From: Halorubrum aethiopicum
GTDB taxonomy: Archaea; Halobacteriota; Halobacteria; Halobacteriales; Haloferacaceae
Assembly (NCBI RefSeq): GCF_001542905.1
Contig: NZ_LOAJ01000001.1
Coordinates: 1 to 64,000, forward strand
DNA length: 64,000 nt
Direction: 5' to 3'
Both the position numbers and the translations under genes were made by a program. The notes under the pieces were generated by a model. It searched no databases and had not been told where the DNA came from. It saw only the letters and a program-made list of their open reading frames with translations. Shown piece after piece: positions 1 through 64,000 of this stretch (positions are counted from its first letter, which is position 1; every line of letters begins with the position of its first letter).

Positions 1-23
1 TCCGAACCGTGCGACGTGACCCC

Positions 24-75
24 CTCCACGACCCCCTTCACGACCTCCACGACCGACGCGATCGCCTTCACGACC
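24..75. repeat. Short CTYCACGACC direct repeats
   Basis: Four near-identical 10-mers (CTCCACGACC or CTTCACGACC) begin at 24, 36, 45 and 66, just upstream of the first gene. Read in frame with that gene they would give a low-complexity Leu-His-Asp repeat, which is not a plausible N-terminus and supports starting the gene at the ATG at 132. No function is apparent. Confidence 0.45.
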
Positions 76-131
76 GCCTCGTCCGCGCGCGCGTCCTCGA
101 CCAGTCGCTTGACCCCGCCCGTTCTCCGCCG

Positions 132-869
132 ATGTATCTGACCCTCCTCGGGGCCCTCTTCGTCGGGCTCGGCCTCGCGATGGCGTGGTACGGGCTCCGG
201 CCGCTCGCGGTCCTTCCGCGGCTGCTTCGGGCGGCGGTCGAAACGCCCGAGACCGCGGCCGACGCCGACGACGGGGCGTTCCTCGCGGTCCGTGGAACCG
301 CGATCGACGCGGGAGAGACGCTCTCGGCCCCGTTCTCCGGATCCGACTGCCTCGGCTTCGAGTTCGAGGTCACGGAGCGCCAGCCGTTCGCGGTCGGGAT
401 CCCGTGGCTCAACGCCCACCTCGACGACGGGGTCGCGACCGCCGGGTTCGCCCTGGAGGGTCCCGACGGGTCGAACGGGAGTCTCGCCGTCCGCCCGTCG
501 TCGCGGCGGTTCGCGCTCGACACGGCGTCGACGGTCGTCCGCGTCGGGGCGACGGAGACGCCCCCGGACCGGATCCGGCGGTTCGTCGACGCCCGCGAGG
601 GACTCGATCCGGTCGCCGGCTGGATCGCGGCGATCCCCTTCTTCGGCACGCGCCGGTACGTCGAGCGACGGATCACGCCCGGTGAAACGTACCTCGTCGC
701 CGGGACGGTCGAGCGCGAGGAAGGAGGACGCCCCGCGCTCGCCGGGGACCTCGTGATCACGGACCGGTCGGTCCGCGGATTCGCGCTCTCGCGGCTCCGA
801 CGAGCCGTCTTCCCGTTCCTCGTGAGCGTCCTGTTCGTCGCGATCGGGCTGTGGGGGGTCGCGGCGTGA
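132..869 (+). CDS. Membrane protein with GIDE/MULAN-like domain
   Basis: A 245-residue protein with one membrane helix at each end (about residues 1-24 and 225-244) and a beta-rich soluble core. The core resembles the GIDE domain of MULAN/MAPL proteins: RGTA followed by ETLSAPFSGSDCLGFEFEV near the start, and a later GETYLVAGTVERE block. There is no RING finger, so ubiquitin-ligase activity is not implied. The open frame continues upstream to position 9, but that stretch is low complexity; ATG at 132 places the first hydrophobic helix at the N-terminus. It may act in the envelope, but its role is unknown. The domain call is by eye and moderately sure. Confidence 0.72.
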   Translation: MYLTLLGALFVGLGLAMAWYGLRPLAVLPRLLRAAVETPETAADADDGAFLAVRGTAIDAGETLSAPFSGSDCLGFEFEVTERQPFAVGIPWLNAHLDDGVATAGFALEGPDGSNGSLAVRPSSRRFALDTASTVVRVGATETPPDRIRRFVDAREGLDPVAGWIAAIPFFGTRRYVERRITPGETYLVAGTVEREEGGRPALAGDLVITDRSVRGFALSRLRRAVFPFLVSVLFVAIGLWGVAA

Positions 870-1157
870 ACGTGCCCCGGCGGAAGGGTTCGATCGTCCG
901 TCGTCGACGGCGCGGTGAACGCCGTCGGCGCTCCGAACGTCACTCGTCCCCGCCCCGTCGCTCGTGGCGGGCGAGCGACTCCAACGGGAATCGGAAGGCC
1001 GCTGGCGGCCGGCACGACGCGCCGGCGAGGCCGCATCGCGGATCCGTCGTGCGATCGGGCGGTCCCGGCGAGGATCGGCCGTATCGACCCTCCCGGTCGG
1101 CGAGTTCCGACGGACCCGTTGAGCACGGGGCGCTAGTCGGTGCGAGAACGGGTCGGA
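870..1157. other. Intergenic stretch, nothing recognised
   Basis: About 290 bp between the convergent GIDE-like and lipoprotein genes. Open frames here have arginine-rich shadow composition and no family resemblance. No TATA box, tRNA or repeat was recognised. It probably holds only the 3' ends of the two transcripts. Confidence 0.4.
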
Positions 1158-2063
1158 TCACCGAGACAAGTGGACGAAGTACCAGTCGCCGTCGTACCGA
1201 GCAAGTGCGTCGTGTCTCCCGTCCTCATCGGTGAGTTGACCGCGGAGATCACCGAACGCGTCCGAATACGGTCGACACTCCGTGTATGTCCCGTCGATCG
1301 CTTGCGTGATGACGTCTCGCTGTCGGTCCGTGAGCGGGTCGAGGACGGTACCGCGTTCCCTCCGGATATGTCCGAAAAACGCCTCCGGCGATCCAGCCAC
1401 GAGTTCCGTAGAGACGGTCGTGCTCGTGATCTCGACCGTTCGTCGCTCGTCGAAGACCAGTCGTAGCAGTACGTCGTTCCAGCGGAGATGGCGGCTGTCC
1501 GTCTCGGGGACGAACATCGATCGGTCCCGCAGTTCCTCGTTTTCGTACGCGAACACGGCCGAGAACGAATAATGCGGTGCGTGAAGGAGATGTGGATTCC
1601 CGACGGCACTGAGGAGCGACTCGCGGTCGTGAGCCGGGAGATCCGTAAACGCGTGGATGCGGGTGTCGTTCGGAAGCGACGACTCATCGACGTCGAGGTC
1701 GACCGAGTACACGTACCCCGTCGTCTCCGTCGCGTCGAGATCGGTCGCTTCGACGCGATAGAAGTCCGTCGACTCCGTGACGACGTACTCCTTCGGCGGG
1801 TGTAGCGAGTAATAGCTCCGAGAGGTAGCCGCACCGGTCTCCGACTCGAGTGCGCGAGCCACGAGAGTCCGTGTGGCGTACGGCAGCGATTCGATGTAGG
1901 TAGTGAACTCGTTTTGGACGTGAGACGCCGTCACCCGCTGTAAGGAGAAGTGAGTGCCGTCGGCACACGAATCCGAACGTCCGTCACGGCCCGGCACCCG
2001 GAGACACCCGGCGGTCGAGAGGCCCGTGACTCCGACGGCCGCCAGAACCGCTCGGCGTTTCAT
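1158..2063 (-). CDS. Haloarchaeal lipoprotein, function unknown
   Basis: A 301-residue protein opening with MKRR, a hydrophobic stretch and a lipobox (STAGC, Cys at about residue 19). This predicts export and lipid attachment to the outer face of the membrane. The mature part is acidic and contains a repeated pattern of short strands and helices with no motif I recognise. Base composition is clearly lower in GC than the flanking genes, which suggests later acquisition or relaxed selection. It stands alone, convergent with the upstream gene and well separated from the oxidoreductase. Function unassigned. Confidence 0.75.
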   Translation of the reverse strand: MKRRAVLAAVGVTGLSTAGCLRVPGRDGRSDSCADGTHFSLQRVTASHVQNEFTTYIESLPYATRTLVARALESETGAATSRSYYSLHPPKEYVVTESTDFYRVEATDLDATETTGYVYSVDLDVDESSLPNDTRIHAFTDLPAHDRESLLSAVGNPHLLHAPHYSFSAVFAYENEELRDRSMFVPETDSRHLRWNDVLLRLVFDERRTVEITSTTVSTELVAGSPEAFFGHIRRERGTVLDPLTDRQRDVITQAIDGTYTECRPYSDAFGDLRGQLTDEDGRHDALARYDGDWYFVHLSR

Positions 2064-2199
2064 ACGCGTGTGTACCGGACTCCCCGATAAGTCCCTACGG
2101 TACGGTCAAACACCCGCTTGAGTCACCTGCCAGCGACACGCCTCGCGGTCGCCGACGACTCGGTGCCACGCTCCCTGAGGCGAACGCGTTCCGCCGATC

Positions 2200-3216
2200 T
2201 CACTCCGGCGACGACACCCGCACGACCTGCTTGCCGACGTTGTCGCCGGAGAAGAGCCCGAGGAAGGCGTCGGGCGCGTTCTCCAGCCCCTCGACGACGG
2301 TCTCGCGGTGGGCGATCTCGCCGTCGGCGACCCAGCCCGCGAGCCGCTCGGCAGCCTCCCCGAACCGGGTGGCGTAGTCGCTCACGAGGAGTCCCTGAAC
2401 CCTCGCTCGCGGGGCGATGAGGAGCGGGAGCTTCCGCGGCCCGGTCGGCGTCTCCTCGTCGTTGTAGTGGGCGATCTGGCCGCAGACGGCCACCCGCGCG
2501 TCGAGGTTCAGTTCCCCGAACACGGCGTCCGTGATCGGCCCGCCGACGTTGTCGAAGTAGACGTCCACGCCGTCGGGGGCGGCCTCGGCGAGCGCCGCGC
2601 CGTAGTCGTCGGTCGTGCGGTAGTTGATCGCGGCGTCGAAGCCGAGGTCCTCCGTGAGCCACGCCGTCTTCTCGTCGGTGCCCGCGAAGCCGACGACGCG
2701 ACAGCCGTTCAGCCTCGCGATCTGGCCCACGACGGAGCCGACCGCGCCCGCCGCGCCGGAGACGACGACCGTGTCGCCCGGCTTCGGCTCGCCGACCTCG
2801 AGCAGGCCGAAGTACGCGGTCCGGCCGGGCATTCCCAGCACGCCGAGGTACGCCGGCGGGTCGGCCACCGCGGGGTCGACGGGCGCGGCGTCGTCGGCGT
2901 CGAGCAGCGCGTGGTCGGCCCACGTCCCGTTGCCGGTGACGAGGTCGCCGGCGTCGTAGCGGTCGTCGGCGCTCTCGACGACCTCGCCGACGACGCCGCC
3001 CTTCAGCGCGTCGCCGACCGCCCACGGCTCCGCGTACGACTCCGCGTCGCGCATCCGGCCGCGCATGTACGGGTCGACGGAGAGGTAGCGGACGCGGACG
3101 AGCAGTTCGCCGGGGTCCGGCTCCGGCCGGTCTCGCTCTCGGAGGTCGAAGCAGTCGAGGTCCGGTTCGCCGCGGGGCCGCTCGGCCAGGGTCCACTCGC
3201 GCGTGGTGTCGGGCAT
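2200..3216 (-). CDS. NADP-dependent MDR-family oxidoreductase (zinc-free)
   Basis: A 338-residue medium-chain dehydrogenase/reductase of the prostaglandin reductase/CurA type. The N-terminal GroES-like half contains VRVRYLSVDPYMRGRM, typical of this zinc-independent group. The Rossmann half has SGAAGAVGSVVGQIARL for NADP binding. Such enzymes reduce carbon-carbon double bonds of enones and other electrophiles with NADPH, often in detoxification; the substrate here cannot be read from sequence. It lies in the same direction as the GNAT gene upstream but 99 bp away. Confidence 0.88.
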   Translation of the reverse strand: MPDTTREWTLAERPRGEPDLDCFDLRERDRPEPDPGELLVRVRYLSVDPYMRGRMRDAESYAEPWAVGDALKGGVVGEVVESADDRYDAGDLVTGNGTWADHALLDADDAAPVDPAVADPPAYLGVLGMPGRTAYFGLLEVGEPKPGDTVVVSGAAGAVGSVVGQIARLNGCRVVGFAGTDEKTAWLTEDLGFDAAINYRTTDDYGAALAEAAPDGVDVYFDNVGGPITDAVFGELNLDARVAVCGQIAHYNDEETPTGPRKLPLLIAPRARVQGLLVSDYATRFGEAAERLAGWVADGEIAHRETVVEGLENAPDAFLGLFSGDNVGKQVVRVSSPE

Positions 3217-3315
3217 GTCCCCCCTACTCGACCGCGAGCCAATAGCCTTCGGACGGCGGCGATCGGTCGCGGTCCGGCTCCCTGCCGCGAGCCGATCGAC
3301 GCGGTCCGCCGCCGT

Positions 3316-3846
3316 TCAGTCGTCCTCGTGGCCGACCGGGCGCGCGACCATCTCGCCCCAGTGTTCGAATCCGTGGCGCGCGTAGAAGGCCTGCGCGCGC
3401 TCGTTCGCGGCGTCGACGTCGAGCACGATCCGGTCGAGCGGGAGGTCCTGGTCGGCGGCGAGGTCGACCGCGGCGTCCATGAGGTCGTCGGCGACCCCGC
3501 TCCCTCGGTGATCGGGCGCGAGGTAAAGTTCGTTTATCACGGCCGCGTCCCAAATGAACGCCAGCCGCTCGGGGAGACAGAAGACGTAGCCGACGAGGGA
3601 GGGACCGTCCGCGCCCGCCGCCGCCTCGTCGACCGCGACGGTCACGCAGCGCGGGTCGTCGGCGACGCAGCGGTCGACCCACGCGAGCCACGACTCGCGG
3701 TAGTCGTCGGTGAGCTTGCCCGCGTAGGTCGCCGCCTTCTGGTCGCCGCCGGTGTTCTCGCCGAGCCCGCGCTCGAAGGCGAGCTTCAGGTCGTAGAGTC
3801 CGTCGGCGTCGGTCGTCGCGTCGTAGGGACGGAGCGCGACGCTCAC
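3316..3846 (-). CDS. GNAT family N-acetyltransferase
   Basis: A 176-residue acetyltransferase. The acetyl-CoA binding motif A is visible as ELYLAPDHRGSGVADDLMDAA, followed by the second-half motif RAQAFYARHGFEHWGEM. It starts with GTG at 3846, overlapping the stop codon of the upstream gene (GTGA). The two are therefore translationally coupled and probably act in the same pathway or are merely co-expressed. Substrate unknown; amino-group acetylation of a small molecule or protein is the family activity. Confidence 0.86.
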   Translation of the reverse strand: MSVALRPYDATTDADGLYDLKLAFERGLGENTGGDQKAATYAGKLTDDYRESWLAWVDRCVADDPRCVTVAVDEAAAGADGPSLVGYVFCLPERLAFIWDAAVINELYLAPDHRGSGVADDLMDAAVDLAADQDLPLDRIVLDVDAANERAQAFYARHGFEHWGEMVARPVGHEDD

Positions 3847-5114
3847 GCGCTCTCACCCGCCTCGGCGACCGCCGCGTCGTCGCCCTCCAGCACGAACTCC
3901 GCGAGCGTGGGCACGAACGTGCCGATGTCGGTGACCATGCCGATCGCCTGCGCGGAGCCGCGGTCGAGCAGCTGCGTGACGGTTGCGGGGTTGATGTCGA
4001 CACAGACCGTCTTCGTCGTCGACGGGAGGCAGTTCCCGACCGCGACCGAGTGGAGCAAGGTGGCGAGCATCAACACGATGTCGGCGTCGTGGGCCTGATC
4101 GCGGATCGCGTCCTGCGCCTCCACCGCGTCCGTGACCGTGTCGGGCAGCGGGCCGTCGTCGCGGATCGACCCCGCGAGCACGGTGTCGACGTCGTTTCGC
4201 ACGCACTCGTACATCACGCCCTCCGTGACGATACCCTCCTCGACCGCGGCCTCGATCCCGCCGGCGCGGATGATCTCCGAGATCGTCCAGATGTGGTGTT
4301 TGTGTCCCTTCCGCGGGTGTTCGAGCGTCTCGACGTCCATCCCCAACGAGGTGCCGTACAGGGAGCGCTCGAGGTCGTGGGTCGCGAAGCCGTTGCCGGC
4401 CGACAGCGAGTCGACGTAGCCGGCCGCGACGAGGTCCGCGAGCGCGTCGCCCGCGCCCGAGTGGATCACCGCGGGCCCGGCGACGACCATCACGTTCCCG
4501 CCCGCCGTCTTCACGTCGCGCAGCTCCGCGGCCACCTCGCGGATCGTCGACTCGGAGGGCCGCTCCGAGGAGACGCCGCCCTGCATGAAGCCGAACGCGC
4601 CGCCGGAGCCGCGGGGGCGCTCGGGCGGGTTGACGCGGATCCCCGACTCGTCGGTCGCGACGAGGTCGCCCTCCTCGACGCCGTTGAGCACCTTCGTGTA
4701 CGCCCGCGGCTCCCCGTCGGGGCCGTCGGGGTCGACGATCAGCGCGCAGTCCATCTCGATCCGCTCGACGTCGATCCACTCGCCGTCGTAGCGCACCTCG
4801 GTCGGGTGGTTCGTCGTCGAGTAGAAGTCGGGGGGGACGACCTTGTCGTCGGGGGCGGCGACGAGGGTCACGTCGGAGGGATCCTCCAACACCGCGCCGT
4901 TCTGGTGGAGCTCGTGGAGGATCGCCTGGAGCGTCCCCTCGTCGTCGGCGGAGACGCGCATCCGGCAGTACGACTCGGCCTCCTCGTGGGTTCCCACGTC
5001 GAACTGCTCGACGTCGAAGGACCCACCGAGGTCCATCACCGCACCGAAACACCGCTGCATCGTCCCGCTGTCGATGATGTGTCCCTCGATCTCGACGGTT
5101 CGCGAGTGGCTCAT
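3843..5114 (-). CDS. TIGR00300-type ornithine cyclodeaminase (LOR/SDH domain)
   Basis: A 423-residue protein with the archaeal LOR/SDH layout. An N-terminal ~100-residue domain (EIEGHIIDSGTMQRCF and onward) resembles the bifunctional lysine-ketoglutarate reductase/saccharopine dehydrogenase regulatory region. A larger NAD-type domain follows, with conserved VVAGPAVIHSGAG and YVDSLSAGNGFATHDLE. Proteins of this family have been reported to convert ornithine to proline plus ammonia, in a fold unlike classical ornithine cyclodeaminase. The family call is firm; the enzyme activity is by inference from family. It forms the first gene of an operon with the GNAT. Confidence 0.82.
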   Translation of the reverse strand: MSHSRTVEIEGHIIDSGTMQRCFGAVMDLGGSFDVEQFDVGTHEEAESYCRMRVSADDEGTLQAILHELHQNGAVLEDPSDVTLVAAPDDKVVPPDFYSTTNHPTEVRYDGEWIDVERIEMDCALIVDPDGPDGEPRAYTKVLNGVEEGDLVATDESGIRVNPPERPRGSGGAFGFMQGGVSSERPSESTIREVAAELRDVKTAGGNVMVVAGPAVIHSGAGDALADLVAAGYVDSLSAGNGFATHDLERSLYGTSLGMDVETLEHPRKGHKHHIWTISEIIRAGGIEAAVEEGIVTEGVMYECVRNDVDTVLAGSIRDDGPLPDTVTDAVEAQDAIRDQAHDADIVLMLATLLHSVAVGNCLPSTTKTVCVDINPATVTQLLDRGSAQAIGMVTDIGTFVPTLAEFVLEGDDAAVAEAGESA

Positions 5115-5265
5115 ACCTCCCCGTGTCCCCCCGCGGAGAAACCGGTTTCCCCTGCGGCCGGCGTTGCTGTCGGTGGCGTCGACGGGGTGGTGACGGAGCG
5201 TCGACGTGGCGCCGGCGGCGGACGGCGGCCGACGGCGAAACGGGTCGAACTCCCCCGGCGACCGC

Positions 5266-7098
5266 TCAGATCAGCCCGAGCGCCGAGAGGATCCGGTTGC
5301 CGAACACCATCGCCACCAGCCCGAAGAGCATGACCAGCCCGGAGGAGACCGTGATCGTCCGGACGGCCGCGTGCCGGTCGCCGATCGGGAGCCGGCTCAC
5401 GACCGCCTCGGCGACCATCCGCAGGATCCGGCCGCCGTCGAGCGGGAACGCCGGCAGGCAGTTGAACAGCGCGAGCTGGATGTTGATCCAGCCGGTCCAG
5501 AAGAGCAGGTTCGCGAACAGGAACGCGCCGCCGCCGAGGAACGCGAGCCCGCCCTCGAGGACGTAGAAGTTGGTGATCCCGCCGGCGAAGCCGGCGAAGT
5601 TGAAGGGGAGCCCGAAGAGGCTGCCGAGCGGGAGGATCAGCGTGACGAAGACGAGCCCGAGCGCGGAGTCCGCGAGCCCGCCGATCGGGACCCCGTCGAG
5701 CGCCCCCTCGCCGCCGTCGCCGCCGAGCAGTTCGAGGTACGCGCCCGCGGGGTACTCGGAGACGCCGACGTCGTCGAGCGCGAGCCCGCTCGTGCCGGGG
5801 AAGACGCTCACGCCGATGAACCCGCCCTCGCGGTTGGGGTGGGCGTCGAGCTCGACGTCGTAGGCGACGCGCTCGTCTGCGGCGGTGTACGCGATCACCT
5901 CGACGGTCGCTCCGGGCTCGCGCCGTTGAAGCGTCGACGCGAGTTCCGCGTCGTCGCGGATCCGGTCGCCGTCGATCTCCACGATCGTGAGCGGCTCGCC
6001 GACCGCCGCGCCCGCGTCGTGGATCGGGCCGTCCTCCTGGACGCCGACGACGTACGCGCCGATCGGCACCTCGGTCTCCGTGGCGTTCCCGCCGTCGGCC
6101 GTCTCGGTCGTCACGGTCGCGCGCTCGTCGTCGCCGACGGCCGCGAGGAACGCGCCCTCGGTCCGCACCGGCTCGCCGTTCACGGCGGCGACGACGATCG
6201 GGTCGTCGTCGACCGTGACGCCGAAGGGGTTGGCGCCGGCGGAGCCGATAGCCTGGAGCTCGCGTTCGACCGTGACCTCGCGCTCCCCGTCGCCGTCGTC
6301 GACGAGCAGCGAGACGTCCGCGTCGGCGTCCGCGAGCGCGGCCTCGAACTCGGCGGCGTCCGCGACCGGCTCGCCGGCGACCGCCACGATCCGGTCGCCG
6401 CGCGCGAGGTCCGCCTCGGCCGCCGGCGACCCCGGGTTCACCTCGCCGACCGCGTAGCCGGGCGCGACGCCCATCGCGCCGACGACGGGCCCGAAGAGCA
6501 GCGCGAAGACGACGACCGTGAGGACGACGTTCGCGGTGACGCCCGCGGCGAACATCCGGGCGCGCGCGCCGCGGGACGCCTCCCGAGTCGCCTCCTCGTC
6601 CGGTTCGACGAACGCGCCGACCGGGAGGATCGCGAGGAAGACGAGCCCCATCGAGTCGATCTCGATGTCTTCGACGCGACAAAGCAGGCCGTGGGCCCCC
6701 TCGTGGACGACCATCGCGATCGCGAGCCCGCCGACGATCTCGGGCGCGACCGACAGCGGGAGGAACTCGTTGACGCCGGGGATGATGAGGAAGTTCTGCG
6801 GCTGCTGGATCGCGGAGGGCTGCGTGGCCGACAGCGCCGACATGCCCGAAGAGACGATGAGGACGAAGGATCCGACCATCGCGACGAGCGCGCCGCCGAG
6901 CCCGAGGTTCGCGACCGCGCGCCAGAACCGCCGCGGCCCGGCCAGTCGCTCGAGGAACATCCGCCCGCGACGGGTGTGGAGGGTCGTGAGCGGGCCGGAG
7001 ACCCGCACGGAGTCCGGGAGGATCCCCCGGTTCCGGAGCCACGTCATGGCCGCCGTGTACGCGAGGATCCCCGTCAGGACCCACAGCACCGTGTTCAT
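5266..7098 (-). CDS. Site-2 protease-type M50 metalloprotease with PDZ domains
   Basis: A 610-residue integral membrane protease. The zinc-binding HEGAH motif (H132, E133, H136) lies in a membrane helix. The second metal ligand motif (PLDGGR, Asp near 554) is in a C-terminal helix. Between them are two PDZ-like regions, recognisable as GDRIVAVAGEPV and GEPLTIVEIDGDRI. This is the layout for regulated intramembrane proteolysis, cutting membrane-bound regulators or signal-peptide remnants. It has its own promoter region; the gene upstream on the other strand is a small membrane protein divergently transcribed. Confidence 0.92.
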   Translation of the reverse strand: MNTVLWVLTGILAYTAAMTWLRNRGILPDSVRVSGPLTTLHTRRGRMFLERLAGPRRFWRAVANLGLGGALVAMVGSFVLIVSSGMSALSATQPSAIQQPQNFLIIPGVNEFLPLSVAPEIVGGLAIAMVVHEGAHGLLCRVEDIEIDSMGLVFLAILPVGAFVEPDEEATREASRGARARMFAAGVTANVVLTVVVFALLFGPVVGAMGVAPGYAVGEVNPGSPAAEADLARGDRIVAVAGEPVADAAEFEAALADADADVSLLVDDGDGEREVTVERELQAIGSAGANPFGVTVDDDPIVVAAVNGEPVRTEGAFLAAVGDDERATVTTETADGGNATETEVPIGAYVVGVQEDGPIHDAGAAVGEPLTIVEIDGDRIRDDAELASTLQRREPGATVEVIAYTAADERVAYDVELDAHPNREGGFIGVSVFPGTSGLALDDVGVSEYPAGAYLELLGGDGGEGALDGVPIGGLADSALGLVFVTLILPLGSLFGLPFNFAGFAGGITNFYVLEGGLAFLGGGAFLFANLLFWTGWINIQLALFNCLPAFPLDGGRILRMVAEAVVSRLPIGDRHAAVRTITVSSGLVMLFGLVAMVFGNRILSALGLI

Positions 7099-7235
7099 GT
7101 CGAACCCGTCAGGGTCGGCCGGGTGTAAGGCGTTCGGTTCGGTGAACCGGGATCCGGTGGGTCGGGTACGTCCCGGGCCGGTCCCCGCCTCCCGCGAACT
7201 AAAACCCCAAGTACCCCCCTGCCCAACGTCGACAC

Positions 7236-7475
7236 ATGATCGCGCTCATCGACTTCGTCTCCCGGCTGGTCGGCGACGTCGGCCGCTTCGTCGACATCTT
7301 CGCGAACGACCTGATCCTCGGTGCGGGCGACCCGCTCTCGGCGCTTCTGGTTATCGTCGGCCAGGTGTTGATACTCGCCTCCGTGGCCGTGCTCGGCTAC
7401 GCCGCCCTGGGCGCGCTGCTCGGGGAGATCGGTCTCAAACTCCCCTCGCTCGGCGGCCGCGGTCGGAGCGAGTAG
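7236..7475 (+). CDS. Small two-helix membrane protein
   Basis: A 79-residue protein with an amphipathic N-terminus (residues 1-25) and one long hydrophobic segment, or two closely spaced ones (about 33-65, ending LGYAALGALLGEIGL), then a short basic tail. The start lies about 37 bp after an ACTAAAAC sequence that could serve as a TATA element. It is divergent from the site-2 protease, so the two may share a regulatory region. I recognise no family; the regular codon use and clear promoter support it being real. Confidence 0.68.
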   Translation: MIALIDFVSRLVGDVGRFVDIFANDLILGAGDPLSALLVIVGQVLILASVAVLGYAALGALLGEIGLKLPSLGGRGRSE

Positions 7476-7524
7476 CCGGTCTCTCGGGTCCCGCCGCCCG
7501 AATCCGTCTCCCCGCGATCCGGGC

Positions 7525-8508
7525 TCAAAAGAGCCCCGAGAGCGCCTCGGCCGCGAGGTCGACGCCGGCCTCGAGATCCGGACCGAGCGGCGACCCGACG
7601 ACCAGCCCGTCGGCGTGTTCCGCCAGGGCGCTCGCGCGCTCGCGGACGGTCTCGGGCGTTCCCGCCATACAGAACGCGTCGATCATGTCGGGCGTCACCA
7701 GATCGAAGGCGGCGGAGAAGTCGCCGGCTGAGACGCGCTCGCCGATCGCCGCGGCGGCGTCGGCGTCGATCCCGTGCCGCTTCAGGACGGGCGGGGCCGC
7801 GCCGCCGGCGATGAACGCCACGGGGGGACGGGCGGCCTCGCGGGCGGCCGCGCCGTCCTCGGCGACCGACACCGCGGCGTAGGCGACGAGGTCGAACCCG
7901 CCCCGCGAGTCCGGGCGGTCGGCGAGCCCGTCGTCGACCTGCTCGCGGGCCCACGCGAGGTCCTTCGGGTGCGAACCGTTGTACAGGAGACCGTCGGCGT
8001 GTTTCGCCGCCATCCGGCACATGTGCGGCCCCTCGCCGCCGACGTGGACCGGGATCGACGCCCCCTGCGGGGGCTCGTAGTTGAGCCCCGCGCCGCTCGC
8101 CTCGAAGGTCCCGTCGTGGTCGACGCGCTCGCCGGCCCACAACTTTTGAGCGGTCTTGAACGCCTCCAACACGGGCCGGAGCCCGCGATCGTCCTCGAGC
8201 CCGAGGTTCCGGAGCGTCGAGGGATCGCCGGGGCCGAGCCCGAAGACCGCTCTACCGTCGGAGAGCTCGTCGAGGGTGGCGACCTTCGAGGCGAGGGTGA
8301 CGGGGTGGGTCTCGTAGGGGTTGGCGACGCCGGGGCCGAGCCGGACCGACTCGGTCGCCGCCGCGAGCCGCGAGAGGACCGCCCACGGGTCGCGGTTGTT
8401 GTAGTGGCACGTCGAGTAGACGGCGTCGTAGCCGGCGGCCTCGGCGCGGACGCCGAGGTCGACGACGCGGTGCGGGTCGTGTTCGGGGGTGAGTTCGATG
8501 CCGAGCAT
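7525..8508 (-). CDS. F420-dependent LLM-class oxidoreductase (Mer-like)
   Basis: A 327-residue luciferase-like monooxygenase-fold protein related to methylenetetrahydromethanopterin reductase. Family features include the N-terminal GIELTPEHDPHRVVDLGVRAE, the SVRLGPGVANPYETHP segment and GLGPGDPSTL. These enzymes use reduced coenzyme F420 to transfer hydride. In haloarchaea, which make no methane, the related enzyme is usually annotated as acting in folate-type C1 metabolism. It lies 16 bp downstream of cofE, which makes the coenzyme, strongly supporting F420 dependence. Confidence 0.85.
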   Translation of the reverse strand: MLGIELTPEHDPHRVVDLGVRAEAAGYDAVYSTCHYNNRDPWAVLSRLAAATESVRLGPGVANPYETHPVTLASKVATLDELSDGRAVFGLGPGDPSTLRNLGLEDDRGLRPVLEAFKTAQKLWAGERVDHDGTFEASGAGLNYEPPQGASIPVHVGGEGPHMCRMAAKHADGLLYNGSHPKDLAWAREQVDDGLADRPDSRGGFDLVAYAAVSVAEDGAAAREAARPPVAFIAGGAAPPVLKRHGIDADAAAAIGERVSAGDFSAAFDLVTPDMIDAFCMAGTPETVRERASALAEHADGLVVGSPLGPDLEAGVDLAAEALSGLF

Positions 8509-8524
8509 TGGTGGTGTCGTGTGG

Positions 8525-9280
8525 CTACGCCTCGTAGTTCCAGCCGCGTAACGCCTGCCGGACGAAGTCGCCCTCGACCTCGCGGAAGTGGCTGTCCGAG
8601 CCGTCGTGGTCGCCGAACGCCCAGTCGCGGACGACGACGACGGGGGTTCCCCCGTCGCCCTCGCCGGCGACGAGGTTGGCGGCGCTCGCGAGCTCGTCGA
8701 TCACGTTCTGGACGGTGACGCCCATCTCGCGGCCGTCGCGGTCGCGCTCGCCGCGCCAGTCGCGGCTCGCCGGCATGCCGGCCCAGCCGATCGCGACGCC
8801 GCGTTGCCCGTGGCGGAACGGCCGGCCGCAGGTGTCGCTGACGACCACGCGGTCGGCCGCGAGCCCCTCGCGGATCCGCGCCGCGCTCTCGGAGGGGCGC
8901 TTCGGGAGCAACAGCAGGTCGCCGTCGGGAACGTTCGAGCGGTCGATCCCGGCGTTGACGCCGACGTGGCCGAAGCGGGTCGCCGTGAGCAGGAAGGGAG
9001 CCTCCATGATCAGTTCGGTGGACTCCTCGAGGACCGCCTGCGCGAACCGGGGGTCCTTCTCCTCGCCGGCGATCTCGGAGAGCCGGTCGGCGATCTCGTT
9101 CGCGCGGGGGCTCGCCGGGAAGTCGTCGAGGTCGCGCGTGCGCCCCTCCGCCTTGGAGACGACGGTGCTGGCGACGACGACCACGTCGTCGTCTCGGAGG
9201 TCGACGCGCTCGCCGATCATGGCCGCGAGGTCGTCTCCCTCCCGGATCTCCGGGAGGTCCGGGACGGCGAACAGCTCCAT
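8525..9280 (-). CDS. cofE: Coenzyme F420-0:L-glutamate ligase
   Basis: A 251-residue CofE. It adds glutamate residues to F420-0 using GTP, completing the deazaflavin coenzyme tail. Recognisable parts are VVVASTVVSKAEG, LIMEAPFLLTATRFGHVGVNAGID and VVSDTCGRPFRHGQ. ATG at 9280 is chosen because the protein then begins MELFAVPDLPEI, as in the family; the frame runs on to 9364 without plausible sequence. The next gene downstream is an F420-dependent oxidoreductase, so the pair couples making and using the coenzyme. Confidence 0.93.
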   Translation of the reverse strand: MELFAVPDLPEIREGDDLAAMIGERVDLRDDDVVVVASTVVSKAEGRTRDLDDFPASPRANEIADRLSEIAGEEKDPRFAQAVLEESTELIMEAPFLLTATRFGHVGVNAGIDRSNVPDGDLLLLPKRPSESAARIREGLAADRVVVSDTCGRPFRHGQRGVAIGWAGMPASRDWRGERDRDGREMGVTVQNVIDELASAANLVAGEGDGGTPVVVVRDWAFGDHDGSDSHFREVEGDFVRQALRGWNYEA

Positions 9281-9369
9281 ACACGACCCTGCGCGTCGGC
9301 GAGGAAAAACCCCGCCGGTACCGGGCCCGCTTGACGGTACCCAGTGAACCGGATCCGCCGACACGATGG

Positions 9370-9376
9370 TTTATAC
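9370..9376 (+). promoter_or_regulatory. TATA-like box ahead of repeat copy 1
   Basis: TTTATAC lies 7 bp before the conserved GCGGTGGCGCG start of the structured repeat. A transcript would then start inside the first stem region. The other copies have only weak A/T-rich matches at a similar place, so transcription of the element from here is a suggestion only. Confidence 0.35.
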
Positions 9377-9382
9377 ACGAAT

Positions 9383-9646
9383 GCGGTGGCGCGTGCCCGT
9401 GAGCGGCCGCCCTCGGCGGCCGCGAACGGCACCGCGCGAAGGAGTCGGCTGGCCGAAGTGAAGCGGAGGGCAGTCGACGAGGCTGGGGAGGCGTGAGGTG
9501 CAGTGCTGTGCGGGGTGGGACTCAAAGGGGCAGCCGTGAGGCGGGCGCAGGCGACGTAAGGACCGCAGGGAGTGAACGAAGTGAGCGAGCGAGGACCGCA
9601 GCGAGCGTGCGCCCGCCTCACGGCTGGGGCTTTGGAGATCGTCTCC
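9383..9646 (+). repeat. Structured intergenic element, copy 1
   Basis: First of four related elements. In order: GCGGTGGCGCG; a hairpin (arms 9403-9411 and 9415-9423) extended past a symmetric GA/GA internal loop (9401-9402 with 9424-9425) into a CCGT/ACGG helix; conserved GGCTGGGGAGGCGTGAGG and GTGGGACTCAAAGGGGCAG; a perfect 19-bp stem (9531-9549 with 9608-9626) around a conserved GTAAG...ACCGCAGCGAG loop; then GGGGCTTTGGAG and a 5-bp hairpin GGAGA-TCG-TCTCC (9634-9646). No protein-coding sense is apparent. It may be an RNA or a hairpin-type mobile element. Confidence 0.85.
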
Positions 9647-9744
9647 GGGCTAGCAGTCGTGTACAGTCGAGCGGCTGGAGCGTCGGACGTGTCTCACATC
9701 CCTTCACTCATCGAGATGAGATCGTACTCGACCGCTCCGCACAC

Positions 9745-9753
9745 CTTATAAAC
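9745..9753 (+). promoter_or_regulatory. TATA box of tsr3
   Basis: CTTATAAAC is centred about 26 bp before GTG at 9775, the spacing expected for a leaderless haloarchaeal transcript. It independently supports the GTG start. Confidence 0.7.
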
Positions 9754-9774
9754 GACTCCGCCGATCTCGTACTT

Positions 9775-10278
9775 GTGGATCTCCACGTCCGGTACGAGGG
9801 CGACGACGACCCCGACAAGTGTACGGCCCGGAAGCTCGCGCGGTTCGACCTCGCGGAACTCCACCGGTCGGACCGGGCCACCCCCTACGGGGTCGTCCTC
9901 AATCCCCACGCCGAGCGGGCGCTCTCGCCCGCCGACGCCGACATAGCCCGCGAGGAGGCGCTCGTCGCGCTCGACTGCTCGTGGGAGTCGGCGGGCGAGA
10001 AGACGTTCTCGCTTCCGGGCGAGCACCGCGCGCTGCCGTACCTCGTCGCCGGAAACCCCGTGAACTTCGGCCGGCCGATGCGGCTCACGACGGTCGAGGC
10101 GTTCGCGGCCGCCCTGTCGATCCTCGGCGAGCCGGACCACGCCGAGCGGGTCATGGCGAAGTTCACCTGGGGCGAGACGTTCCTCGAACTCAACGAGGAG
10201 CCGCTGCGGCGGTACGCCGACTGCGCGGACTCGAGCGAGGTCGTCGCGGTCCAGCAGGAGTATCTCGACCGGGAGTGA
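9775..10278 (+). CDS. tsr3: Tsr3/DUF367 rRNA aminocarboxypropyltransferase
   Basis: A 167-residue Tsr3-family protein. It transfers the aminocarboxypropyl group of S-adenosylmethionine to a hypermodified uridine of small-subunit rRNA, a late ribosome maturation step. The N-terminal signature [24 protein letters not shown] and the later [15 protein letters not shown] and [11 protein letters not shown] blocks fit DUF367. GTG at 9775 is chosen because homologues begin at this VDLH and a TATA box sits 26 bp upstream; the long upstream open frame runs through the structured repeat and is not coding. The gene is isolated and bracketed by inverted repeat copies. Confidence 0.88.
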
Positions 10279-10388
10279 GGCGGCGATACGTCCGGTTTCG
10301 GCCGAGGATACGAAACGGAAGACGTGGTCGCGGAGGACGAATCCAACCCGCCAGCCGCTCGGCAATCCACTACTGAAGCCACGCTCGG

Positions 10389-10619
10389 GAAGAACATCTT
10401 CAAAGCCCCGGTCGCGAGGACTCGCGCGGCTCGCTGTGCGCTTCAGTCGCTCGCGTTGCTCGCTCCTTCCAGTGCTTACGTCGCCGTGCTTCGTCCTCGC
10501 GACTGCCCCTTTGAGTCCCACCCCGCACCTCACGCCTCCCCAGCCTCGCTGCTCACTTCGTTCGCAGCGTCCCTCGCGAGCGGTTCGCGCCCTCCGGGCG
10601 CTCACCGGCGCGCCACCGC
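10389..10619 (-). repeat. Structured intergenic element, copy 2
   Basis: Reverse-oriented copy. Read on the minus strand it has GCGGTGGCGCG, a CGGT-GA-GCGCCC / GGGCGC-GA-ACCG hairpin, a GCTGC/GCAGC hairpin with loop GAACGAAGTGA, the conserved GGTGGGACTCAAAGGGGCAG, and a main stem of a sequence unrelated to copy 1 (CAGTCGCGAGGAC, 10493-10505, with 10409-10421; one A-C mismatch). The terminal hairpin is GAAGA-TGT-TCTTC (10389-10401). Copy 2 is the most divergent copy in its apical loop, yet its helices still pair. Confidence 0.83.
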
Positions 10620-10651
10620 GATCGAGATCGATCCTCGAAAGACCTGACAAA

Positions 10652-10660
10652 ACTTCTTTT
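10652..10660 (+). terminator. Pyrimidine-rich tract after tsr3
   Basis: A CTTCTTTTT run lies 374 bp past the tsr3 stop, beyond the repeat, and is the first oligo-T tract downstream. Archaeal transcription often ends at such runs. It could end tsr3 read-through; no hairpin precedes it directly. Confidence 0.3.
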
Positions 10661-10667
10661 TCGACCC

Positions 10668-11030
10668 TCACTCCCCGAGGACGCCGCCGATCGCCCCCGC
10701 GAGCGCGGAGTCGATGGCGAACAGGAACGTGAGGAGGAGTCCGACGACGAGGACGCCCGCGCCGCCTAACAATCCGCCGAGCGGGCCGCCCGCGAGCCCG
10801 AGCAGTCCGCCGAACGCGGCGAGCAGCAGCGTGACGACGACCCCGCTCACGGAGCCGGCGAGCAGGCCGTGCCACGTCCCCGACAGCAGGCCGCCGCCGG
10901 CGACGTAGCCCGCGACGAACCCGCCGATCAGTCCGGCACCCACGTGGCCGATCACGGGCGCGAACGTCGCCAGCAACCCGGCGATCACGGTGACGACGAA
11001 CCCGTAGCCGACGGCGCGCCAGTCGGTCAT
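10668..11030 (-). CDS. DUF5518-type membrane protein
   Basis: A 120-residue glycine- and alanine-rich membrane protein with about four helices (roughly 7-28, 30-48, 53-80 and 86-118). Opening MTDWRAVGYGFVVTVIAG and the GxxxG-rich repeats (GAGLIGGFVAGYVAGGG) match the haloarchaeal DUF5518 group of unknown function. It is divergent from the P-type ATPase and shares an A/T-rich promoter region with it, but nothing else links the two. Family name from memory of the pattern; membrane nature is certain. Confidence 0.75.
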   Translation of the reverse strand: MTDWRAVGYGFVVTVIAGLLATFAPVIGHVGAGLIGGFVAGYVAGGGLLSGTWHGLLAGSVSGVVVTLLLAAFGGLLGLAGGPLGGLLGGAGVLVVGLLLTFLFAIDSALAGAIGGVLGE

Positions 11031-11090
11031 GCCCGCTCGTAGCCGACCCGGCGATAAATACTCGCCGTCGTTCGCCGCCCGTATTATTAA

Positions 11091-11134
11091 ATATTTCTTG
11101 TAGAATATGAACTACTTATAAATATACGGCGTAT
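11091..11134 (+). promoter_or_regulatory. Metal ATPase promoter with two palindromes
   Basis: TTATAAATA at 11116-11124 is the TATA box. Just upstream is ATATT-N8-AATAT (11091-11108), and directly after the TATA box is an 11-bp palindrome ATACG-G-CGTAT (11124-11134). A repressor bound at the second would block the polymerase start region. This suits metal-induced expression by an ArsR-type factor, but no such gene is adjacent. Confidence 0.45.
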
Positions 11135-11178
11135 TCTGGCAGATGGATTAATAACCGTGGCTCGGTTAGGGATCGCCA

Positions 11179-13707
11179 ATGAGCGAACGAAACGGGACGA
11201 CCGACACCGGATCCGGCGACGCCGAGGGCGGCGCGCCCGAAGGCCGCGATCCCGGCGGTGCCGGTCCCGAGACTCACGGTTCCGAGCTCCGGCTCACGGT
11301 CCCCGACATGGACTGTGCGTCCTGTGCGGGCAAGGTCGAGGGAGCCCTCGACCGCGCGGGCGTCCTCTCGGTCGACACGCGGCCGACGACCGGGGTCGTC
11401 GTCGTCACCCACGACCCGGCGGTGCTCGACGCCGACGCGGTCGTCGCGGCGGTCGAGGGCGCGGGCTACGACGTCGCCGACGCGGACGCGGACACGGTCG
11501 CCGACGACCTGTGGCGGAGCCCGCGAGCGATCGCGACCGCGGCCGGCGGGATCCTCCTTATCCTCGGACTCGTCCTCGAGTGGCTCCTTCCGGGAGCGAA
11601 CCCCGTCTTCGCCACCGTCGGCGGGGGCGTCGGAATCGTCGGCCCGTGGGAGGTCTCGGGCGCGTCGCTCGCGTACCTGCTGGCGATCGCGGTCGCGGCC
11701 CCGCCGATCCTCCGGAACGGCTACTACTCGCTGCGGGGACTGAGCCTCGACATCGACCTCCTGATGTCGATCGGCGTGGTCGCCGCCCTGCTGATCGACC
11801 TCCCGTTCGAGGCGGCGACGCTCGCGGTGCTGTTCTCGACCGCGGAGCTGCTGGAGCGCTTCTCGATCGACCGCGCGCGCACCTCGCTGCGGGAGCTGAT
11901 GGAGCTCTCGCCCGACGAGGCGGTCGTGATCCGCGACGGCGCGGAGGAGACCGTCCCGGCGGCGGCGGTCGCGGTCGGCGAGCGGCTCGCGGTCCGACCC
12001 GGCGAGCGCGTCCCCCTCGACGGGGTGGTCCGCGAGGGGTCGGGAGCCGTCGACGAGTCGCCGATCACCGGCGAGTCGGTGCCCGCGGAGAAGGAGCCGG
12101 GCGACGAGGTGTACGCCGGCTCGATCAACGAGGCCGGCTACCTCGAGGTCGAGGCCACCGCGCCCGCCGAGGAGTCGACCATCGCGCAGGTGGTCGAACT
12201 CGTCGAGGCGGCGGGGGCCGAGGAGACCCGCGCCGAGCGGTTCGTCGACCGGTTCGCGGCCGTCTACACGCCGATCGTCGTGACCGCCGCGGTCGCGACC
12301 GTCGTCCTCGGTACCGTCGTCGTCGGCGGCCCGACGGAGACGTGGTTCGTCCGCGGACTCACCCTGCTCGTGATCGCGTGTCCGTGCGCGTTCGTCATCT
12401 CGACGCCCGTCAGCGTCGTCTCCGGGGTCACCGCCGCCGCGCGAAACGGCGTCCTGATCAAGGGCGGCGAACACCTGGAGGCCGCGGGAGACGTCGACGC
12501 CGTCGCCGTCGACAAGACGGGGACTCTCACGACCGGCGACCTCGCGGTCACCGACGCCGTCCCGCTCGGCGGCACCGACGCCGACGATCTCCTCGCGTGT
12601 GCGACCGCCCTGGAGCGCCGGAGCGAACACCCCGTCGCGAAGGCGATCGTGGCGTACGGAGAGGACGCCGGCGAGGAGGCCGGCGGAAGCGACGGCGGTG
12701 CCGACCGCGACGACCCCGTCCGCGACGACACCGACCGCGACGTGACCGGCTTCGAGGCGCTCGCCGGCGAGGGCGTCCGGGCGGAGATCGGCGGCGAGAC
12801 CCACTACGCCGGCAAGCCGTCGCTGTTCGAGGAGCTCGGTTTCGACCTGGGTCACGCCCACGTCCGGACCGACGGGGGACGCCTCGAGCGGTTGGACGAA
12901 ACCGGCGCGGTCGACGGAAGCGGATCGTCGGACGGCACCGATCGGCTCGACGAGCCCGAGCCCTGCGAACACGGCGAGTACCTCGACCTCGCCGGCGAGA
13001 CGATCCCCCGGCTCCAGGCCGCGGGCAAGACGGTCGTGCTCGTCGGCACCGAGGAGCGGCTGGAGGGCGTCATCGCGGTCGCCGACGCCGTCCGGCCGGA
13101 GGCGGCGTGGGCCGTCGATCGGCTCCACGCGCTCGGGATCGAGCGCGTCGTGATGCTCACCGGCGACAACGAGCGGACCGCCCGCGCGATCGGCGAGACC
13201 GTGGGCGTCGACGAGGTCCGCGCCGAGCTGCTCCCGGACGAGAAGGTCGCCGCCGTCCGCGAGATCGGCGACGAAAGCGACGGCGGGGTCGCGATGGTCG
13301 GCGACGGGATCAACGACGCTCCCGCCCTGGCGGCCGCCGACGTCGGGATCGCGATGGGCGCGGCCGGCACCGACACCGCCCTCGAGACCGCGGACGTGGC
13401 GCTCATGGCCGATGACCTGACCCGCCTGCCGTACGTGATCGACCTCTCGGCGCGCGCCGGACGGACGATCCGGACGAACATCGGCGCGTCGCTGGCCGTG
13501 AAGGCGCTTCTCGCCGCGGGCGCGCCGTTCGGCTACGTCACCGTCGCGATGGCGGTGATCGTCGGCGACATGGGGATGAGCCTCGGCGTCACCGGCAACG
13601 CGCTCCGGCTCGGGAGCGTCGAGCCGGCGGAGCCGCCGGAGGCGAGGGAACCGCCGGAGCCTGCGGTTGCGACGGGAGCGACCGACTCGACTGAAACGAC
13701 GGAGTAG
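11179..13707 (+). CDS. P1B-type Zn/Cd/Pb-translocating ATPase
   Basis: An 842-residue efflux pump. It has one N-terminal heavy-metal-binding domain (MDCASC, C46 and C49), the ion-site CPC in helix 6 (401-403, ACPCAFVISTP), phosphorylation motif DKTGTLT (D445) and hinge GDGINDAP (708-715). ISTP after CPC points to the zinc/cadmium/lead subgroup, not copper. The nucleotide domain carries an acidic, glycine-rich insert ending in EPEPCEHGEY, a possible extra metal site. The last 30 residues are a Glu/Pro/Thr-rich tail. The enzyme expels toxic or excess divalent metals using ATP. Confidence 0.93.
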   Translation: MSERNGTTDTGSGDAEGGAPEGRDPGGAGPETHGSELRLTVPDMDCASCAGKVEGALDRAGVLSVDTRPTTGVVVVTHDPAVLDADAVVAAVEGAGYDVADADADTVADDLWRSPRAIATAAGGILLILGLVLEWLLPGANPVFATVGGGVGIVGPWEVSGASLAYLLAIAVAAPPILRNGYYSLRGLSLDIDLLMSIGVVAALLIDLPFEAATLAVLFSTAELLERFSIDRARTSLRELMELSPDEAVVIRDGAEETVPAAAVAVGERLAVRPGERVPLDGVVREGSGAVDESPITGESVPAEKEPGDEVYAGSINEAGYLEVEATAPAEESTIAQVVELVEAAGAEETRAERFVDRFAAVYTPIVVTAAVATVVLGTVVVGGPTETWFVRGLTLLVIACPCAFVISTPVSVVSGVTAAARNGVLIKGGEHLEAAGDVDAVAVDKTGTLTTGDLAVTDAVPLGGTDADDLLACATALERRSEHPVAKAIVAYGEDAGEEAGGSDGGADRDDPVRDDTDRDVTGFEALAGEGVRAEIGGETHYAGKPSLFEELGFDLGHAHVRTDGGRLERLDETGAVDGSGSSDGTDRLDEPEPCEHGEYLDLAGETIPRLQAAGKTVVLVGTEERLEGVIAVADAVRPEAAWAVDRLHALGIERVVMLTGDNERTARAIGETVGVDEVRAELLPDEKVAAVREIGDESDGGVAMVGDGINDAPALAAADVGIAMGAAGTDTALETADVALMADDLTRLPYVIDLSARAGRTIRTNIGASLAVKALLAAGAPFGYVTVAMAVIVGDMGMSLGVTGNALRLGSVEPAEPPEAREPPEPAVATGATDSTETTE

Positions 13708-13873
13708 TCCCCGGCGAGTCCGGATCCGGTTTGGTGATCCCGATGAGATCCTATTTTCGGACACGCCATCGTCTGAACCGGCCGTCGTATCTCGAGTGTT
13801 AGTGGTACGGGTATTTCGTGAGTGATCGAGGTGATACGAAGAAAATCGTTGCTGGCGCGGTGATCACGATCAC

Positions 13874-14116
13874 GGAGACCATCCCCAAAGCCCCAGCCGG
13901 CTCCGGTCGAGGGCCTCGCTGCGGTCCTCGTCGCTCACTATGTTCGCTCCTGCGGTCCTTACGTCGGCCGTCTTCCCGGAGCCGACTGCCCCTTTGAGTC
14001 CCACCCGTCCCGCACAGCCTCGCACCTCACGCCTCCCCAGCCTCGCTGCTCACTTCGTTCGCAGCGTCCCTCGCGGGCTCCTCGCGCCCATTGGGCGCTC
14101 GGAGGCGCGCCACCGC
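13874..14116 (-). repeat. Structured intergenic element, copy 3
   Basis: Reverse-oriented copy, closest to copy 4. Main stem CAGTCGGCTCCGG (13976-13988) pairs with 13894-13906 using one G-U. First hairpin is CTCC-GA-GCGCCC / GGGCGC-GA-GGAG; second is GCTGC/GCAGC. The terminal hairpin is GGGGA-TGG-TCTCC (13874-13886). Similarity to copy 4 continues about 90 bp beyond the hairpin, down to about 13782 (shared TGATCGTGATCAC, GCGCCAGCAACGA, ATCACCTCGATCA, GATACGACGG). Confidence 0.85.
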
Positions 14117-14227
14117 GATCGGTCAGTGTTTAGACTCCATTGACCGCGACCGTGACCCTCCATCGATCCGAAGGTTTCGACGGGGGCGGTCAGGTTTAAC
14201 AGCGCGCCGCGTCTATCGGAAGCCGAG

Positions 14228-15247
14228 ATGCCCTCCGAGAGCGGTTCCGCCGGGGAGACGACCGAGACGGTCGAGGCGGCCGCCCCGTCAGAGACGACCG
14301 GCGAGTCGGCGAGCGATGCCGAGTCGGAGACGACGACCGACCCGGACTCCACCGCTGCCCCGGACACGGTCCCCGATCCGGTCGAGTGGGGTCCGGTACG
14401 ACACGATCGGCTCCGGTCGCTCGCGCTCGGCGTGACGCTCCTCGTCGTCGTCGGGATCCTCCTCGTCGCCGGGATCGTCGCCGTCGGCGTGGCGAGCGCG
14501 GCGTGGACTGCGGCGACCGGCGACGGAACGCTCGGGGGCGGAAGCGAGCTGTGGGTGCTCGCCGTGCTGCTTCTCGTCGGCGGCCCGTTCTCGCTTCTCT
14601 ACCTCCTGATCGCCTACGACCGGTCGACGAAGGGAGCGCGGGAGCGGATCCGGTCGACGTTCGGCGACTACTCGCTCTCGCGAGAGTCGATCCGGCCCGC
14701 GTGGGTGCTCGCGGGCGCGCTCCCGATCGGCGCGCTCTGGGTGTGGGGCCCCTCGCCGACCGAGATCGGGCTGTTCTACCTCTTCCCGCTGATCTGGTTC
14801 CTGCCGGTCCTCGTCGGATCGAAGGGAACGTCGGTCCGACTCGACCCCGCGGAGCGCGTCGTCGAGCGGACGGACCACACGCACGACCGGACCCGATCGG
14901 ACGACCTCGATTCCGTGATCCGGACCCGCCGGATCGACCTGCCGTGGACGACGCTGTTCCTCCTGGCGTACCGGGGGAACGCCTGGTACCGGTCGACGCC
15001 GTGGCTGTTCGTCCCGAGCGAGCGGGCCGACGCGGTCGAGGCGGCCCTCGACGACGTGCTCGCGCGCTCTCCGGGCCCCGACCGGGCGAGCGTGCCGGAA
15101 CGGGTCACCCTCGCGATCCTCGGGAGCAGCTCGCTCGTCGTCGGCCTGGCGATGTCGGTCGCCGGGGCGGACGGGGGCGGGATCGCGTTGGGGCTGCTCT
15201 CCGCGCCGTTCACCCTCCTGTTTCTGGCGCTCGCGGCCCGGCTGTGA
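14228..15247 (+). CDS. Haloarchaeal multi-pass membrane protein, unknown
   Basis: A 339-residue protein with a disordered acidic Ser/Thr/Glu-rich N-terminus (1-60), two membrane helices (about 68-95 and 107-130), a short loop, two more helices (about 156-170 and 180-200), a soluble region of about 80 residues and two C-terminal helices. The soluble part contains VRLDPAERVVERTDH and WTTLFLLAYRGNAWYRSTPWLFVPSE, which looks like a PH-like or YcxB-like domain, though that is only an impression. Neighbours give no functional clue. Unknown function. Confidence 0.78.
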   Translation: MPSESGSAGETTETVEAAAPSETTGESASDAESETTTDPDSTAAPDTVPDPVEWGPVRHDRLRSLALGVTLLVVVGILLVAGIVAVGVASAAWTAATGDGTLGGGSELWVLAVLLLVGGPFSLLYLLIAYDRSTKGARERIRSTFGDYSLSRESIRPAWVLAGALPIGALWVWGPSPTEIGLFYLFPLIWFLPVLVGSKGTSVRLDPAERVVERTDHTHDRTRSDDLDSVIRTRRIDLPWTTLFLLAYRGNAWYRSTPWLFVPSERADAVEAALDDVLARSPGPDRASVPERVTLAILGSSSLVVGLAMSVAGADGGGIALGLLSAPFTLLFLALAARL

Positions 15248-15349
15248 CCCGGCGGCGGACCGTCGTGACCCGCCGGCGAGCGGGTTCGAGCCGTCCGAGA
15301 GATCACCCTCACCGGACGACTCAAATAGCCGTACGCCCTATCCGGAAAC

Positions 15350-15649
15350 ATGGACCGCAAGCGGCTGGAGCGGACGTTGGCCGAGGAGTTCGGGGGGACC
15401 GGCGCGGAGCGGCGCGTGGTCGCCCGAGCCGCCAGCGACCTCGCCGACTCCGGGAAGCCCTCCACCGACCGCGGACACGCGCTGACCGTCCCCGGCGTGG
15501 TCCGGCACCTCTCGGACGCGCCCGACGGCTCGTCGCTCGTCGAACGCTGGAACTGGTGGATGGGCGCGCTGGAGACGGCCTACGGCGGCTACGACTACTT
15601 CACGGTGCGGTTCGTCGAGGACGACGAGGAGGCCGGCCTCCGCCGGTAA
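15350..15649 (+). CDS. Small conserved haloarchaeal protein
   Basis: A 99-residue acidic soluble protein without Cys. Its centre (SLVERWNWWMGALETAYGGYDYF) is rich in aromatic residues and looks conserved. It begins at ATG 15350, 26 bp after an AAATAG promoter-like sequence, and ends 65 bp before the amidase gene, so the two may be co-transcribed. No domain recognised. Confidence 0.7.
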   Translation: MDRKRLERTLAEEFGGTGAERRVVARAASDLADSGKPSTDRGHALTVPGVVRHLSDAPDGSSLVERWNWWMGALETAYGGYDYFTVRFVEDDEEAGLRR

Positions 15650-15714
15650 GGCTCGGACGCCACGCCCGACTCCGGGGAAGAGGCTATTTGGGTGGGGGGT
15701 GTCTCCCCCGCTAG

Positions 15715-17223
15715 ATGGACGACCGAACGATCGACGACGAGTTCGACCTGTTGGAGGCGACGGTCGACGAGATACACGCCGCCTTCGAGGCGGGGACGCT
15801 GACCGCCGAGGGGCTCACCGGGGCGTACCTCGACCGGATCGACGAACACACCGACGACCTCAACGCGATCCTGACGGTGAACGAGGCGGCACTCTCTCGC
15901 GCCAGGGAGTTGGACGACCGGTTCGCGGCCGACGGCCCCGTCGGCCCGCTCCACGGGGTCCCGACGGTCATCAAGGACAACCACGACACCGCCGACATGC
16001 CGACGACGGCGGGGTCGGAGCTGTTCGCGGAGTTCGTTCCCGACGAGGACGCGTTCGTCGTCGAGCGGCTCCGGGAGGCGGGCGCGGTGATCCTCGCGAA
16101 GGCGAACCTCCAGGAGCTCTCCTTCGGCGTCGACTCCGTGAGCTCGCTCGGCGGCGAGACGCGGAACCCCTACGCGCTCGACCGGCGGCCGTCGGGATCG
16201 AGCGGCGGGACCGCCGCGGCGATCGCGAGCAACCTCGCGGCGGTCGGCACCGGCACCGACACCTGCTCGTCGGTTCGGTCCCCGCCGGCGTTCGCGAGCC
16301 TCGTCGGCGTCCGGCCCACGCGGGGGCTCGTGAGCCGCACGGGGATCGTCCCGCTCTCGGCGACGCAGGACACCGCGGGGCCGATCGCCCGAACCGTCGC
16401 CGACGCGGCGCGGACGCTCGAGGCGATGGTCGGATACGACCCGGACGACCCGGTCACGGCGCTCGGCGTCGGCGAGGTGCCGGAGAAGGGGTACGCGGCG
16501 CACCTCGACGCCGACGGGCTCGAGGGCGCGCGGATCGGCGTCGCGCGCGACCTCTTCGAGGTGTCCGACCCCGAGAACCCGGCGGCGGACACCGCGGAGG
16601 CGGTCGTCTCCGTCGTCGAGTCCGCGATGGAGGAACTCGAGGCGGCGGGCGCGACTCTCGTCGATCCGGTCGAGGTCGTCGACCGGGAGTTCCTCGACTC
16701 CGCGCGGGTCGTCGGCAAGGAGTTCGAGCGCGACTTCGACGCGTACCTCGCCGCGCACGACGGGACGCCCGTCGACTCGCTGCGGGAGCTGGCCGAGAGC
16801 GGGACGATGGCCCCGAGCGTCGAGGAGCGCGTCCTCGACGGCGGGATCCTCGGCGTGGCCGAGGGGGTGGACGACGACCTCGAGTACCAGCGGGCGCTCG
16901 CGCGACGCGAGACGGTCCGGACCGAGACGGTGAACCGGCTGGTCACGGAGGACCTCGACGCGCTGTTGTACCCGCCCTCCATGGCGCTGCCGGTCGAGAT
17001 CCCCGACCACCAGCCGTTCTCGGAGATGCGCTGTGAGCTCTCCGCCCACACCGGGCTTCCCTCGATCGTGTTGCCCGCCGGGTTCGCCGACGCCGACGGC
17101 GAGGAACTGCCGGTCGGGTTCGAACTCCTCGGCCGGCCGTTCGCCGAGCCGCGGCTCCTCGAGCTCGGGTACGCCTACGAGCGGGCGGCGGAGCCCCGCC
17201 GGCCGCCGGAGCGGTTCGCGTAG
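15715..17223 (+). CDS. Amidase signature family hydrolase
   Basis: A 502-residue amidase-signature enzyme. The catalytic Lys is in VIKDNHDTADMPTTAG, the cis-Ser in GSSGGTAAAIASN and the nucleophile region in GTDTCSSVRSPPAFASLVG. The usual form of the last motif is GTDTGGSIR; here the two glycines of the oxyanion region are Cys-Ser while the nucleophilic Ser is kept. Members cleave carbon-nitrogen amide bonds. The family includes GatA, but the unusual motif and lone position make a free-standing amidase or acylamidase likelier. Active or altered specificity cannot be settled by reading. Confidence 0.87.
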   Translation: MDDRTIDDEFDLLEATVDEIHAAFEAGTLTAEGLTGAYLDRIDEHTDDLNAILTVNEAALSRARELDDRFAADGPVGPLHGVPTVIKDNHDTADMPTTAGSELFAEFVPDEDAFVVERLREAGAVILAKANLQELSFGVDSVSSLGGETRNPYALDRRPSGSSGGTAAAIASNLAAVGTGTDTCSSVRSPPAFASLVGVRPTRGLVSRTGIVPLSATQDTAGPIARTVADAARTLEAMVGYDPDDPVTALGVGEVPEKGYAAHLDADGLEGARIGVARDLFEVSDPENPAADTAEAVVSVVESAMEELEAAGATLVDPVEVVDREFLDSARVVGKEFERDFDAYLAAHDGTPVDSLRELAESGTMAPSVEERVLDGGILGVAEGVDDDLEYQRALARRETVRTETVNRLVTEDLDALLYPPSMALPVEIPDHQPFSEMRCELSAHTGLPSIVLPAGFADADGEELPVGFELLGRPFAEPRLLELGYAYERAAEPRRPPERFA

Positions 17224-17336
17224 GCGGGTCGACCGTCGGACCGGGCTCCCGGCCGCGACCGTTCGGGAGCGCTTCACTTTCAGTTTCACTCCGCGGTTGG
17301 CTCGGTTATAGGGGCGTTCCGTTCGAACCCGCAGGT

Positions 17337-17534
17337 ATGAGCGTGTCATCGGAGGACCGGCCGCGGTACGCGTCGCCGACGCGCGTGGACGTCACGGAGT
17401 GTCGAACCGACCGCATCGCCGACCGGGTCCGGTCGAACCGGGTCGCCGGCGGCGAGGTCCACCTGGAGCGCCGCGGCGGGCGGACGTACCTCGTGGCGAC
17501 GCCGACGGAAGGGACCGCGTCGCGGTCGCGGTAG
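17337..17534 (+). CDS. Small basic haloarchaeal protein
   Basis: A 65-residue Arg-rich protein (17 Arg or so) with a likely beta hairpin VAGGEVHLERRGGRTYLVATP. A GGTTATAGG sequence 34 bp before the ATG is a fair TATA box, which is the main evidence for a real gene. Neither neighbour is close enough to call an operon. No family recognised; it could still be a spurious frame in GC-rich DNA. Confidence 0.5.
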   Translation: MSVSSEDRPRYASPTRVDVTECRTDRIADRVRSNRVAGGEVHLERRGGRTYLVATPTEGTASRSR

Positions 17535-17590
17535 GAGCTCGGAACGAGAAGGGAGGCGGAATCGGGACGAAGACCGAGAAACGGCCGGCG

Positions 17591-18658
17591 TCAGTCGTCC
17601 GCGGTGATCGGGTTACGGGCGTCGTCCCCGGACGAGAGGAGGCTCTCCAACCCGACGCCGAGCGCCTCGTTCGTGCGCTCCACCGACTCCGCCGCGGAGA
17701 GGTCCGTCGTCAGCGCGCGGATCGCGTCGACGTTCTCGGGGACCACGTCCGCCTCCTGGTGGACGTTCTCGAAGAGGTACAGGTCGCGTCCGGAGACGTT
17801 TATCGACTCCTCCCAGACGCAGTTCTCCCAGAGGTCGCCGCGGGGTCGACCGCGGTCCATCGCGTACTCCTTCAGTTTGCCGGCCCCGTCGATGGCGGCC
17901 GCCTCGGGGATGGTGAAGATCCGGGGCTCGTCGGCGAGCAGGTCGCGGACCGCCTCGGTGGTCGGGGACTCCCGGAGCGTGACGTTGACGCTGTGGGTGT
18001 GCATCGTGGTCACCGGGGCCTTCAGCGCGGCGGTGTCGACGGTGACGTCCGGCAGGACGGTGTTCACGTCCGGGCCGTGGTGGGAGGGGACCGTCGTCGG
18101 GTCGGGCACCACGTCGTTTATCGGGCCGCGCTCGGTCTCGCTCGGGTCGCCGCCGCGCCGGACCAGGGTGACGCGGGCCTTCTCGACCCCGTACGACTCC
18201 TCCAGCGGCGCGAGGAGGCGGGCGAGCCCCGTGGTGTTACACGAGACCACGCGCAGGGTGTCGGCCTCGCGGCCGGCCTCGAAGTTCGTCCGGGCGTTGA
18301 AGGAGGCGTCCGCCACGTCGGCGTCCTCGCCGCCCTGGAAGATCGCGGGCGTGTCGTGGGCCGCGTACACCGACCGGTTCTGCGCGCCGATCCCGGAGGG
18401 CGCACAGTCGACGACGACGTCGACGGCCTCGAGCAGGTCGGAGAGGGTGCCGGCGATCCCGACGCCCGCGGTCTCGAACTCGTCCGCGCGATCGGCGATC
18501 GCGGCATAGAGGTCGTAGCCGCGCTGGACCGCCGCCTCGGTCTCGTAGTTCGGTTTCGTCTTCGTGACGCCGACGAGTTCCATGTCGGGCTGGGCCGCGA
18601 CCGCGTCCGCGACGCGTTTCCCGATCGTCCCGTAGCCGTTGACGCCCACGCGTATCAT
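17591..18658 (-). CDS. gap: Type II glyceraldehyde-3-phosphate dehydrogenase
   Basis: A 355-residue archaeal (type II) phosphorylating GAPDH. It has Rossmann motif [17 protein letters not shown] at the N-terminus and catalytic Cys140 in SCNTTGLAR, followed by HTHSVNVTL. It interconverts glyceraldehyde-3-phosphate and 1,3-bisphosphoglycerate. In haloarchaea the type II enzyme is mostly associated with gluconeogenesis, and a separate bacterial-type enzyme serves glycolysis. The promoter, with a TATA box 25 bp upstream and a TACT-N5-AGTA palindrome further up, fits control by a sugar-responsive TrmB-type regulator. Confidence 0.93.
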
Positions 18659-18682
18659 ATCTTTATGTCCACTATGACACCC

Positions 18683-18688
18683 TATAAT
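18683..18688 (-). promoter_or_regulatory. TATA box of gap
   Basis: On the minus strand GATTATAGG is centred about 27 bp before ATG 18658, so the transcript probably starts at or within a few bases of the start codon. Confidence 0.6.
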
Positions 18689-18717
18689 CTTTTCGAGTAA
18701 AATAATAAGAAATTAAC

Positions 18718-18730
18718 TACTTCGTGAGTA
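18718..18730. promoter_or_regulatory. TACT-N5-AGTA palindrome upstream of gap
   Basis: A 13-bp inverted repeat (TACT-TCGTG-AGTA) about 30 bp upstream of the gap TATA box. It resembles the TACT...GAGTA binding site described for haloarchaeal TrmB, though with a shorter spacer. A site upstream of the TATA box suits activation. It is followed at once by a second palindrome, TAACG-N4-CGTTA (18729-18742). Confidence 0.45.
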
Positions 18731-18898
18731 ACGACTCCGTTAATTCGCGCCGGGAGAGAGATACAACCTTGTTCCGTAACTCAGTAATAATAGAGTAATC
18801 GGTCGCGTGTGCGCTCGATCGGCCGGTCTCCGGCCGCGTCCCGGATCGACCGGGACGGGATGGCAAGGACTAACGCCCGCGGCGACCCACGGCGTGAC

Positions 18899-19849
18899 AT
18901 GAGCGATCACCTCGCGGAGGCGGCCCGGACCGCCGTCGACCAGTGCCTGGACGTGAAGGCGGACGAGTCAGTGGTCGTCGTCACCGACGACGAGCGCGAG
19001 CCGATCGGGGAGGCGCTGTACGCGGCGGCGACCGCGGCCACCGACGACGCGACGCTGCTGAAGTACCCGCCGAGCGACCAACACGGGACCGAGCCGCCCG
19101 CCCCCGTCGCGGCCGCGATGGCCGAGAGCGACGTCTTCTGTGCGCCCACGACGAAGAGCCTGAGCCACACCCGCGCCCGCGGGGCCGCCTGCGACGCCGG
19201 CTCGCGCGGCGCGACGCTCCCGGGGATCACGGAGGAGGTGTTCGTCACCGGGCTCGACGCCGACTACGCCGCCATCGACGCCGCCTGCGACCGGACGCTC
19301 GACGCGGTCGGCGACGCCGAGGAGATCCGCGTCACGTCGCCGGCGGGAACGGACGTCACCTTCGGGATCGGCGACCGCGAGTGGCTCGCCGACACGGGGA
19401 TGGTCCACGACCCCGGCGACTTCTCGAACCTGCCGGCCGGCGAGGTGTTCGTCGCGCCGGAGACCGCGACCGGGACCTACGTCGTCGACGGGACGATGAT
19501 GCCCCACGGCCTGCTCGACGACGGCGAGGCGCTCGCCTTCGAGGTCGAGGACGGCCTGGTCACCGCGATCGAGGACGACGCGATCCGCGCCGACGTCGAG
19601 GCCGCCGCGGAGGAGGTCGGCGACGCCGCCTACAACCTCGCCGAGCTCGGGATCGGCACCAACGTCGGCGTCGAGGAGCTCGTCGGCTCCGTCCTCCTCG
19701 ACGAGAAGGCGGCGGGGACGGTCCACGTCGCCATCGGCGATAACGCCGGGATCGGGGGCGAGACCGACGCGCCGCTCCATCTCGACGGGATCATCCGGAA
19801 CCCGACCGTCTACGCCGACGGCGAGGAGGTCGCGCTGCCGAGCCCCTGA
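18899..19849 (+). CDS. M29-type aminopeptidase
   Basis: A 316-residue protein of the thermophilic metalloprotease (M29 leucyl aminopeptidase) family. The C-terminal part carries the metal-site hallmarks GTVHVAIGDNAGIGGETDAPLHLDG and DGIIRNPTVYADG. The start is set at ATG 18899, which begins MSDHLAEAARTAV and follows CGTGAC closely. Members are homodimeric enzymes with a two-metal centre that release N-terminal residues from peptides. It is transcribed divergently from gap across an A/T-rich region. Confidence 0.82.
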   Translation: MSDHLAEAARTAVDQCLDVKADESVVVVTDDEREPIGEALYAAATAATDDATLLKYPPSDQHGTEPPAPVAAAMAESDVFCAPTTKSLSHTRARGAACDAGSRGATLPGITEEVFVTGLDADYAAIDAACDRTLDAVGDAEEIRVTSPAGTDVTFGIGDREWLADTGMVHDPGDFSNLPAGEVFVAPETATGTYVVDGTMMPHGLLDDGEALAFEVEDGLVTAIEDDAIRADVEAAAEEVGDAAYNLAELGIGTNVGVEELVGSVLLDEKAAGTVHVAIGDNAGIGGETDAPLHLDGIIRNPTVYADGEEVALPSP

Positions 19850-19865
19850 ACGAGCGTCGGAAGGT

Positions 19866-20822
19866 TCACTCCACGGCCGCCAGCGCGACGCCCGCGACCC
19901 CGGGGACGCCGAGCGCCTGGTGTCGCCAGCCGTCGCCCGCGTCGACACACAGCGTCCCGGCGTCGGTGACGGCGACCGACACGCCGGGGCCGTAGCCGAG
20001 CGCGGCCGGCCGCTCCTCGACCGGAAGCGACGCGTCGGTCCAGGCGTCCGCGTCCCAGCCGTCGTCGACGACCCCGCCGGTCGGCGCGGCGGGGACCCCG
20101 TCCGCGCCGGGGTGAACGCGGAGGTCCCCGTCGACGACCGCCATCGCGTGGCCGTCGCCGTCGGCGGCGACGGCGATCGCGTCCCCCTCGTTCGCCGTCA
20201 TCCACCCGTTTCCGAGCCAGTGGAGTCCCGTCGACGTCGCCGCGAGCGGGACGCCCGTCCCCGCGACGTCGCGGGCGTCCTCCAGCCCGGCGGCCTCGAC
20301 GGTCGGGGAGCCGCCGACCGCGCTCGGTCCCACGGCCCCGACGACCCGGTGAACGCCGTCGGCCGCGGCCACCAGCGGCCCGTCGATCGCCCGCGGGTCG
20401 TCGACGCTCCCGATCCGGCTCGCGTCGATCCCCGAGATCTCGTCCGCCCCGGGCTCGGCGTCGACGTCGACCCGGTGGATCGCGCCCCCGGCGTCCGCGA
20501 CGAGGAACGCCCCGCCGTGGACGCCGACCGCGACGGCGGGGCCGATCCCCGCGGGGACGAACGCGGGGTCGTCGCCGACCGGCGCGACCGACAGCGCCTC
20601 CGCCGTCGCGACGGCGAGCAGGTCGGCGGTCCCCGGACGGCCGAGGACGGCGACGTCGCGGGCGGGAGCGCGGACGGCCAGCTCGAACTCGCCGATCTTG
20701 TCGCCGGAGATCGCGGCCCGGACGACGCCGGTTTCGGTCGCGACGTACGCGTCGGTCCGGCCCGCGGAGCCGGCGTACACGCGCTTCTCCTCGATCGAGA
20801 TGTCGTCCTCGGCGGGTGCCAT
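19866..20822 (-). CDS. HVO_0234-type beta-propeller protein
   Basis: A 318-residue protein built of repeated strands, each ending in short D/G-rich turns (about 6-7 blades, for example GVVRAAISGDKIGEF, GAIHRVDVD, GVHRVVGAVG). Opening MAPAEDDISIEEKRVYAG matches the haloarchaeal HVO_0234 family as I remember it. No signal peptide, so cytoplasmic. Function unknown; propellers usually serve as binding platforms. The start at 20822 is preferred over upstream in-frame codons because the added residues are low complexity. Confidence 0.75.
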   Translation of the reverse strand: MAPAEDDISIEEKRVYAGSAGRTDAYVATETGVVRAAISGDKIGEFELAVRAPARDVAVLGRPGTADLLAVATAEALSVAPVGDDPAFVPAGIGPAVAVGVHGGAFLVADAGGAIHRVDVDAEPGADEISGIDASRIGSVDDPRAIDGPLVAAADGVHRVVGAVGPSAVGGSPTVEAAGLEDARDVAGTGVPLAATSTGLHWLGNGWMTANEGDAIAVAADGDGHAMAVVDGDLRVHPGADGVPAAPTGGVVDDGWDADAWTDASLPVEERPAALGYGPGVSVAVTDAGTLCVDAGDGWRHQALGVPGVAGVALAAVE

Positions 20823-20950
20823 CGGCGGGGGGTTCTCGCTCGGGGGACATAAGCCCCCCGCGGGCTCGAACGCGGACCGCACGGGGACCCCGTCGCCGGG
20901 TTTCGACCGGTTCCGATGGCCATTTGGCCGGCCGGGGCGTACCCCCGCGA

Positions 20951-21934
20951 GTGCAATCGGTCGTCGCCGAGCTCGCGGGACTGCTCGCCGAGGTCCTGCC
21001 GCGGCTCGCGCGGATCTCCGCGTTTATCGCCGCCGGGGTGTTCGCCGCGAACGTCGCGGTCGCGTTCGGGCTGATCCGGTACGTGGCCGGCCTCTCGGGG
21101 TACCTCACGCGGCCCGCGAACCTCCCGGACGAGGTGGGCACCGCCATCCTCACGACCGCGGCGTCGACGACCGCGGGGTACGCCACGCTCGCGGAGTACC
21201 GCGAATCGGGGCTGCTCGACGACCGCGCGACGCTCGTCGCCGTCGTCATCAACACGTTCTTCGGGTTCGTCCAGCACGTGTTCACCTACTACGTCCCGGT
21301 CCTGATCCCGATCCTCGGGGCGACGACGGGCGTCCTCTACGTCTCCGCGCGCGCCGGCATCGCGCTCGCGATCACGGTCACGGGCGTACTCCTCGGCGGG
21401 ATCCTCGTCTCCGAACGCAACGTGGACCGGTCGGCGCTCGCCGAGGTCGACGCCGCCGGCCCCGACGCCGACGACCGGACCCGCGAGGAACGCGTCCGCG
21501 AGGCCGCCGAGAAGTCGTGGTCGACGCTCCGGCGGATCGTCCCCCGGCTGGCGGTCGTGTACACGCTCGTGATCGCGTTCGTGGCCAACTACGACGTGGA
21601 GTCGCTGACGGCGGTCGCGGAGCCGCTCACGGGCGCGCTCGGGCTGCCGAGCGCCGCGGTCCCCGTGATCGCGGTGTACACTCTCGATACCACCGCCGGC
21701 GCGGTCGCCATCCAGCCGCTTCTGGGGACGGCGTTCATCCCCCGGACCGCGGTCGCGACCCTGCTCATCGGCGGCATCCTCTCGTTCGCCGTCTCGACGT
21801 TCCGGCGCTCGATCCCGTTCCAGTACGGGATCTGGGGGGCGTCGTTCGGGACGAAGGTGATCGTCGTCAACACGGCGCTGAAGCTGGTCTTCATCTCGCT
21901 CACCGTCGCGCTACTTCTCGTTCCGGCGTGGTGA
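20951..21934 (+). CDS. Nucleoside recognition (Gate) domain membrane protein
   Basis: A 327-residue membrane protein with 8-9 helices. It contains two gate-like halves: TTAASTTAGYATLAEYRE and VIAVYTLDTTAGAVAIQPLLG. The Gate/nucleoside-recognition domain occurs in nucleoside permeases and in the SpmA/SpmB proteins. A GTG at 20951 starts the protein at QSVVAELAGLLAEV; upstream frame is disordered. Likely an uncharacterised transporter or channel-like protein; substrate unknown. Confidence 0.75.
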   Translation: MQSVVAELAGLLAEVLPRLARISAFIAAGVFAANVAVAFGLIRYVAGLSGYLTRPANLPDEVGTAILTTAASTTAGYATLAEYRESGLLDDRATLVAVVINTFFGFVQHVFTYYVPVLIPILGATTGVLYVSARAGIALAITVTGVLLGGILVSERNVDRSALAEVDAAGPDADDRTREERVREAAEKSWSTLRRIVPRLAVVYTLVIAFVANYDVESLTAVAEPLTGALGLPSAAVPVIAVYTLDTTAGAVAIQPLLGTAFIPRTAVATLLIGGILSFAVSTFRRSIPFQYGIWGASFGTKVIVVNTALKLVFISLTVALLLVPAW

Positions 21935-21981
21935 GGGGTGGGCCGACGCCGCTACCGCCGACGACGACGGCGACCGGCGGG

Positions 21982-23268
21982 TCACTCCCCCGCCGCGGCC
22001 GCCGCCGCCCCGTCCCGAATGCCGTCGCGGTAGCGGGCCACGATGACGACCGTCGCGACCGCGGCGAGCACGGCGAACGCGCCGACGAGCGCGAACGTCG
22101 CGCGGTAGCCGCTCGACTCGATGAGCGCGCCGAACAGCGGCGGCGCGACCGTGTTCCCGATCATGATCCCGATCGTCACGACCGCGAAGTTGCGCCCGAT
22201 GTCGCTGCGCGCCGACAGCAGGTCGGCGAGCTTGTCGCGGGCGGGAAGGCCGAGGCTCCCGAGGCTCCCGGCGAGCACGCCGATCCCGACCGCGACGAGC
22301 GGCGGGGCGATCTCCGACGCCAGCGCGAAGACGGCGACGCCGACGAGCAGGTAGGCGACCGCGAGGATCGGACCCGGTCGGAACCGGTCGGCCAACACCC
22401 CGCCGGCGAGTATCAGGGCCGCGCCCGCGACGAACATCGCCGTGAGCGAGAGGCTCGCGATCCCGGAGGCGACGCCGTAGCCGTTCTCCAAGAACACCAC
22501 GAGGTACGAGGAGACGCCCCAGAACGCCGTCGAGGCGAGCAGCGCGACCACGCCGAGCCCGAGGATCGGCCGCGACGCGCCGAGCGCGCGGAGCTCCTCG
22601 CGGATCCGGGCGAGCCGGGAGGTCGCCTCCGTGCGGGCGTCGCCGGCGTCGGGGTTCGGTCGCGTCACCTCGTCGCTCACGTGTCTGGCGAGCACGTAGC
22701 AGGCGATCGCGCCGTAGACGGCCCCGACGGCGGCGATGAGCCCGAACGCGTGCCGCCACGTCGCGCCGGACAGCGACGTGACCCCGAGGATGATCACGGG
22801 CGGGGCGGCGAACCCGAGGTTTCCGGCGAAGCCGTGCGCGCTGTAGGCCTTCCCGCGGAGGTCGGCGCTGCTGGCGTCCGAGAGCAGCGGGAAGTGCGCC
22901 GGGTGGTGGCCGGCGATGCCCGCGCCCAACACGGCCTGCCCGACGAGGAGGACCTCGAAGGTGGGCGCGACCGCGAGGATCCCCGCGCCGAGCGCGCCGA
23001 GCCCGAGACAGCACGCGAGCGTGACGACGCGGTCGTAGTTGTCGGAGAGGTAGCCGTACGGCAGCTGGAGGGCGGTGTTGACGAACGCCTGGACGCCCAT
23101 CGCGACGCCCAGCGCCGCGAGCCCCACGTCGAAGTCGGCGGCGAGCGTCGCCAGGATCGGCGGGAACAACACGAGATACAGGTGGTTCACGACGTGCGAC
23201 CCGCTCACGAGTCCGATCACGAGGGCGGTCTCACGGGGCACGGAATCGAACCCGAGGCGGTCGAACAT
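21982..23268 (-). CDS. MFS transporter
   Basis: A 428-residue major facilitator with 12 predicted helices. The loop 2-3 motif appears as LPYGYLSDNYDRV, and the matching motif in the second half as GGVLADRFRP. N-terminal GLVSGSHVVNHLYLVLFPPIL is typical of the group annotated as sugar-phosphate or drug carriers; the substrate cannot be told. It is followed downstream by no gene on its strand and convergent with the Gate-domain gene. Confidence 0.86.
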   Translation of the reverse strand: MFDRLGFDSVPRETALVIGLVSGSHVVNHLYLVLFPPILATLAADFDVGLAALGVAMGVQAFVNTALQLPYGYLSDNYDRVVTLACCLGLGALGAGILAVAPTFEVLLVGQAVLGAGIAGHHPAHFPLLSDASSADLRGKAYSAHGFAGNLGFAAPPVIILGVTSLSGATWRHAFGLIAAVGAVYGAIACYVLARHVSDEVTRPNPDAGDARTEATSRLARIREELRALGASRPILGLGVVALLASTAFWGVSSYLVVFLENGYGVASGIASLSLTAMFVAGAALILAGGVLADRFRPGPILAVAYLLVGVAVFALASEIAPPLVAVGIGVLAGSLGSLGLPARDKLADLLSARSDIGRNFAVVTIGIMIGNTVAPPLFGALIESSGYRATFALVGAFAVLAAVATVVIVARYRDGIRDGAAAAAAGE

Positions 23269-23348
23269 CTACCGGTCCATCGCGAGATCCGGGGAAAACG
23301 GTACCTCAATCGGCCGGCGTTGCCGAGGAGTCGTCGGCTACGGACCCC

Positions 23349-25867
<2,519 letters not shown>

Positions 25868-27178
25868 ATGGACACCAAGCGTTTCCTGTTCGTCTCCGCC
25901 GACGCCGCGCTGATCACCGACCTGGCCTGGCAGGTACATCGCGAGGGCCACGACGTGAAGTACTACATCGAGGCCGAAAGCGACCGGGAGATCGGCGACG
26001 GCTTCGTCCCGAAGACGGACGACTGGCGCGCGAACGTCGAGTGGGCCGACGTGGTCGTCTTCGACGACATCTGGGTCGGCTCCGACGTCGGGACCGGCGC
26101 GCTCGCCGAGGAGCTGCGGGAGGACGGGCACGCCGTCGTCGGCGGGACGCCGAACACCGACCGCCTCGAGGAGGACCGGGGATACGCGATGGAGGTCCTC
26201 GAGGACCACGGCGTGAACACCGTCGAACACCACGTCTTCGATAGTTTCGACGCGGGGATCCAACACGTCAGGGAACATCCCGCCCCGTACGTCATCAAAC
26301 CGCTCGGCGAGGTCCAGAACGTGAAGCGCCTGCTCTACGTCGGCAACGAGGACGACGGGAGCGACATCGTGGACGTACTGAAGGCGTACAAGAAGGCGTG
26401 GGGCCACCGGATGAAGGGGTTCCAGCTACAGCGGAAGGTCGAGGGCGTCGAGATCGCCATCTGCGGGTTCTTCGACGGCAACGAGTTCATCGATAAAGTC
26501 AATTTTAATTTTGAGCACAAGAAACTGTTTCCCGGGAACATCGGCCCCTCGACCGGCGAGATGGGAACCTCGATGTTCTGGGCGGGCCAGAACAAACTCT
26601 TCACGGAGACCTTCGGGAAGATCGAAGGGTGGCTCGCTGACGAGGGGTACGTCGGGAGTATCGACATCAACTGCATCGTCAACGAGAACGGGATCTACCC
26701 GCTGGAGTTCACGCCGCGGTTCGGCTACCCGACGATCGCCCTCCAGGAGGAGTCGATCGAGTCCTCGACCGGCGAGTTCTTCCACGACCTCGCGCACGGC
26801 AACGACCCCGACCCGGAGGTCCATCGAGGATACCAGATCGGCGTGCGGGTCGTCCTCCCGCCGTTCCCGTTCGACGACGAGAAGACCTACGACGAGAACT
26901 CCCGGAACGCCGCCGTCGTCTTCGAGACCGAGAGCCGCGAGGGGATCCACCTCGAGGACGCGAAGCAGGTCGACGGCCAGTGGCGCGTCGCCGGCGACAA
27001 CGGGATGCCGATCGTCGTGACCGGCAAGGGCGACACGATGGGGGCCGCCCGCGAGCAGGCGTACGACCGGATCGACGAGGTCGTGATGCCGAACATGTAC
27101 TACCGCGACGACATCGGCGAGCGCTGGATCGACGGCGACGGCGACCGACTCCAGGCGTGGGGGTATCTCGGTCCGTAG
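25868..27178 (+). CDS. ATP-grasp (PurD-like) ligase
   Basis: A 436-residue ATP-grasp protein resembling phosphoribosylamine-glycine ligase in its ATP-binding half (PYVIKPLGEVQNVKRLL, EGVEIAICGFFDGNEF, LEFTPRFGYPTIALQ). The N-terminal Rossmann-like part (KRFLFVSADAALITDLAWQVHREGHDV) lacks purine-substrate motifs I would expect, so a different acid-amine ligation is likely. Conserved in haloarchaea without known role as far as I recall. Bases 26490-26520 are strikingly A/T-rich for this genome though they encode ordinary residues. Confidence 0.8.
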   Translation: MDTKRFLFVSADAALITDLAWQVHREGHDVKYYIEAESDREIGDGFVPKTDDWRANVEWADVVVFDDIWVGSDVGTGALAEELREDGHAVVGGTPNTDRLEEDRGYAMEVLEDHGVNTVEHHVFDSFDAGIQHVREHPAPYVIKPLGEVQNVKRLLYVGNEDDGSDIVDVLKAYKKAWGHRMKGFQLQRKVEGVEIAICGFFDGNEFIDKVNFNFEHKKLFPGNIGPSTGEMGTSMFWAGQNKLFTETFGKIEGWLADEGYVGSIDINCIVNENGIYPLEFTPRFGYPTIALQEESIESSTGEFFHDLAHGNDPDPEVHRGYQIGVRVVLPPFPFDDEKTYDENSRNAAVVFETESREGIHLEDAKQVDGQWRVAGDNGMPIVVTGKGDTMGAAREQAYDRIDEVVMPNMYYRDDIGERWIDGDGDRLQAWGYLGP

Positions 27179-27228
27179 GAGCGAGGTATCCCGTGACGTA
27201 GGGGGATCTCCGCCGGAAAACGGCCGGC

Positions 27229-27534
27229 TCAGTCGTCGACCCGCTCCGCCAGGACGACGAGCGCGGTCGCGGCCTCGACCGCCCGGGGCGAGACCTCCCG
27301 CGAGCCGTCGAACCGGGCGACATCGCCGGCGCTCAGCTCGTGCTCCTCGTCGCCGACTCGCAGCTCGACGACCCCGTCGACCACGTAGAGGAGGACCCGC
27401 CTGTCGGGATGGGTGTGCGCGGGGACCGACTCGCCCGCGTCGAGCCGGAGGCGGACCGTCTTCGGCTCCGTGCCGGGAAAGACGGCGGCGTGTGGCGTCC
27501 CGTCGAGTTCCGCGAGGGACTCGACGACCGTCAC
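27229..27534 (-). CDS. Small cupin protein
   Basis: A 101-residue single cupin barrel. Metal-site motifs are GESVPAHTHPDRRVLLYVVDG (first His cluster) and LSAGDVARFDG. Its ATG overlaps the stop of the upstream cupin gene by 4 bp, so the two are co-translated. Small cupins often bind a metal and act as dioxygenases, isomerases or sensors; no substrate can be assigned. It belongs to a run of small genes with DUF2249 proteins. Confidence 0.85.
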   Translation of the reverse strand: MTVVESLAELDGTPHAAVFPGTEPKTVRLRLDAGESVPAHTHPDRRVLLYVVDGVVELRVGDEEHELSAGDVARFDGSREVSPRAVEAATALVVLAERVDD

Positions 27535-27926
27535 TCCGATCCCTCCCGGGGATCGAACGTCCCGCGACGTATCCCCTCCCGGACCGGCTCGTGTTCCGCG
27601 TCGGTCGGCGGCGGCGCGGTGACGAGCACCGCCTCGAGGCGCTCCCCGTCGCTCGCTTTGACCCCGCGTGCGGTTCCCGCCTCCACGACGACGAGGTCGC
27701 CGGGGGCCACGGGGCGGTCCGTCTCCCCCTCCCGGACGACCCCCGAGCCCGACTGAACGACGATCGCCACGTCGCTGTCGGGGGCGTGAACCGGGATGAA
27801 CTGTCCCGGCTCGAAGTACCCGCAGACGACCTTCATCCGGTCGCTCCGGAAGACCCCGCTCGTCGCGAATCGGTCGGCGTCGCGGACGCGCTCGGCGTCG
27901 AGGTCGGTCGCCGGCACGTCACTCAC
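27531..27926 (-). CDS. Cupin protein, first of a tandem pair
   Basis: A 131-residue cupin with FEPGQFIPVHAPDSDVAIVVQSG and VAPGDLVVVEAGTARGV. The first metal motif has His-Ala-Pro where most cupins have two His. GTG at 27926 (VSDVPATDLD) is preferred; an ATG-like start further upstream at 27968 would add an Arg/Gly-rich stretch. It overlaps the second cupin by 4 bp. The two paralogues are only distantly alike and may form a heterodimer. Confidence 0.8.
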   Translation of the reverse strand: MSDVPATDLDAERVRDADRFATSGVFRSDRMKVVCGYFEPGQFIPVHAPDSDVAIVVQSGSGVVREGETDRPVAPGDLVVVEAGTARGVKASDGERLEAVLVTAPPPTDAEHEPVREGIRRGTFDPREGSE

Positions 27927-28101
27927 CCCTCCCGGTCGGTCGGCCGGAGCGGTTCTCGACTGTCCCACGCGCGGCGGTCGGAGTCGGGGTTCCGCGGTTC
28001 GGTTCGGTCACGGCCGACCGGAGGGGCGGCGACGAGGAGTCGGTGTCCCCGAACCCGTTCGGCTCAAGGCCGATACGGCCGGTCGCCCTCTCCACGGTCG
28101 C

Positions 28102-28335
28102 ATGCCGACACTCGACGTCCGCGACGTCCCGCCGGTGAACCGTCACGATCGGATCCACGAGGAGTTCGAGGCCATGGACCCCGGGGAGACGCTGACGATC
28201 GTCAACGACCACGAGCCGAAGCCGCTGTTCTACGAGATGGCCGCCGAGGTACCCTCCTTCGACGAGGACGGGTACGAGGTGCGCCGGGAGGCGGAAAACG
28301 AGTTCGTCGCGGCGTTCCCGAAGGCGGAGGAGTAG
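28102..28335 (+). CDS. DUF2249 protein A
   Basis: A 77-residue single-domain protein of the DUF2249 type: LDVRDVPPVNRHDRIHEEFEAMDPGE and the central LTIVNDHEPKPLFYEM. The fold is related to the small TusA/SirA-like sulphur carrier proteins, but no conserved Cys is present here. In haloarchaea such proteins often sit near nitrogen-oxide or respiratory genes. It is the first of three paralogues within 1.3 kb. Confidence 0.85.
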   Translation: MPTLDVRDVPPVNRHDRIHEEFEAMDPGETLTIVNDHEPKPLFYEMAAEVPSFDEDGYEVRREAENEFVAAFPKAEE

Positions 28336-28399
28336 CGTCGTCGGCGCGGTCGACGGATCGCGGGCCGATCGCACGGCTGCGCTCCGCCGGCACGCGACG

Positions 28400-28756
28400 C
28401 TATCCCGTCTCGAGTTCGAGGAGCCTCCCGACCGTGCGGGCCCGCCTCCGGTCGATCGTCCCTTGCGTTTCCGACTCCGACTCCCTCGGTCCCCCGAGCG
28501 CGGCCGCCGGTCCCGCGGTCAGCTCGGCGACCAGGGTCGCCGCGAGCGCCCGAACCGTCTCCCGCTGTTCGTCGGTGAGCGTCCCCCGAGATTCGAGCGC
28601 GGAGAGCGCCTGCTCGCGTTCGCGCCGCTCGATCCGGGCCGCGCGCCGCCGGAGTCGGCGGAGCTGTCGGGATCGTCGGGCGCGCTCCGGGTCTGGCCGC
28701 GGGTCGCACCGCGCCTCGGCCGTCGTTCCGGAGCCGCCCGCGCCGCCCTCAGGCAT
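28400..28756 (-). CDS. HemA dimerisation-domain-like helical protein
   Basis: A 118-residue Arg/Glu-rich helical protein. The core RRAARIERREREQALSALE followed by LTDEQRETVRALAATLVAEL and GPAAAL resembles the C-terminal dimerisation helix and tail of glutamyl-tRNA reductase, without its catalytic domains. It starts inside the end of the upstream DUF2249 gene (8-bp overlap). A regulatory or scaffolding role towards haem synthesis is possible. The likeness is by eye and moderate. Confidence 0.68.
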   Translation of the reverse strand: MPEGGAGGSGTTAEARCDPRPDPERARRSRQLRRLRRRAARIERREREQALSALESRGTLTDEQRETVRALAATLVAELTAGPAAALGGPRESESETQGTIDRRRARTVGRLLELETG

Positions 28757-29021
28757 GGCGTATCTCGACGTACCACACCTCGCAGCCGTCCTCGCGGTCC
28801 GCCGTCGCCTCGTGTTCGAACCCGCGGCGTTCGAGGACCGCGTACAGCGGCTCGGGCTCGAAGCCGTTCACCAGCAGGAGCGACTCGTCCGGCGGGAGCG
28901 TCTCGAGTTCCGCCACGATGCGGTCGAACGGCTCCCCGTCGACGTCACGAACGTCGAGCGTTCGGTCCGTCTCGGGTCGGTCCGCCTCGTGTCGGTCCGC
29001 TTCGGATCGGTTCGCGCGCAT
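28749..29021 (-). CDS. DUF2249 protein B
   Basis: A 90-residue DUF2249 protein with an extra charged N-terminal stretch (repeated EADRxE/D). The domain begins at TLDVRDVDGEPFDRIVAELE and continues SLLLVNGFEPEPLYAVLERRG. Translationally coupled to the HemA-like gene downstream. Of the three copies it is the only one in this cluster paired directly with that partner. Confidence 0.84.
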   Translation of the reverse strand: MRANRSEADRHEADRPETDRTLDVRDVDGEPFDRIVAELETLPPDESLLLVNGFEPEPLYAVLERRGFEHEATADREDGCEVWYVEIRHA

Positions 29022-29108
29022 ACCGGATCCCGGAACCGGACCGGCCTAGCGGTTCTCCCGAACGTCTTCGGGTGAAGGTACTGGAGGGCGGACGCCGTAC
29101 CTCGAGAC

Positions 29109-29387
29109 ATGCCCGACGTGGCCGCGCTTCTCGACCGGACGGACGTCCCGGCGGACCGGGAACGCGAGACGCTCGACGCGCGGGACCTCCCGCCGCCCCG
29201 GCCGCTCAAGGACACCCTGGAGCGGCTGGCGGCGCTCGACGACGACGTGGCGTTGGTCCAGTTCAACGACCGCCGGCCGCGACACCTCTACCCGCGGCTG
29301 GACGACCGGGGGTACCGCCACGAGACCGTCGAGGACGGCGAGACGGTCGTGACCGTGATCTGGACCGAGCGTGAGCCGGCGGAGTAG
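29109..29387 (+). CDS. DUF2249 protein C
   Basis: A 92-residue DUF2249 protein. After an 18-residue leader it has ETLDARDLPPPRPLKDTLERL and VALVQFNDRRPRHLYPRLDDRGY. Divergent from protein B with 87 bp between start codons, so the two may share control. The His-Leu-Tyr-Pro replaces the Pro-Leu-Tyr of copies A and B. Confidence 0.84.
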   Translation: MPDVAALLDRTDVPADRERETLDARDLPPPRPLKDTLERLAALDDDVALVQFNDRRPRHLYPRLDDRGYRHETVEDGETVVTVIWTEREPAE

Positions 29388-29419
29388 GGGAACGGGTCCG
29401 CGGCCGAGTCGTCCCCGCG

Positions 29420-30352
29420 TCAGATCACCCGGTTCACGAGCGACTCGCCGGCGATCGCCCGTCGGCGGTTCTCGCGGACGATGTCGGCGATCCGGCGGTA
29501 GTAGTCGCGGGTCGCCGCCGCGGCGTGCGGCGTGACGATCACGTCGTCGCGGTCCCAGAAGGGGGAGTCCTCGGGCAGCGGCTCCGTCTCGAAGACGTCG
29601 AGGGCCGCGCCCGCGAGCCGGTCCGCCTCGAGTGCCTCGAGCAGCGCCGCCTCGTCGACGACGCCGCCGCGGGAGACGTTCAACAGGTAGCCGGAGTCGG
29701 GCATCGCCGCCAGCGCGTCGGCCCCGATCAGGCCCCGCGTCTCCTCGGTCAGCGGGGTGGCGACCGCGACGAACCGCGCGCCCCCGACGGCCGCCTCGAT
29801 CTCGCCGGGCGTGTACACCTCGCGGACGTGGTCGACGGGGGTCGGCGTCCGGCGCACGCCGACGACGTCCATCCCGCAGGCGTCGGCGCGGGCGGCGATC
29901 CCCCGTCCGAGCGTCCCGAGGCCGACGACGCAGAGCGACTCGCCGGAGAGGGTGAACGGCTCGTCCCACTCCGGATGCGCCCACTCCCGTTCCCGCCCGC
30001 GATCCCGGTAGCGGTGGAGCCGGCGGGCGAACTGGGTCATGTAGCCGAGGACGGTCTCGCCGACGGCGTCGCCGTGGATCCCGGTGCTGTTCGTGAGCCG
30101 TATCCCCCGCGACTCGAACTCGTCGAACGGGAACCGGTCGACGCCGGCCTGGATCGAGTGGATCCACGAGAGCCCCGCCGACAGGAACGCGTCCTCGTAG
30201 GCGAACGTCACCAGCGCGTCGCACGCCTCGAGGTCGGCCGCGGAGCCGACGACACAGACCTCGGAGCCGTCCTCCGAGTCGAGGGCGTCGCGCAGGACGG
30301 TCGGCGGGAAGATCAACTCGACCGACTCGTGGATGCCGAGAGTGAACGCCAT
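29420..30352 (-). CDS. D-2-hydroxyacid dehydrogenase
   Basis: A 310-residue NAD-dependent D-2-hydroxyacid dehydrogenase. Cofactor motif VVGLGTLGRGIA; catalytic Arg in LLNVSRGGVVDEAAL, Glu in LDVFETEPLPEDSP and His in DDVIVTPHAAA. It reduces 2-keto acids or oxidises their hydroxy forms; phosphoglycerate, glyoxylate and similar acids are candidates. ATG at 30352 (MAFTLGIHESVEL) is preferred to one nine codons earlier because homologues start near here. A TATTTG sequence about 30 bp upstream is a weak TATA box. Confidence 0.9.
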   Translation of the reverse strand: MAFTLGIHESVELIFPPTVLRDALDSEDGSEVCVVGSAADLEACDALVTFAYEDAFLSAGLSWIHSIQAGVDRFPFDEFESRGIRLTNSTGIHGDAVGETVLGYMTQFARRLHRYRDRGREREWAHPEWDEPFTLSGESLCVVGLGTLGRGIAARADACGMDVVGVRRTPTPVDHVREVYTPGEIEAAVGGARFVAVATPLTEETRGLIGADALAAMPDSGYLLNVSRGGVVDEAALLEALEADRLAGAALDVFETEPLPEDSPFWDRDDVIVTPHAAAATRDYYRRIADIVRENRRRAIAGESLVNRVI

Positions 30353-30434
30353 GCGACCGGCTACCGACAGCGGGGACAAATAGGTTGCTCCGCCATCGGC
30401 GAATCGCTCAATACAAACGAAGCAACGAGTGATT

Positions 30435-30674
30435 GTAGTGGCGCGCCTCCGAGCGCCCGATAGGGCGCGAGGAGCCCGCGAGGGACGCGGCGACTGTAAG
30501 GAGCCGCGAGGCTGGGGAGGCGTGAGGTGCGGTGCTGTACGGGGTGGGACTCAAAGGGGCAGCCGGCTCCGGAAAGACGGCCGACGTAAGGACCGCAGGA
30601 GCGAACATAGTGAGCGACGAGGACCGCAGCGAGGCCCTCGACCGGAGCCGGCTGGGGCTTTGGAGATGGTCTCC
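30435..30674 (+). repeat. Structured intergenic element, copy 4
   Basis: Plus-oriented copy. First hairpin: CTCC (30447-30450), GA, GCGCCC, loop GATA, GGGCGC, GA, GGAG (30471-30474). Second hairpin: GCGGC (30487-30491) and GCCGC (30503-30507) around GACTGTAAGGA, where copies 2 and 3 have GCTGC/GCAGC. Main stem 13 bp, 30560-30572 with 30642-30654. Terminal hairpin GGAGA-TGG-TCTCC (30662-30674). Similarity to copy 3 continues to about 30766. Confidence 0.86.
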
Positions 30675-30855
30675 ATGATCGTGATCACTGCGCCAGCAAC
30701 GACACCGTTCTCATCACCTCGATCATTCACGAAACACCCGTCGTATAAGCACGCAGGATACGACGGTCAATGCGGACGGGACGGTGTCATCGATCCCGAC
30801 GCGACGACCGTCGGTTTGATGACGAGCCGAGCGAACCCTCCGACCACGCGTCCCC

Positions 30856-31542
30856 ATGCGAGTGTTCAGATCCCCCGAGAGCCGCCGACGGACGGTCCTC
30901 GCGGCCGTCGGGCTGCTCGTCGCCTTCGCCGGGCTCTACGTACTCGTCCGGGAGTACGCCCCGTTCCTCACCGACGGCGCGGAGCTACGGGCGTTCGTCG
31001 CGGGGTACGGGCCGCTCGCGCCGCTCGTCTTCGTCGCCATCCAGGCCGCGCAGGTGGTCGTGGCGCCGATCCCGGGGCAGGTGATCGGCTTCGCCGGCGG
31101 CTACCTGTTCGGCGCGTTCCTCGGAACCGTCTACAGCCTGACCGGCGTCGCGCTCGGGAGCTCGATCGCGTTCTGGCTCTCCCGTCGGTACGGCCGGCCG
31201 TTCGTCGAGGCGGTCGTCCGGACGGACGCCATGGACCGCTTCGACGCGTTCGTCGCCGAGGCCGGACTACCGGGGCTGTTCCTCGCGTTCCTGATCCCGG
31301 GGATACCCGACGACCTGCTCTGTTTCGCGGGCGGGCTGACGGAGATCCGGCTCCGGCGGCTCGTCGCCGTCATGGTCGTCGGTCGGACGCCGGCGTACGT
31401 CGTCGTCACCCTGTCGGGGTCGAGCCTCGCGAGCGGCGACCTCCGAGCGTCGCTCGTCCTCCTCGCGGTGCTCGTCGGCTCCGCGGTCGTGGGGTACCGC
31501 CGGCGCGAGCGGATCCTGTCCGCGCTCGAGCGGCTCGGGTGA
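30856..31542 (+). CDS. TVP38/TMEM64 (VTT-domain) membrane protein
   Basis: A 228-residue protein with about six membrane segments. VTT-domain hallmarks are APIPGQVIGFAGGYLFGAFLG (re-entrant loop region) and FLIPGIPDDLLCFAGGLTEI. Relatives, including DedA proteins, help move lipids or maintain membrane potential. It lies just after repeat copy 4 with an independent start. Exact role unknown. Confidence 0.88.
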   Translation: MRVFRSPESRRRTVLAAVGLLVAFAGLYVLVREYAPFLTDGAELRAFVAGYGPLAPLVFVAIQAAQVVVAPIPGQVIGFAGGYLFGAFLGTVYSLTGVALGSSIAFWLSRRYGRPFVEAVVRTDAMDRFDAFVAEAGLPGLFLAFLIPGIPDDLLCFAGGLTEIRLRRLVAVMVVGRTPAYVVVTLSGSSLASGDLRASLVLLAVLVGSAVVGYRRRERILSALERLG

Positions 31543-31593
31543 GCCGACCGCCGGCCCGCCAGGTTTTACCGCGCCGGGGGTGCTACGTGGGGT

Positions 31594-32172
31594 ATGCCGA
31601 AGTACTCGACGGGCGGCGGAGGCGGCGACGACGACGGGGGTGCCTGCGAGCTCTGCGGACGCGAGACGGGCAACCTCAAGCGAGCGAACGTCGCGGGCGC
31701 GCGCCTGCTCGTCTGTGCGAACTGCCGCCCGCACGACGACTCGAGACGGGGATCGGGAGGCGGGGGCGGCCGAGGCGGCGGCTCCGGGAGCGGCGGCGGG
31801 CGCGGCGGGAGCGGCTCCGGCAGCCCCGGCGGCGCGGACGGAAGCGACGGCCCGCGCAGCCGCAAACAGGAGATCGCCAACAAGCAGGCGAAGGTGTACG
31901 ACGCCGCGACCGGCGACTCCTCCCACTGGGAGGAGAAGGGGACGAACTACGAGGAGGACAGACTCCCCTACCTCGTCTCGGGGTACGGCGACGTGACGAC
32001 GGAGGCCCGTCAGGAGGCGGGACTCACCGTCGAGGAGCTGGCCGCGGAGCTCGGGATCGACGAGGACGACCTGCTGGCGATCGAGGACGGCCGGGCGGCG
32101 ACCGCCGGCGTCGGCGGCTCCGTCGTTCGCGCGGTGGCCGAGCGCCTCGACGTGACGCTCGTCGACGAATGA
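31594..32172 (+). CDS. mbf1: Multiprotein bridging factor 1 (MBF1) homologue
   Basis: A 192-residue archaeal MBF1. Layout: N-terminal zinc ribbon (CELCG near residue 17 and CANC), a Gly/Ser/Arg-rich linker of about 40 residues, a conserved helical segment (RKQEIANKQAKVYD and EDRLPYLVSGYG) and a C-terminal Cro/C1 helix-turn-helix (ARQEAGLTVEELAAELGIDEDD). MBF1 bridges regulators to TBP or associates with the ribosome. The unusually long Gly-rich, RGG-like linker is notable. Next gene is 64 bp away on the same strand. Confidence 0.92.
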   Translation: MPKYSTGGGGGDDDGGACELCGRETGNLKRANVAGARLLVCANCRPHDDSRRGSGGGGGRGGGSGSGGGRGGSGSGSPGGADGSDGPRSRKQEIANKQAKVYDAATGDSSHWEEKGTNYEEDRLPYLVSGYGDVTTEARQEAGLTVEELAAELGIDEDDLLAIEDGRAATAGVGGSVVRAVAERLDVTLVDE

Positions 32173-32235
32173 TCCCCGTCGACGAACGAAGGACGGGACG
32201 AACGAAGGCGAGCGACGAATGAGGACGGTCGACGA

Positions 32236-33489
32236 ATGAACGCGATCAAGGACAGCGTCCACGGCCACGTCCGGCTGGACCCGGTCGCGACCGAGCTGAT
32301 CGACACGCCGGCGTTCCAGCGGCTGCGCCACATCAAACAGCTGTCCACGGTCCGGCTCGTCTACCCCTCCGCGAACCACACCCGCTTCGAGCACAGCCTC
32401 GGCGTCTACCACCTCGCCCGGCAGGCGCTCGACGGCCTCGATCTGGACCCCGACACCGCCGCGCACGTCCGGGCGGCCGCGCTGCTTCACGACGCCGGAC
32501 ACGGCCCCTACGGCCACCAGACCGAGGGGATCATCCGGCGGCGGACGGGCCGCGACCACGACGACGTCGAGTGGCTCCTGACCGACCCCGACCGGGAGGT
32601 CACCCGCGTCCTCGAGCGCAACGGCCTCGACCCGAAGCGAGTGGCGGCGCTGATCGCGGGCGAGGGCGGCGTCGGCGCGCTCGTCTCGGGTGAGCTCGAC
32701 GTCGACCGGATGGACTACCTCGTGCGCGACGCCCACCACACGGGCGTCCCCTACGGCACCGTCGACACCGGGCGGCTGGTGAACGAGCTCCGGCTCGTCG
32801 GGAACGGGAACGGACGGGGCGGCGGGAACGGACGGGGCGGCGGGAGCGGAGGGGACGGCGGCGAGGGCGACCACGACCCCGCGAACGCCGACCTCGTGCT
32901 CGCCGAGGGGAACGTCGCCACCGCGGAGAGCCTGCTTTTGGCCCGGTCGCTGATGAACGCGGTCGTCTACCGCCACCACGTCTCCCGCGTCGCCGGCGCG
33001 ATGCTCGAGCGCGCCTGCGAGCGCTACCTCGACCGGACGGGGACGGACGTCGAGACCTTCCGACGGATGGCCGACCACGATCTGCTCGTCGAGCTCCGCG
33101 AGCACGTCCCGGAGCTCGGGCGGCGGATCGAGCGCCGCGACCTGTACAAGCGGGCGGTCTGGGCCGGGCTCGCCGAGGTCCCGGCGGGCACCGTCGACGC
33201 CGACCACGCGGCGGCGCTCGCGGCCGAACGCGAGATCGCCGACCGGGCCGGCGTCGACCCCGGAAGCGTCGTCGTCGACGTCCCGTCGCGGCCGGGGCTC
33301 AAGGAGTCCGGCTCCGCCGTCGTCGTCGACGGGATCACCCAGCGGCTGTCGGACGCCTCGGAGCTCGTCGCCGGGATCCGGGCGGCGGAGCGGGGGCGCT
33401 GGCGGCTCGGCGTGTACTGTCCGGGCGACCGCGTCGACGCGGTTCGCGGGGCCGCCCGCGACGCGTTGGGGCTCCGGATCGCGGAGTGA
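32236..33489 (+). CDS. HD-domain phosphohydrolase, paralogue 1
   Basis: A 417-residue HD-superfamily enzyme of the SAMHD1-like type. Metal ligands are visible in NHTRFEHSLGVYHLA, AALLHDAGHG and SGELDVDRMDYLVRDAHHTG. Opening MNAIKDSVHGHVRLDP is typical. Members hydrolyse deoxynucleoside triphosphates or other nucleotides. A Gly/Asn-rich insert (about 195-210, GNGRGGGNGRGGGSGG) separates the HD core from the C-terminal part. A second copy lies 0.6 kb downstream. Confidence 0.9.
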   Translation: MNAIKDSVHGHVRLDPVATELIDTPAFQRLRHIKQLSTVRLVYPSANHTRFEHSLGVYHLARQALDGLDLDPDTAAHVRAAALLHDAGHGPYGHQTEGIIRRRTGRDHDDVEWLLTDPDREVTRVLERNGLDPKRVAALIAGEGGVGALVSGELDVDRMDYLVRDAHHTGVPYGTVDTGRLVNELRLVGNGNGRGGGNGRGGGSGGDGGEGDHDPANADLVLAEGNVATAESLLLARSLMNAVVYRHHVSRVAGAMLERACERYLDRTGTDVETFRRMADHDLLVELREHVPELGRRIERRDLYKRAVWAGLAEVPAGTVDADHAAALAAEREIADRAGVDPGSVVVDVPSRPGLKESGSAVVVDGITQRLSDASELVAGIRAAERGRWRLGVYCPGDRVDAVRGAARDALGLRIAE

Positions 33490-33530
33490 CCGGAGGGGGA
33501 TCGGAGGGGGACCGGCTCCGCTCGCGACGC

Positions 33531-33932
33531 TCACTCGGGCGTCGGCTTCGGGACCGTGAAGACGGGGAGGTCACTCGAGAGGATCACGTCCTGGGTGACG
33601 CTCCCGAAGACGGCCTTCCCGCTCGGCCGGCGCTTTCGACCGGAGACGCAGATCGCGTCGGCGTCGACCTCGGCGGCCGCGGCGACGATCTCGGGCCCGG
33701 GATCCCCGCTCGCCTCGTGGTGGGCGACCGAGACCCCCGCCGCCTCGAGCGCCTCGCGGGCGCGCCTGACCGCCGCGAGCTGGTTGACCGACGCCCCCTC
33801 GGGGTTGTCGGTGAACACGTGACAGAGGTGGGCGGTCACGTCGTCATCTGCACTCGGCAGGTCCGCGACCGCGCGCGCCTGGGCGGTCGCTCGCGCCTCG
33901 TCGTCGTCGACGGCGATGAGCACGTCGTACAT
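33531..33932 (-). CDS. UspA-family universal stress protein
   Basis: A 133-residue universal stress protein. N-terminal MYDVLIAVDDDEARA and C-terminal GRKRRPSGKAVFGSVTQDVILSSDLPVFTVP fit the ATP-binding type (G-2x-G-9x-G-S/T pattern near residues 105-120). Cytoplasmic, adenine-nucleotide-binding stress protein of unspecified function. It lies on the opposite strand between the two HD paralogues, so it was inserted, or retained, between the duplicated genes. Confidence 0.9.
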   Translation of the reverse strand: MYDVLIAVDDDEARATAQARAVADLPSADDDVTAHLCHVFTDNPEGASVNQLAAVRRAREALEAAGVSVAHHEASGDPGPEIVAAAAEVDADAICVSGRKRRPSGKAVFGSVTQDVILSSDLPVFTVPKPTPE

Positions 33933-34076
33933 GTCACACGCTCGATCGCGGGGGATAATAAACGGTGCCGACGGTTCTCGCGTCCGTCGACGGCCGCGAC
34001 GACACCCACGACCGCGACGACACCCACGGCCGCGCCGACGCCGACGGCCGCGTTCCCGATCGGTCCCGACGCCCGC

Positions 34077-34084
34077 GTTTTTAA
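34077..34084 (+). promoter_or_regulatory. TATA box of HD paralogue 2
   Basis: GTTTTTAA ends 22 bp before ATG 34107, giving a leaderless or nearly leaderless transcript and confirming the chosen start. Confidence 0.6.
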
Positions 34085-34106
34085 CCGATCCCGACGAAGG
34101 GCCCGC

Positions 34107-35381
34107 ATGACCACGGTCAAGGACACCGTCCACGACCACATCGAGATCGACGGCGTCGCCGCCGCCCTCCTCGACACGCCCGCCGTCCAGCGGCTGCGCC
34201 ACGTCAAACAGCTCGGCACCGTCCAGCTCGTCTACCCCTCCGCGAACCACACCCGCTTCGAACACAGCCTCGGCGTCTACCACCTCGCCCGACAGGCGCT
34301 CGACGGCCTCGGCATCGAGGGGCGGCAGGCCGACCGGATCGAGGCCGCCGCGATGCTTCACGACGTGGGACACGGCCCGTTCAGCCACAACCTCGAGTCG
34401 CTCACCCACCGCCGGACCGGGAAGTACCACGACGACGTCGCGGAGCTGCTCGAGGGCGGCGAGGTGGGGGAGGTCCTCCGCGAGCACGACCTCGATCCGG
34501 AGGAGGTCGCCGGGATCGTCGCCGGCGAGGGCAAGTACGCCGGGCTCGTCTCGGGGGAGCTGGACGTCGACCGCATGGACTACCTCGTGCGCGACGCCTA
34601 CCACACGGGCGTCCCCTACGGGACCATCGACACCGAGCGGTTCGTCCGGGAGCTCACCTTCGTCGAGGGGATCGGCGACGCCGACCGCGCGAGCGACGCC
34701 GACCGCGTCGACGGCGCGGGCTCGCCCGCGCTCGTCCTCGACGAGGGGAACGTCCAGACGGCGGAGAGCCTGCTCCTCGCGCGGGCCCTCATGAATCCGG
34801 TCGTGTACACCCACCACGTCGCGCGGATCTCGAAGGCGATGTTGCGCCGGGCGGCCGCGGAGCTGCTCGACGCGACGGCGACGACCGCGGCCGAACTGCG
34901 CCGGATGGACGACCACGACTTCCTGGCGGCGATCCGCGACTGCCCGGCGGCGGCGGAGCTCTCGCGGCGGTACGACGAGCGCGACCTCTACAAGCGGGCG
35001 GTGTGGGCGGAGTACGGCGACGTCCCGGACCGCGTCCACGACGCCGACCACGCGACCGAGCTGGCGCTCGAACGCGAGATCGCGGCGGAGGCCGGCGTCG
35101 ACCGCGAGGACGTGATCCTCGACGTCCCCGCGGAGCCGTCGATGCGCGAGTCGACCGCGCGGGTGACGGTCAACGGCGAGGTGCGGCGGCTGGAGCGGCA
35201 GTCGCCACTCGTCTCCGCGCTGCGGGTCGCCCAGCGGAACCAGTGGCGGCTCGGCGTCTACGCGCCCGACTCGGCGACCGACCGGGTCGGGCGGGCGGCC
35301 GCCGAGGTGCTCGGGCTCGACCCCGACGCGCTCGTGATCGAGGTGCGGAAGGCGATCTCGACGACGCTCGACGAGTTCTGA
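34107..35381 (+). CDS. HD-domain phosphohydrolase, paralogue 2
   Basis: A 424-residue paralogue of the protein at 32236-33489, with near-identical stretches: LVYPSANHTRFEHSLGVYHL, SGELDVDRMDYLVRDA and ERDLYKRAVWA. The HD ligands are all kept. It lacks the Gly-rich insert and instead has an Asp/Ala-rich one (GDADRASDADRVDGA). The C-terminal thirds diverge most, suggesting different substrates or partners. Own promoter 25 bp upstream. Confidence 0.91.
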   Translation: MTTVKDTVHDHIEIDGVAAALLDTPAVQRLRHVKQLGTVQLVYPSANHTRFEHSLGVYHLARQALDGLGIEGRQADRIEAAAMLHDVGHGPFSHNLESLTHRRTGKYHDDVAELLEGGEVGEVLREHDLDPEEVAGIVAGEGKYAGLVSGELDVDRMDYLVRDAYHTGVPYGTIDTERFVRELTFVEGIGDADRASDADRVDGAGSPALVLDEGNVQTAESLLLARALMNPVVYTHHVARISKAMLRRAAAELLDATATTAAELRRMDDHDFLAAIRDCPAAAELSRRYDERDLYKRAVWAEYGDVPDRVHDADHATELALEREIAAEAGVDREDVILDVPAEPSMRESTARVTVNGEVRRLERQSPLVSALRVAQRNQWRLGVYAPDSATDRVGRAAAEVLGLDPDALVIEVRKAISTTLDEF

Positions 35382-35479
35382 CGCGGCGTCGCGGCGGGGC
35401 GGATCACTCCGCCGACCGGCGCTCCCTCCCCGCCGGCCCGTCCCGGTACGTTTTATGCTCGCGACGGAGAGGCCCGCGT

Positions 35480-36538
35480 ATGGAGATCGAAGGGACCGTC
35501 CTCCGCGGCCCCGACTTCGAGCCCGTCGAGGGACGCGTCGTCGTCGAGGGATCGGAGGTCGTCGACGTCGAGGAGCGGGCGACCGAGAGCGACGCCGTGG
35601 TTCTCCCGGCGTTCGTGAACGCGCACACCCACATCGGCGACTCCATCGCCAAGGAGGCCGGCGCGGGGCTCTCGCTCGACGAGCTGGTCGCGCCGCCGGA
35701 CGGGCTGAAACACCGCCTGCTCCGGTCCGCGAGTCACGAGGAGAAGGTGACGGCGATGGCGCGGACGCTCCGGTACATGGAGTCGACGGGGACCGGAACC
35801 TTCCTCGAGTTCCGCGAGGGCGGCGTCGAAGGAGTCCGCGCGCTGCGGGATGCGCTCGCGGGCGACGGGATCGAGTTCGCGGAGCGGGACCTCGAGGCGG
35901 TGGTGCTCGGCCGCGACGACCCCGACGTGCTCCCGGTCGCCGACGGCTACGGCGCGTCGGGCGCGCGCGACGCCGACTTCGACTCGGTCCGGACCGCGAC
36001 CCGCGAGGCGGGGAAGCTGTTCGGCATCCACGCGGGCGAGCGGGACGCCGACGACGTCAACGCCGCGATGGACCTCGACCCGGACTTCCTCGTCCACATG
36101 GTCCACGCCGAGCCGATCCACCTCGACCGACTCGCCGACCGGGGGACGCCCGTCGTCGTCTGCCCGCGGTCGAACCTCGTGACGAACGTCGGGGTGCCGC
36201 CGATCCGCGAGCTCGCCGAGCGGACGACCGTCGCGCTCGGCACCGACAACGTCATGTTGGACTCGCCGTCGATGTTCCGCGAGATGGAGTTCGCGGCGAA
36301 GCTCTCCGACCTGCCCGCCCGCGAGGTGCTCCGGATGGCGACGCTGAACGGGGCAAAGATTGCGGGACTCGACCGGGGCACCATCGAACCGGGGCGGCGG
36401 GCGGACCTGCTCGTGCTCGACGGCGACTCCGACAACCTCGCGGGCGCGCAGGACCTCGTCCGGGCGGTCGTGCGCCGCGCCGGGAGCGCGGACGTCTCGC
36501 AGGTCGTCCTCGGCGGCGAGACGGTTCACCGAGCCTGA
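35480..36538 (+). CDS. Amidohydrolase family protein
   Basis: A 352-residue metal-dependent hydrolase of the cytosine/adenosine deaminase-like amidohydrolases. Metal-site residues appear in LPAFVNAHTHIGDS, FGIHAGE, LVHMVHAE and VALGTDNVMLD. The C-terminal GTIEPGRRADLLVLDGD is the standard closing beta element. Probable deaminase or chlorohydrolase-type reaction; substrate not assignable. TTTTATG about 27 bp before the ATG is a plausible TATA box. Confidence 0.88.
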   Translation: MEIEGTVLRGPDFEPVEGRVVVEGSEVVDVEERATESDAVVLPAFVNAHTHIGDSIAKEAGAGLSLDELVAPPDGLKHRLLRSASHEEKVTAMARTLRYMESTGTGTFLEFREGGVEGVRALRDALAGDGIEFAERDLEAVVLGRDDPDVLPVADGYGASGARDADFDSVRTATREAGKLFGIHAGERDADDVNAAMDLDPDFLVHMVHAEPIHLDRLADRGTPVVVCPRSNLVTNVGVPPIRELAERTTVALGTDNVMLDSPSMFREMEFAAKLSDLPAREVLRMATLNGAKIAGLDRGTIEPGRRADLLVLDGDSDNLAGAQDLVRAVVRRAGSADVSQVVLGGETVHRA

Positions 36539-36624
36539 TCTCGAGACTCGCGCCGGAGATTCCGGGCCGCCGATCGCCCGGCCGGAGAGAAACCGTTTAG
36601 TCGCTGGATCGACCCGGAGAGTCC

Positions 36625-37251
36625 ATGCACGCGATCACCCAGTCCGGGTGGGTCGAGGTCATCTCCGGTTCGATGTTCTCGGGGAAGACCGAGGAGCTCC
36701 TCCGCCGGCTGCGACGCGCGGAGATCGCCGGCCAGTCGGTGGCCGTCTACAAGCCCGCCGTCGACGACCGCTACGGCGAGACCACGATCGGCACCCACAA
36801 CGGCCGCCAGTGGGACGCGGTCGTCGTCGACAACGAGGGGGACGGCCCGCTCGAGATACTGGACCGCCCGGACGCCGAGGTCGTCGCCGTCGACGAGGCC
36901 AACTTCTTCTCGGACGCGCTCGTCGAGGTCTGTAACGCGCTCGCCGACCGCGGCTCGCGGGTGATCGTCTCGGGGACGGACCAGACGTTCCGGGGCGAGC
37001 CGTTCGAGCCGCTGCCCCGACTCATGGCGACCGCCGAGTACGTCGACAAGCTCCGGGCGATCTGTACGGTGTGCGGCGAGCCCGCCACCCGGAACCAGCG
37101 GCTCATCGAGGGCGAGCCCGCCCACGTCGACGACCCGACGATCCTCGTCGGCGCGGAGGAGTCCTACGAGGCCCGGTGTCGCGACTGTCACGTGCTTCGG
37201 ACCGGCGAGCGCCCCGAGCGGGTCGATGGGGAGCGCGCGGCCGACGAGTGA
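36625..37251 (+). CDS. tdk: Thymidine kinase
   Basis: A 208-residue type II thymidine kinase. The P-loop is GSMFSGKTEELLRR (about residues 15-28), the Walker-B-like block VVAVDEANFF carries the catalytic region, and a zinc site is formed by CTVCG and CRDCH. It phosphorylates thymidine for salvage into dTTP. About 85 bp after the amidohydrolase in the same direction; a joint nucleoside-salvage role is possible but not shown. Confidence 0.95.
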   Translation: MHAITQSGWVEVISGSMFSGKTEELLRRLRRAEIAGQSVAVYKPAVDDRYGETTIGTHNGRQWDAVVVDNEGDGPLEILDRPDAEVVAVDEANFFSDALVEVCNALADRGSRVIVSGTDQTFRGEPFEPLPRLMATAEYVDKLRAICTVCGEPATRNQRLIEGEPAHVDDPTILVGAEESYEARCRDCHVLRTGERPERVDGERAADE

Positions 37252-37276
37252 CGCGGAGCGTCCCCCGGCGGATCGC

Positions 37277-38785
37277 TCACCCCTTGATGTTACACACCGG
37301 GAACGTGCGGGCGACCGTGTCGCCGATGCCCAGTTCGTCGCTGACCCGGACCACCTCGTCGACGTCCTTGTACACGCCGGGGGCCTCCTCGGCGACGGTC
37401 GCGCCCGACTGCGCTTTCACGTAGATCGCCTGCTCGCGCTCGAGGTCGTCGCGCACGTCGCCGCCCCAGAACTCCTGTTTCGCCTGCGTCCGGCTCATCA
37501 GCCGGCCGGCCCCGTGCGCCGTGGAGCCGAACGAGACCGACAGCGACTCCGCGCCGCCGCGGAGCACGTACGATCCCGCGCCCATGCTGCCGGGGATGAT
37601 CACGGGCTGGCCGACCGAGCGGTACGACTCGGGGACCGCCTCGTGGCCCGCGGGGAACGCCCGCGTCGCGCCCTTGCGGTGGACGTACAGCTCGCGGTCG
37701 GCGCGGTCGACCGCCTCCTCGGCGACGGCGGGCCGGCCGTCGGGGCCGACGGGGACCTCGTGGGTCTCCTTCTTGCCGATGTTGTGGGCCACGTCGTACA
37801 GGAGCTCCATCCCGAGGTCCTCGATCGGGTCGGCGTCGAAGACGTCGCCGAACACCTCGCGGGTCCGGTGGGTGATCAGCTGGCGGTTCACCCACGCGAA
37901 GTTGATACACGCCCCCATCGCGCCGTAGTACTCCTCGGCCAGTTCGGATCCCGCGGGCGCGGCCGCGAGCTCCTTGTCCGGCAGCGACTCGAGGAGGTCG
38001 GCGTGCTCGGTCTCGATCCGCCGGAGGTAGTCGTTACACGTCTGGTGGCCGAGCCCGCGGCTCCCGCAGTGGATGAGGACGACGATCTGCCCCTCCGAGA
38101 GGCCGTACGCCTCGGCGACCTCGTCGCGGAAGACATCGGTGACACGCTGGACCTCGAGGAAGTGGTTGCCGGAGCCGAGCGATCCCATCTGGTTGCGGCC
38201 CCGGTCCATGGCCTTCTGGGAGACGAACTCCGGGCGGGCGTCCGGCCGTCGGCCCTCGTCCTCGCAGTGCGCCAGGTCGCTCTCGATCCCGTACCCCTCC
38301 GAGACCGCCCACTCGACGCCGCGTTCCAGCGCGCCCTCGATCGCGTCGGCGTCGCCGTCGATCACGCCGCCGCCGCCGAGCCCCGACGGGATCGCCTCGA
38401 AGAGCGCGTCGACGAGTTCGGCCTCGCGGCCGCGGACGTCGTCGTACTCGAGCGAGGTGCGGACCATCCTGACGCCGCAGTTGATGTCGTACCCGATGGC
38501 TCCGGGCGAGATACAGCCGGTGCGGGCGTCGATCGCGCCGACGCCGCCGACCGGGAACCCGTACCCCTGGTGGCCGTCGGGCATACACAGCGCGGGCTCG
38601 ACCATCCCGGGGAGGTGCGTGGCGTTCTTGAGCTGTCGAAGGGTGTCGTCCTCGCCGATCTCCTCGAGGAGGTCCTCGCTGGCGAGCACCCGCGCCGGGA
38701 CGTTCATCTCCCCCTCGCGCGGGATCTCCCAGACGTGCTCTCGCACCTTCTCCAGGCGGATCCCGTCGAACTCGCGCGTGGTCAT
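37277..38785 (-). CDS. rtcB: tRNA-splicing ligase RtcB
   Basis: A 502-residue RtcB. Hallmarks: SPGAIGYDINCGVRMVRT with the metal-binding Cys, GSLGSGNHFLEVQ, LIHCGSRGLGHQ and the C-terminal DVDEVVRVSDELGIGDTVARTFPVCNIKG end. With GTP and manganese it joins 2',3'-cyclic phosphate and 5'-hydroxyl RNA ends after tRNA intron removal. Archease, which helps RtcB turn over, lies two genes upstream in the same operon. Confidence 0.96.
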   Translation of the reverse strand: MTTREFDGIRLEKVREHVWEIPREGEMNVPARVLASEDLLEEIGEDDTLRQLKNATHLPGMVEPALCMPDGHQGYGFPVGGVGAIDARTGCISPGAIGYDINCGVRMVRTSLEYDDVRGREAELVDALFEAIPSGLGGGGVIDGDADAIEGALERGVEWAVSEGYGIESDLAHCEDEGRRPDARPEFVSQKAMDRGRNQMGSLGSGNHFLEVQRVTDVFRDEVAEAYGLSEGQIVVLIHCGSRGLGHQTCNDYLRRIETEHADLLESLPDKELAAAPAGSELAEEYYGAMGACINFAWVNRQLITHRTREVFGDVFDADPIEDLGMELLYDVAHNIGKKETHEVPVGPDGRPAVAEEAVDRADRELYVHRKGATRAFPAGHEAVPESYRSVGQPVIIPGSMGAGSYVLRGGAESLSVSFGSTAHGAGRLMSRTQAKQEFWGGDVRDDLEREQAIYVKAQSGATVAEEAPGVYKDVDEVVRVSDELGIGDTVARTFPVCNIKG

Positions 38786-38878
38786 GCGCGGAGGTTCGAC
38801 GGCGGAGGGGAAGGGCGTTACGTGTGGTCGTCGAGAGGGCGGGCGGGTCGAAGCGGGAGCGTCGGAGCGGGCGGATCG

Positions 38879-39400
38879 CTACCGGTCCGCGGGATCGCCC
38901 GGCAGCCACGCGACGTCGTCGTCCGCGAGGGTGAGGCCGGCGAAGACGCGCCCCAACACCACCCCGTACAGCAGGTGGGCGACCGCGATGACCGCGCCGA
39001 ACTCGAAGCTCGCTGTGACGCCGGGCAGCGGGAGCGTGGGGACCGGCAGCGACGTCGCGCCGGCGAGCGCGAGCGACGCGGGCAACAACAGCCCGCCGGT
39101 TACCACGCCGAGCGCGGCCGAGTGGACGACCCCGAGCGCGACGCAGCCGCCGGCGTCGCTCCGGAGGTCCTCGAAGAAGGGTCGGTCGAAGACGGCCGCG
39201 AACAGGAGGCCGAACGTCGCGCTGTTGAACAGGTGGACGATCCAGCCGGCCGCGACGGTCTCGACGCCGACGAGCGCGCCGATCGTGGGCATCAGCCCGA
39301 GGGCGCCGTGTAACACGAGCCCCATCGCGACGCCCGCGACGAGCCCGGCCGCCGCGCCCGCGCGCCACGCGCTCCGCTCGTCGGGTTCGGTTCGTGGCAT
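38879..39400 (-). CDS. Four-helix membrane protein in rtcB operon
   Basis: A 173-residue protein with four or five hydrophobic segments (about 12-32, 38-66, 80-105 and 125-150) and a conserved-looking loop FNSATFGLLFAAVFDRPFFE. ATG 39400 (MPRTEPDERSAW) is used; the frame extends nine codons upstream. Such proteins are common in haloarchaea without a known role. It sits between archease and rtcB but 60 and 93 bp from them, and may have its own promoter. Confidence 0.75.
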   Translation of the reverse strand: MPRTEPDERSAWRAGAAAGLVAGVAMGLVLHGALGLMPTIGALVGVETVAAGWIVHLFNSATFGLLFAAVFDRPFFEDLRSDAGGCVALGVVHSAALGVVTGGLLLPASLALAGATSLPVPTLPLPGVTASFEFGAVIAVAHLLYGVVLGRVFAGLTLADDDVAWLPGDPADR

Positions 39401-39460
39401 ACGGTAACAATAGTCACGACAGATCATAACGGTTTCGGTCGCCTCGGCGGTTCGCCCGGC

Positions 39461-39949
39461 TCAGACGTCGAAGACGACGTAAGCGTACCACCCGTCGTCG
39501 CGCCGTTCGAGCGCCATCTCCGAGTAGGTGACCGCCTTGACCTCCCTGGCGACCACCGCGTCGAGGGGGACGCCGCGGGCGCTGGCCTCGACGGTCCACT
39601 CGGGGTCGTCGCCGTCGGCGGGCACGTCGGCGTCGGCGGGCGCGTCGCCGTCGGCAGGGGTGTCCCCGTCGTCGTTCCCGTCGGGCTCGATCACTCGGCA
39701 CTCGTGGTCCGCGGGCAGGACGAGCCGCACGTCGCGCTCGTAGATCAGCCGGTCGAGGTAGTCGAAGAGGAGCGCCTCGCGGCTCTCGGCGGTCTCGCGG
39801 AGGGCGAACCGCTCGCCGACCGCCGGGGGGACCGACTCGCAGCTCGCCGCGGTCAGCCCGTCCGCGACCGCCGCGAACAGCGCCGAGAGGGTCGGAGCGG
39901 TCGCCTCGACGGCGACGTCCGCCGTGTGGTCCCGGAGTTCGTAGGTCAC
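39461..39949 (-). CDS. Archease
   Basis: A 162-residue archease. N-terminal YELRDHTADVAVEATAPTL with the conserved DHTAD motif, and C-terminal REVKAVTYSEMAL. Archease activates RtcB by speeding its guanylation. Between residues about 87 and 115 there is an acidic Pro/Ala/Asp repeat insert (DGDTPADGDAPADADVPADG). The gene overlaps DUF502 by 4 bp. Confidence 0.92.
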   Translation of the reverse strand: MTYELRDHTADVAVEATAPTLSALFAAVADGLTAASCESVPPAVGERFALRETAESREALLFDYLDRLIYERDVRLVLPADHECRVIEPDGNDDGDTPADGDAPADADVPADGDDPEWTVEASARGVPLDAVVAREVKAVTYSEMALERRDDGWYAYVVFDV

Positions 39950-40758
39950 GGTCCGTCGGTTCGGGTCGGGTCGGTTTCCGCGTTGTCATCGTCGTCGTCG
40001 CTCGAGGGGTCGAGCCACCCCTCCACCCGGTCGGGGACGGAGAGGTGGCGGAGCTCCTCGTCCGAGAACCCCCCGATATCGTCCGTCGCTCCCTCGAGGG
40101 CGACGCCGCTCGTCACCAGCGCGCGGATCCCCTCCTGGACCGTCAGGTCGATCTCCACGATCCGGCTCTCGGGGACGAAGACGACGTGTCCGCCCATCAC
40201 CGGGTTGGGGGCCATCGGCATGAAGAGGGTCCGCATCCCCTCGCCGTCGGCGGAGCCGGTCGGAGCGGCGACCGCCTCGGGCGTCTCGCTCGTGACGAAC
40301 GCCAGCGTGTACGTGCCCTCCGTGGGGAACTCGACGAGCACGACCTCCCGGAAGTTCCCGCCGTCCGACTCCAGCATGGCGTCGCTCATCTGTCTGAACC
40401 CCTCGTAGACGGAGCCGATCCCGGGGACCTGCTCCATCGCGAGGTCGACGTAGTCGACGGCGAGTTCCCCGTACCGCGTGGACTCGACGGCCAGACCGAT
40501 GAGGAGGATCAGGGCGACGAACACGACCGGCGTCACGATCTCGATCAACAGCTCGCGCCCGACCCGTCCGACGCCCGGCAGGACGAACTCCGGGGAGACG
40601 ACCGCGATCGCCGAGGAGAACGCGTCGAGGTAGTCGTACACCGCGTTGAAGACGATCGTGAGCACCACGACCGTGATGACGAGCGGAACGATCACCGCCA
40701 CGCCCGTCAGGAACGCCCTCCGGAGCCGCCTCCGACCCGATATCGGTTCGCCGACCAT
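39946..40758 (-). CDS. DUF502 membrane protein
   Basis: A 270-residue DUF502 protein: RRAFLTGVAVIVPLVITVVVL as first helix, a second helix at about 68-90, PGIGSVYEGFRQMSDAML, and TLFMPMAPNPVMGGHVVFVPESRI. The C-terminus is an acidic Asp-rich tail. DUF502 proteins are membrane proteins of unknown function. First gene of the operon with archease, with which it overlaps by 4 bp. Confidence 0.88.
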   Translation of the reverse strand: MVGEPISGRRRLRRAFLTGVAVIVPLVITVVVLTIVFNAVYDYLDAFSSAIAVVSPEFVLPGVGRVGRELLIEIVTPVVFVALILLIGLAVESTRYGELAVDYVDLAMEQVPGIGSVYEGFRQMSDAMLESDGGNFREVVLVEFPTEGTYTLAFVTSETPEAVAAPTGSADGEGMRTLFMPMAPNPVMGGHVVFVPESRIVEIDLTVQEGIRALVTSGVALEGATDDIGGFSDEELRHLSVPDRVEGWLDPSSDDDDDNAETDPTRTDGP

Positions 40759-40848
40759 GGCGGAGACACGGCGGAGTCCGTCAAAACGCTTCGGTTGGTC
40801 GACCGAACCGACGCGGGACCGGCCTGCCGTCGGCGCGCGGCCGGTGGA

Positions 40849-40857
40849 GTTATATTC
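40849..40857 (+). promoter_or_regulatory. TATA box of GNAT gene
   Basis: GTTATATTC lies about 28 bp before GTG 40881, fitting a leaderless transcript and supporting that start. Confidence 0.6.
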
Positions 40858-40880
40858 TACAGGCGTGTTACGTTTTCCCA

Positions 40881-41354
40881 GTGAGCGTCAACGTGGAGCG
40901 ACGGACGGACCCGCCCGGCGACGCCGAACACGTCCGGGAGGCGTGGGAACTCAAAGAGCGGATCCACCGCGTCGACGGGGTGCTCCGCCAGCGACGCGGC
41001 TTCTTCACCGACGCCTACCGGCGGTCCACGACGCATCTCCTCTTCGAGGACGACGAGGTGATCGCGTTCGCCTCGGTCCGACGGGACGGTTACGTGCTCT
41101 TTCTCGCCGTCGACCCTGACCACCGCGGACGCGGCCTCGGCGAGCGGCTGGTCGCCGACGTGGCCGACGAGTACCAGTCGGTCTCCTGTCACGCGCGGAC
41201 CACGAACGAGCGGGCGCTCGGCTTCTACGAGCACATCGGCTTCGAGGTGAAACGCCGGATCGACGGCTACTACGAGGACGGCGGCGACGCCTACTACCTC
41301 ACGCTGGGCCCGAACAGCCTCCGCGAGCGGCTCTCGGAGTTCGTCCGCGGGTAG
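40881..41354 (+). CDS. GNAT acetyltransferase (RimI-like)
   Basis: A 157-residue GNAT protein. Motif A is LAVDPDHRGRGLGERLVADVA and motif B is TTNERALGFYEHIGFEVKRRIDGYYEDGGDAYYLTL, resembling N-terminal protein acetyltransferases. It starts with GTG at 40881 behind a good TATA box. It lies 54 bp ahead of HMG-CoA reductase and may be co-transcribed. Confidence 0.87.
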   Translation: MSVNVERRTDPPGDAEHVREAWELKERIHRVDGVLRQRRGFFTDAYRRSTTHLLFEDDEVIAFASVRRDGYVLFLAVDPDHRGRGLGERLVADVADEYQSVSCHARTTNERALGFYEHIGFEVKRRIDGYYEDGGDAYYLTLGPNSLRERLSEFVRG

Positions 41355-41408
41355 GATCCGACCCCCGAAACCGACACGCATTAGCGCCCGCCGCGAGGAG
41401 ACGCGGGC

Positions 41409-42629
41409 ATGACCGATCCCACAGCCGAGGACCTCCTCGAGCGCGTCCGCGACGGCGACGTGCGGCTCCACGAACTGGACGACCACGTCGACGCCGGGAC
41501 GGCCGCGACCGTTCGCCGCCGGCTGGTCGCCGACGAGTCCGGCGCGGACCTCGACGCGGTCGGCGAGTACGCCTTCGACGCGGCCGCCGCCGACCCCAAC
41601 ATCGACAACATGATCGGCGGGCTCGAAGTCCCGCTCGGCGTCGCGGGGCCGGTGCCCGTCGACGGCGGCGCGTTCGACGGCGACCGCTACCTCCCGATGG
41701 CGACCACCGAGGGGGCCCTGGTCGCCTCGGTCAACCGCGGCTGCTCCGTCATCGACGCGGCGGGCGGCGCGACCGCCCGCGTCACGAAGAGCTCGATGAC
41801 CCGCGCGCCCGTCTTCCGCGTGGCCGACGTGGCCGAGGCGGAGGCGCTCGTCGAGTGGGTCCGCGACAACGAGCCGGCCCTGCGGGAGGCCGCCGAGTCG
41901 ACGACGAGCCACGGCGAACTCCGCGGCGTCACCCCGTACGTCGTCGGCAACAACGTCTACCTCCGGTTCCGCTTCGACACGAAGGACGCGATGGGGATGA
42001 ACATGGTCACCATCGCGACTGGCGAGGCCTGCGACGTCGTCGAGGCGGAGACCGACGCCGAGCTGGTCGCGCTCTCGGGGAACCTCTGTTCGGACAAGAA
42101 ACCCGCCGCGGTCAACGCGGTCGAGGGGCGCGGTCGGTCGGTGACCGCCGACGTCGAGGTCCCCCGCGAGGTCGTCGAGGACCGGCTCCACACGACGCCG
42201 GCGGCGATAGCCGAGATCAACACGCGCAAGAACCACGTCGGCTCCGCGAAGGCGGGCTCGCTCGGCTTCAACGCCCACGTCGCCAACGCGGTCGCGGCGA
42301 TGTTCCTCGCGACCGGCCAGGACGCGGCGCAGGTCGTCGAGGGGTCGAACGCGATCACGACCGCGGAGGCGACCGCCGACGGCGACCTCTACGTCTCCGT
42401 GTCGATCGCGAGCCTCGAGGTCGGCACGGTCGGCGGCGGGACGAAGCTCCCGACGCAGGCGGCCGGTCTCGAGGTCCTGGGAGTTCGCGGCGGCGGCGAC
42501 CCCGCCGGCAGCAACGCCGACGCGCTCGCGGAGGCGATCGCGGTGGGCGCGCTGGCGGGCGAGCTCTCGCTTCTCGCCGCGCTGGGCTCGCGACACCTCG
42601 CGTCGGCGCACGCGGATCTGGGCCGATAG
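41409..42629 (+). CDS. hmgA: HMG-CoA reductase (class I)
   Basis: A 406-residue 3-hydroxy-3-methylglutaryl-CoA reductase. It makes mevalonate, the committed step to archaeal isoprenoid lipids. Visible parts: ENVIGG-type DNMIGGLEVPLGVAGP, catalytic Glu in LPMATTEGALVAS, DAMGMNMVTIATG, catalytic Lys in CSDKKPAAVN, GGGTKLPTQ and catalytic His in LGSRHLASAH. Length and motifs match the NADPH-dependent haloarchaeal enzyme, the target of mevinolin. Confidence 0.97.
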   Translation: MTDPTAEDLLERVRDGDVRLHELDDHVDAGTAATVRRRLVADESGADLDAVGEYAFDAAAADPNIDNMIGGLEVPLGVAGPVPVDGGAFDGDRYLPMATTEGALVASVNRGCSVIDAAGGATARVTKSSMTRAPVFRVADVAEAEALVEWVRDNEPALREAAESTTSHGELRGVTPYVVGNNVYLRFRFDTKDAMGMNMVTIATGEACDVVEAETDAELVALSGNLCSDKKPAAVNAVEGRGRSVTADVEVPREVVEDRLHTTPAAIAEINTRKNHVGSAKAGSLGFNAHVANAVAAMFLATGQDAAQVVEGSNAITTAEATADGDLYVSVSIASLEVGTVGGGTKLPTQAAGLEVLGVRGGGDPAGSNADALAEAIAVGALAGELSLLAALGSRHLASAHADLGR

Positions 42630-42683
42630 ACGGGGAGACCGTTCATACGCGGGGACGCGGCTCCGACGACTCGAACCGGCGGT

Positions 42684-43481
42684 TCAGTCCTCGCCCTCGA
42701 TCGCCCGCGCCGCCGCCAGCACGTCCTCGTGGAGGCCGCCGTTGGAGGCGACGAGCCCGACGGAGTCGTGCCGCCAGCGGTTCCCCTCGAGGTCCGTCAC
42801 CCGCCCGCCGGCCTGCCGGATCATGAACACGCCCGCGACGGAGTCCCAGGGGTTCGCTCGGAGGTTCGAGATCGTTCCCTCCAGCCCGCCGGCGGCGACC
42901 GTCGGGAGCACGACCTGTGCCGCGCCGAGCCGGCGCATGTCGCCGAATCGGGTCACGATCGCCTCGCAGGCGTTGGCGTACTCCGCTCTGGCGTCGTGAC
43001 CCCACCACAGCGTCGGGTCGACGGTTCCCCGTCGGGGATCGGTCGCGTCGCTGACGGAGAGCCGCTCGCCGTTGCGGTACGCGCCGTCGGCGTCGGCGGT
43101 GTAGACGTCCTCGAGCGCGGGACAGACCGTCGCGGCCGCGACCGGCTCGCCGTCGACGACGGCCGCCACCGCGGTCCCCCACACGCGGATCCCGCGGACG
43201 AAGTTGTGCGTGCCGTCGATCGGGTCGATCACCCACGCCGGCCCCTCGTCGGGCACGCGCTTGCGGGCGTCCTCCTCCTCGCCGACGACGGCGTCGTCCG
43301 GGAACGACTCGCGGATCGTCTCGATGACGGCGCGCTGGGCGGCCCGGTCGGCCTCGGTCACCACGTCGTCCTCGCCTTTCGCCTCCACGTCGATGTCGGT
43401 CCGGAAGGCGTCGCTCGCGACGCGGGCACCCGCTCGCGCGGCCCGCTCGGCGAGGGCCGCGCGCTCGTCTACGTCGGTCAT
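42684..43481 (-). CDS. Inositol monophosphatase family phosphatase
   Basis: A 265-residue Li-sensitive type phosphatase. Metal motifs: VGEEEDA (Glu), WVIDPIDGTHNF (DPIDGT) and NPWDSVAGVFMIRQAGGRVTD. In archaea this family removes phosphate from inositol-1-phosphate or fructose-1,6-bisphosphate; residue reading does not separate these. Convergent with hmgA. Confidence 0.93.
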   Translation of the reverse strand: MTDVDERAALAERAARAGARVASDAFRTDIDVEAKGEDDVVTEADRAAQRAVIETIRESFPDDAVVGEEEDARKRVPDEGPAWVIDPIDGTHNFVRGIRVWGTAVAAVVDGEPVAAATVCPALEDVYTADADGAYRNGERLSVSDATDPRRGTVDPTLWWGHDARAEYANACEAIVTRFGDMRRLGAAQVVLPTVAAGGLEGTISNLRANPWDSVAGVFMIRQAGGRVTDLEGNRWRHDSVGLVASNGGLHEDVLAAARAIEGED

Positions 43482-43568
43482 GGCCCCGGATCCGGCTCCC
43501 GGACGCGTATAAACGTCGATCCGGCGACGAAGGGGGATCGCGACAGTATTAACTCAGTTCCGAATCCG

Positions 43569-43578
43569 AGTATACTTA
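43569..43578 (+). promoter_or_regulatory. TATA box of small gene at 43605
   Basis: AGTATACTTA lies about 30 bp before ATG 43605, the right spacing for a short-leader transcript. Confidence 0.5.
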
Positions 43579-43604
43579 AGTACGTCGAGGGTGGATGGGC
43601 GCGT

Positions 43605-43862
43605 ATGAGACCCGAGGAAGCGGTTCGCCAGCTCGAGTACGCCATCGACGCCTCGCTCGACGAGATCGGCCAGCGCGCCGCCGCCGGCTACCGGCCGACG
43701 TTCGAGCGGGTCGCCGAGCGCGCCGACGGCGCGGCCGTCTACACGCTGGCGGGCGAACTCGCCGACGAGGTCGTCTGCGGCGACTGTCCGACCCCCGCCG
43801 AGGCGAACGAGGCGGCGGAGCGCGTGCTCGCCGACCGAGCCTACACCGACGGCGGGAAGTAG
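43605..43862 (+). CDS. Small conserved haloarchaeal protein
   Basis: An 85-residue acidic protein, MRPEEAVRQLEYAIDASLDE, with a central TLAGELADEVVCGDCPTPAEAN holding the only two Cys (CGDC). It is mainly helical with a central beta hairpin. The good TATA box and typical haloarchaeal codon use support it. No family name known to me. Confidence 0.72.
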   Translation: MRPEEAVRQLEYAIDASLDEIGQRAAAGYRPTFERVAERADGAAVYTLAGELADEVVCGDCPTPAEANEAAERVLADRAYTDGGK

Positions 43863-43982
43863 ACCGCGGATCGGTCCGGACCCCGCCGCGAGCCTCCCTT
43901 CTCGAAGTTCCGACCCTTTCCCGGAGCCCGCGATCCGTTCTCCGACCGCCGTCCGACCGCGTCCGGCCTCGTCCCTCGTCGA

Positions 43983-45680
43983 TCACCGCGGCGCGCGCCG
44001 CACCAGGAACAGCGTGGCGAGCACGATGGCGACGAGCACCGCCAGCCCGGCGAAATCCGCGGGGTCGAACGCGGCCGGCTCCGTCCGGTTCGCCGACCCC
44101 GGATCGGTCGAGGGTGCCGCGTCGTCGGCGCTCACGCCCCCGTCGGATACCGATTCCTCGCCGTCGGACCCCGTCCCGCGGGTGGGGTCCGGATCGGTCC
44201 CGTCGGATCGCGTCCCGGCCCCGTCGTCCGTCCCCGTCCCGTCGTCCGGACCAGTTCCGTCGTCCGATCCCTCCGGGTCCGGCTCGGGTTCCCGCACGGC
44301 GAGCGAGGCGACGGTGGCGGAGCCGTCCAGCCGGTCGCCGGCGACGACGAGGTCGTATTCTCCGGGGTCGTCGAGTCGCACGGTCGCGGTCCGGGTGACC
44401 GTCTCGCCCGGCGCGACGTCCACGGAGAGGGGGCCGTCCGCGAGCGCGTCGACTGCGTTCCCGTCAGCGTCGACGGCCCTGACCGCGACCGGCTCGTCGC
44501 TGGTGGGGGCCGGACCGCGGTTCGCGAGCGTCACCTCGAGGGTCGTCGCCTCGCCGGGCGCGACGCGCTCGGTCGGGACCGCGGCGTCGACAGCGGAGAG
44601 CGCGGGGCGGTGGGCCGCGAGCGCGAACGCGGAGAAGCCGTCGGACTCGATCGCGAGCCGGACCGTCCCGTCGGTCTCGCCGATCACCCGCGTCTCGGTC
44701 GCCTCCCAGCCGTCGCCGGTCTCGTGGTAGGCCGCGAGGTCCGCGGGCTCGACGCCGGCTCGTCGGAGCAGATCGCGCTCCACGACCACCTCCGCGGTCG
44801 CCGCCTCGATCGGCTGGTCGGGCTCCGCGAAGGCGACCGCGTAGTAGCCGAGCGGGTCGACGCCCGACCGGTCCACGGGGTCGATCTCCTCCGGGAGCTC
44901 CTCGCTTCCCTCGATCGAGAACTCCACATCGCCCGAGCGGTTCCGCACGAACGACAGCCGGTCGAGCCGGATCGCGGGATCGCCCATCTCGAGTCCCTCC
45001 AGGTCGACCTCGGTCTCTTCCTCCACTGCGACCGAGTACACCTCGACCTGGCGGGCGGTGGGATCCGGCGAGTCGACGAGGACCGTGGGGTCCGAGGGAT
45101 CGCCGTCTTCGTCATCGTCGTCTCCATCGTCCCCGTCTCCATCGTCCCCGTCTCCATCACTCCCGCCGCCCTCCTGCGTGATCGCCTCGGGCTCGGCGGG
45201 GCGCGCGTGAACCGAGATCTCGTCGATGATCCGGTCGCCGGGCATCAGGTCGGCGACGCGGGTGTCGACCCTGACGCCGACCGGGACGGTCTCGTCCTCG
45301 GACGTCAGGAGTGCCGGATCCTCGCCGCTTTCCGCCGGCTGGCCCTCGATCACGAAGGTCACCGCCTGCGAGTCGTGTTCGATCCAGACCTCGGCGGGCT
45401 CGCTCCCGTTGTAGAGGACGTAGAAGAGGTCGTCCTCGACCGTGAGCGCGTCGACGTTGACGCCGCCAGCGTCGAGGCGGGGATTGTCCTCGGTCACGTC
45501 GATGACGAGTTCGCCGTTCTCGTCGAGGTAGGTGTATGGGTTGTCGCCGGGTTGGAGGGCGACCTCGTCGTTGAGGCGGTCGGCGGGGCCGTCGACGAAG
45601 GCGGCGCCGGTGGAGAAAATTAGGGCGGTAGCTCCGAGGACGACGAGGACCAGCAGTGTCGTCGAACCGCGGGCACGCAT
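43983..45680 (-). CDS. Exported DUF1102/PGF-pre-PGF surface protein
   Basis: A 565-residue surface protein. It has a signal peptide (TTLLVLVVLGATALIFSTGAAF), a DUF1102-like region (to about 170), an Asp/Gly-rich linker, and a PGF-pre-PGF-type domain (VEFSIEGSEELPEEID to DGFSAFALAAHRP, about 240-360). A CARDB-like Ig domain follows (EATTLEVTLANRGPAP, 375-450), then a Ser/Thr/Asp/Gly stalk and a C-terminal helix with basic end. It is probably membrane-anchored outside the cell, with the stalk a likely site of O-glycosylation. Last of three minus-strand surface genes. Confidence 0.8.
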   Translation of the reverse strand: MRARGSTTLLVLVVLGATALIFSTGAAFVDGPADRLNDEVALQPGDNPYTYLDENGELVIDVTEDNPRLDAGGVNVDALTVEDDLFYVLYNGSEPAEVWIEHDSQAVTFVIEGQPAESGEDPALLTSEDETVPVGVRVDTRVADLMPGDRIIDEISVHARPAEPEAITQEGGGSDGDGDDGDGDDGDDDDEDGDPSDPTVLVDSPDPTARQVEVYSVAVEEETEVDLEGLEMGDPAIRLDRLSFVRNRSGDVEFSIEGSEELPEEIDPVDRSGVDPLGYYAVAFAEPDQPIEAATAEVVVERDLLRRAGVEPADLAAYHETGDGWEATETRVIGETDGTVRLAIESDGFSAFALAAHRPALSAVDAAVPTERVAPGEATTLEVTLANRGPAPTSDEPVAVRAVDADGNAVDALADGPLSVDVAPGETVTRTATVRLDDPGEYDLVVAGDRLDGSATVASLAVREPEPDPEGSDDGTGPDDGTGTDDGAGTRSDGTDPDPTRGTGSDGEESVSDGGVSADDAAPSTDPGSANRTEPAAFDPADFAGLAVLVAIVLATLFLVRRAPR

Positions 45681-45681
45681 C

Positions 45682-45699
45682 GTAGGAACATCAACCTAC
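45682..45699. promoter_or_regulatory. GTAGG-N8-CCTAC palindrome at surface gene start
   Basis: A 5-bp-arm inverted repeat directly upstream of ATG 45680. CCTACAGAT from its right arm recurs at about 45830. It might bind a regulator; equally it may be chance. Confidence 0.3.
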
Positions 45700-45854
45700 A
45701 GATACCAAAGTAATCGGTCCTCGATGGGGCATCGATCGATGGTCTCAGATAGTGAAAAGGACCTGTAACCTGTAAGACGGACCCGGTACTCCTCGTTCGA
45801 TATCCCATGTCATAGCAGAACACATTCCTACAGATCCGAGTCAATAAAAATCGA

Positions 45855-46487
45855 TTAGGAAACAGCCCAAGCCTCAACTTCTAGGGACGCAGTAAAGAAG
45901 TCACCGACATCGCCGTTAAGCGCGTTGACGACGAAAGAGACTCCTAACGCGTCACCGGGATCGAGTTCTAGCGACGGTGCTACCGTCTGACTTGGGTACC
46001 GCACTTCGGTCAGTTTTCCATTCGAATTCTGAATCTCGAACAGGAATCTCGTGTCACCGGCATCCGAGCTACTACTGGTCGGATCTAAGGTGAAGGTGAC
46101 ACTCATCGTGCTATTTGTTTGGTTCGCGATCAGGAAAGCGGATTTAAAGTCATCGGTATCGGTACCGATCGGATCATCCGTCGTTTCCACCGTGAACCAA
46201 TCCGGCGTTATATTGGGATACGTGTGGGTAAGGTAACCGAACTGGTAGAGAGAGTTGACGTTTATTCCCGGGTCAGTGATAGAGATCGATAGCTGACCGT
46301 TGTCACCTTCATCGACACCGGCAACCTCGTCGTTCGGGATCAGAGCAACGAGGCCTTTCGAGTCGTTGACAACCGACATATCTACCTCCCGATTCACTTG
46401 AGCCGTGGTAAACGCTCCCGTTCCGAGAGTCGCGCTACCACCCGCAACGGTCGCACTCAATCCGAGGAGCAGTTTTCTTCGTTTCAT
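45855..46487 (-). CDS. DUF1102 protein, possible TasA-like subunit
   Basis: A 210-residue exported beta-rich protein. N-terminus KRRKLLLGLSATVAGGSATLGTGAF has a twin-arginine-like signal; the mature part starts near TTAQVNREVDMSVVNDSKG, a pattern shared with the next gene. No Cys. DUF1102 proteins share the SipW-type opening and strand pattern of camelysin/TasA fibre proteins, but the relationship here is inferred. GC content is markedly below the window average. Confidence 0.78.
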   Translation of the reverse strand: MKRRKLLLGLSATVAGGSATLGTGAFTTAQVNREVDMSVVNDSKGLVALIPNDEVAGVDEGDNGQLSISITDPGINVNSLYQFGYLTHTYPNITPDWFTVETTDDPIGTDTDDFKSAFLIANQTNSTMSVTFTLDPTSSSSDAGDTRFLFEIQNSNGKLTEVRYPSQTVAPSLELDPGDALGVSFVVNALNGDVGDFFTASLEVEAWAVS

Positions 46488-46703
46488 TGCTCGTTCTAGG
46501 TGGCTCTTCGATCATCGTGGTGAGTCTCCCCGTACGCTCCGATACCCATCGTGGTCACTCTTCGTGGCACCGCTAACTTACGTCTGGCCGCGGGCATGAG
46601 TCGTTTCATCGTTTTCTTATCTCGTGGGTGGTAACGTATCAAAAGGGGAGTAGAGCCGTCGACAGCGTAGTCGTAGGCTGTCGAACACCTCTCTGTTATT
46701 CGA
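46488..46703. other. A/T-richer intergenic region between surface genes
   Basis: About 215 bp with two CATCGTGGT sequences 32 bp apart (near 46515 and 46547), each followed by a CACTC/GAGTC-like hexamer. It should contain the promoter of the DUF1102 gene at 45855. No clear TATA box or coding gene was recognised. Confidence 0.4.
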
Positions 46704-47501
46704 TTATTCCTCGCCAGGGTCTGCAGCCTCGTTGGCACTGATCGTCAACTCTTCAGCCAGCGAACGACCGTCCGGCGTATCACCGTCGCGCGTGTCCACT
46801 TGGATGGAGACGTACACCGATGCCCCCGGAGGAATTGCCTCATCCGGATCGTTTGCATTGTTGAAGCTCAGGGCTTCCATGGCGCCATCCTGACCAGTAG
46901 TCGGATCGCTGAGATCGAGTTCGCTGGTGTTGGTGGCCGTCGCTCCGTCTAGCTGGCTCGAGCCGTCAGTGCTAGTTGATCCATCATCACCGCTGATAGC
47001 AGTCGCTTTGCCTTGGAGGTACACCGTCGCACCAGCGTTTGCCGATGCGGTATTCATACCGATCTCGAGATCGAGCGTCTGTCCGCTCATGTTGCGAACA
47101 ACGAACGCTGACTGATCTGTATCCGAGGATTCCACGTACGGCTCCCCGTCCCCTGCCGCTGCCGGAGTACTATCGTCATCATAGAGACTTTCAAAGGAGA
47201 TCCCGTCGCCCAACGCGTCGTCATTCATCGCGCCGATCTGGTATCTCGCGTTATCATTAACACCAGATCCGGTCGCCTCGTCGTCGAAGTCGATGTATAG
47301 CTCGCCGTTTTCCTGACCGATCCGATCTCCAACGCCACGGGCTCCACCAGCCTCGAGCTGGAGATATGCGTTCGAGTCGTTTTGGACCGTAACGTCGGCA
47401 CTACGTGGCACGACCGCACTCGTGAACGCACCCGTCCCTGTTGCAGCTGCCCCGCCGGCAGCGAGCGATCCCACACCGATCACGAACTTGCGCCGTTCCA
47501 T
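46704..47501 (-). CDS. DUF1102-like exported protein
   Basis: A 265-residue exported beta-rich protein. Signal region ERRKFVIGVGSLAAGGAAATGTGAFTSA is twin-arginine-like and close to that of the next gene. The mature start PRSADVTVQNDSNAYLQLEAGGARGV follows the DUF1102 pattern. A Ser/Thr/Asp-rich segment near 175-200 could be glycosylated. ATG 47501 is used; the frame has another ATG four codons upstream. First gene of the minus-strand surface cluster. Confidence 0.8.
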   Translation of the reverse strand: MERRKFVIGVGSLAAGGAAATGTGAFTSAVVPRSADVTVQNDSNAYLQLEAGGARGVGDRIGQENGELYIDFDDEATGSGVNDNARYQIGAMNDDALGDGISFESLYDDDSTPAAAGDGEPYVESSDTDQSAFVVRNMSGQTLDLEIGMNTASANAGATVYLQGKATAISGDDGSTSTDGSSQLDGATATNTSELDLSDPTTGQDGAMEALSFNNANDPDEAIPPGASVYVSIQVDTRDGDTPDGRSLAEELTISANEAADPGEE

Positions 47502-47957
47502 ATCGTATCTCACCTGCGTTCGGGCACCCCCGCAACCCGGACGTCCGGGCCGAGAGCGCTCGGATAGGGCATGTGGAGGAAGGTACTTCGTTATGAGATC
47601 CTCGACATGTACGCGGGTCGGACTCGATGGACCTCCGGGGCCTGCTCGATGCGCTTCGAGCGCGGCTCACGGCCACATCGATCCATGCTCGTGAATACCA
47701 CACTACCCACACAGCAGGGTTCAGGCAGTCGTATAGTGGGCATTGAGTAGTCCATGAGGGATCGAAAGCGATCCGTTCCGCGATTCAGCCGTTCCTCTCG
47801 CGAGTCCAGAGCGCGGGCTTCAATCATCAGAAAACGGAAACTTACAAGTTAATTATCCAACCTCTTTATGCCACTTCCTCACACACGTTCCAAGCGAGAT
47901 CCGCCGGTTCGGGACTACGGGGGTTTCCGGCCGGCAGGACACCACGGAGGGCCCCAG
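47502..47957. promoter_or_regulatory. Divergent control region of the surface-protein locus
   Basis: About 455 bp between the DUF1102-like gene and the DUF7344 regulator, much of it lower in GC. On the plus strand TTAATTATCC (47848-47857) is the best TATA box, giving a start near 47880 and a leader of about 75 nt to ATG 47958. An earlier ATG at 47868 is possible. No tRNA or inverted repeat of note was seen. Confidence 0.45.
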
Positions 47958-48545
47958 ATGACATTCGCGATCACCACGGCGAGCGAGTCGAACGGAAACG
48001 GGGGTGAACTGTCGCAAGACGAGATATTCGAAGTCCTCTCGAACCGCCGGCGGCGGTTCGTCATCCACGCGCTCAAACGCAGGGAGGACCCGATCGAGGT
48101 GTCCAACCTGTCCACGCACGTCACCGCGTGGGAACTCGACGTCGATCCGGAGGAGGTCGAGTACGAGGACCGCCGCAACGTGTACAGCACGCTCCAGCGC
48201 ACCCACCTGCCGAAACTGGAGGAGAAGGACATCGTGGACCTCAACGAGGAGGAGAACGTGGTCGAGCCGACGCCCGCGCTCGAGGACCTCGACATCTACG
48301 TCGAAGCCTTGGGAAGCAAGGAGATCCCGTGGAGCCTCTACTACGTCGGGCTCGCGGGCGTCGCCGCCTCGCTCCTGCTCGCGGTCGCGACCGGCGCGGC
48401 GGGGTTCGCCGCGTTCGAACCGCTCGACGTGGGCGTCTTCACCGCCACCGCCTTCGGCGTCTCGTCGGTCGTCCACCACGTCGTCGGCCGCCGCGCCCGC
48501 CTCGGCAACACGGAGAAGCCGCCCGAACTCCGAAAGATCGAGTAA
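47958..48545 (+). CDS. DUF7344 winged-helix regulator with membrane anchor
   Basis: A 195-residue protein. The N-terminal haloarchaeal wHTH domain (DUF7344-type) reads LSQDEIFEVLSNRRRRFVIH and DRRNVYSTLQRTHLPKLEEKDIVD; two C-terminal membrane helices follow (about 125-170). Such proteins are thought to couple membrane signals to transcription. ATG 47958 is chosen since the domain starts soon after; ATG 47868 would add 30 unlike residues. It is the first gene of a pair with the exported protein at 48568. Confidence 0.8.
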   Translation: MTFAITTASESNGNGGELSQDEIFEVLSNRRRRFVIHALKRREDPIEVSNLSTHVTAWELDVDPEEVEYEDRRNVYSTLQRTHLPKLEEKDIVDLNEEENVVEPTPALEDLDIYVEALGSKEIPWSLYYVGLAGVAASLLLAVATGAAGFAAFEPLDVGVFTATAFGVSSVVHHVVGRRARLGNTEKPPELRKIE

Positions 48546-48567
48546 ATCCGAACGAGTCGACTCAGAG

Positions 48568-49029
48568 ATGACCACCACCCGAACGCCGCCGGCCCGCGTG
48601 AGCGCGCTCCGTACCCTGAGCATCGTGCTCGCGTTCACCGCGGCGGTCGGACTCGTCTTCGGCACCGCGGGCTTCTCCGCGATGGAGGCGGATCGCGGGA
48701 TCGAGGCCAACGTGGTCGACGACGAGGACGCGTACCTCGGCTACGAGATGACCATCGAGACCGAAACCGTCAACAACTCCACTACCGCCACCGCCGAGGC
48801 GGAGTACCACAACCAGTTCAGCGGCGAACTGACGCTCGACGTTACGGTCGAGGTCGACGGACAGGATCGTGAGAACGCGAGCGTCACGCTCACGCAGGGA
48901 GAGGCAGAACGGATCGAGGTCTCGGAGTCCTGTTCGTCCGGCGAGACGGTCCATTTCACGTTCGTGGCGACCGGAAACGGCTCGGGAGTCAACGTCTCGC
49001 TGGAACGCAGCCACTCCGTGACCTGTTAG
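48568..49029 (+). CDS. Exported DUF1102-like protein
   Basis: A 153-residue protein with a signal-type helix (TLSIVLAFTAAVGLVFGTAGF) and a mature part EADRGIEANVVDDEDAYLGYEM, the same opening pattern as the two DUF1102 proteins. The rest is beta-rich with many Asn-x-Ser/Thr sites (NNST, NASV, NGSG, NVSL). One Cys pair (SCSSG and final TC) may form a disulphide. It lies 22 bp after the regulator gene and is probably co-transcribed with it. Confidence 0.77.
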   Translation: MTTTRTPPARVSALRTLSIVLAFTAAVGLVFGTAGFSAMEADRGIEANVVDDEDAYLGYEMTIETETVNNSTTATAEAEYHNQFSGELTLDVTVEVDGQDRENASVTLTQGEAERIEVSESCSSGETVHFTFVATGNGSGVNVSLERSHSVTC

Positions 49030-49113
49030 TACTGAACGATTCCGTGAACTCGACCTCCACAAACGGCACGAACACGAGTTCCGCCGACACGGTCGCGTCG
49101 TGAGATCCGGTCG

Positions 49114-50364
49114 TCAGAGTTCCACCCGCTCGCCCAACTCCGGCGCGCTCGCCTCGACCCCCTCCGTCCGGAGGTCCTCCGCGAACGCCTCACACCGGTC
49201 GCCGTGGTTCACGAGCACCCGCGCGTCGCGATAGTCGTCCAGAAACGACTCCAGTCCCTCCCGGTCCGCGTGCGCGGAGAAGTCGAAAGAATCGACGCGC
49301 GCGCTCACGGGACGCACCTGCCCGTTCAACTCCAGCCGTCCGTGCTCCTGTAGCTCCCGGCCGGGCGTCCCCTCGACCTGGTACCCCGTCAGGGTCACCG
49401 CGTTCGTCGGGTTCGTTCGGATCCTCGGGAGGTACGAGTGAATCGGCCCACCGGCGAGCATCCCGCTCGTGGTGATCACGAGGGCGTTGTCGGCGGCGAT
49501 CCGCTCGCGCTGGCCGTCGCGTCCCGTCACGAACCGCGCCGCCCCCGTCGCGCGCCGGAGCGCCTCGGCGTCGCGCAGGAACTCGGGGTGCCGGCGGAGC
49601 AGTCGCGTCACCTCGATCCCCATCCCGTCGACGTAGGGGTACAGGTCATTGGCGGCGGCGACGAGCAGCAGCTCCTGGGTCCGACCGATCGCGAACGCGG
49701 GCGCGACGACGGTGCCGCCCTCCCAGATCGTCGTCCGCACGCGCTCCGCCCAGCGCGCCTCGACCGCGGCGCGGTCCTCGTGGGTCACGTCCGCGTAGGT
49801 CGACTCGCAGATCACGGCGTCGGCGTCGGGCCGCGCCGTCGTCCCCGACACCAGTCGCTGGTCGTCGGTGTGGAAGTCGCCGGTGTACAGGAGACGGGTG
49901 TCGCCGTCGTCCACGAGCACGTGCGCGGAGCCGGGGATGTGGCCCGCGTTGAGAAACGTCAGTTCGTATCCGCCGCCGTCGACCCCGCCCGCGACCGCGA
50001 ACGGCTCCCCGTAGCCGTGGCGCACCTCCGCCTCGCCGAGGCGGGCGACGTGTTCCTCGGAGAAGGGACACAGGGGACTGTTCCCGTGGAGCTTCAGCGT
50101 GTCGCGCGCGAGGACCCGCGCGAGGTCGGCGGTCGGCGGCGTCCAGTGGATCGGCGGCCGCCGGTCGCCTTTCAGAAGCGCCGGCACCGCGCCGACGTGG
50201 TCGAGGTGGCCGTGCGAGACCACGACCGCGTCGGGTTCGGGGTCGCGGATCGGGTACTGCGGCGGGTCGGCCGTCAGCAGGCCGTAGTCGAGAAGCAGCG
50301 AGTCGTCGACGAGGACCGCGCTCCGGCCGACCTCGCGGGCCCCGCCGAGGAACTCGACGTCCAT
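49114..50364 (-). CDS. Beta-CASP metallo-beta-lactamase RNase
   Basis: A 416-residue beta-CASP nuclease. Metallo-beta-lactamase motif HGHLDHVG (about 53-60), later LNAGHIPGSAHVLV and LLYTGDFHTDD, and the beta-CASP part with CESTYAD, ITTSGMLAGGPIHSYL, SFDFSAHADREGL and LVNHGD. Members are RNA exo- or endonucleases in RNA decay or 3' end processing. The N-terminal KH domains of aCPSF1 are absent, so it is the shorter aCPSF2/aRNase J-like group. ATG 50364 begins MDVEFLGGAREVGRS. Confidence 0.93.
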   Translation of the reverse strand: MDVEFLGGAREVGRSAVLVDDSLLLDYGLLTADPPQYPIRDPEPDAVVVSHGHLDHVGAVPALLKGDRRPPIHWTPPTADLARVLARDTLKLHGNSPLCPFSEEHVARLGEAEVRHGYGEPFAVAGGVDGGGYELTFLNAGHIPGSAHVLVDDGDTRLLYTGDFHTDDQRLVSGTTARPDADAVICESTYADVTHEDRAAVEARWAERVRTTIWEGGTVVAPAFAIGRTQELLLVAAANDLYPYVDGMGIEVTRLLRRHPEFLRDAEALRRATGAARFVTGRDGQRERIAADNALVITTSGMLAGGPIHSYLPRIRTNPTNAVTLTGYQVEGTPGRELQEHGRLELNGQVRPVSARVDSFDFSAHADREGLESFLDDYRDARVLVNHGDRCEAFAEDLRTEGVEASAPELGERVEL

Positions 50365-50387
50365 GGCGTCCGTACCGCGCGGCCGGG

Positions 50388-51038
50388 TTAGTGTCCGTCG
50401 GTATCGCCGCCGCGACTCGGGACGGAACGCCGGCGGACCACCGGCAGGGGACCGACGAGCCACACCCACGCCGCGAGCATGAACGCGCCCGGCAACTCGG
50501 GCAGCGCGAGCCCCGTCACCGGCCAGAGCCCCGCGAGGAACGTCGCCCAGACGGCGACGTGGACCGGGACGAACGCGAGCGCGACCCGGCCGGTCCGGGC
50601 GTCTCGCCGCGCCAGCCCGTCGATCCCGAAGACGACCGTGACGAGCAGGTAGAACCCGACCGCCGCGGGCGCGTGAAGCGCTCTCGTGAGATCGAAGACG
50701 CCGACGCCGGCCATCGCGACCATCGCGAGCGCGAAGACGACCGCCCGAAGTCGGCCCGCGGCGCTCGCCGCGCTCTCCCGCGCGCGGACCCACAGCCCGG
50801 CCGCGTAGCCGAGCCCCGCGAGACCGCCGAGGACCAACCCGCCGTTGAACGCCGGGGCGCTCCGGTCGCGGACGCCCAGGTCGGAGAGCGCGTCCGCCGT
50901 CCACGAGAACGTCGGGTCGAGGCGTATCGCGAGGGCGATCCCGCCCAGCGCGGCGAGCGTCGCGACCGCGCCGAGGACGCGGGCGGGGATCGGAGACGGC
51001 TCCTCGATCGATTCTCCCACGCTTCCCTCGTCGTCCAT
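50388..51038 (-). CDS. DUF998 membrane protein
   Basis: A 216-residue protein with six membrane helices. LDPTFSWTADALSDLGVRDR after the first helix is the conserved DUF998 segment. Function unknown. It lies between GINS and the nuclease in the same direction with gaps of 56 and 23 bp, perhaps co-transcribed with the nuclease. Confidence 0.84.
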   Translation of the reverse strand: MDDEGSVGESIEEPSPIPARVLGAVATLAALGGIALAIRLDPTFSWTADALSDLGVRDRSAPAFNGGLVLGGLAGLGYAAGLWVRARESAASAAGRLRAVVFALAMVAMAGVGVFDLTRALHAPAAVGFYLLVTVVFGIDGLARRDARTGRVALAFVPVHVAVWATFLAGLWPVTGLALPELPGAFMLAAWVWLVGPLPVVRRRSVPSRGGDTDGH

Positions 51039-51094
51039 GGTCGAACGCCGTCGAGTAGCGGCTTAAAAGACCGGCGTGAAAAGCGGGCGGAGAC

Positions 51095-52153
51095 TCACTC
51101 GATCCGCTCGGCGGCATCCCGCTCGACGAGCGGCTCCGCGTTCGCCGTCGGGAGCGTGACGACGTCCTCGCTCGCGAGGTCGTACTCGCGCTCGTCGACG
51201 CCGAATATCTCGCCGACGTCGCGGGTGATCCTGACCGTCTCGCGGTCGATCCCCGGCACGTCGGCGTCGGCCGCCGGCGACGGCGCGTCCGCCTCGGCCG
51301 GGGCCGGCCCGTTCGCCGCCGACGCCGGCTCCCCGTCGACCGAACCGTCCGCGCCCGGCGCGCCGGGGGGCGCGGGGTCGGGCTCCACGGGCGTCGGGCC
51401 GCCGTCGGTGCTCGCGGCACCGGGTTCGGCGTCGGTGGCGGAGCCGGCTGCGGAGTCGGTCGAACCGGTCGGGCCGCGAAGGTCCGAAGACGACCCGTCG
51501 TCGGCCGAGCTCGCGGGATCGCCGCCCATCGCTCCGGCGAGCACGTCCGGATCGGGATCGGCTTCCGGCGGGGCCGGCTCCTCGGCCTCGGGCGGGACCG
51601 GATCGTCCGCTTCCGGCGGAGACGGCTCCTCGACCTCCGGCGGGACGGCGTCCGTCGCGTCCTGCCGATCGGGATCGCCGGAGGAACCCGGATCCGTGGG
51701 AGTGCCGGGCGTGCCGGGAGACGCGTCGGGCGTGCCGGGCGACGCGTCGCCTCCGGCGGGCGGCGCGTCGCCGGCCAGCGTCGCGAGCACCTCCGATTTG
51801 TTCTCGCGGATCCGCGCGACGAGGTCGTCGAAGAGCGCGCGCTCCTGGCTCGTCATCCCCTCCGTCTCGACGGACATGTCCGCCGCCGCGAACGACGCGA
51901 GCTTGACCACCTTGCCGACGCGGCGCTCGTACAGCGCCTCCGCGACCTCCTCCGCGGTCTCGAGCTCGTCGGACATCCGCCGGACGTCGTCGTCGGAGAA
52001 GGGGTTGTCCACCTGCTCCGCGCGCCGGTCGCGCGCGGCGCGCAGGTCGGAGACGTAGGCGGCGACGTCGTCGTAGAAGGCGTCCCGCAGGTGCTGGAGG
52101 CTGTCCTTGCGGCGTTCCTTCGCCTGTACCGATCGGAGTTCGTCCAGGTTCAT
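51095..52153 (-). CDS. GINS complex subunit (Gins51 type)
   Basis: A 352-residue archaeal GINS protein. The helical A domain occupies residues 1-130 (MNLDELRSVQAKERRKDSLQHL and onward). A low-complexity Pro/Glu/Asp/Gly linker of about 155 residues follows. The small beta B domain closes the protein (VRITRDVGEIFGVDEREYDL, 300-352). GINS joins MCM and Cdc45/GAN in the replicative helicase. The linker is much longer than in most archaea. It overlaps priS by 4 bp, the usual replication operon. Confidence 0.93.
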   Translation of the reverse strand: MNLDELRSVQAKERRKDSLQHLRDAFYDDVAAYVSDLRAARDRRAEQVDNPFSDDDVRRMSDELETAEEVAEALYERRVGKVVKLASFAAADMSVETEGMTSQERALFDDLVARIRENKSEVLATLAGDAPPAGGDASPGTPDASPGTPGTPTDPGSSGDPDRQDATDAVPPEVEEPSPPEADDPVPPEAEEPAPPEADPDPDVLAGAMGGDPASSADDGSSSDLRGPTGSTDSAAGSATDAEPGAASTDGGPTPVEPDPAPPGAPGADGSVDGEPASAANGPAPAEADAPSPAADADVPGIDRETVRITRDVGEIFGVDEREYDLASEDVVTLPTANAEPLVERDAAERIE

Positions 52154-53313
52154 CGTTCGGGGGCCTTCCGCGCCTCGCCGCGGGCCATCAGGAAGACGCC
52201 CGCGAACTCGGGTACGGTGTTCTCGCCGGCTTGGAGTGTGACCCTCTTGCCGTTTAATTCTACCGTCGCGTCCTCGTCGGTCTCGATCCGGATGTCGCGG
52301 CCGACGAAGCGGTCGGGGACCGCGTCGCGAAGCGGGTCGAACGCGTCGAGGTCGTCGCGGTCGATCGGCGTGACGACGAGCCCCGACCCGCCGTGGAGCG
52401 TTCCGGGCAGGCGGATGAGCCGGCGCGTGTCGGTCGTCACCGGCTCGTCGATCGGGGCGGCGTCGGTCGCGGCCACCCGGGCGGCGAGCGCGGAGACGAG
52501 CCGGCGCACGCCCGGCCCGCCGGCCTCGACGTTGCCCTCGCGGACCGCGTCGGGGTTGCGGTCGAACGCGCCCAGGATCGTCTCGGCGCGGCCCTCGCCG
52601 ATCCCGTCGAGTTCCATGAGCCGCTCGCGGGCGTCCTCGTCGTCCATCTCCCGGAGGTCGTCGGCGTACTCGACGAGCGCCTCGTGGACGCGCGCCCCCC
52701 AGCCGCCCTCGGTCCGGAGCACGCGCTTCGTGGTTCCGCGGTCGGAGACGGTGCGGATCAGCCCGTCGACGTCGAGGTCTATCGCGCGGACGTAGTCGAC
52801 GACCTCCCGTCGGGCCTCGCTTCCCAGCTCCCGGACCGACTCGTCGCGGACGTGGACGTGGTAGCCGCGTCCGCCGGAGAAGACCACGGAGAGGTCCTCG
52901 AACGCGAAGTCGTCCTCGAGGAAGTCGAGCAGCCGCAGGAGGGCCTCCTTACACGCCGAAAGCATCTCCCGGTAGGTCGCCTCATCCGGGTCCACCCCCG
53001 GGAGGTGGTCGGCGTCGAGGTCAAAGACGAGGTCGGCGGAGCGCCACCCCTTCTCCGACATGGTCGACGCGCCCGGGTCGTCGTATCGCGCGGCCGAGAA
53101 GTACGCGTGTCGCGGGGCGTTGTCGGCGAAGAACGTGTCGAGGTCGCCCAGGTCGTACATCGACTGGTGGCGGACCATCGTCGTGCCCGAGCCCGGGGTC
53201 CACGGGATGTGTCCCCACTCGCGGAGGTGTGCGTCCGGCGGCGGCGACAGCGAGGTCTTCCGGTAGTAGTCCCCGAACCGCCCCTGAAGGTACTCGCGCG
53301 TCCGATCGTCCAT
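52150..53313 (-). CDS. priS: DNA primase small (catalytic) subunit
   Basis: A 387-residue PriS. Catalytic acidic motif LVFDLDADH and phosphate-binding SVVFSGGRGYHVHV are present, along with RLPGTLHGGSG near the C-terminus. With PriL it makes primers for DNA replication and can extend DNA. ATG 53313 begins MDDRTREYLQGRFGDYYR, the family start; upstream frame is Arg-rich. Overlaps the GINS gene. Confidence 0.96.
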   Translation of the reverse strand: MDDRTREYLQGRFGDYYRKTSLSPPPDAHLREWGHIPWTPGSGTTMVRHQSMYDLGDLDTFFADNAPRHAYFSAARYDDPGASTMSEKGWRSADLVFDLDADHLPGVDPDEATYREMLSACKEALLRLLDFLEDDFAFEDLSVVFSGGRGYHVHVRDESVRELGSEARREVVDYVRAIDLDVDGLIRTVSDRGTTKRVLRTEGGWGARVHEALVEYADDLREMDDEDARERLMELDGIGEGRAETILGAFDRNPDAVREGNVEAGGPGVRRLVSALAARVAATDAAPIDEPVTTDTRRLIRLPGTLHGGSGLVVTPIDRDDLDAFDPLRDAVPDRFVGRDIRIETDEDATVELNGKRVTLQAGENTVPEFAGVFLMARGEARKAPER

Positions 53314-53458
53314 CGTTCCACCCAGTATCCGCGGTCGCCGTATAGGCGTGTCGCTCGCGGTCGCGCCGGACCGATCTCGATCGGGCGTTCGGCGGCGATC
53401 CGGACGGGCGTTCGGCGGCGACCACAACCCTTTGAGTCGGCCTGCCCTACCGGTTCGC

Positions 53459-53605
53459 ATGCGCTCGGAAGAGGAGGTCCGCGAGCAGTACGAGTTCCTG
53501 TGCGAGGAGTTGGCCGACGAGGAGATGTCCCACCGGGGCGTCGAGGAACTGTTCACCCACTACAAGCGCGCGCTCGGATGGGTGTTAGAAGAGGAACACA
53601 TGTGA
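53459..53605 (+). CDS. 48-residue conserved haloarchaeal protein
   Basis: A very small helical acidic protein, MRSEEEVREQYEFLCEELAD followed by a helix ending in EEEHM. I have an impression of similar proteins beside priS in other haloarchaea. It is preceded by a plausible promoter and its reading frame shows normal codon bias. It may be an interaction peptide; role unknown. Confidence 0.65.
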   Translation: MRSEEEVREQYEFLCEELADEEMSHRGVEELFTHYKRALGWVLEEEHM

Positions 53606-53616
53606 CCCGCGCACGA

Positions 53617-53720
53617 TAGGTTTATTAGTATCAACCCGGTACTGTCGGGTGACGCTTCGTCTGGAGGGCCGAAGCGTCAGCGGGGACCAATTTCGAACGC
53701 TCGCCTCACGCGGCTTTTTT
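53617..53720 (+). ncRNA. Candidate small RNA
   Basis: An AGGTTTATTA TATA-like box (53616-53625) is followed about 25 bp later by a perfect 10-bp hairpin (arms 53650-53659 and 53670-53679, loop 10). Next comes a stretch ending in a second hairpin, CTCACGCGG with CCGCGTGGG, whose loop is the T6 run at 53715-53720. Transcription from about 53645 to the T run would give a 70-80 nt structured RNA. No match to a known RNA family was recognised. Confidence 0.4.
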
Positions 53721-54010
53721 CCGCGTGGGGCCCGCGTTCGTTCTCGACGATCGAACTCGAAGTCGACGACGAACCCGGAGCCCTCGGCTCATCGACCCGT
53801 CGTGACCGGAGCCGCCGAGAGTCGGCGATCCTTCGACTCGCCGGTGACGGATCCCGACGTTTCGACCCGTTCGTGTCTATTCTCGAACACCACTCGCACG
53901 CCGAAAACGGCCCTCGATACGGGAACGATGGTCTTTCGATTGACAGTACTGAACGGGTCACTTCGCTGCGGTACGTGTCGGATGGCCCCGTATTCGGGAT
54001 TCGATGTAAC
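53721..54010. other. Gene-poor region upstream of PadR regulator
   Basis: About 290 bp following the candidate RNA. Open frames on either strand are not convincing: composition is atypical and no domains are seen. It may hold the PadR gene's upstream control sequences. Confidence 0.35.
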
Positions 54011-54012
54011 GG

Positions 54013-54047
54013 TATATTTATTTATTTTCCGCGTATATGTCCGGACA
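54013..54047 (+). promoter_or_regulatory. PadR gene promoter and palindromic operator
   Basis: TATATTTATTTATTTT (54013-54028) is a strong A/T box. A perfect 10-bp palindrome, TGTCCGGACA (54038-54047), sits between it and ATG 54053, overlapping the expected transcription start. PadR proteins commonly repress their own genes at such sites (ATGT...ACA core). Confidence 0.6.
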
Positions 54048-54052
54048 CCAGC

Positions 54053-54328
54053 ATGTATGACCTCACGGGTTTCCAGCGCGACTTGCTCTACGTCATCGCC
54101 GGCCTCGAAGAGCCGCACGGACTGGCGATAAAGGACGAGCTGGAGGACTACTACGAGAAGGAGATCCACCACGGCCGGCTCTACCCGAACCTGGACACGC
54201 TCGTCGAGAAGGGGCTCGTCGAGAAGGGACAGCGCGACCGCCGGACGAACTACTACACGCTCACCCGACGCGGGCGGCGCGAGATAGACGCGCGCACGGA
54301 GTGGGAGACCACGTACATCGAGCACTAG
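54053..54328 (+). CDS. PadR-family transcriptional regulator
   Basis: A 91-residue winged-helix protein: LTGFQRDLLYVIAGLEEPHGLAIKDELE and GRLYPNLDTLVEKGLVEKG form the PadR helix-turn-helix and wing. The dimerisation helix is short, as usual in the small haloarchaeal members. Probably autorepressed through the palindrome just upstream. It precedes the aminotransferase gene by about 150 bp, which may be its target. Confidence 0.9.
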   Translation: MYDLTGFQRDLLYVIAGLEEPHGLAIKDELEDYYEKEIHHGRLYPNLDTLVEKGLVEKGQRDRRTNYYTLTRRGRREIDARTEWETTYIEH

Positions 54329-54481
54329 ACGGACCCCCGACCCAGCACTGACCGACCCGACCCCCGGCGTCGAGCGAGCCGAACGAGCCGAAACGCGGAC
54401 GCGGTCCCCGGAGACGTTCCTCGCGCACCCTCCTCCCATGGTAGCCCCCCGTTTTTTCGCCGTCGGGATCCACGGCAGTGT

Positions 54482-55822
54482 ATGGACCGTGACACGGTAA
54501 CACCCGAAGTGACCGAGTTCCCGGGCGAGCGAGCCCAGGAGTGGGTCGACTACCACCACCGATCGGCGGCCCCGAGCACCTACGTCTACGAGTTCGTCTG
54601 GGACCGCACCGCGCCCGCGACGGGTCCCTTCTGTACCGACGTCGACGGCAACGTCCTCATGGACTTCACGAGCCACGTCGCCGCCGCGCCGCTCGGGTAC
54701 AACAACCCGCTCATCACCGAACCGCTCGAGGAGTTCGGCGTGGTCGACCCGACGAAGATCGCGGGCCAGGACTTCTACGTCTCCGACGGCAAGCCGCCGG
54801 GCGAGGCGACGCCCGGCCCCGCCGACCTCATGGACCGGCTCACGGACATCACCTCCCACTACGACATGGACACCGTCTTCCTCTCGAACTCCGGGGCGGA
54901 GGCGGTCGAGAACGCGATCAAGATCTCCTACGACGACGCCGACGGCGCGAAGTACGCGATCACCTTCGAGGGCGCGTTCCACGGTCGGACCCTCGGCGCG
55001 CTGTCTCTCAACCGCTCGAAGTCCGTCTACCGCCGGGACTACCCCGAGATGAGCGGCGTCCACGACGTGCCGTACTGCGACGACCGGACCTGCTCGGCCG
55101 ACACCTGCTCGTGCGGCTTCTTCGCCGGCGGCGAGTCCAAACTGCGCGAGAAGCTCGACCCGAAGTCCGGCCACATCGACCCCGACGAGGTCGCGTACCT
55201 CATCGTGGAGCCGATCCAGGGCGAGGGGGGCTACCGGTTCCCCTCCGAGGCGTTCACCGACGAGATCGCGGACCTCGTCGAGGAGCACGACATCACCCTC
55301 ATCGCCGACGAGATCCAGTCCGGACTCGGCCGCACCGGCGAGATGTGGGGCGCGGACAACTACGCGCTCGAGCCCGACGTGATCACGAGCGCGAAGGGGC
55401 TCCGCGTCGGCGCGACCGTCTCCCGCTCGGACGTGTTCCCCGAGGAGACCGGGAGGATCTCCTCGACGTGGGGTGCCGGCGACGTCGTCGGCGCGCTCCA
55501 GGGGTCGCTCACGATCGACGCCATCCTCGAGGAGGGGCTCATGGAGAACGCGAGCGAGCGCGGTCGACAGTTCCTCGAGGTCATGCGCGACGCCGATCCC
55601 GAGGGCGTCGTGGACGTGCGCGGCAAGGGGCTGATGCTCGCCGTCGAGTTCGACACCACCGACCGCCGCGACGAGGTGGTCGACCGGGCGGTCCGACACG
55701 GGCTTCTTACCCTCGCGTGCGGCCAGAAGGTGATCCGGATCCTCCCACCGATGGACGTCACCGAACGCGAGATCGAACTCGGCTGTGAGCTGTTGACGAC
55801 CGCGATCGAGGACGTCGCCTGA
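54482..55822 (+). CDS. Class III PLP aminotransferase
   Basis: A 446-residue fold-type I aminotransferase of the omega/4-aminobutyrate type. Landmarks: SNSGAEAVENAIKIS, LIADEIQSGLGRTGEMWGA and the pyridoxal-phosphate Lys in TSAKGLRVGA. A Cys-rich insertion (CDDRTCSADTCSCGFF, about 203-218) contains five Cys and could bind metal. It moves the terminal amino group of gamma-aminobutyrate, lysine, ornithine or a similar amine to 2-oxoglutarate; substrate unresolved. A succinate-semialdehyde-type dehydrogenase lies 2.7 kb downstream. Confidence 0.9.
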   Translation: MDRDTVTPEVTEFPGERAQEWVDYHHRSAAPSTYVYEFVWDRTAPATGPFCTDVDGNVLMDFTSHVAAAPLGYNNPLITEPLEEFGVVDPTKIAGQDFYVSDGKPPGEATPGPADLMDRLTDITSHYDMDTVFLSNSGAEAVENAIKISYDDADGAKYAITFEGAFHGRTLGALSLNRSKSVYRRDYPEMSGVHDVPYCDDRTCSADTCSCGFFAGGESKLREKLDPKSGHIDPDEVAYLIVEPIQGEGGYRFPSEAFTDEIADLVEEHDITLIADEIQSGLGRTGEMWGADNYALEPDVITSAKGLRVGATVSRSDVFPEETGRISSTWGAGDVVGALQGSLTIDAILEEGLMENASERGRQFLEVMRDADPEGVVDVRGKGLMLAVEFDTTDRRDEVVDRAVRHGLLTLACGQKVIRILPPMDVTEREIELGCELLTTAIEDVA

Positions 55823-56015
55823 GAGACTCTCCCGCCGCGATCCCGATCTCACCCCGGTCCCCGCCGTTGGTTTCTCGGTCTCGTCGGGGACCGCATCGAG
55901 GCGGAGCGAACGTCGGACGGGCCACCAGTGTCGTGCTCGACCTCCGGAAGCGCGCGACGACGTGACCCCCTATAGGAGGGGATGAGACTAATTGGGGGTG
56001 GACGGACGTCCCGGT

Positions 56016-57404
56016 ATGTCACCACGGCACCGTCCGTCGGAGCAGACGCTCGACCGCGTTGAGACGTTCATCGACGACCGTCTCGTCGACGGGGACGTTC
56101 CCGGAATGAGTCTGGCGATCGTCACCGAGGACGGCCACTGCTACTCGAAGGGGTTCGGGGCTCGCGACCTCTCGGAGAACGCCCCGATGACGTCGGACAC
56201 GCTCTACGGCATCGGGTCCTGTACGAAGTCCGTCACGGCGCTCGGGGTCATGCAACTCGCCGAGCAGGGGGCACTCGACGTCGCCGATCCGGTGACCGAG
56301 TACCTGCCGGTCTACGAGGACGTTCCGGGCGATCCGATCACGGTCCACGATCTGCTGTGTCACGGGTCCGGAATGCCGAGCGACGCGACGGCCGTCGCGC
56401 TCATCACCCGGTACGTCACTGGGAAGTCGTCGACGACTCCACTCAGCAGCGCGGACGACTTCAGGCGTCACGTCGAGAGCTCGGTCGACACGCGCGTGGT
56501 CGACGAGGACGACCCGTTCTACTACTACAACTCCGGATACACCGTGCTTGGCGAGGTGATCGAGGCCGTCTCCGGGACGGGATACCGGGAGTACGTGCGG
56601 GAGAACGTGCTCGACCCGCTTGACATGGACCGGTCCACCTTCGACCGTGAGGCGTTCGACGACACGGACGACGCGATGACGGGCTACCATCGGGACGACG
56701 ACGGGCTGACCGAGGGAGGGTTCCCGCACGACGGGGTCATCGACGCCCCGGGCGGCCTGCTCAGTTCGGTCGACGAGATGGGGCGCTATCTCCGGATGCA
56801 GATGAACGGCGGGGCGCTCGACGGCGAACGGCTGGTCGGCGAGGACGCCGTCTCCACGATGCACGAACCGTACACGACGCGGGAAACCCGTCTGGACGGC
56901 ACCGCAGTGGAGTACGGCTACGGCTGGATGCTCCGGGAGTTCCTCGACGACCGGCTCGTCGAACACGGGGGGACGGTCACCGTCTCGACCGGGTACGTCG
57001 GATTCCTCGAGGAGGCGGGGATCGGCGTCGCCATCGGGGCGAACGCGACCCCCGAAGCACACCCCATGTACGTCGGGCCGGCGGTTCTCGCGATCCTGTC
57101 GGGGAAACGGCCCAGCGCCGTCCCGTTCTTCGCGCTCCGCGAGAAGATCGACCGGATCGCGGGCGTCTACGAGTCACACCGGGGTCTGGTGGAAGCCGAG
57201 GTCGAACCGGCCGGCGGCACCGCGACGCTCTCGATGCTCGATCGGGAGTTCAGCCTCCACCCGACCTCGACCGATCCGGACGATCTGACCTTCGAGACCG
57301 TGACCGCCGCGGGTGCCCGCGAGCCGGTCGAGTTCAGACCCACCGGCGAGGGAGGCGTAGATCTCCGCTTCCAGCGGTGGCGGCTACAGCGGACCGACGC
57401 GTGA
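56016..57404 (+). CDS. Serine beta-lactamase-like hydrolase
   Basis: A 462-residue class C-type serine hydrolase. The SxxK motif is SCTK (in YGIGSCTKSVTALG) and the second is YNS (in YYYNSGYTVLGEV); the third motif is HGG (EHGGTVTVSTG). The C-terminal 120 residues form an extra beta domain. Relatives are esterases, peptidases or penicillin-binding-like enzymes; archaea lack murein, so an esterase or peptidase role is likelier. ATG 56016 is chosen over a TTG at 55992. No signal peptide, so cytoplasmic. Confidence 0.87.
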   Translation: MSPRHRPSEQTLDRVETFIDDRLVDGDVPGMSLAIVTEDGHCYSKGFGARDLSENAPMTSDTLYGIGSCTKSVTALGVMQLAEQGALDVADPVTEYLPVYEDVPGDPITVHDLLCHGSGMPSDATAVALITRYVTGKSSTTPLSSADDFRRHVESSVDTRVVDEDDPFYYYNSGYTVLGEVIEAVSGTGYREYVRENVLDPLDMDRSTFDREAFDDTDDAMTGYHRDDDGLTEGGFPHDGVIDAPGGLLSSVDEMGRYLRMQMNGGALDGERLVGEDAVSTMHEPYTTRETRLDGTAVEYGYGWMLREFLDDRLVEHGGTVTVSTGYVGFLEEAGIGVAIGANATPEAHPMYVGPAVLAILSGKRPSAVPFFALREKIDRIAGVYESHRGLVEAEVEPAGGTATLSMLDREFSLHPTSTDPDDLTFETVTAAGAREPVEFRPTGEGGVDLRFQRWRLQRTDA

Positions 57405-57452
57405 CTCGATCCGGACCACCACGGATAAACCGCCCGCCGCCCGACGGGGCGT

Positions 57453-58403
57453 ATGACCGACGCCGACGACGTCGCCGGTTCCGGGCTCGCCGACGGCGAC
57501 GCTCCCTCCCTCCCGGCGGACCGCGAGGCGGTCCGCGACGCGCTCCGCGAGTGGTACGAGGCGGACCACCGCGAGTTCCCCTGGCGGCGGACGGCGGACC
57601 CCTACGAGATCCTCGTCAGCGAGGTGATGAGCCAGCAGACCCAGCTCGACCGGGTCGTCCCCGCGTGGGAGGACTTCCTCGAGCGCTGGCCGACCGCGGC
57701 CGACCTCGCCGCCGCCGACCGGAGCGACGTGGTCGCCTTCTGGTCGGACCACTCGCTCGGCTACAACAACCGCGCGACGTACCTCCACGAGGCGGCGACG
57801 CAGGTCGAGACGGAGTACGGCGGGGCGTTTCCCGACTCCCCGGAGGAGCTTCGGGAACTGATGGGCGTCGGCCCCTACACCGCCAACGCGGTGGCGTCGT
57901 TCGCGTTCAACAACGGCGACGCGGTCGTCGACACCAACGTGAAACGGGTGCTCCACCGCGCCTTCGACGTTCCCGACGACGACGACGCCTTCGAGCGGGT
58001 CGCCTCGGGCCTCATGCCCGACGGCGACTCCCGGCTCTGGAACAACGCGATCATGGAGCTCGGCGGCGTCGCCTGCGGGCAGACGCCGCGCTGTGACGAG
58101 GCCGGCTGCCCGTGGCGCGAGTGGTGTCACGCCTACCGGACCGGCGACTTCACCGCGCCCGACGTGCCCACCCAGCCGAGTTTCGAGGGGAGCCGGCGGC
58201 AGTTCCGGGGGCGGGTCGTCCGGCTCCTCGGCGAGCACGACGAGATGGACCTCGACGCGCTCGGCCACCGGATTCGCGTGGATTACACGCCCGACGGCGA
58301 GCACGGGCGCGAGTGGCTCCGCGGGCTGCTTTCGGACCTCGCCGACGACGGCCTCGTCAGGATCGAGGAACGGGACGATCTGACGGTCGCTCGCCTCCGG
58401 TAG
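57453..58403 (+). CDS. mutY: A/G-specific adenine DNA glycosylase
   Basis: A 316-residue MutY. Catalytic Glu in SEVMSQQTQL, helix-hairpin-helix LMGVGPYTANAVASF and catalytic Asp in AVVDTNVKRV. Iron-sulphur ligands fall in CGQTPRCDEAGCPWREWC, spaced Cys-x5-Cys-x4-Cys-x5-Cys, a shifted spacing compared with the bacterial Cys-x6-Cys-x2-Cys-x5-Cys. It removes adenine mispaired with 8-oxoguanine. GGATAAACC 28 bp upstream is its TATA box. The C-terminal part replaces the usual NUDIX-like domain with a short helical region. Confidence 0.95.
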   Translation: MTDADDVAGSGLADGDAPSLPADREAVRDALREWYEADHREFPWRRTADPYEILVSEVMSQQTQLDRVVPAWEDFLERWPTAADLAAADRSDVVAFWSDHSLGYNNRATYLHEAATQVETEYGGAFPDSPEELRELMGVGPYTANAVASFAFNNGDAVVDTNVKRVLHRAFDVPDDDDAFERVASGLMPDGDSRLWNNAIMELGGVACGQTPRCDEAGCPWREWCHAYRTGDFTAPDVPTQPSFEGSRRQFRGRVVRLLGEHDEMDLDALGHRIRVDYTPDGEHGREWLRGLLSDLADDGLVRIEERDDLTVARLR

Positions 58404-58511
58404 TCCGGTCCGAACGCGCCGAACCGCCTCCGAGGCGTCGAAGACGGACAACGAAGAGAGAAACTATATTCGGTTTCATTGATCTCGGATATCCCGGGTA
58501 TAGAAACCGTA

Positions 58512-58520
58512 TTTAATTAT
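58512..58520 (+). promoter_or_regulatory. TATA box of aldehyde dehydrogenase
   Basis: TTTAATTAT about 55 bp before ATG 58574 suggests a leader of roughly 25-30 nt. The surrounding 58450-58540 stretch is A/T-rich and contains several shorter TATA-like sequences, so the start may vary. Confidence 0.5.
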
Positions 58521-58573
58521 TTCTCATCGATCTCCATGGAAAGGCATAGGTGCGGAGAGCGGGACCTCCGTCC

Positions 58574-59935
58574 ATGGACGTGGTCGATCCCGCGACCGGC
58601 GAGACGGTCGAGACGTACGAGGAGGACGACGCGGCGGACGTCGCGGACGCGCTGGACCGCGCCGAGGCGGCCTTCGACTCCTGGCGCGAGCGCCCCCGAC
58701 GCGACCGCGAGGAGCTGCTCGTCGCCGCGGCCGAGATCCTCCGCGAGCGGAAGTCCGAGTACGCCGAACTCGTGACGCGGGAGATGGGCAAGCCGATCGA
58801 GCAGGCGGAAGGCGAGATCGAGAAGTGCGCGTGGGTGTGTGACCACTACGCCGAGTTCGCGAGCGCCTACCTCGAGGACGAGTACCACCCGAGCCCGCCA
58901 GGATCGGAGGTCAAGACCTCCTACGAGCCGCTCGGACCCGTCCTCGCCGTGATGCCGTGGAACTTCCCGTTCTGGCAGGTCTTCCGCTTCGCCGCGCCCA
59001 ACCTCGTCGCCGGCAACGTCGGCCTGCTGAAACACGCCTCGAACGTCCCCGGCTGCGCGCTCGCCATCGAGGAGGTGCTCCGCGACGCCGGCTTCCCCGA
59101 GGACGCCTTCCAGACGCTCCTCGTCCCCTCGGACCTCGTCGAGGACGCCATCGACGACGACCGGGTGAAGGCGACGACGCTCACGGGCAGCGGCCCCGCC
59201 GGGAGCGCGGTCGCGTCCGCGTCCGGAAAGCGGATCAAGAAGTCCGTCCTCGAGCTCGGCGGCAGCGACCCGTTCGTCGTCCTCGACGACGCCGACCTGG
59301 AGACGACGATCGAGGAGGGCGTCTGGGCGCGCAACCAGAACTCCGGGCAGTCGTGTATCGCCGCGAAACGCTTCGTCGTCCACGACGACGTCTACGACGA
59401 GTTCGTCTCGGGACTCGTCGAGGGGGCCGAAGCGCTGACCGTGGGCGACCCGACCGACCGCGACACCGACGTGGGGCCGCAGGCCAGCGCCGACCTGATG
59501 GCGGAGCTCCACGACCAGGTGGAACGGAGCGTCGAGGCGGGCGCGACCCTCGAGACGGGCGGGGAGCCGCTCGACCGCGACGGAGCGTTCTACCCGCCGA
59601 CGGTGCTGACGGACGTCCCGGACGACGCCCCGGCCGCCAGAGACGAGCTGTTCGGTCCCGTGGCGGCCGTCTTCCGCGTCGACGACGAGGAGGAGGCGAT
59701 CGAGCGGGCCAACGACACCCGGTTCGGGCTCGGCGGGAGCGTCTGGACGACCGACCGGGAGCGCGGCGAGCGGCTCGCTCGCGAGATCGACGCGGGCTGC
59801 GTCTACGTCAACCGCGTCGTCGCCTCCGACCCGCGGGTGCCGTTCGGCGGCGTCGGGGTCTCCGGGTTCGGCCGGGAGCTCTCGGAGGCGGGCATCAAGG
59901 AGTTCGTGAACCGGAAGACCGTCTGGGTACAGTGA
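58574..59935 (+). CDS. NAD(P)-dependent aldehyde dehydrogenase (succinate-semialdehyde type)
   Basis: A 453-residue aldehyde dehydrogenase. Motifs: PWNFPFWQVFRFAAPNLVAGN, catalytic Glu in LELGGSDPFVVLDDAD and catalytic Cys in NSGQSCIAAKRF. The pattern is closest to succinate-semialdehyde dehydrogenases. Together with the class III aminotransferase upstream it could form a 4-aminobutyrate-to-succinate route, though three genes intervene. ATG 58574 (MDVVDPATGETV) matches the family start. Confidence 0.93.
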   Translation: MDVVDPATGETVETYEEDDAADVADALDRAEAAFDSWRERPRRDREELLVAAAEILRERKSEYAELVTREMGKPIEQAEGEIEKCAWVCDHYAEFASAYLEDEYHPSPPGSEVKTSYEPLGPVLAVMPWNFPFWQVFRFAAPNLVAGNVGLLKHASNVPGCALAIEEVLRDAGFPEDAFQTLLVPSDLVEDAIDDDRVKATTLTGSGPAGSAVASASGKRIKKSVLELGGSDPFVVLDDADLETTIEEGVWARNQNSGQSCIAAKRFVVHDDVYDEFVSGLVEGAEALTVGDPTDRDTDVGPQASADLMAELHDQVERSVEAGATLETGGEPLDRDGAFYPPTVLTDVPDDAPAARDELFGPVAAVFRVDDEEEAIERANDTRFGLGGSVWTTDRERGERLAREIDAGCVYVNRVVASDPRVPFGGVGVSGFGRELSEAGIKEFVNRKTVWVQ

Positions 59936-60076
59936 GCCGGCGGGAGACTCCGCGAGGTCGGACCGGGTGGCGGTAGGATCCGCGGGATCGGGCGCGGTAG
60001 CGGACGACCCGGCAGGACCGGTCCGCCGCCGCGCCGGAACCGTCACTCGTTTAGCGTCGGAACCGAACGATCGGGC

Positions 60077-60475
60077 ATGAGCGAGACCCTGGAGTCGGAC
60101 CTCTATCAACGGACGAAGGCGCTCTTAGAGCCCGGCGACATCGACCTCGTCGGCTGTGTCGTCCACACGGAGCTGTCCGGACAGGAGGACCTCGAGATGC
60201 ACGAGCTCACCGTCGACGCCAACGAGGTCATCGCCGACCACGCCGGGAAGGGCGAGACGTACATCGAGGCGGGCAACGACGACACCGACTTCTCCTCGAA
60301 CCAGTTCCAGGGGCGCACCCTCGACGAGGAGGCGTTCGTCTGGGAGTGTCAACAGCTCCTCCGGGACGGCACCTTCGACGTGGTGTTCTACTACGAGGCC
60401 GGCGTCGACCAGGCGGCGCTCGCCGACGACCTGGCCGACCTCGACGGCGTCGACCGCGTGACGCGGGTCCCCTGA
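60077..60475 (+). CDS. DUF5778-type haloarchaeal protein
   Basis: A 132-residue acidic protein: SETLESDLYQRTKALLEPGDIDLVG and TFDVVFYYEAGVDQAALADDL. Mixed helices and strands, with one Trp-Glu-Cys segment. Family name from memory. It is followed closely (about 50 bp) by the frameshifted hydrolase. Cytoplasmic; role unknown. Confidence 0.72.
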   Translation: MSETLESDLYQRTKALLEPGDIDLVGCVVHTELSGQEDLEMHELTVDANEVIADHAGKGETYIEAGNDDTDFSSNQFQGRTLDEEAFVWECQQLLRDGTFDVVFYYEAGVDQAALADDLADLDGVDRVTRVP

Positions 60476-60522
60476 AGGGGCTCCGACCGCGAGCGACACC
60501 GTTCCATGACCGATACCGTCCC

Positions 60523-61145
60523 ATGACCGACCCCGTTCTGATCCCCGGCGGCCGCGACGTTCGCGCGACCCTGGACACCGCCGCGGGCGACACCCGATCC
60601 GAGGCGGTCGTCGTCGCCTGTCCGCCACATCCCCGCCAGGGTGGCCACCGGGGGACGAGCGCCTCGTCGCCGTGGGCGACGCGCTCGCCGACCGCGGGAT
60701 CGACTGCCTCCGGTTCGACTACGGCGCGTACGACGAGGGGTACGGCGAGTGTACCGACGCCGACGCCGCCGTCGGCTGGGCGCTCGACCGCTACGCGCGG
60801 GTCGGGCTATTCGGCTACTCCTTCGGGGGCACCGTCGCGCTCGTCGCCGCCGCGAGCAGACCGGAGCTCGCCGGCGTCTGCGCGCTCACACCGACCGACC
60901 GGCTCGCGCGCGAGATCGACGCCGTCGCCGCCCTCGACGACCTCTCGGCGCGGGACGCGGGCGTCCGGGTCGTGTACGCGACCCGGGACTCGACCGCCGA
61001 CTGGGAACCGGTCGTCGAGCGGGCGCGAGAGCTGGGTCTGGAGGTCGTCGAGCTCGACGCCGACCACTTCCTCGTCGGGCGCGCCGGCGACGCCGCAGAG
61101 CCCGTCGCCGAGGCGTTCGGTCGGTGGCTCCGGGGGGAGGAGTAG
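60523..61145 (+). pseudogene. Alpha/beta hydrolase with single-base frameshift
   Basis: An alpha/beta hydrolase split by a -1 shift. Frame one begins MTDPVLIPGGRDVRATLDTA and reaches the conserved CPPHPRQGGHRG. The rest continues in another frame as GDALADRGIDCLRFDYGAYDEG, with nucleophile GYSFGG and a late His in ELDADHFLVG. The break falls in the G5 run at 60650-60654; one more G restores an unbroken protein of about 207 residues. The intact motifs on both sides suggest a recent mutation or a sequencing error, not long decay. Confidence 0.78.
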
Positions 61146-61170
61146 CTCGGGGTCCCGACCGGAACCCGTC

Positions 61171-61680
61171 TCACCGCAGCCCGTCGATCAGCTCGGCGGC
61201 CATCCGCTCGCCGCGGGCGGGGTCGTACCCCTCCATGCGGAGGTGCGCGAGCGGGGCGACGTACGGGTTCCGCTCCCAGTGTGCCCACACCTCCGTCGAG
61301 CCGTCCGGGGCCGGAAACAGCCGGACGTGGACCTGCCAGTCGCCGGTTATCCCCTCGGGCCGGTGGACGAAGCTGCCGACCTCGTGGACCGTCTCCCCGT
61401 CGCGGTCGTACGCGTGAAAGTACGCGCGGATCAGTTCGGAGAAGCCGCACTCCGGCAGCCGCTCGCGGGTCTCCGCCGGCGTGTGCGGGAGGGTGCCGGC
61501 GTACTCGTCGGGCGGCGGCGGCAGCACCCGGACGTGGTTCGGGACGGCGTCGGGCAGCGACGCGAGCAGCCGCCCGACGCCGAGCCGGAGACGCCAGAAC
61601 CCGAGGCCCCGCCCGAGGAGAAATCCGACGACAGAAAGGATCGGAACGGCCGCGAGGAGCAGCCGTCGTCGCGAGCGCAT
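61171..61680 (-). CDS. Membrane-anchored protein, unknown function
   Basis: A 169-residue protein with an N-terminal helix (RRRLLLAAVPILSVVGFLLG) and an acidic domain probably outside the membrane. The C-terminal half (WQVHVRLFPAPDGSTEVWAHWE and GYDPARGERMAAELIDGLR) resembles small haloarchaeal DUF proteins. ATG 61680 chosen as the residue just before the basic signal-anchor. It lies 5 bp after the TFS gene, so the two are in one transcript. Confidence 0.75.
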   Translation of the reverse strand: MRSRRRLLLAAVPILSVVGFLLGRGLGFWRLRLGVGRLLASLPDAVPNHVRVLPPPPDEYAGTLPHTPAETRERLPECGFSELIRAYFHAYDRDGETVHEVGSFVHRPEGITGDWQVHVRLFPAPDGSTEVWAHWERNPYVAPLAHLRMEGYDPARGERMAAELIDGLR

Positions 61681-61685
61681 CGGAG

Positions 61686-62015
61686 TCAGTTGTAGCCGCG
61701 CCAGCGGCGGCCGCACTCCTTACACTTGAAGAATCGCGTCGGCGGCTCGTCGGCCGCGCCGGTCTGTTTGATCGTGTACCACGCCTCGCCGTGGCCGCAG
61801 GCCTCGCAGACGACGTCGGTGGCGGTGGGCTTGCCCTCGAAGTTCGCGCCCTCCTCCGTCTCGATCACCTCCTCGCCGGTCTGTTCGGTGGTCGACTCGA
61901 ACCGCTCGGCGAGCTCCTCGTCGCGCTCGGTCGTCGCGCCGCAGTCGTCGTTTCGACACACCATCACGCCATCCCGCGAGACCATCATCGAGCCGCAGTC
62001 GTCACAGAACTGCAT
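61686..62015 (-). CDS. tfs: Transcription factor S (TFS)
   Basis: A 109-residue archaeal TFS. N-terminal zinc ribbon CDDCGSMMV...CRNDDCGA, C-terminal ribbon CEACGH...CKECGRRW with the catalytic acid pair in QTGAADEPPTRFFKC. It rescues stalled RNA polymerase by stimulating RNA cleavage. ATG 62015 (MQFCDDCGS) is the family start. Part of a minus-strand operon of zinc-site proteins. Confidence 0.94.
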   Translation of the reverse strand: MQFCDDCGSMMVSRDGVMVCRNDDCGATTERDEELAERFESTTEQTGEEVIETEEGANFEGKPTATDVVCEACGHGEAWYTIKQTGAADEPPTRFFKCKECGRRWRGYN

Positions 62016-62074
62016 CTCCTCGCGGTAGGGACCGAGCGCCCTTATGCTCCCCGTTGATCGCGGCCGCTCGCGGG

Positions 62075-62602
62075 TCACTCGTCGAGCCGCCCGTGTCGGT
62101 CGAACCGGGGGCCGTCGTCGGTCACCATCGGGCAGTCGCGGACGCGGAACTCCTCGAAGCCGACCGCCTCGAGTATCGAGGCGTCCTCGTGGGTACAGGC
62201 GGTCTCCGGCGGATCCGCGAAGTGCGGACAGCGGTGGCAGTACGTCCGCTTGTCGACGACGTGGTCGGTCGACTCGCGCGGGTCACTCTCCGGAAACGTC
62301 GCGTCCGCGAGGTCGTCCGGGTCCTCCTCCAGCGCGTCCCAGACCCCGTCGACGTCGACCTCGTCGACCTCCATCCGCTCGAATGGATCGCCGCCGGCGT
62401 CCGGAGACCCCGTCTCGTCGTCGAGTTCCGCGAAGGGATCCGCGTCGGGGTCGTCGTCGATCTCATCGAACGGGTCGTCGCGCGCGCCCCCGATCCCATC
62501 GAACGGGTCGCTCGCGCCCTCATCCCCGTCGAGCGGGTCGGCCTCGTCGTCGTCCGGTCGGTCGATCCGGTCCTCAGAGCGGTCGGGCGGGCCGTCGCTC
62601 AT
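62075..62602 (-). CDS. Acidic protein with Cys-rich C-terminal domain
   Basis: A 175-residue protein. Residues 1-100 are low-complexity Asp/Pro/Phe repeats (DPFDGI, DPFDEI, DPFAEL, DPFERM). The C-terminal part has four Cys and His residues (CHRCPHF, ACTHEDAS, DCPMV) arranged like a small zinc or iron-sulphur module. It starts inside the end of the coiled-coil gene (4-bp overlap). Conserved haloarchaeal, function unknown. Confidence 0.78.
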   Translation of the reverse strand: MSDGPPDRSEDRIDRPDDDEADPLDGDEGASDPFDGIGGARDDPFDEIDDDPDADPFAELDDETGSPDAGGDPFERMEVDEVDVDGVWDALEEDPDDLADATFPESDPRESTDHVVDKRTYCHRCPHFADPPETACTHEDASILEAVGFEEFRVRDCPMVTDDGPRFDRHGRLDE

Positions 62603-63534
62603 CGTCCGCCCCGACCGCTCTCGTCCGTCGTCCCGTCGGCGCGATCCGTCGTCCCCCCGCTCGCCCGGTCCCCGTCGTCCGCGTTCGAAGCCACGTCGCC
62701 CTCGAGCGCGGGTCTGTCGTCGACGGTCAGCGTCGAGCGCCGGTAGAACCGCTCCGCGGGGTCGAGGTCGTCGAACGGCGACTCACAGTAGGGACACTCC
62801 GGGGTCGAGAGGAGCGAGAGACGAACGGTGTTCTCACAGCCGCCGCAGTCGGCCTTTTTCACCCCGTGTCGGTTCGCCGTCCGGAGGATCGCGTCGAGCC
62901 GATCGCGGTCGGCGCGCTCGCGTCGGACCGCACGGATCTCGCGCTGTGCGCGGACGACCGCGCTCGCGACGCGCGAGAGCTTCTCCGAGCGGTCCTCGCC
63001 GGCCGCGGCCAGGTCCTCGATGCGGTCCTCGGCGGCGGCGAGTCGGTCCTCGGTGTCGGCGAGCCGGTCCGCCGTCTCGGAGAGTTCCCCCTCCGCGCTC
63101 GCGACTCGGTCGTCGATCCCGGCGAGGTCGCTCTCGATCGTCGCGGCCGTCTCGTCGAGCCGGGAGAGCGCGTCCTCGAGCGATCCGACGCGCGCCTCCA
63201 CGCCGTCGAGTCGCTCGACGGCGCCGGCCACGTCGGCCGCGACCGCCTCCAGTCGCTCGGCCGTCTCGGGGTGGTCGTGGTCCGTCTCGGCTTTCCCCTC
63301 CAGATCGCGGTAGAGCCGGACGAACCGTTCGCGGAGGTCCTCGACGTCCTCGTCGACCGACGCGCGGAGCGCCTCGATCTCCGACCGAATCTCGGCGAGG
63401 TCCTCCGTGAGATCCGCGGCGGTCGCCACGGCGTGGCCGTCGCTTTCGGGATCCGCGGCGTCCACGCCGTCTCCCCCGCCGGTAGCGCCGTCGACCGCCT
63501 CCTCGACGGTCCCCCCTCCGTCGGAGTCACTCAT
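62599..63534 (-). CDS. Coiled-coil protein with zinc ribbon
   Basis: A 311-residue protein. Residues 40-200 form a long heptad-rich coiled coil (LTEDLAEIRSEIEALRASVDED and many Glu/Asp/Ala repeats). A zinc ribbon follows (KKADCGGCENTV and TPECPYCESPFDDLDP, about 220-255), then an acidic Ser/Gly/Thr tail. ATG 63534 is preferred over 63576. It is coupled by a 4-bp overlap to the acidic Cys-rich protein. Possibly structural or DNA/RNA-binding; unknown. Confidence 0.82.
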   Translation of the reverse strand: MSDSDGGGTVEEAVDGATGGGDGVDAADPESDGHAVATAADLTEDLAEIRSEIEALRASVDEDVEDLRERFVRLYRDLEGKAETDHDHPETAERLEAVAADVAGAVERLDGVEARVGSLEDALSRLDETAATIESDLAGIDDRVASAEGELSETADRLADTEDRLAAAEDRIEDLAAAGEDRSEKLSRVASAVVRAQREIRAVRRERADRDRLDAILRTANRHGVKKADCGGCENTVRLSLLSTPECPYCESPFDDLDPAERFYRRSTLTVDDRPALEGDVASNADDGDRASGGTTDRADGTTDESGRGGR

Positions 63535-63606
63535 CGCGGTACCCCTGCATCTACGCCACGTTCGACGGCGAGACATAAGTAACCTGCCGCGTGGTTCTCC
63601 GGATCG

Positions 63607-63719
63607 ATACTCCCGGCGGCCGCGGCGGTCGTGGCGGTCGCGGCGGTCGTGGCGGCGTCGCCGTCAGCGGCGGCGGGACCGCGTCGTCGACCTCGTCGCC
63701 GTCAGCGGCGGCGGGACCG
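63607..63719. repeat. GC-rich tandem and direct repeats
   Basis: A run of GGCGGTCGNGG units (63613-63655) is followed by a 26-bp perfect direct repeat (63656-63681 and 63694-63719) separated by 12 bp, giving a 38-bp period. It lies between the coiled-coil gene and the last gene. Probably slippage-generated; it may extend with strain variation. Confidence 0.6.
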
Positions 63720-63735
63720 ACTCACGACCCGCCGC

Positions 63736-64000
63736 TCACCGTATCTTCCGGACGTCGCTGATGTCGAACCCGCCGTCGTGGACCTCCGTCTCGAACCGGA
63801 CGATGTTCTCCGCCTCCAGCCGCGAGAGGACGCCGCGGAACTCCCGGACGAACATGGTCCGAGCCCGCTTCGACCCGCCGCTCTCCCAGGTGAACTGGAG
63901 GGTGCCGCCGGCGGCGTCCATCAGCGTGCCGAACTCCCGGTCGGTGAGCGCGTCGTGGTTGACCAACACCAAGATGAGCCCCTGCCACCGGGTGGCGGCC
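63736..64000 (-). CDS. Partial protein at window edge, unknown
   Basis: The 3' end of a minus-strand gene. At least 87 residues are visible, and the open frame is still running at the window edge (AATRWQGLILVLVNHDALT), so the true start is beyond it. The visible part, LTDREFGTLMDAAGGTLQFTW and FRGVLSRLEAENIVRFETEV, looks like a small winged-helix or signal-processing module. No family recognised. A TTG within the window could start a shorter protein but is less likely. Confidence 0.65.
   Translation of the reverse strand, partial: AATRWQGLILVLVNHDALTDREFGTLMDAAGGTLQFTWESGGSKRARTMFVREFRGVLSRLEAENIVRFETEVHDGGFDISDVRKIR

Follow-up and report, generated by a model that had tools for sequence, protein, structure and literature searches.

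Does a locus in a 64,000-nucleotide stretch of Halorubrum aethiopicum DNA (hereafter the window) encode a surface fibre with its own control, and of which kind? A sequence-only reading had proposed a fibre system with subunits, an anchor and a control protein, and all five genes that it named are present in the gene calls. The locus is a divergent Tat-fimbria (tafi) cluster that had carried no earlier label; the core of that proposal is upheld, although the kind of system already has a name and the third supposed subunit appears to be of TapA type. Tat-fimbriae are thin fibres on the cell surface; their name reportedly dates from 2025, and Galeva et al. (2025; doi 10.1016/j.isci.2025.111793) is said to be the founding Tat-fimbriae paper. 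We put the probability of the whole proposal, in which a divergent tafi-type locus would build a donor-strand fibre with a cap and an anchor, under DUF7344 control and with an exchangeable subunit cassette, at roughly 0.8.

The locus is kept in synteny in 20 other genomes (21 loci including the window), with a core common to all 21 and the large anchor protein W_big in 9 of them. Its parts (A/E subunits, C protein, anchor and DUF7344 protein) are the same gene kinds as in L093, a canonical cluster that another genome of the genus carries, where TafA (209.5 bits), TafE (231.7 bits) and TafC (461 bits) all score above their cut-offs, TafF reaches 299 bits (below its cut-off), and a DUF7344 protein and a SipW-like peptidase are also encoded.

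Subunits, proposed cap and proposed anchor

The distal, TafE/TafA-like W_s1 (45855–46487, minus strand; 210 amino acids) and the leader-proximal W_s2 (46704–47501, minus strand; 265 amino acids) are Tat-signal fimbrial subunits alignable over 169 amino acids at 31% identity (E = 2e-9). W_s2 is the probable major subunit. Both start with a Tat-like motif (MKRRKLLLG, containing RRKLLLG, in W_s1; MERRKFVIG, containing RRKFVIG, in W_s2), and as a motif reading this bears out the earlier remark that two of the signals look twin-arginine-like; judged from these signals, both proteins would be exported by Tat. Against the NCBIfam models, W_s1 scores 46.3 bits for TafE and W_s2 35.2 bits for TafE (cut-off 155) and 25.9 bits for TafA, and the curated TafA, TafC and TafE cut-offs are reached by none of W_s1, W_s2 and the third small protein, W_s3.

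The family profile of W_s1 and W_s2 matches a solved 'Pilin', 9p0a, at E = 3.1e-32 over 186 profile positions, which makes 9p0a chain C a sequence homologue of the subunit family. Single-protein phmmer searches also reach 9p0a_C (E = 3.7e-6 for W_s1 and 1.2e-6 for W_s2), within the N-terminal 70–93 residues. The organism and publication behind 9p0a were not found in a literature search, and a plasmid comparison gave no match. The monomer model of W_s1 is all-beta (pLDDT 75), and its best fold match in the PDB is the AbpA pilus of Pyrobaculum calidifontis, 7ueg_A (E = 6.7e-5, probability 1.00, TM-score 0.42–0.48); the Sulfolobus thread Saci_0406/0405, 7pnb_A, is also among the best matches. TM-scores of the fold matches are modest (0.42–0.50) and identity to these two filaments is only 9–11%. 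Both are donor-strand archaeal filaments (PMC9715654, PMC9674648). In the N-terminal segment of the subunits, R33 and D42 are invariant and lie outside every predicted strand of the W_s1 model.

These results sustain part of the claim that the small proteins are donor-strand subunits of the TasA/camelysin type: W_s1 best matches the TasA-related AbpA and the thread, and both Tat subunits match the 9p0a pilin, but TasA itself is absent among the listed structural matches of W_s1, and W_s3 is not such a subunit. Structure prediction, which had been suggested as a check for a jelly-roll with a donor-strand gap, divides the same way, with W_s1 resembling donor-strand archaeal filaments and W_s3 being Ig-like. 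Family models of TasA, camelysin or the SipW-type signal in Pfam and NCBIfam gave no match to the subunits at E up to 1, and a sequence match of the window proteins to TasA was not found.

W_s3 (48568–49029, plus strand; 153 amino acids) is a short TafC-like protein, scoring 36.8 bits for TafC (NCBIfam cut-off 410), with a signal that lacks RR and looks Sec-like. The opening common to the three small proteins is indeed beyond chance, both between W_s1 and W_s2 and between the subunit and W_s3 families (profile comparison, probability 98.9 over 53 columns), but the three are not of one type, as W_s3 overlaps the subunits in its N-terminal ~55 residues only and then continues into an Ig-like domain. 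Its model (pLDDT 76) shows a 7-strand Ig-like domain by fold search, a donor-strand-like N-terminus and two cysteines, Cys122 and Cys153; a paralogue is recognizable at E = 8e-10. Fold and profile comparison rule out W_s3 as a TasA-type subunit, and the predicted architecture suggests a TapA-type cap or nucleator. TapA itself combines a complete Ig fold with an N-terminus that it donates (PMC10151520). The cap-like gene is retained in 21 of 21 syntenic loci.

W_big (43983–45680, minus strand; 565 amino acids) consists of a Sec-like signal without RR, a DUF1102/TafF-like N-terminal domain, weak PGF-pre-PGF and CARDB-like regions, an acidic linker and a C-terminal hydrophobic segment. Its N-terminal domain resembles the subunit family (hhalign probability 98.6 over 179 columns), and the protein is 31% identical over 593 amino acids to a paralogue, P_big; the NCBIfam TafF model does not match it, and a sequence search found no related solved structure. 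The anchored architecture proposed earlier stands in its hydrophobic C-terminal segment and subunit-like domain, but DUF1102 (PF06510) is marginal (21.0 bits when the whole protein is the query and 24.4 when the genome is searched, around a cut-off of 22.2), and the PGF-pre-PGF and CARDB matches fall under their cut-offs. DUF1102 as a common label for the three small proteins is ruled out: the Pfam model matches W_big only, and none of W_s1, W_s2 and W_s3 even at E = 1. We suggest that W_big is the base anchor of the fibre.

Proposed control region and apparent exchange of the subunit pair

Mid-locus, as had been read, lies a putatively membrane-linked DUF7344 protein: W_reg (47958–48545, plus strand), a winged-helix protein with a C-terminal hydrophobic stretch, matches PF24035 strongly (E = 2.1e-24, 86.1 bits, cut-off 27.8) and is 41% identical to its paralogue P_reg. 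Its gene occupies the same place in 21/21 loci, divergent from the subunit genes, and W_reg may regulate that divergent operon. Between the two arms is an array of CGAG repeats (47597–47670, minus strand) spaced about 22 bp apart, whose family positions relative to TCATAAC are -8, -30, -52 and -72, occupied in 24, 20, 11 and 10 of 24 loci, respectively. The phased repeats differ by locus type, window-type and paralogue-type loci each having their own array (CGAG and TTCAG, respectively), and the arrays are candidate operators for the DUF7344 regulator of each type.

Downstream of the array, a conserved leader from TCATAAC to ATG (47499–47596, minus strand; 98 nt) precedes W_s2, with 90% mean column identity across 24 loci and a presence in 26 of 51 genomes of the genus. 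It contains a ribosome-binding-like GGTGAG and the W_s2 start codon, and probably a bulged 14-bp hairpin at about 47523–47560. Pairs of this window-type hairpin are retained at 98%, but because covariation is not clearly above shuffles (47/500 as high), the case for a leader RNA structure rests mostly on the second leader form, found at paralogous loci. Rfam left the leader unmatched, its single weak match lying elsewhere in the locus, below the gathering score.

The W_s1/W_s2 pair is about 40% identical between species while the flanks are 84–96% identical, so that the pair appears to have been replaced as a unit inside conserved flanks; in other comparisons the subunits are more similar than the flanks. 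A bolder idea, which we advance tentatively and with more doubt than belief, is that Halorubrum species trade pairs of fimbrial subunits in the manner of surface serotypes, homologous recombination through conserved DNA on both sides (upstream the operator array, leader and signal-peptide codons; downstream the anchor gene or flank) importing new subunit alleles, and that two paralogous DUF7344 regulators, with their own phased arrays and structured leader RNAs, choose the fibre.

Proposed assembly and competing explanations

A peptidase of SipW type, absent from the window locus and suggested as something to seek elsewhere, was found in a second, paralogous locus of the same genome (L012:14190–15350); it is the only match in the genome at E <= 1e-30. 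In the scheme that we favour, W_s2 and W_s1 would be exported by Tat after folding in the cytoplasm and be cleaved near a GTGAF motif, probably in trans by this SipW-like peptidase. They would then polymerise, the conserved N-terminal strand (the R33...D42 segment) of one subunit being inserted into the next. W_s3, which has the strand and an apparently complete Ig-like domain, may cap or nucleate the filament, the part that TapA plays for TasA, and W_big would hold the base through its subunit-like domain and C-terminal membrane anchor, giving the functional fibre a polarity. The DUF7344 protein would act on the phased CGAG array to control the operon, the structured leader between promoter and W_s2 may stabilise or tune the mRNA, and the Tat subunit pair would be a cassette exchangeable between otherwise very similar loci.

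The same proteins could be exported without forming a filament, as monomers or S-layer-associated proteins sharing with tafi only the signal and N-terminal segment, in keeping with the unreached Taf cut-offs and the confinement of single-protein pilin matches to the N-terminus. We regard this as improbable, because the family profile follows the solved pilin for 186 positions, the fold search places filament subunits at the top, invariant residues of the donor-strand segment lie outside the predicted strands, and a cap-like gene persists in every syntenic locus.

Doubtful, but less so, is that the window locus is subsidiary to the paralogous cluster, the two supplying alternative components of one fibre under different conditions. 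The window locus has neither a peptidase nor a rhomboid gene, the genome has that single strong SipW-like match, and one Halovenus MAG contig carries window-type genes beside a paralogue-type regulator and the peptidase; set against this, regulator, cap, subunits, anchor and leader type are all the window locus's own, and its upstream array is distinct. About equally doubtful is that DUF7344 does not regulate the operon and that the repeats and leader serve some other factor or have no binding partner: its role is deduced from sequence, and in most genomes DUF7344 has several related members. Yet few genes are better conserved than DUF7344 in either locus type, in window-type loci it is transcribed away from the subunit genes, and it comes in two regulator types that pair with two different arrays.

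Relation to known fibres

The favoured donor-strand fibre is closest to the haloarchaeal Tat-fimbriae (tafi; TafA, TafC, TafE and TafF), as described in PMC12687288 and by NCBIfam models. The window locus shares with these its Tat-signal TafA/TafE-like subunits, TafC-like protein, TafF-like anchor and DUF7344 protein, and differs in that all its Taf scores lie under curated cut-offs, its TafC-like protein is short, has a Sec-like signal and is without the LamG domain seen in the canonical protein, a peptidase gene is missing in cis, and its anchor has extra weak PGF-pre-PGF/CARDB regions. With TasA/TapA/SipW of Bacillus subtilis (PMC9674648, PMC10151520) it has in common subunits accompanied by an accessory protein whose Ig fold is complete and whose N-terminus carries a donor-type segment, a genome that encodes a SipW-like peptidase, and a conserved AF motif at the presumed cleavage site, TasA having Phe at P2'; the window subunits, however, have Tat rather than Sec signals, and the locus adds a membrane-anchored subunit-like protein. 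The Sulfolobus thread (PMC9715654) likewise has a putative cap without an acceptor site, but threads are Sec-exported and isopeptide-bonded, unlike the window subunits.

Halorubrum has at least two further paralogous tafi lineages that curated models miss, and their TapA-like cap and anchor are relevant to the way these fibres begin and terminate. With the leader, the paralogue-specific arrays and the apparent exchange of subunit pairs, archaeal fibre regulation and surface variation become directly testable, and the apparent swapping of subunits behind a conserved control region resembles the change of surface antigens in microbes.

The window locus and its relatives

The window comes from a haloarchaeal genome of 3.33 Mb, where it makes up the first 64 kb of contig 1. 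Its locus comprises a large protein (W_big, 43983–45680, minus strand), two proteins with Tat signals (W_s1, 45855–46487, and W_s2, 46704–47501, both minus), a DUF7344 protein (W_reg, 47958–48545, plus) and a short protein (W_s3, 48568–49029, plus). The sequence-only reading, a fibre or matrix system, named the kind of system largely correctly, but three points have to be changed: the kind is not new, as the name Tat-fimbriae (tafi) already exists; the third small protein looks like an Ig-type cap; and DUF1102, offered as the common label, is matched in Pfam by W_big alone, close to the cut-off.

PMC12687288 (citing Galeva et al. 2025) describes tafi as thin Tat-dependent appendages of haloarchaea, with TafA as core component. 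In an NCBIfam search with the models of these recently named fimbriae (TafA, TafC, TafE and TafF), W_s1 and W_s2 matched TafE (46.3 and 35.2 bits) and also TafA, and W_s3 matched TafC (36.8 bits), all far under the curated cut-offs; W_big did not match TafF. A canonical cluster, L093 in the same-genus genome G014, encodes TafE (231.7 bits), TafA (209.5 bits) and a TafC with a LamG domain (461.3 bits), all over cut-off, together with a TafF-like protein (299 bits, under the cut-off of 420), a DUF7344 protein and a SipW-like peptidase. Because it shares this anatomy, the window locus is the same kind of system, homologous to tafi and a divergent paralog. Equating the DUF7344 protein with TafB and the peptidase with TafD is a guess from the lettering alone.

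Named relatives matching the locus best are mostly Halorubrum species. Genomes were chosen by their match to the regulator, so that locus counts are not a survey; in 20 others the window-type order recurs, with one to three Tat subunits, a divergent regulator and a C protein (W_s3 type). A beta-CASP gene flanks the locus on one side in 20 other genomes, an inositol-monophosphatase-family gene (window 42684–43481) is the other flank in all fetched stretches except one, and the large protein is present at 9 of 21 window-type loci, H. aethiopicum included.

A second locus in H. aethiopicum (L012:7465–16711, within C1:1132000–1150000), likewise read in 20 genomes, is built of the same gene types and adds three more, for a rhomboid-like protein, a SipW-like signal peptidase and another membrane protein. 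W_reg shares 41% identity with its paralog there, and W_big 31% with its own over 593 aa. This SipW-like peptidase, of the type to be looked for elsewhere in the genome, scores 56.5 bits with the archaeal signal peptidase model, over cut-off, and 30.3 bits with SipW, below it, and is the sole match in the genome at E ≤ 1e-30, a threshold at which such a peptidase occurs in 51 of 52 genomes of the genus.

Several arrangements were observed alongside. At L012:13056–16711 the large protein is followed by the rhomboid-like protein, the peptidase, whose C-terminus is extended by a long stretch, and a membrane protein of 451 aa. Two small ORFs adjoin that locus (L012:5926–6887) and are perhaps a toxin–antitoxin pair, since the 142-aa one weakly matches VapB antitoxin. 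A single contig of a Halovenus MAG (L022:201–7081) carries a paralog-type regulator and SipW-like peptidase beside window-type genes, and Halorubrum salipaludis (L024:1–11467) has a local expansion, in which 11 kb hold about nine Taf-like subunit ORFs and two regulators of the window type. Another divergent pair of DUF7344-like genes lies at 2204060–2205799 on C1 of H. aethiopicum, and no Taf matches were reported near it.

Predicted subunits, cap and anchor

A profile built on 39 subunits, drawn from window-type and paralog-type loci, matches one solved structure, the 'Pilin' 9p0a_C (E 3.1e-32, 186 profile positions), which W_s1 and W_s2 also match singly through their N-terminal part. AlphaFold predicts W_s1 to be all-beta (pLDDT 75; signal peptide and loop 94–110 poorly predicted), and the best PDB matches of this model include, at modest TM, the AbpA bundling pili at the top (7ueg_A; E 6.7e-5, probability 1.00, TM 0.42/0.48) and the Sulfolobus thread (7pnb_A; E 2.1e-3, probability 1.00, TM 0.45/0.50). 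Both are donor-strand filaments (PMC9674648, PMC9715654), and AbpA belongs to an archaeal system related to TasA (PMC9674648). TasA itself, the type proposed, is absent among the PDB matches listed for the W_s1 model. The segment following the signal peptide, with R33 and D42 invariant in the alignment, lies outside the strands of the monomer model; this is compatible with a role as donor strand but no proof of it.

Three alike subunits had been proposed, and only W_s1 and W_s2 stand as such. W_s3 is modelled with a confident seven-strand domain (residues 57–152) that matches various Ig-like domains and related beta-sandwiches, and which we judge to be Ig-like; its family has only 53 N-terminal columns in common with the subunits (probability 98.9), and its 9p0a match is confined to that segment. 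The predicted fold and this N-terminal-only sharing rule it out as a TasA-type subunit. With two cysteines (122 and 153), an Ig-like domain and a subunit-type N-terminus, it resembles Bacillus TapA, which has a complete, disulfide-bonded Ig fold and donates its N-terminus to TasA (PMC10151520); Saci_0405 of the Sulfolobus thread is a putative cap without acceptor site (PMC9715654). W_big contains a subunit-like domain (179 columns, probability 98.6), and the hydrophobic segment at its end probably spans the membrane.

We infer a fibre with W_s3 as cap at one end and W_big as anchor at the cell. Its subunits would be exported by Tat, to judge by their RR motif, cleaved by the SipW-like peptidase acting in trans (SipW cleaves TasA, which likewise carries Phe at P2'; PMC10269814) and polymerized by donor strand, and the DUF7344 protein would exert control.

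Conserved leaders and repeat arrays

From TCATAAC to the W_s2 start codon (47499–47596) runs a non-coding leader, 90% identical in 24 loci, and in the paralogous locus each of the two Tat operons is preceded by a related but different one (82% over 22). Models of the two leaders found, in the H. aethiopicum genome, only the window site (R1) and only the two paralogous sites (R2), all of them in the training sets. Matches beyond the training set sit directly 5' of TafA-profile matches (G014:C1:617201 and 1774916, G083:C3:335912, G065:C1:109593 and G028:C8:545814), and R1 matches adjoin those of window-type regulators. One locus carries the leader twice (L051:4200–4320 and 6064–6186), each time 5' of a Tat subunit.

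Both leader types can be folded into a bulged hairpin with the apex GGA(C/U)GUCC. Covariation supports the hairpin in the paralog type, where 11 cells are altered on both sides, a level reached in 0 of 500 shuffles, but only weakly in the window type; no Rfam family matches the leader. An RNA structure is likely, not proven, because kinship of sequences can beat shuffles without structure.

Upstream of TCATAAC, window-type loci carry CGAG at −8 (24/24), −30 (20/24), −52 (11/24) and −72 (10/24), a spacing of about two helical turns. Paralog-type sites have TTCTG at −10 (25/26), TTCAG at −31 (21/26) and −63 (14/26), and CTGAA at −83 (13/26). As two regulators go with two arrays, these sequences are most simply read as candidate arrays, each bound by the DUF7344 protein of its own type.

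Probable exchange of hypervariable subunits

Median pairwise identity across window-type loci falls from 90% for PriS, 84% for beta-CASP, 77% for the regulator and 66% for the large protein to 58% for the C protein, 45% for the leader-proximal and 39% for the distal subunit; for the paralog type it is 82% (peptidase), 80% (regulator), 56% (large protein), 44% (C protein) and 44 and 36% (subunits). W_s1 and W_s2 have a GC content of 52 and 59%, against 70.5% for the whole window. Compared with the H. rubrum locus (L068), window DNA is 87–90% identical over 41364–45735, 91% over 47998–51054 apart from a 61-base break, and 80% over 47470–47663, where the leader and the first codons lie, and 45736–47469, which holds both subunits, gives no DNA alignment. 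The subunit proteins are 39 and 41% identical, the C protein 92% and the flanking proteins 84–96%. Among L055, L068 and L049, conversely, both subunits are 87–98% alike, with regulators at 76–84% and beta-CASP proteins at 86–88%. Unlike subunits in alike flanks, and alike subunits with less alike flanks, would be best explained by replacement of the subunit pair through transfer between lineages; viruses or adhesion partners may be the cause. Of all the findings, this apparent swapping of subunits, behind a control region that stays conserved, most deserves to be followed up.
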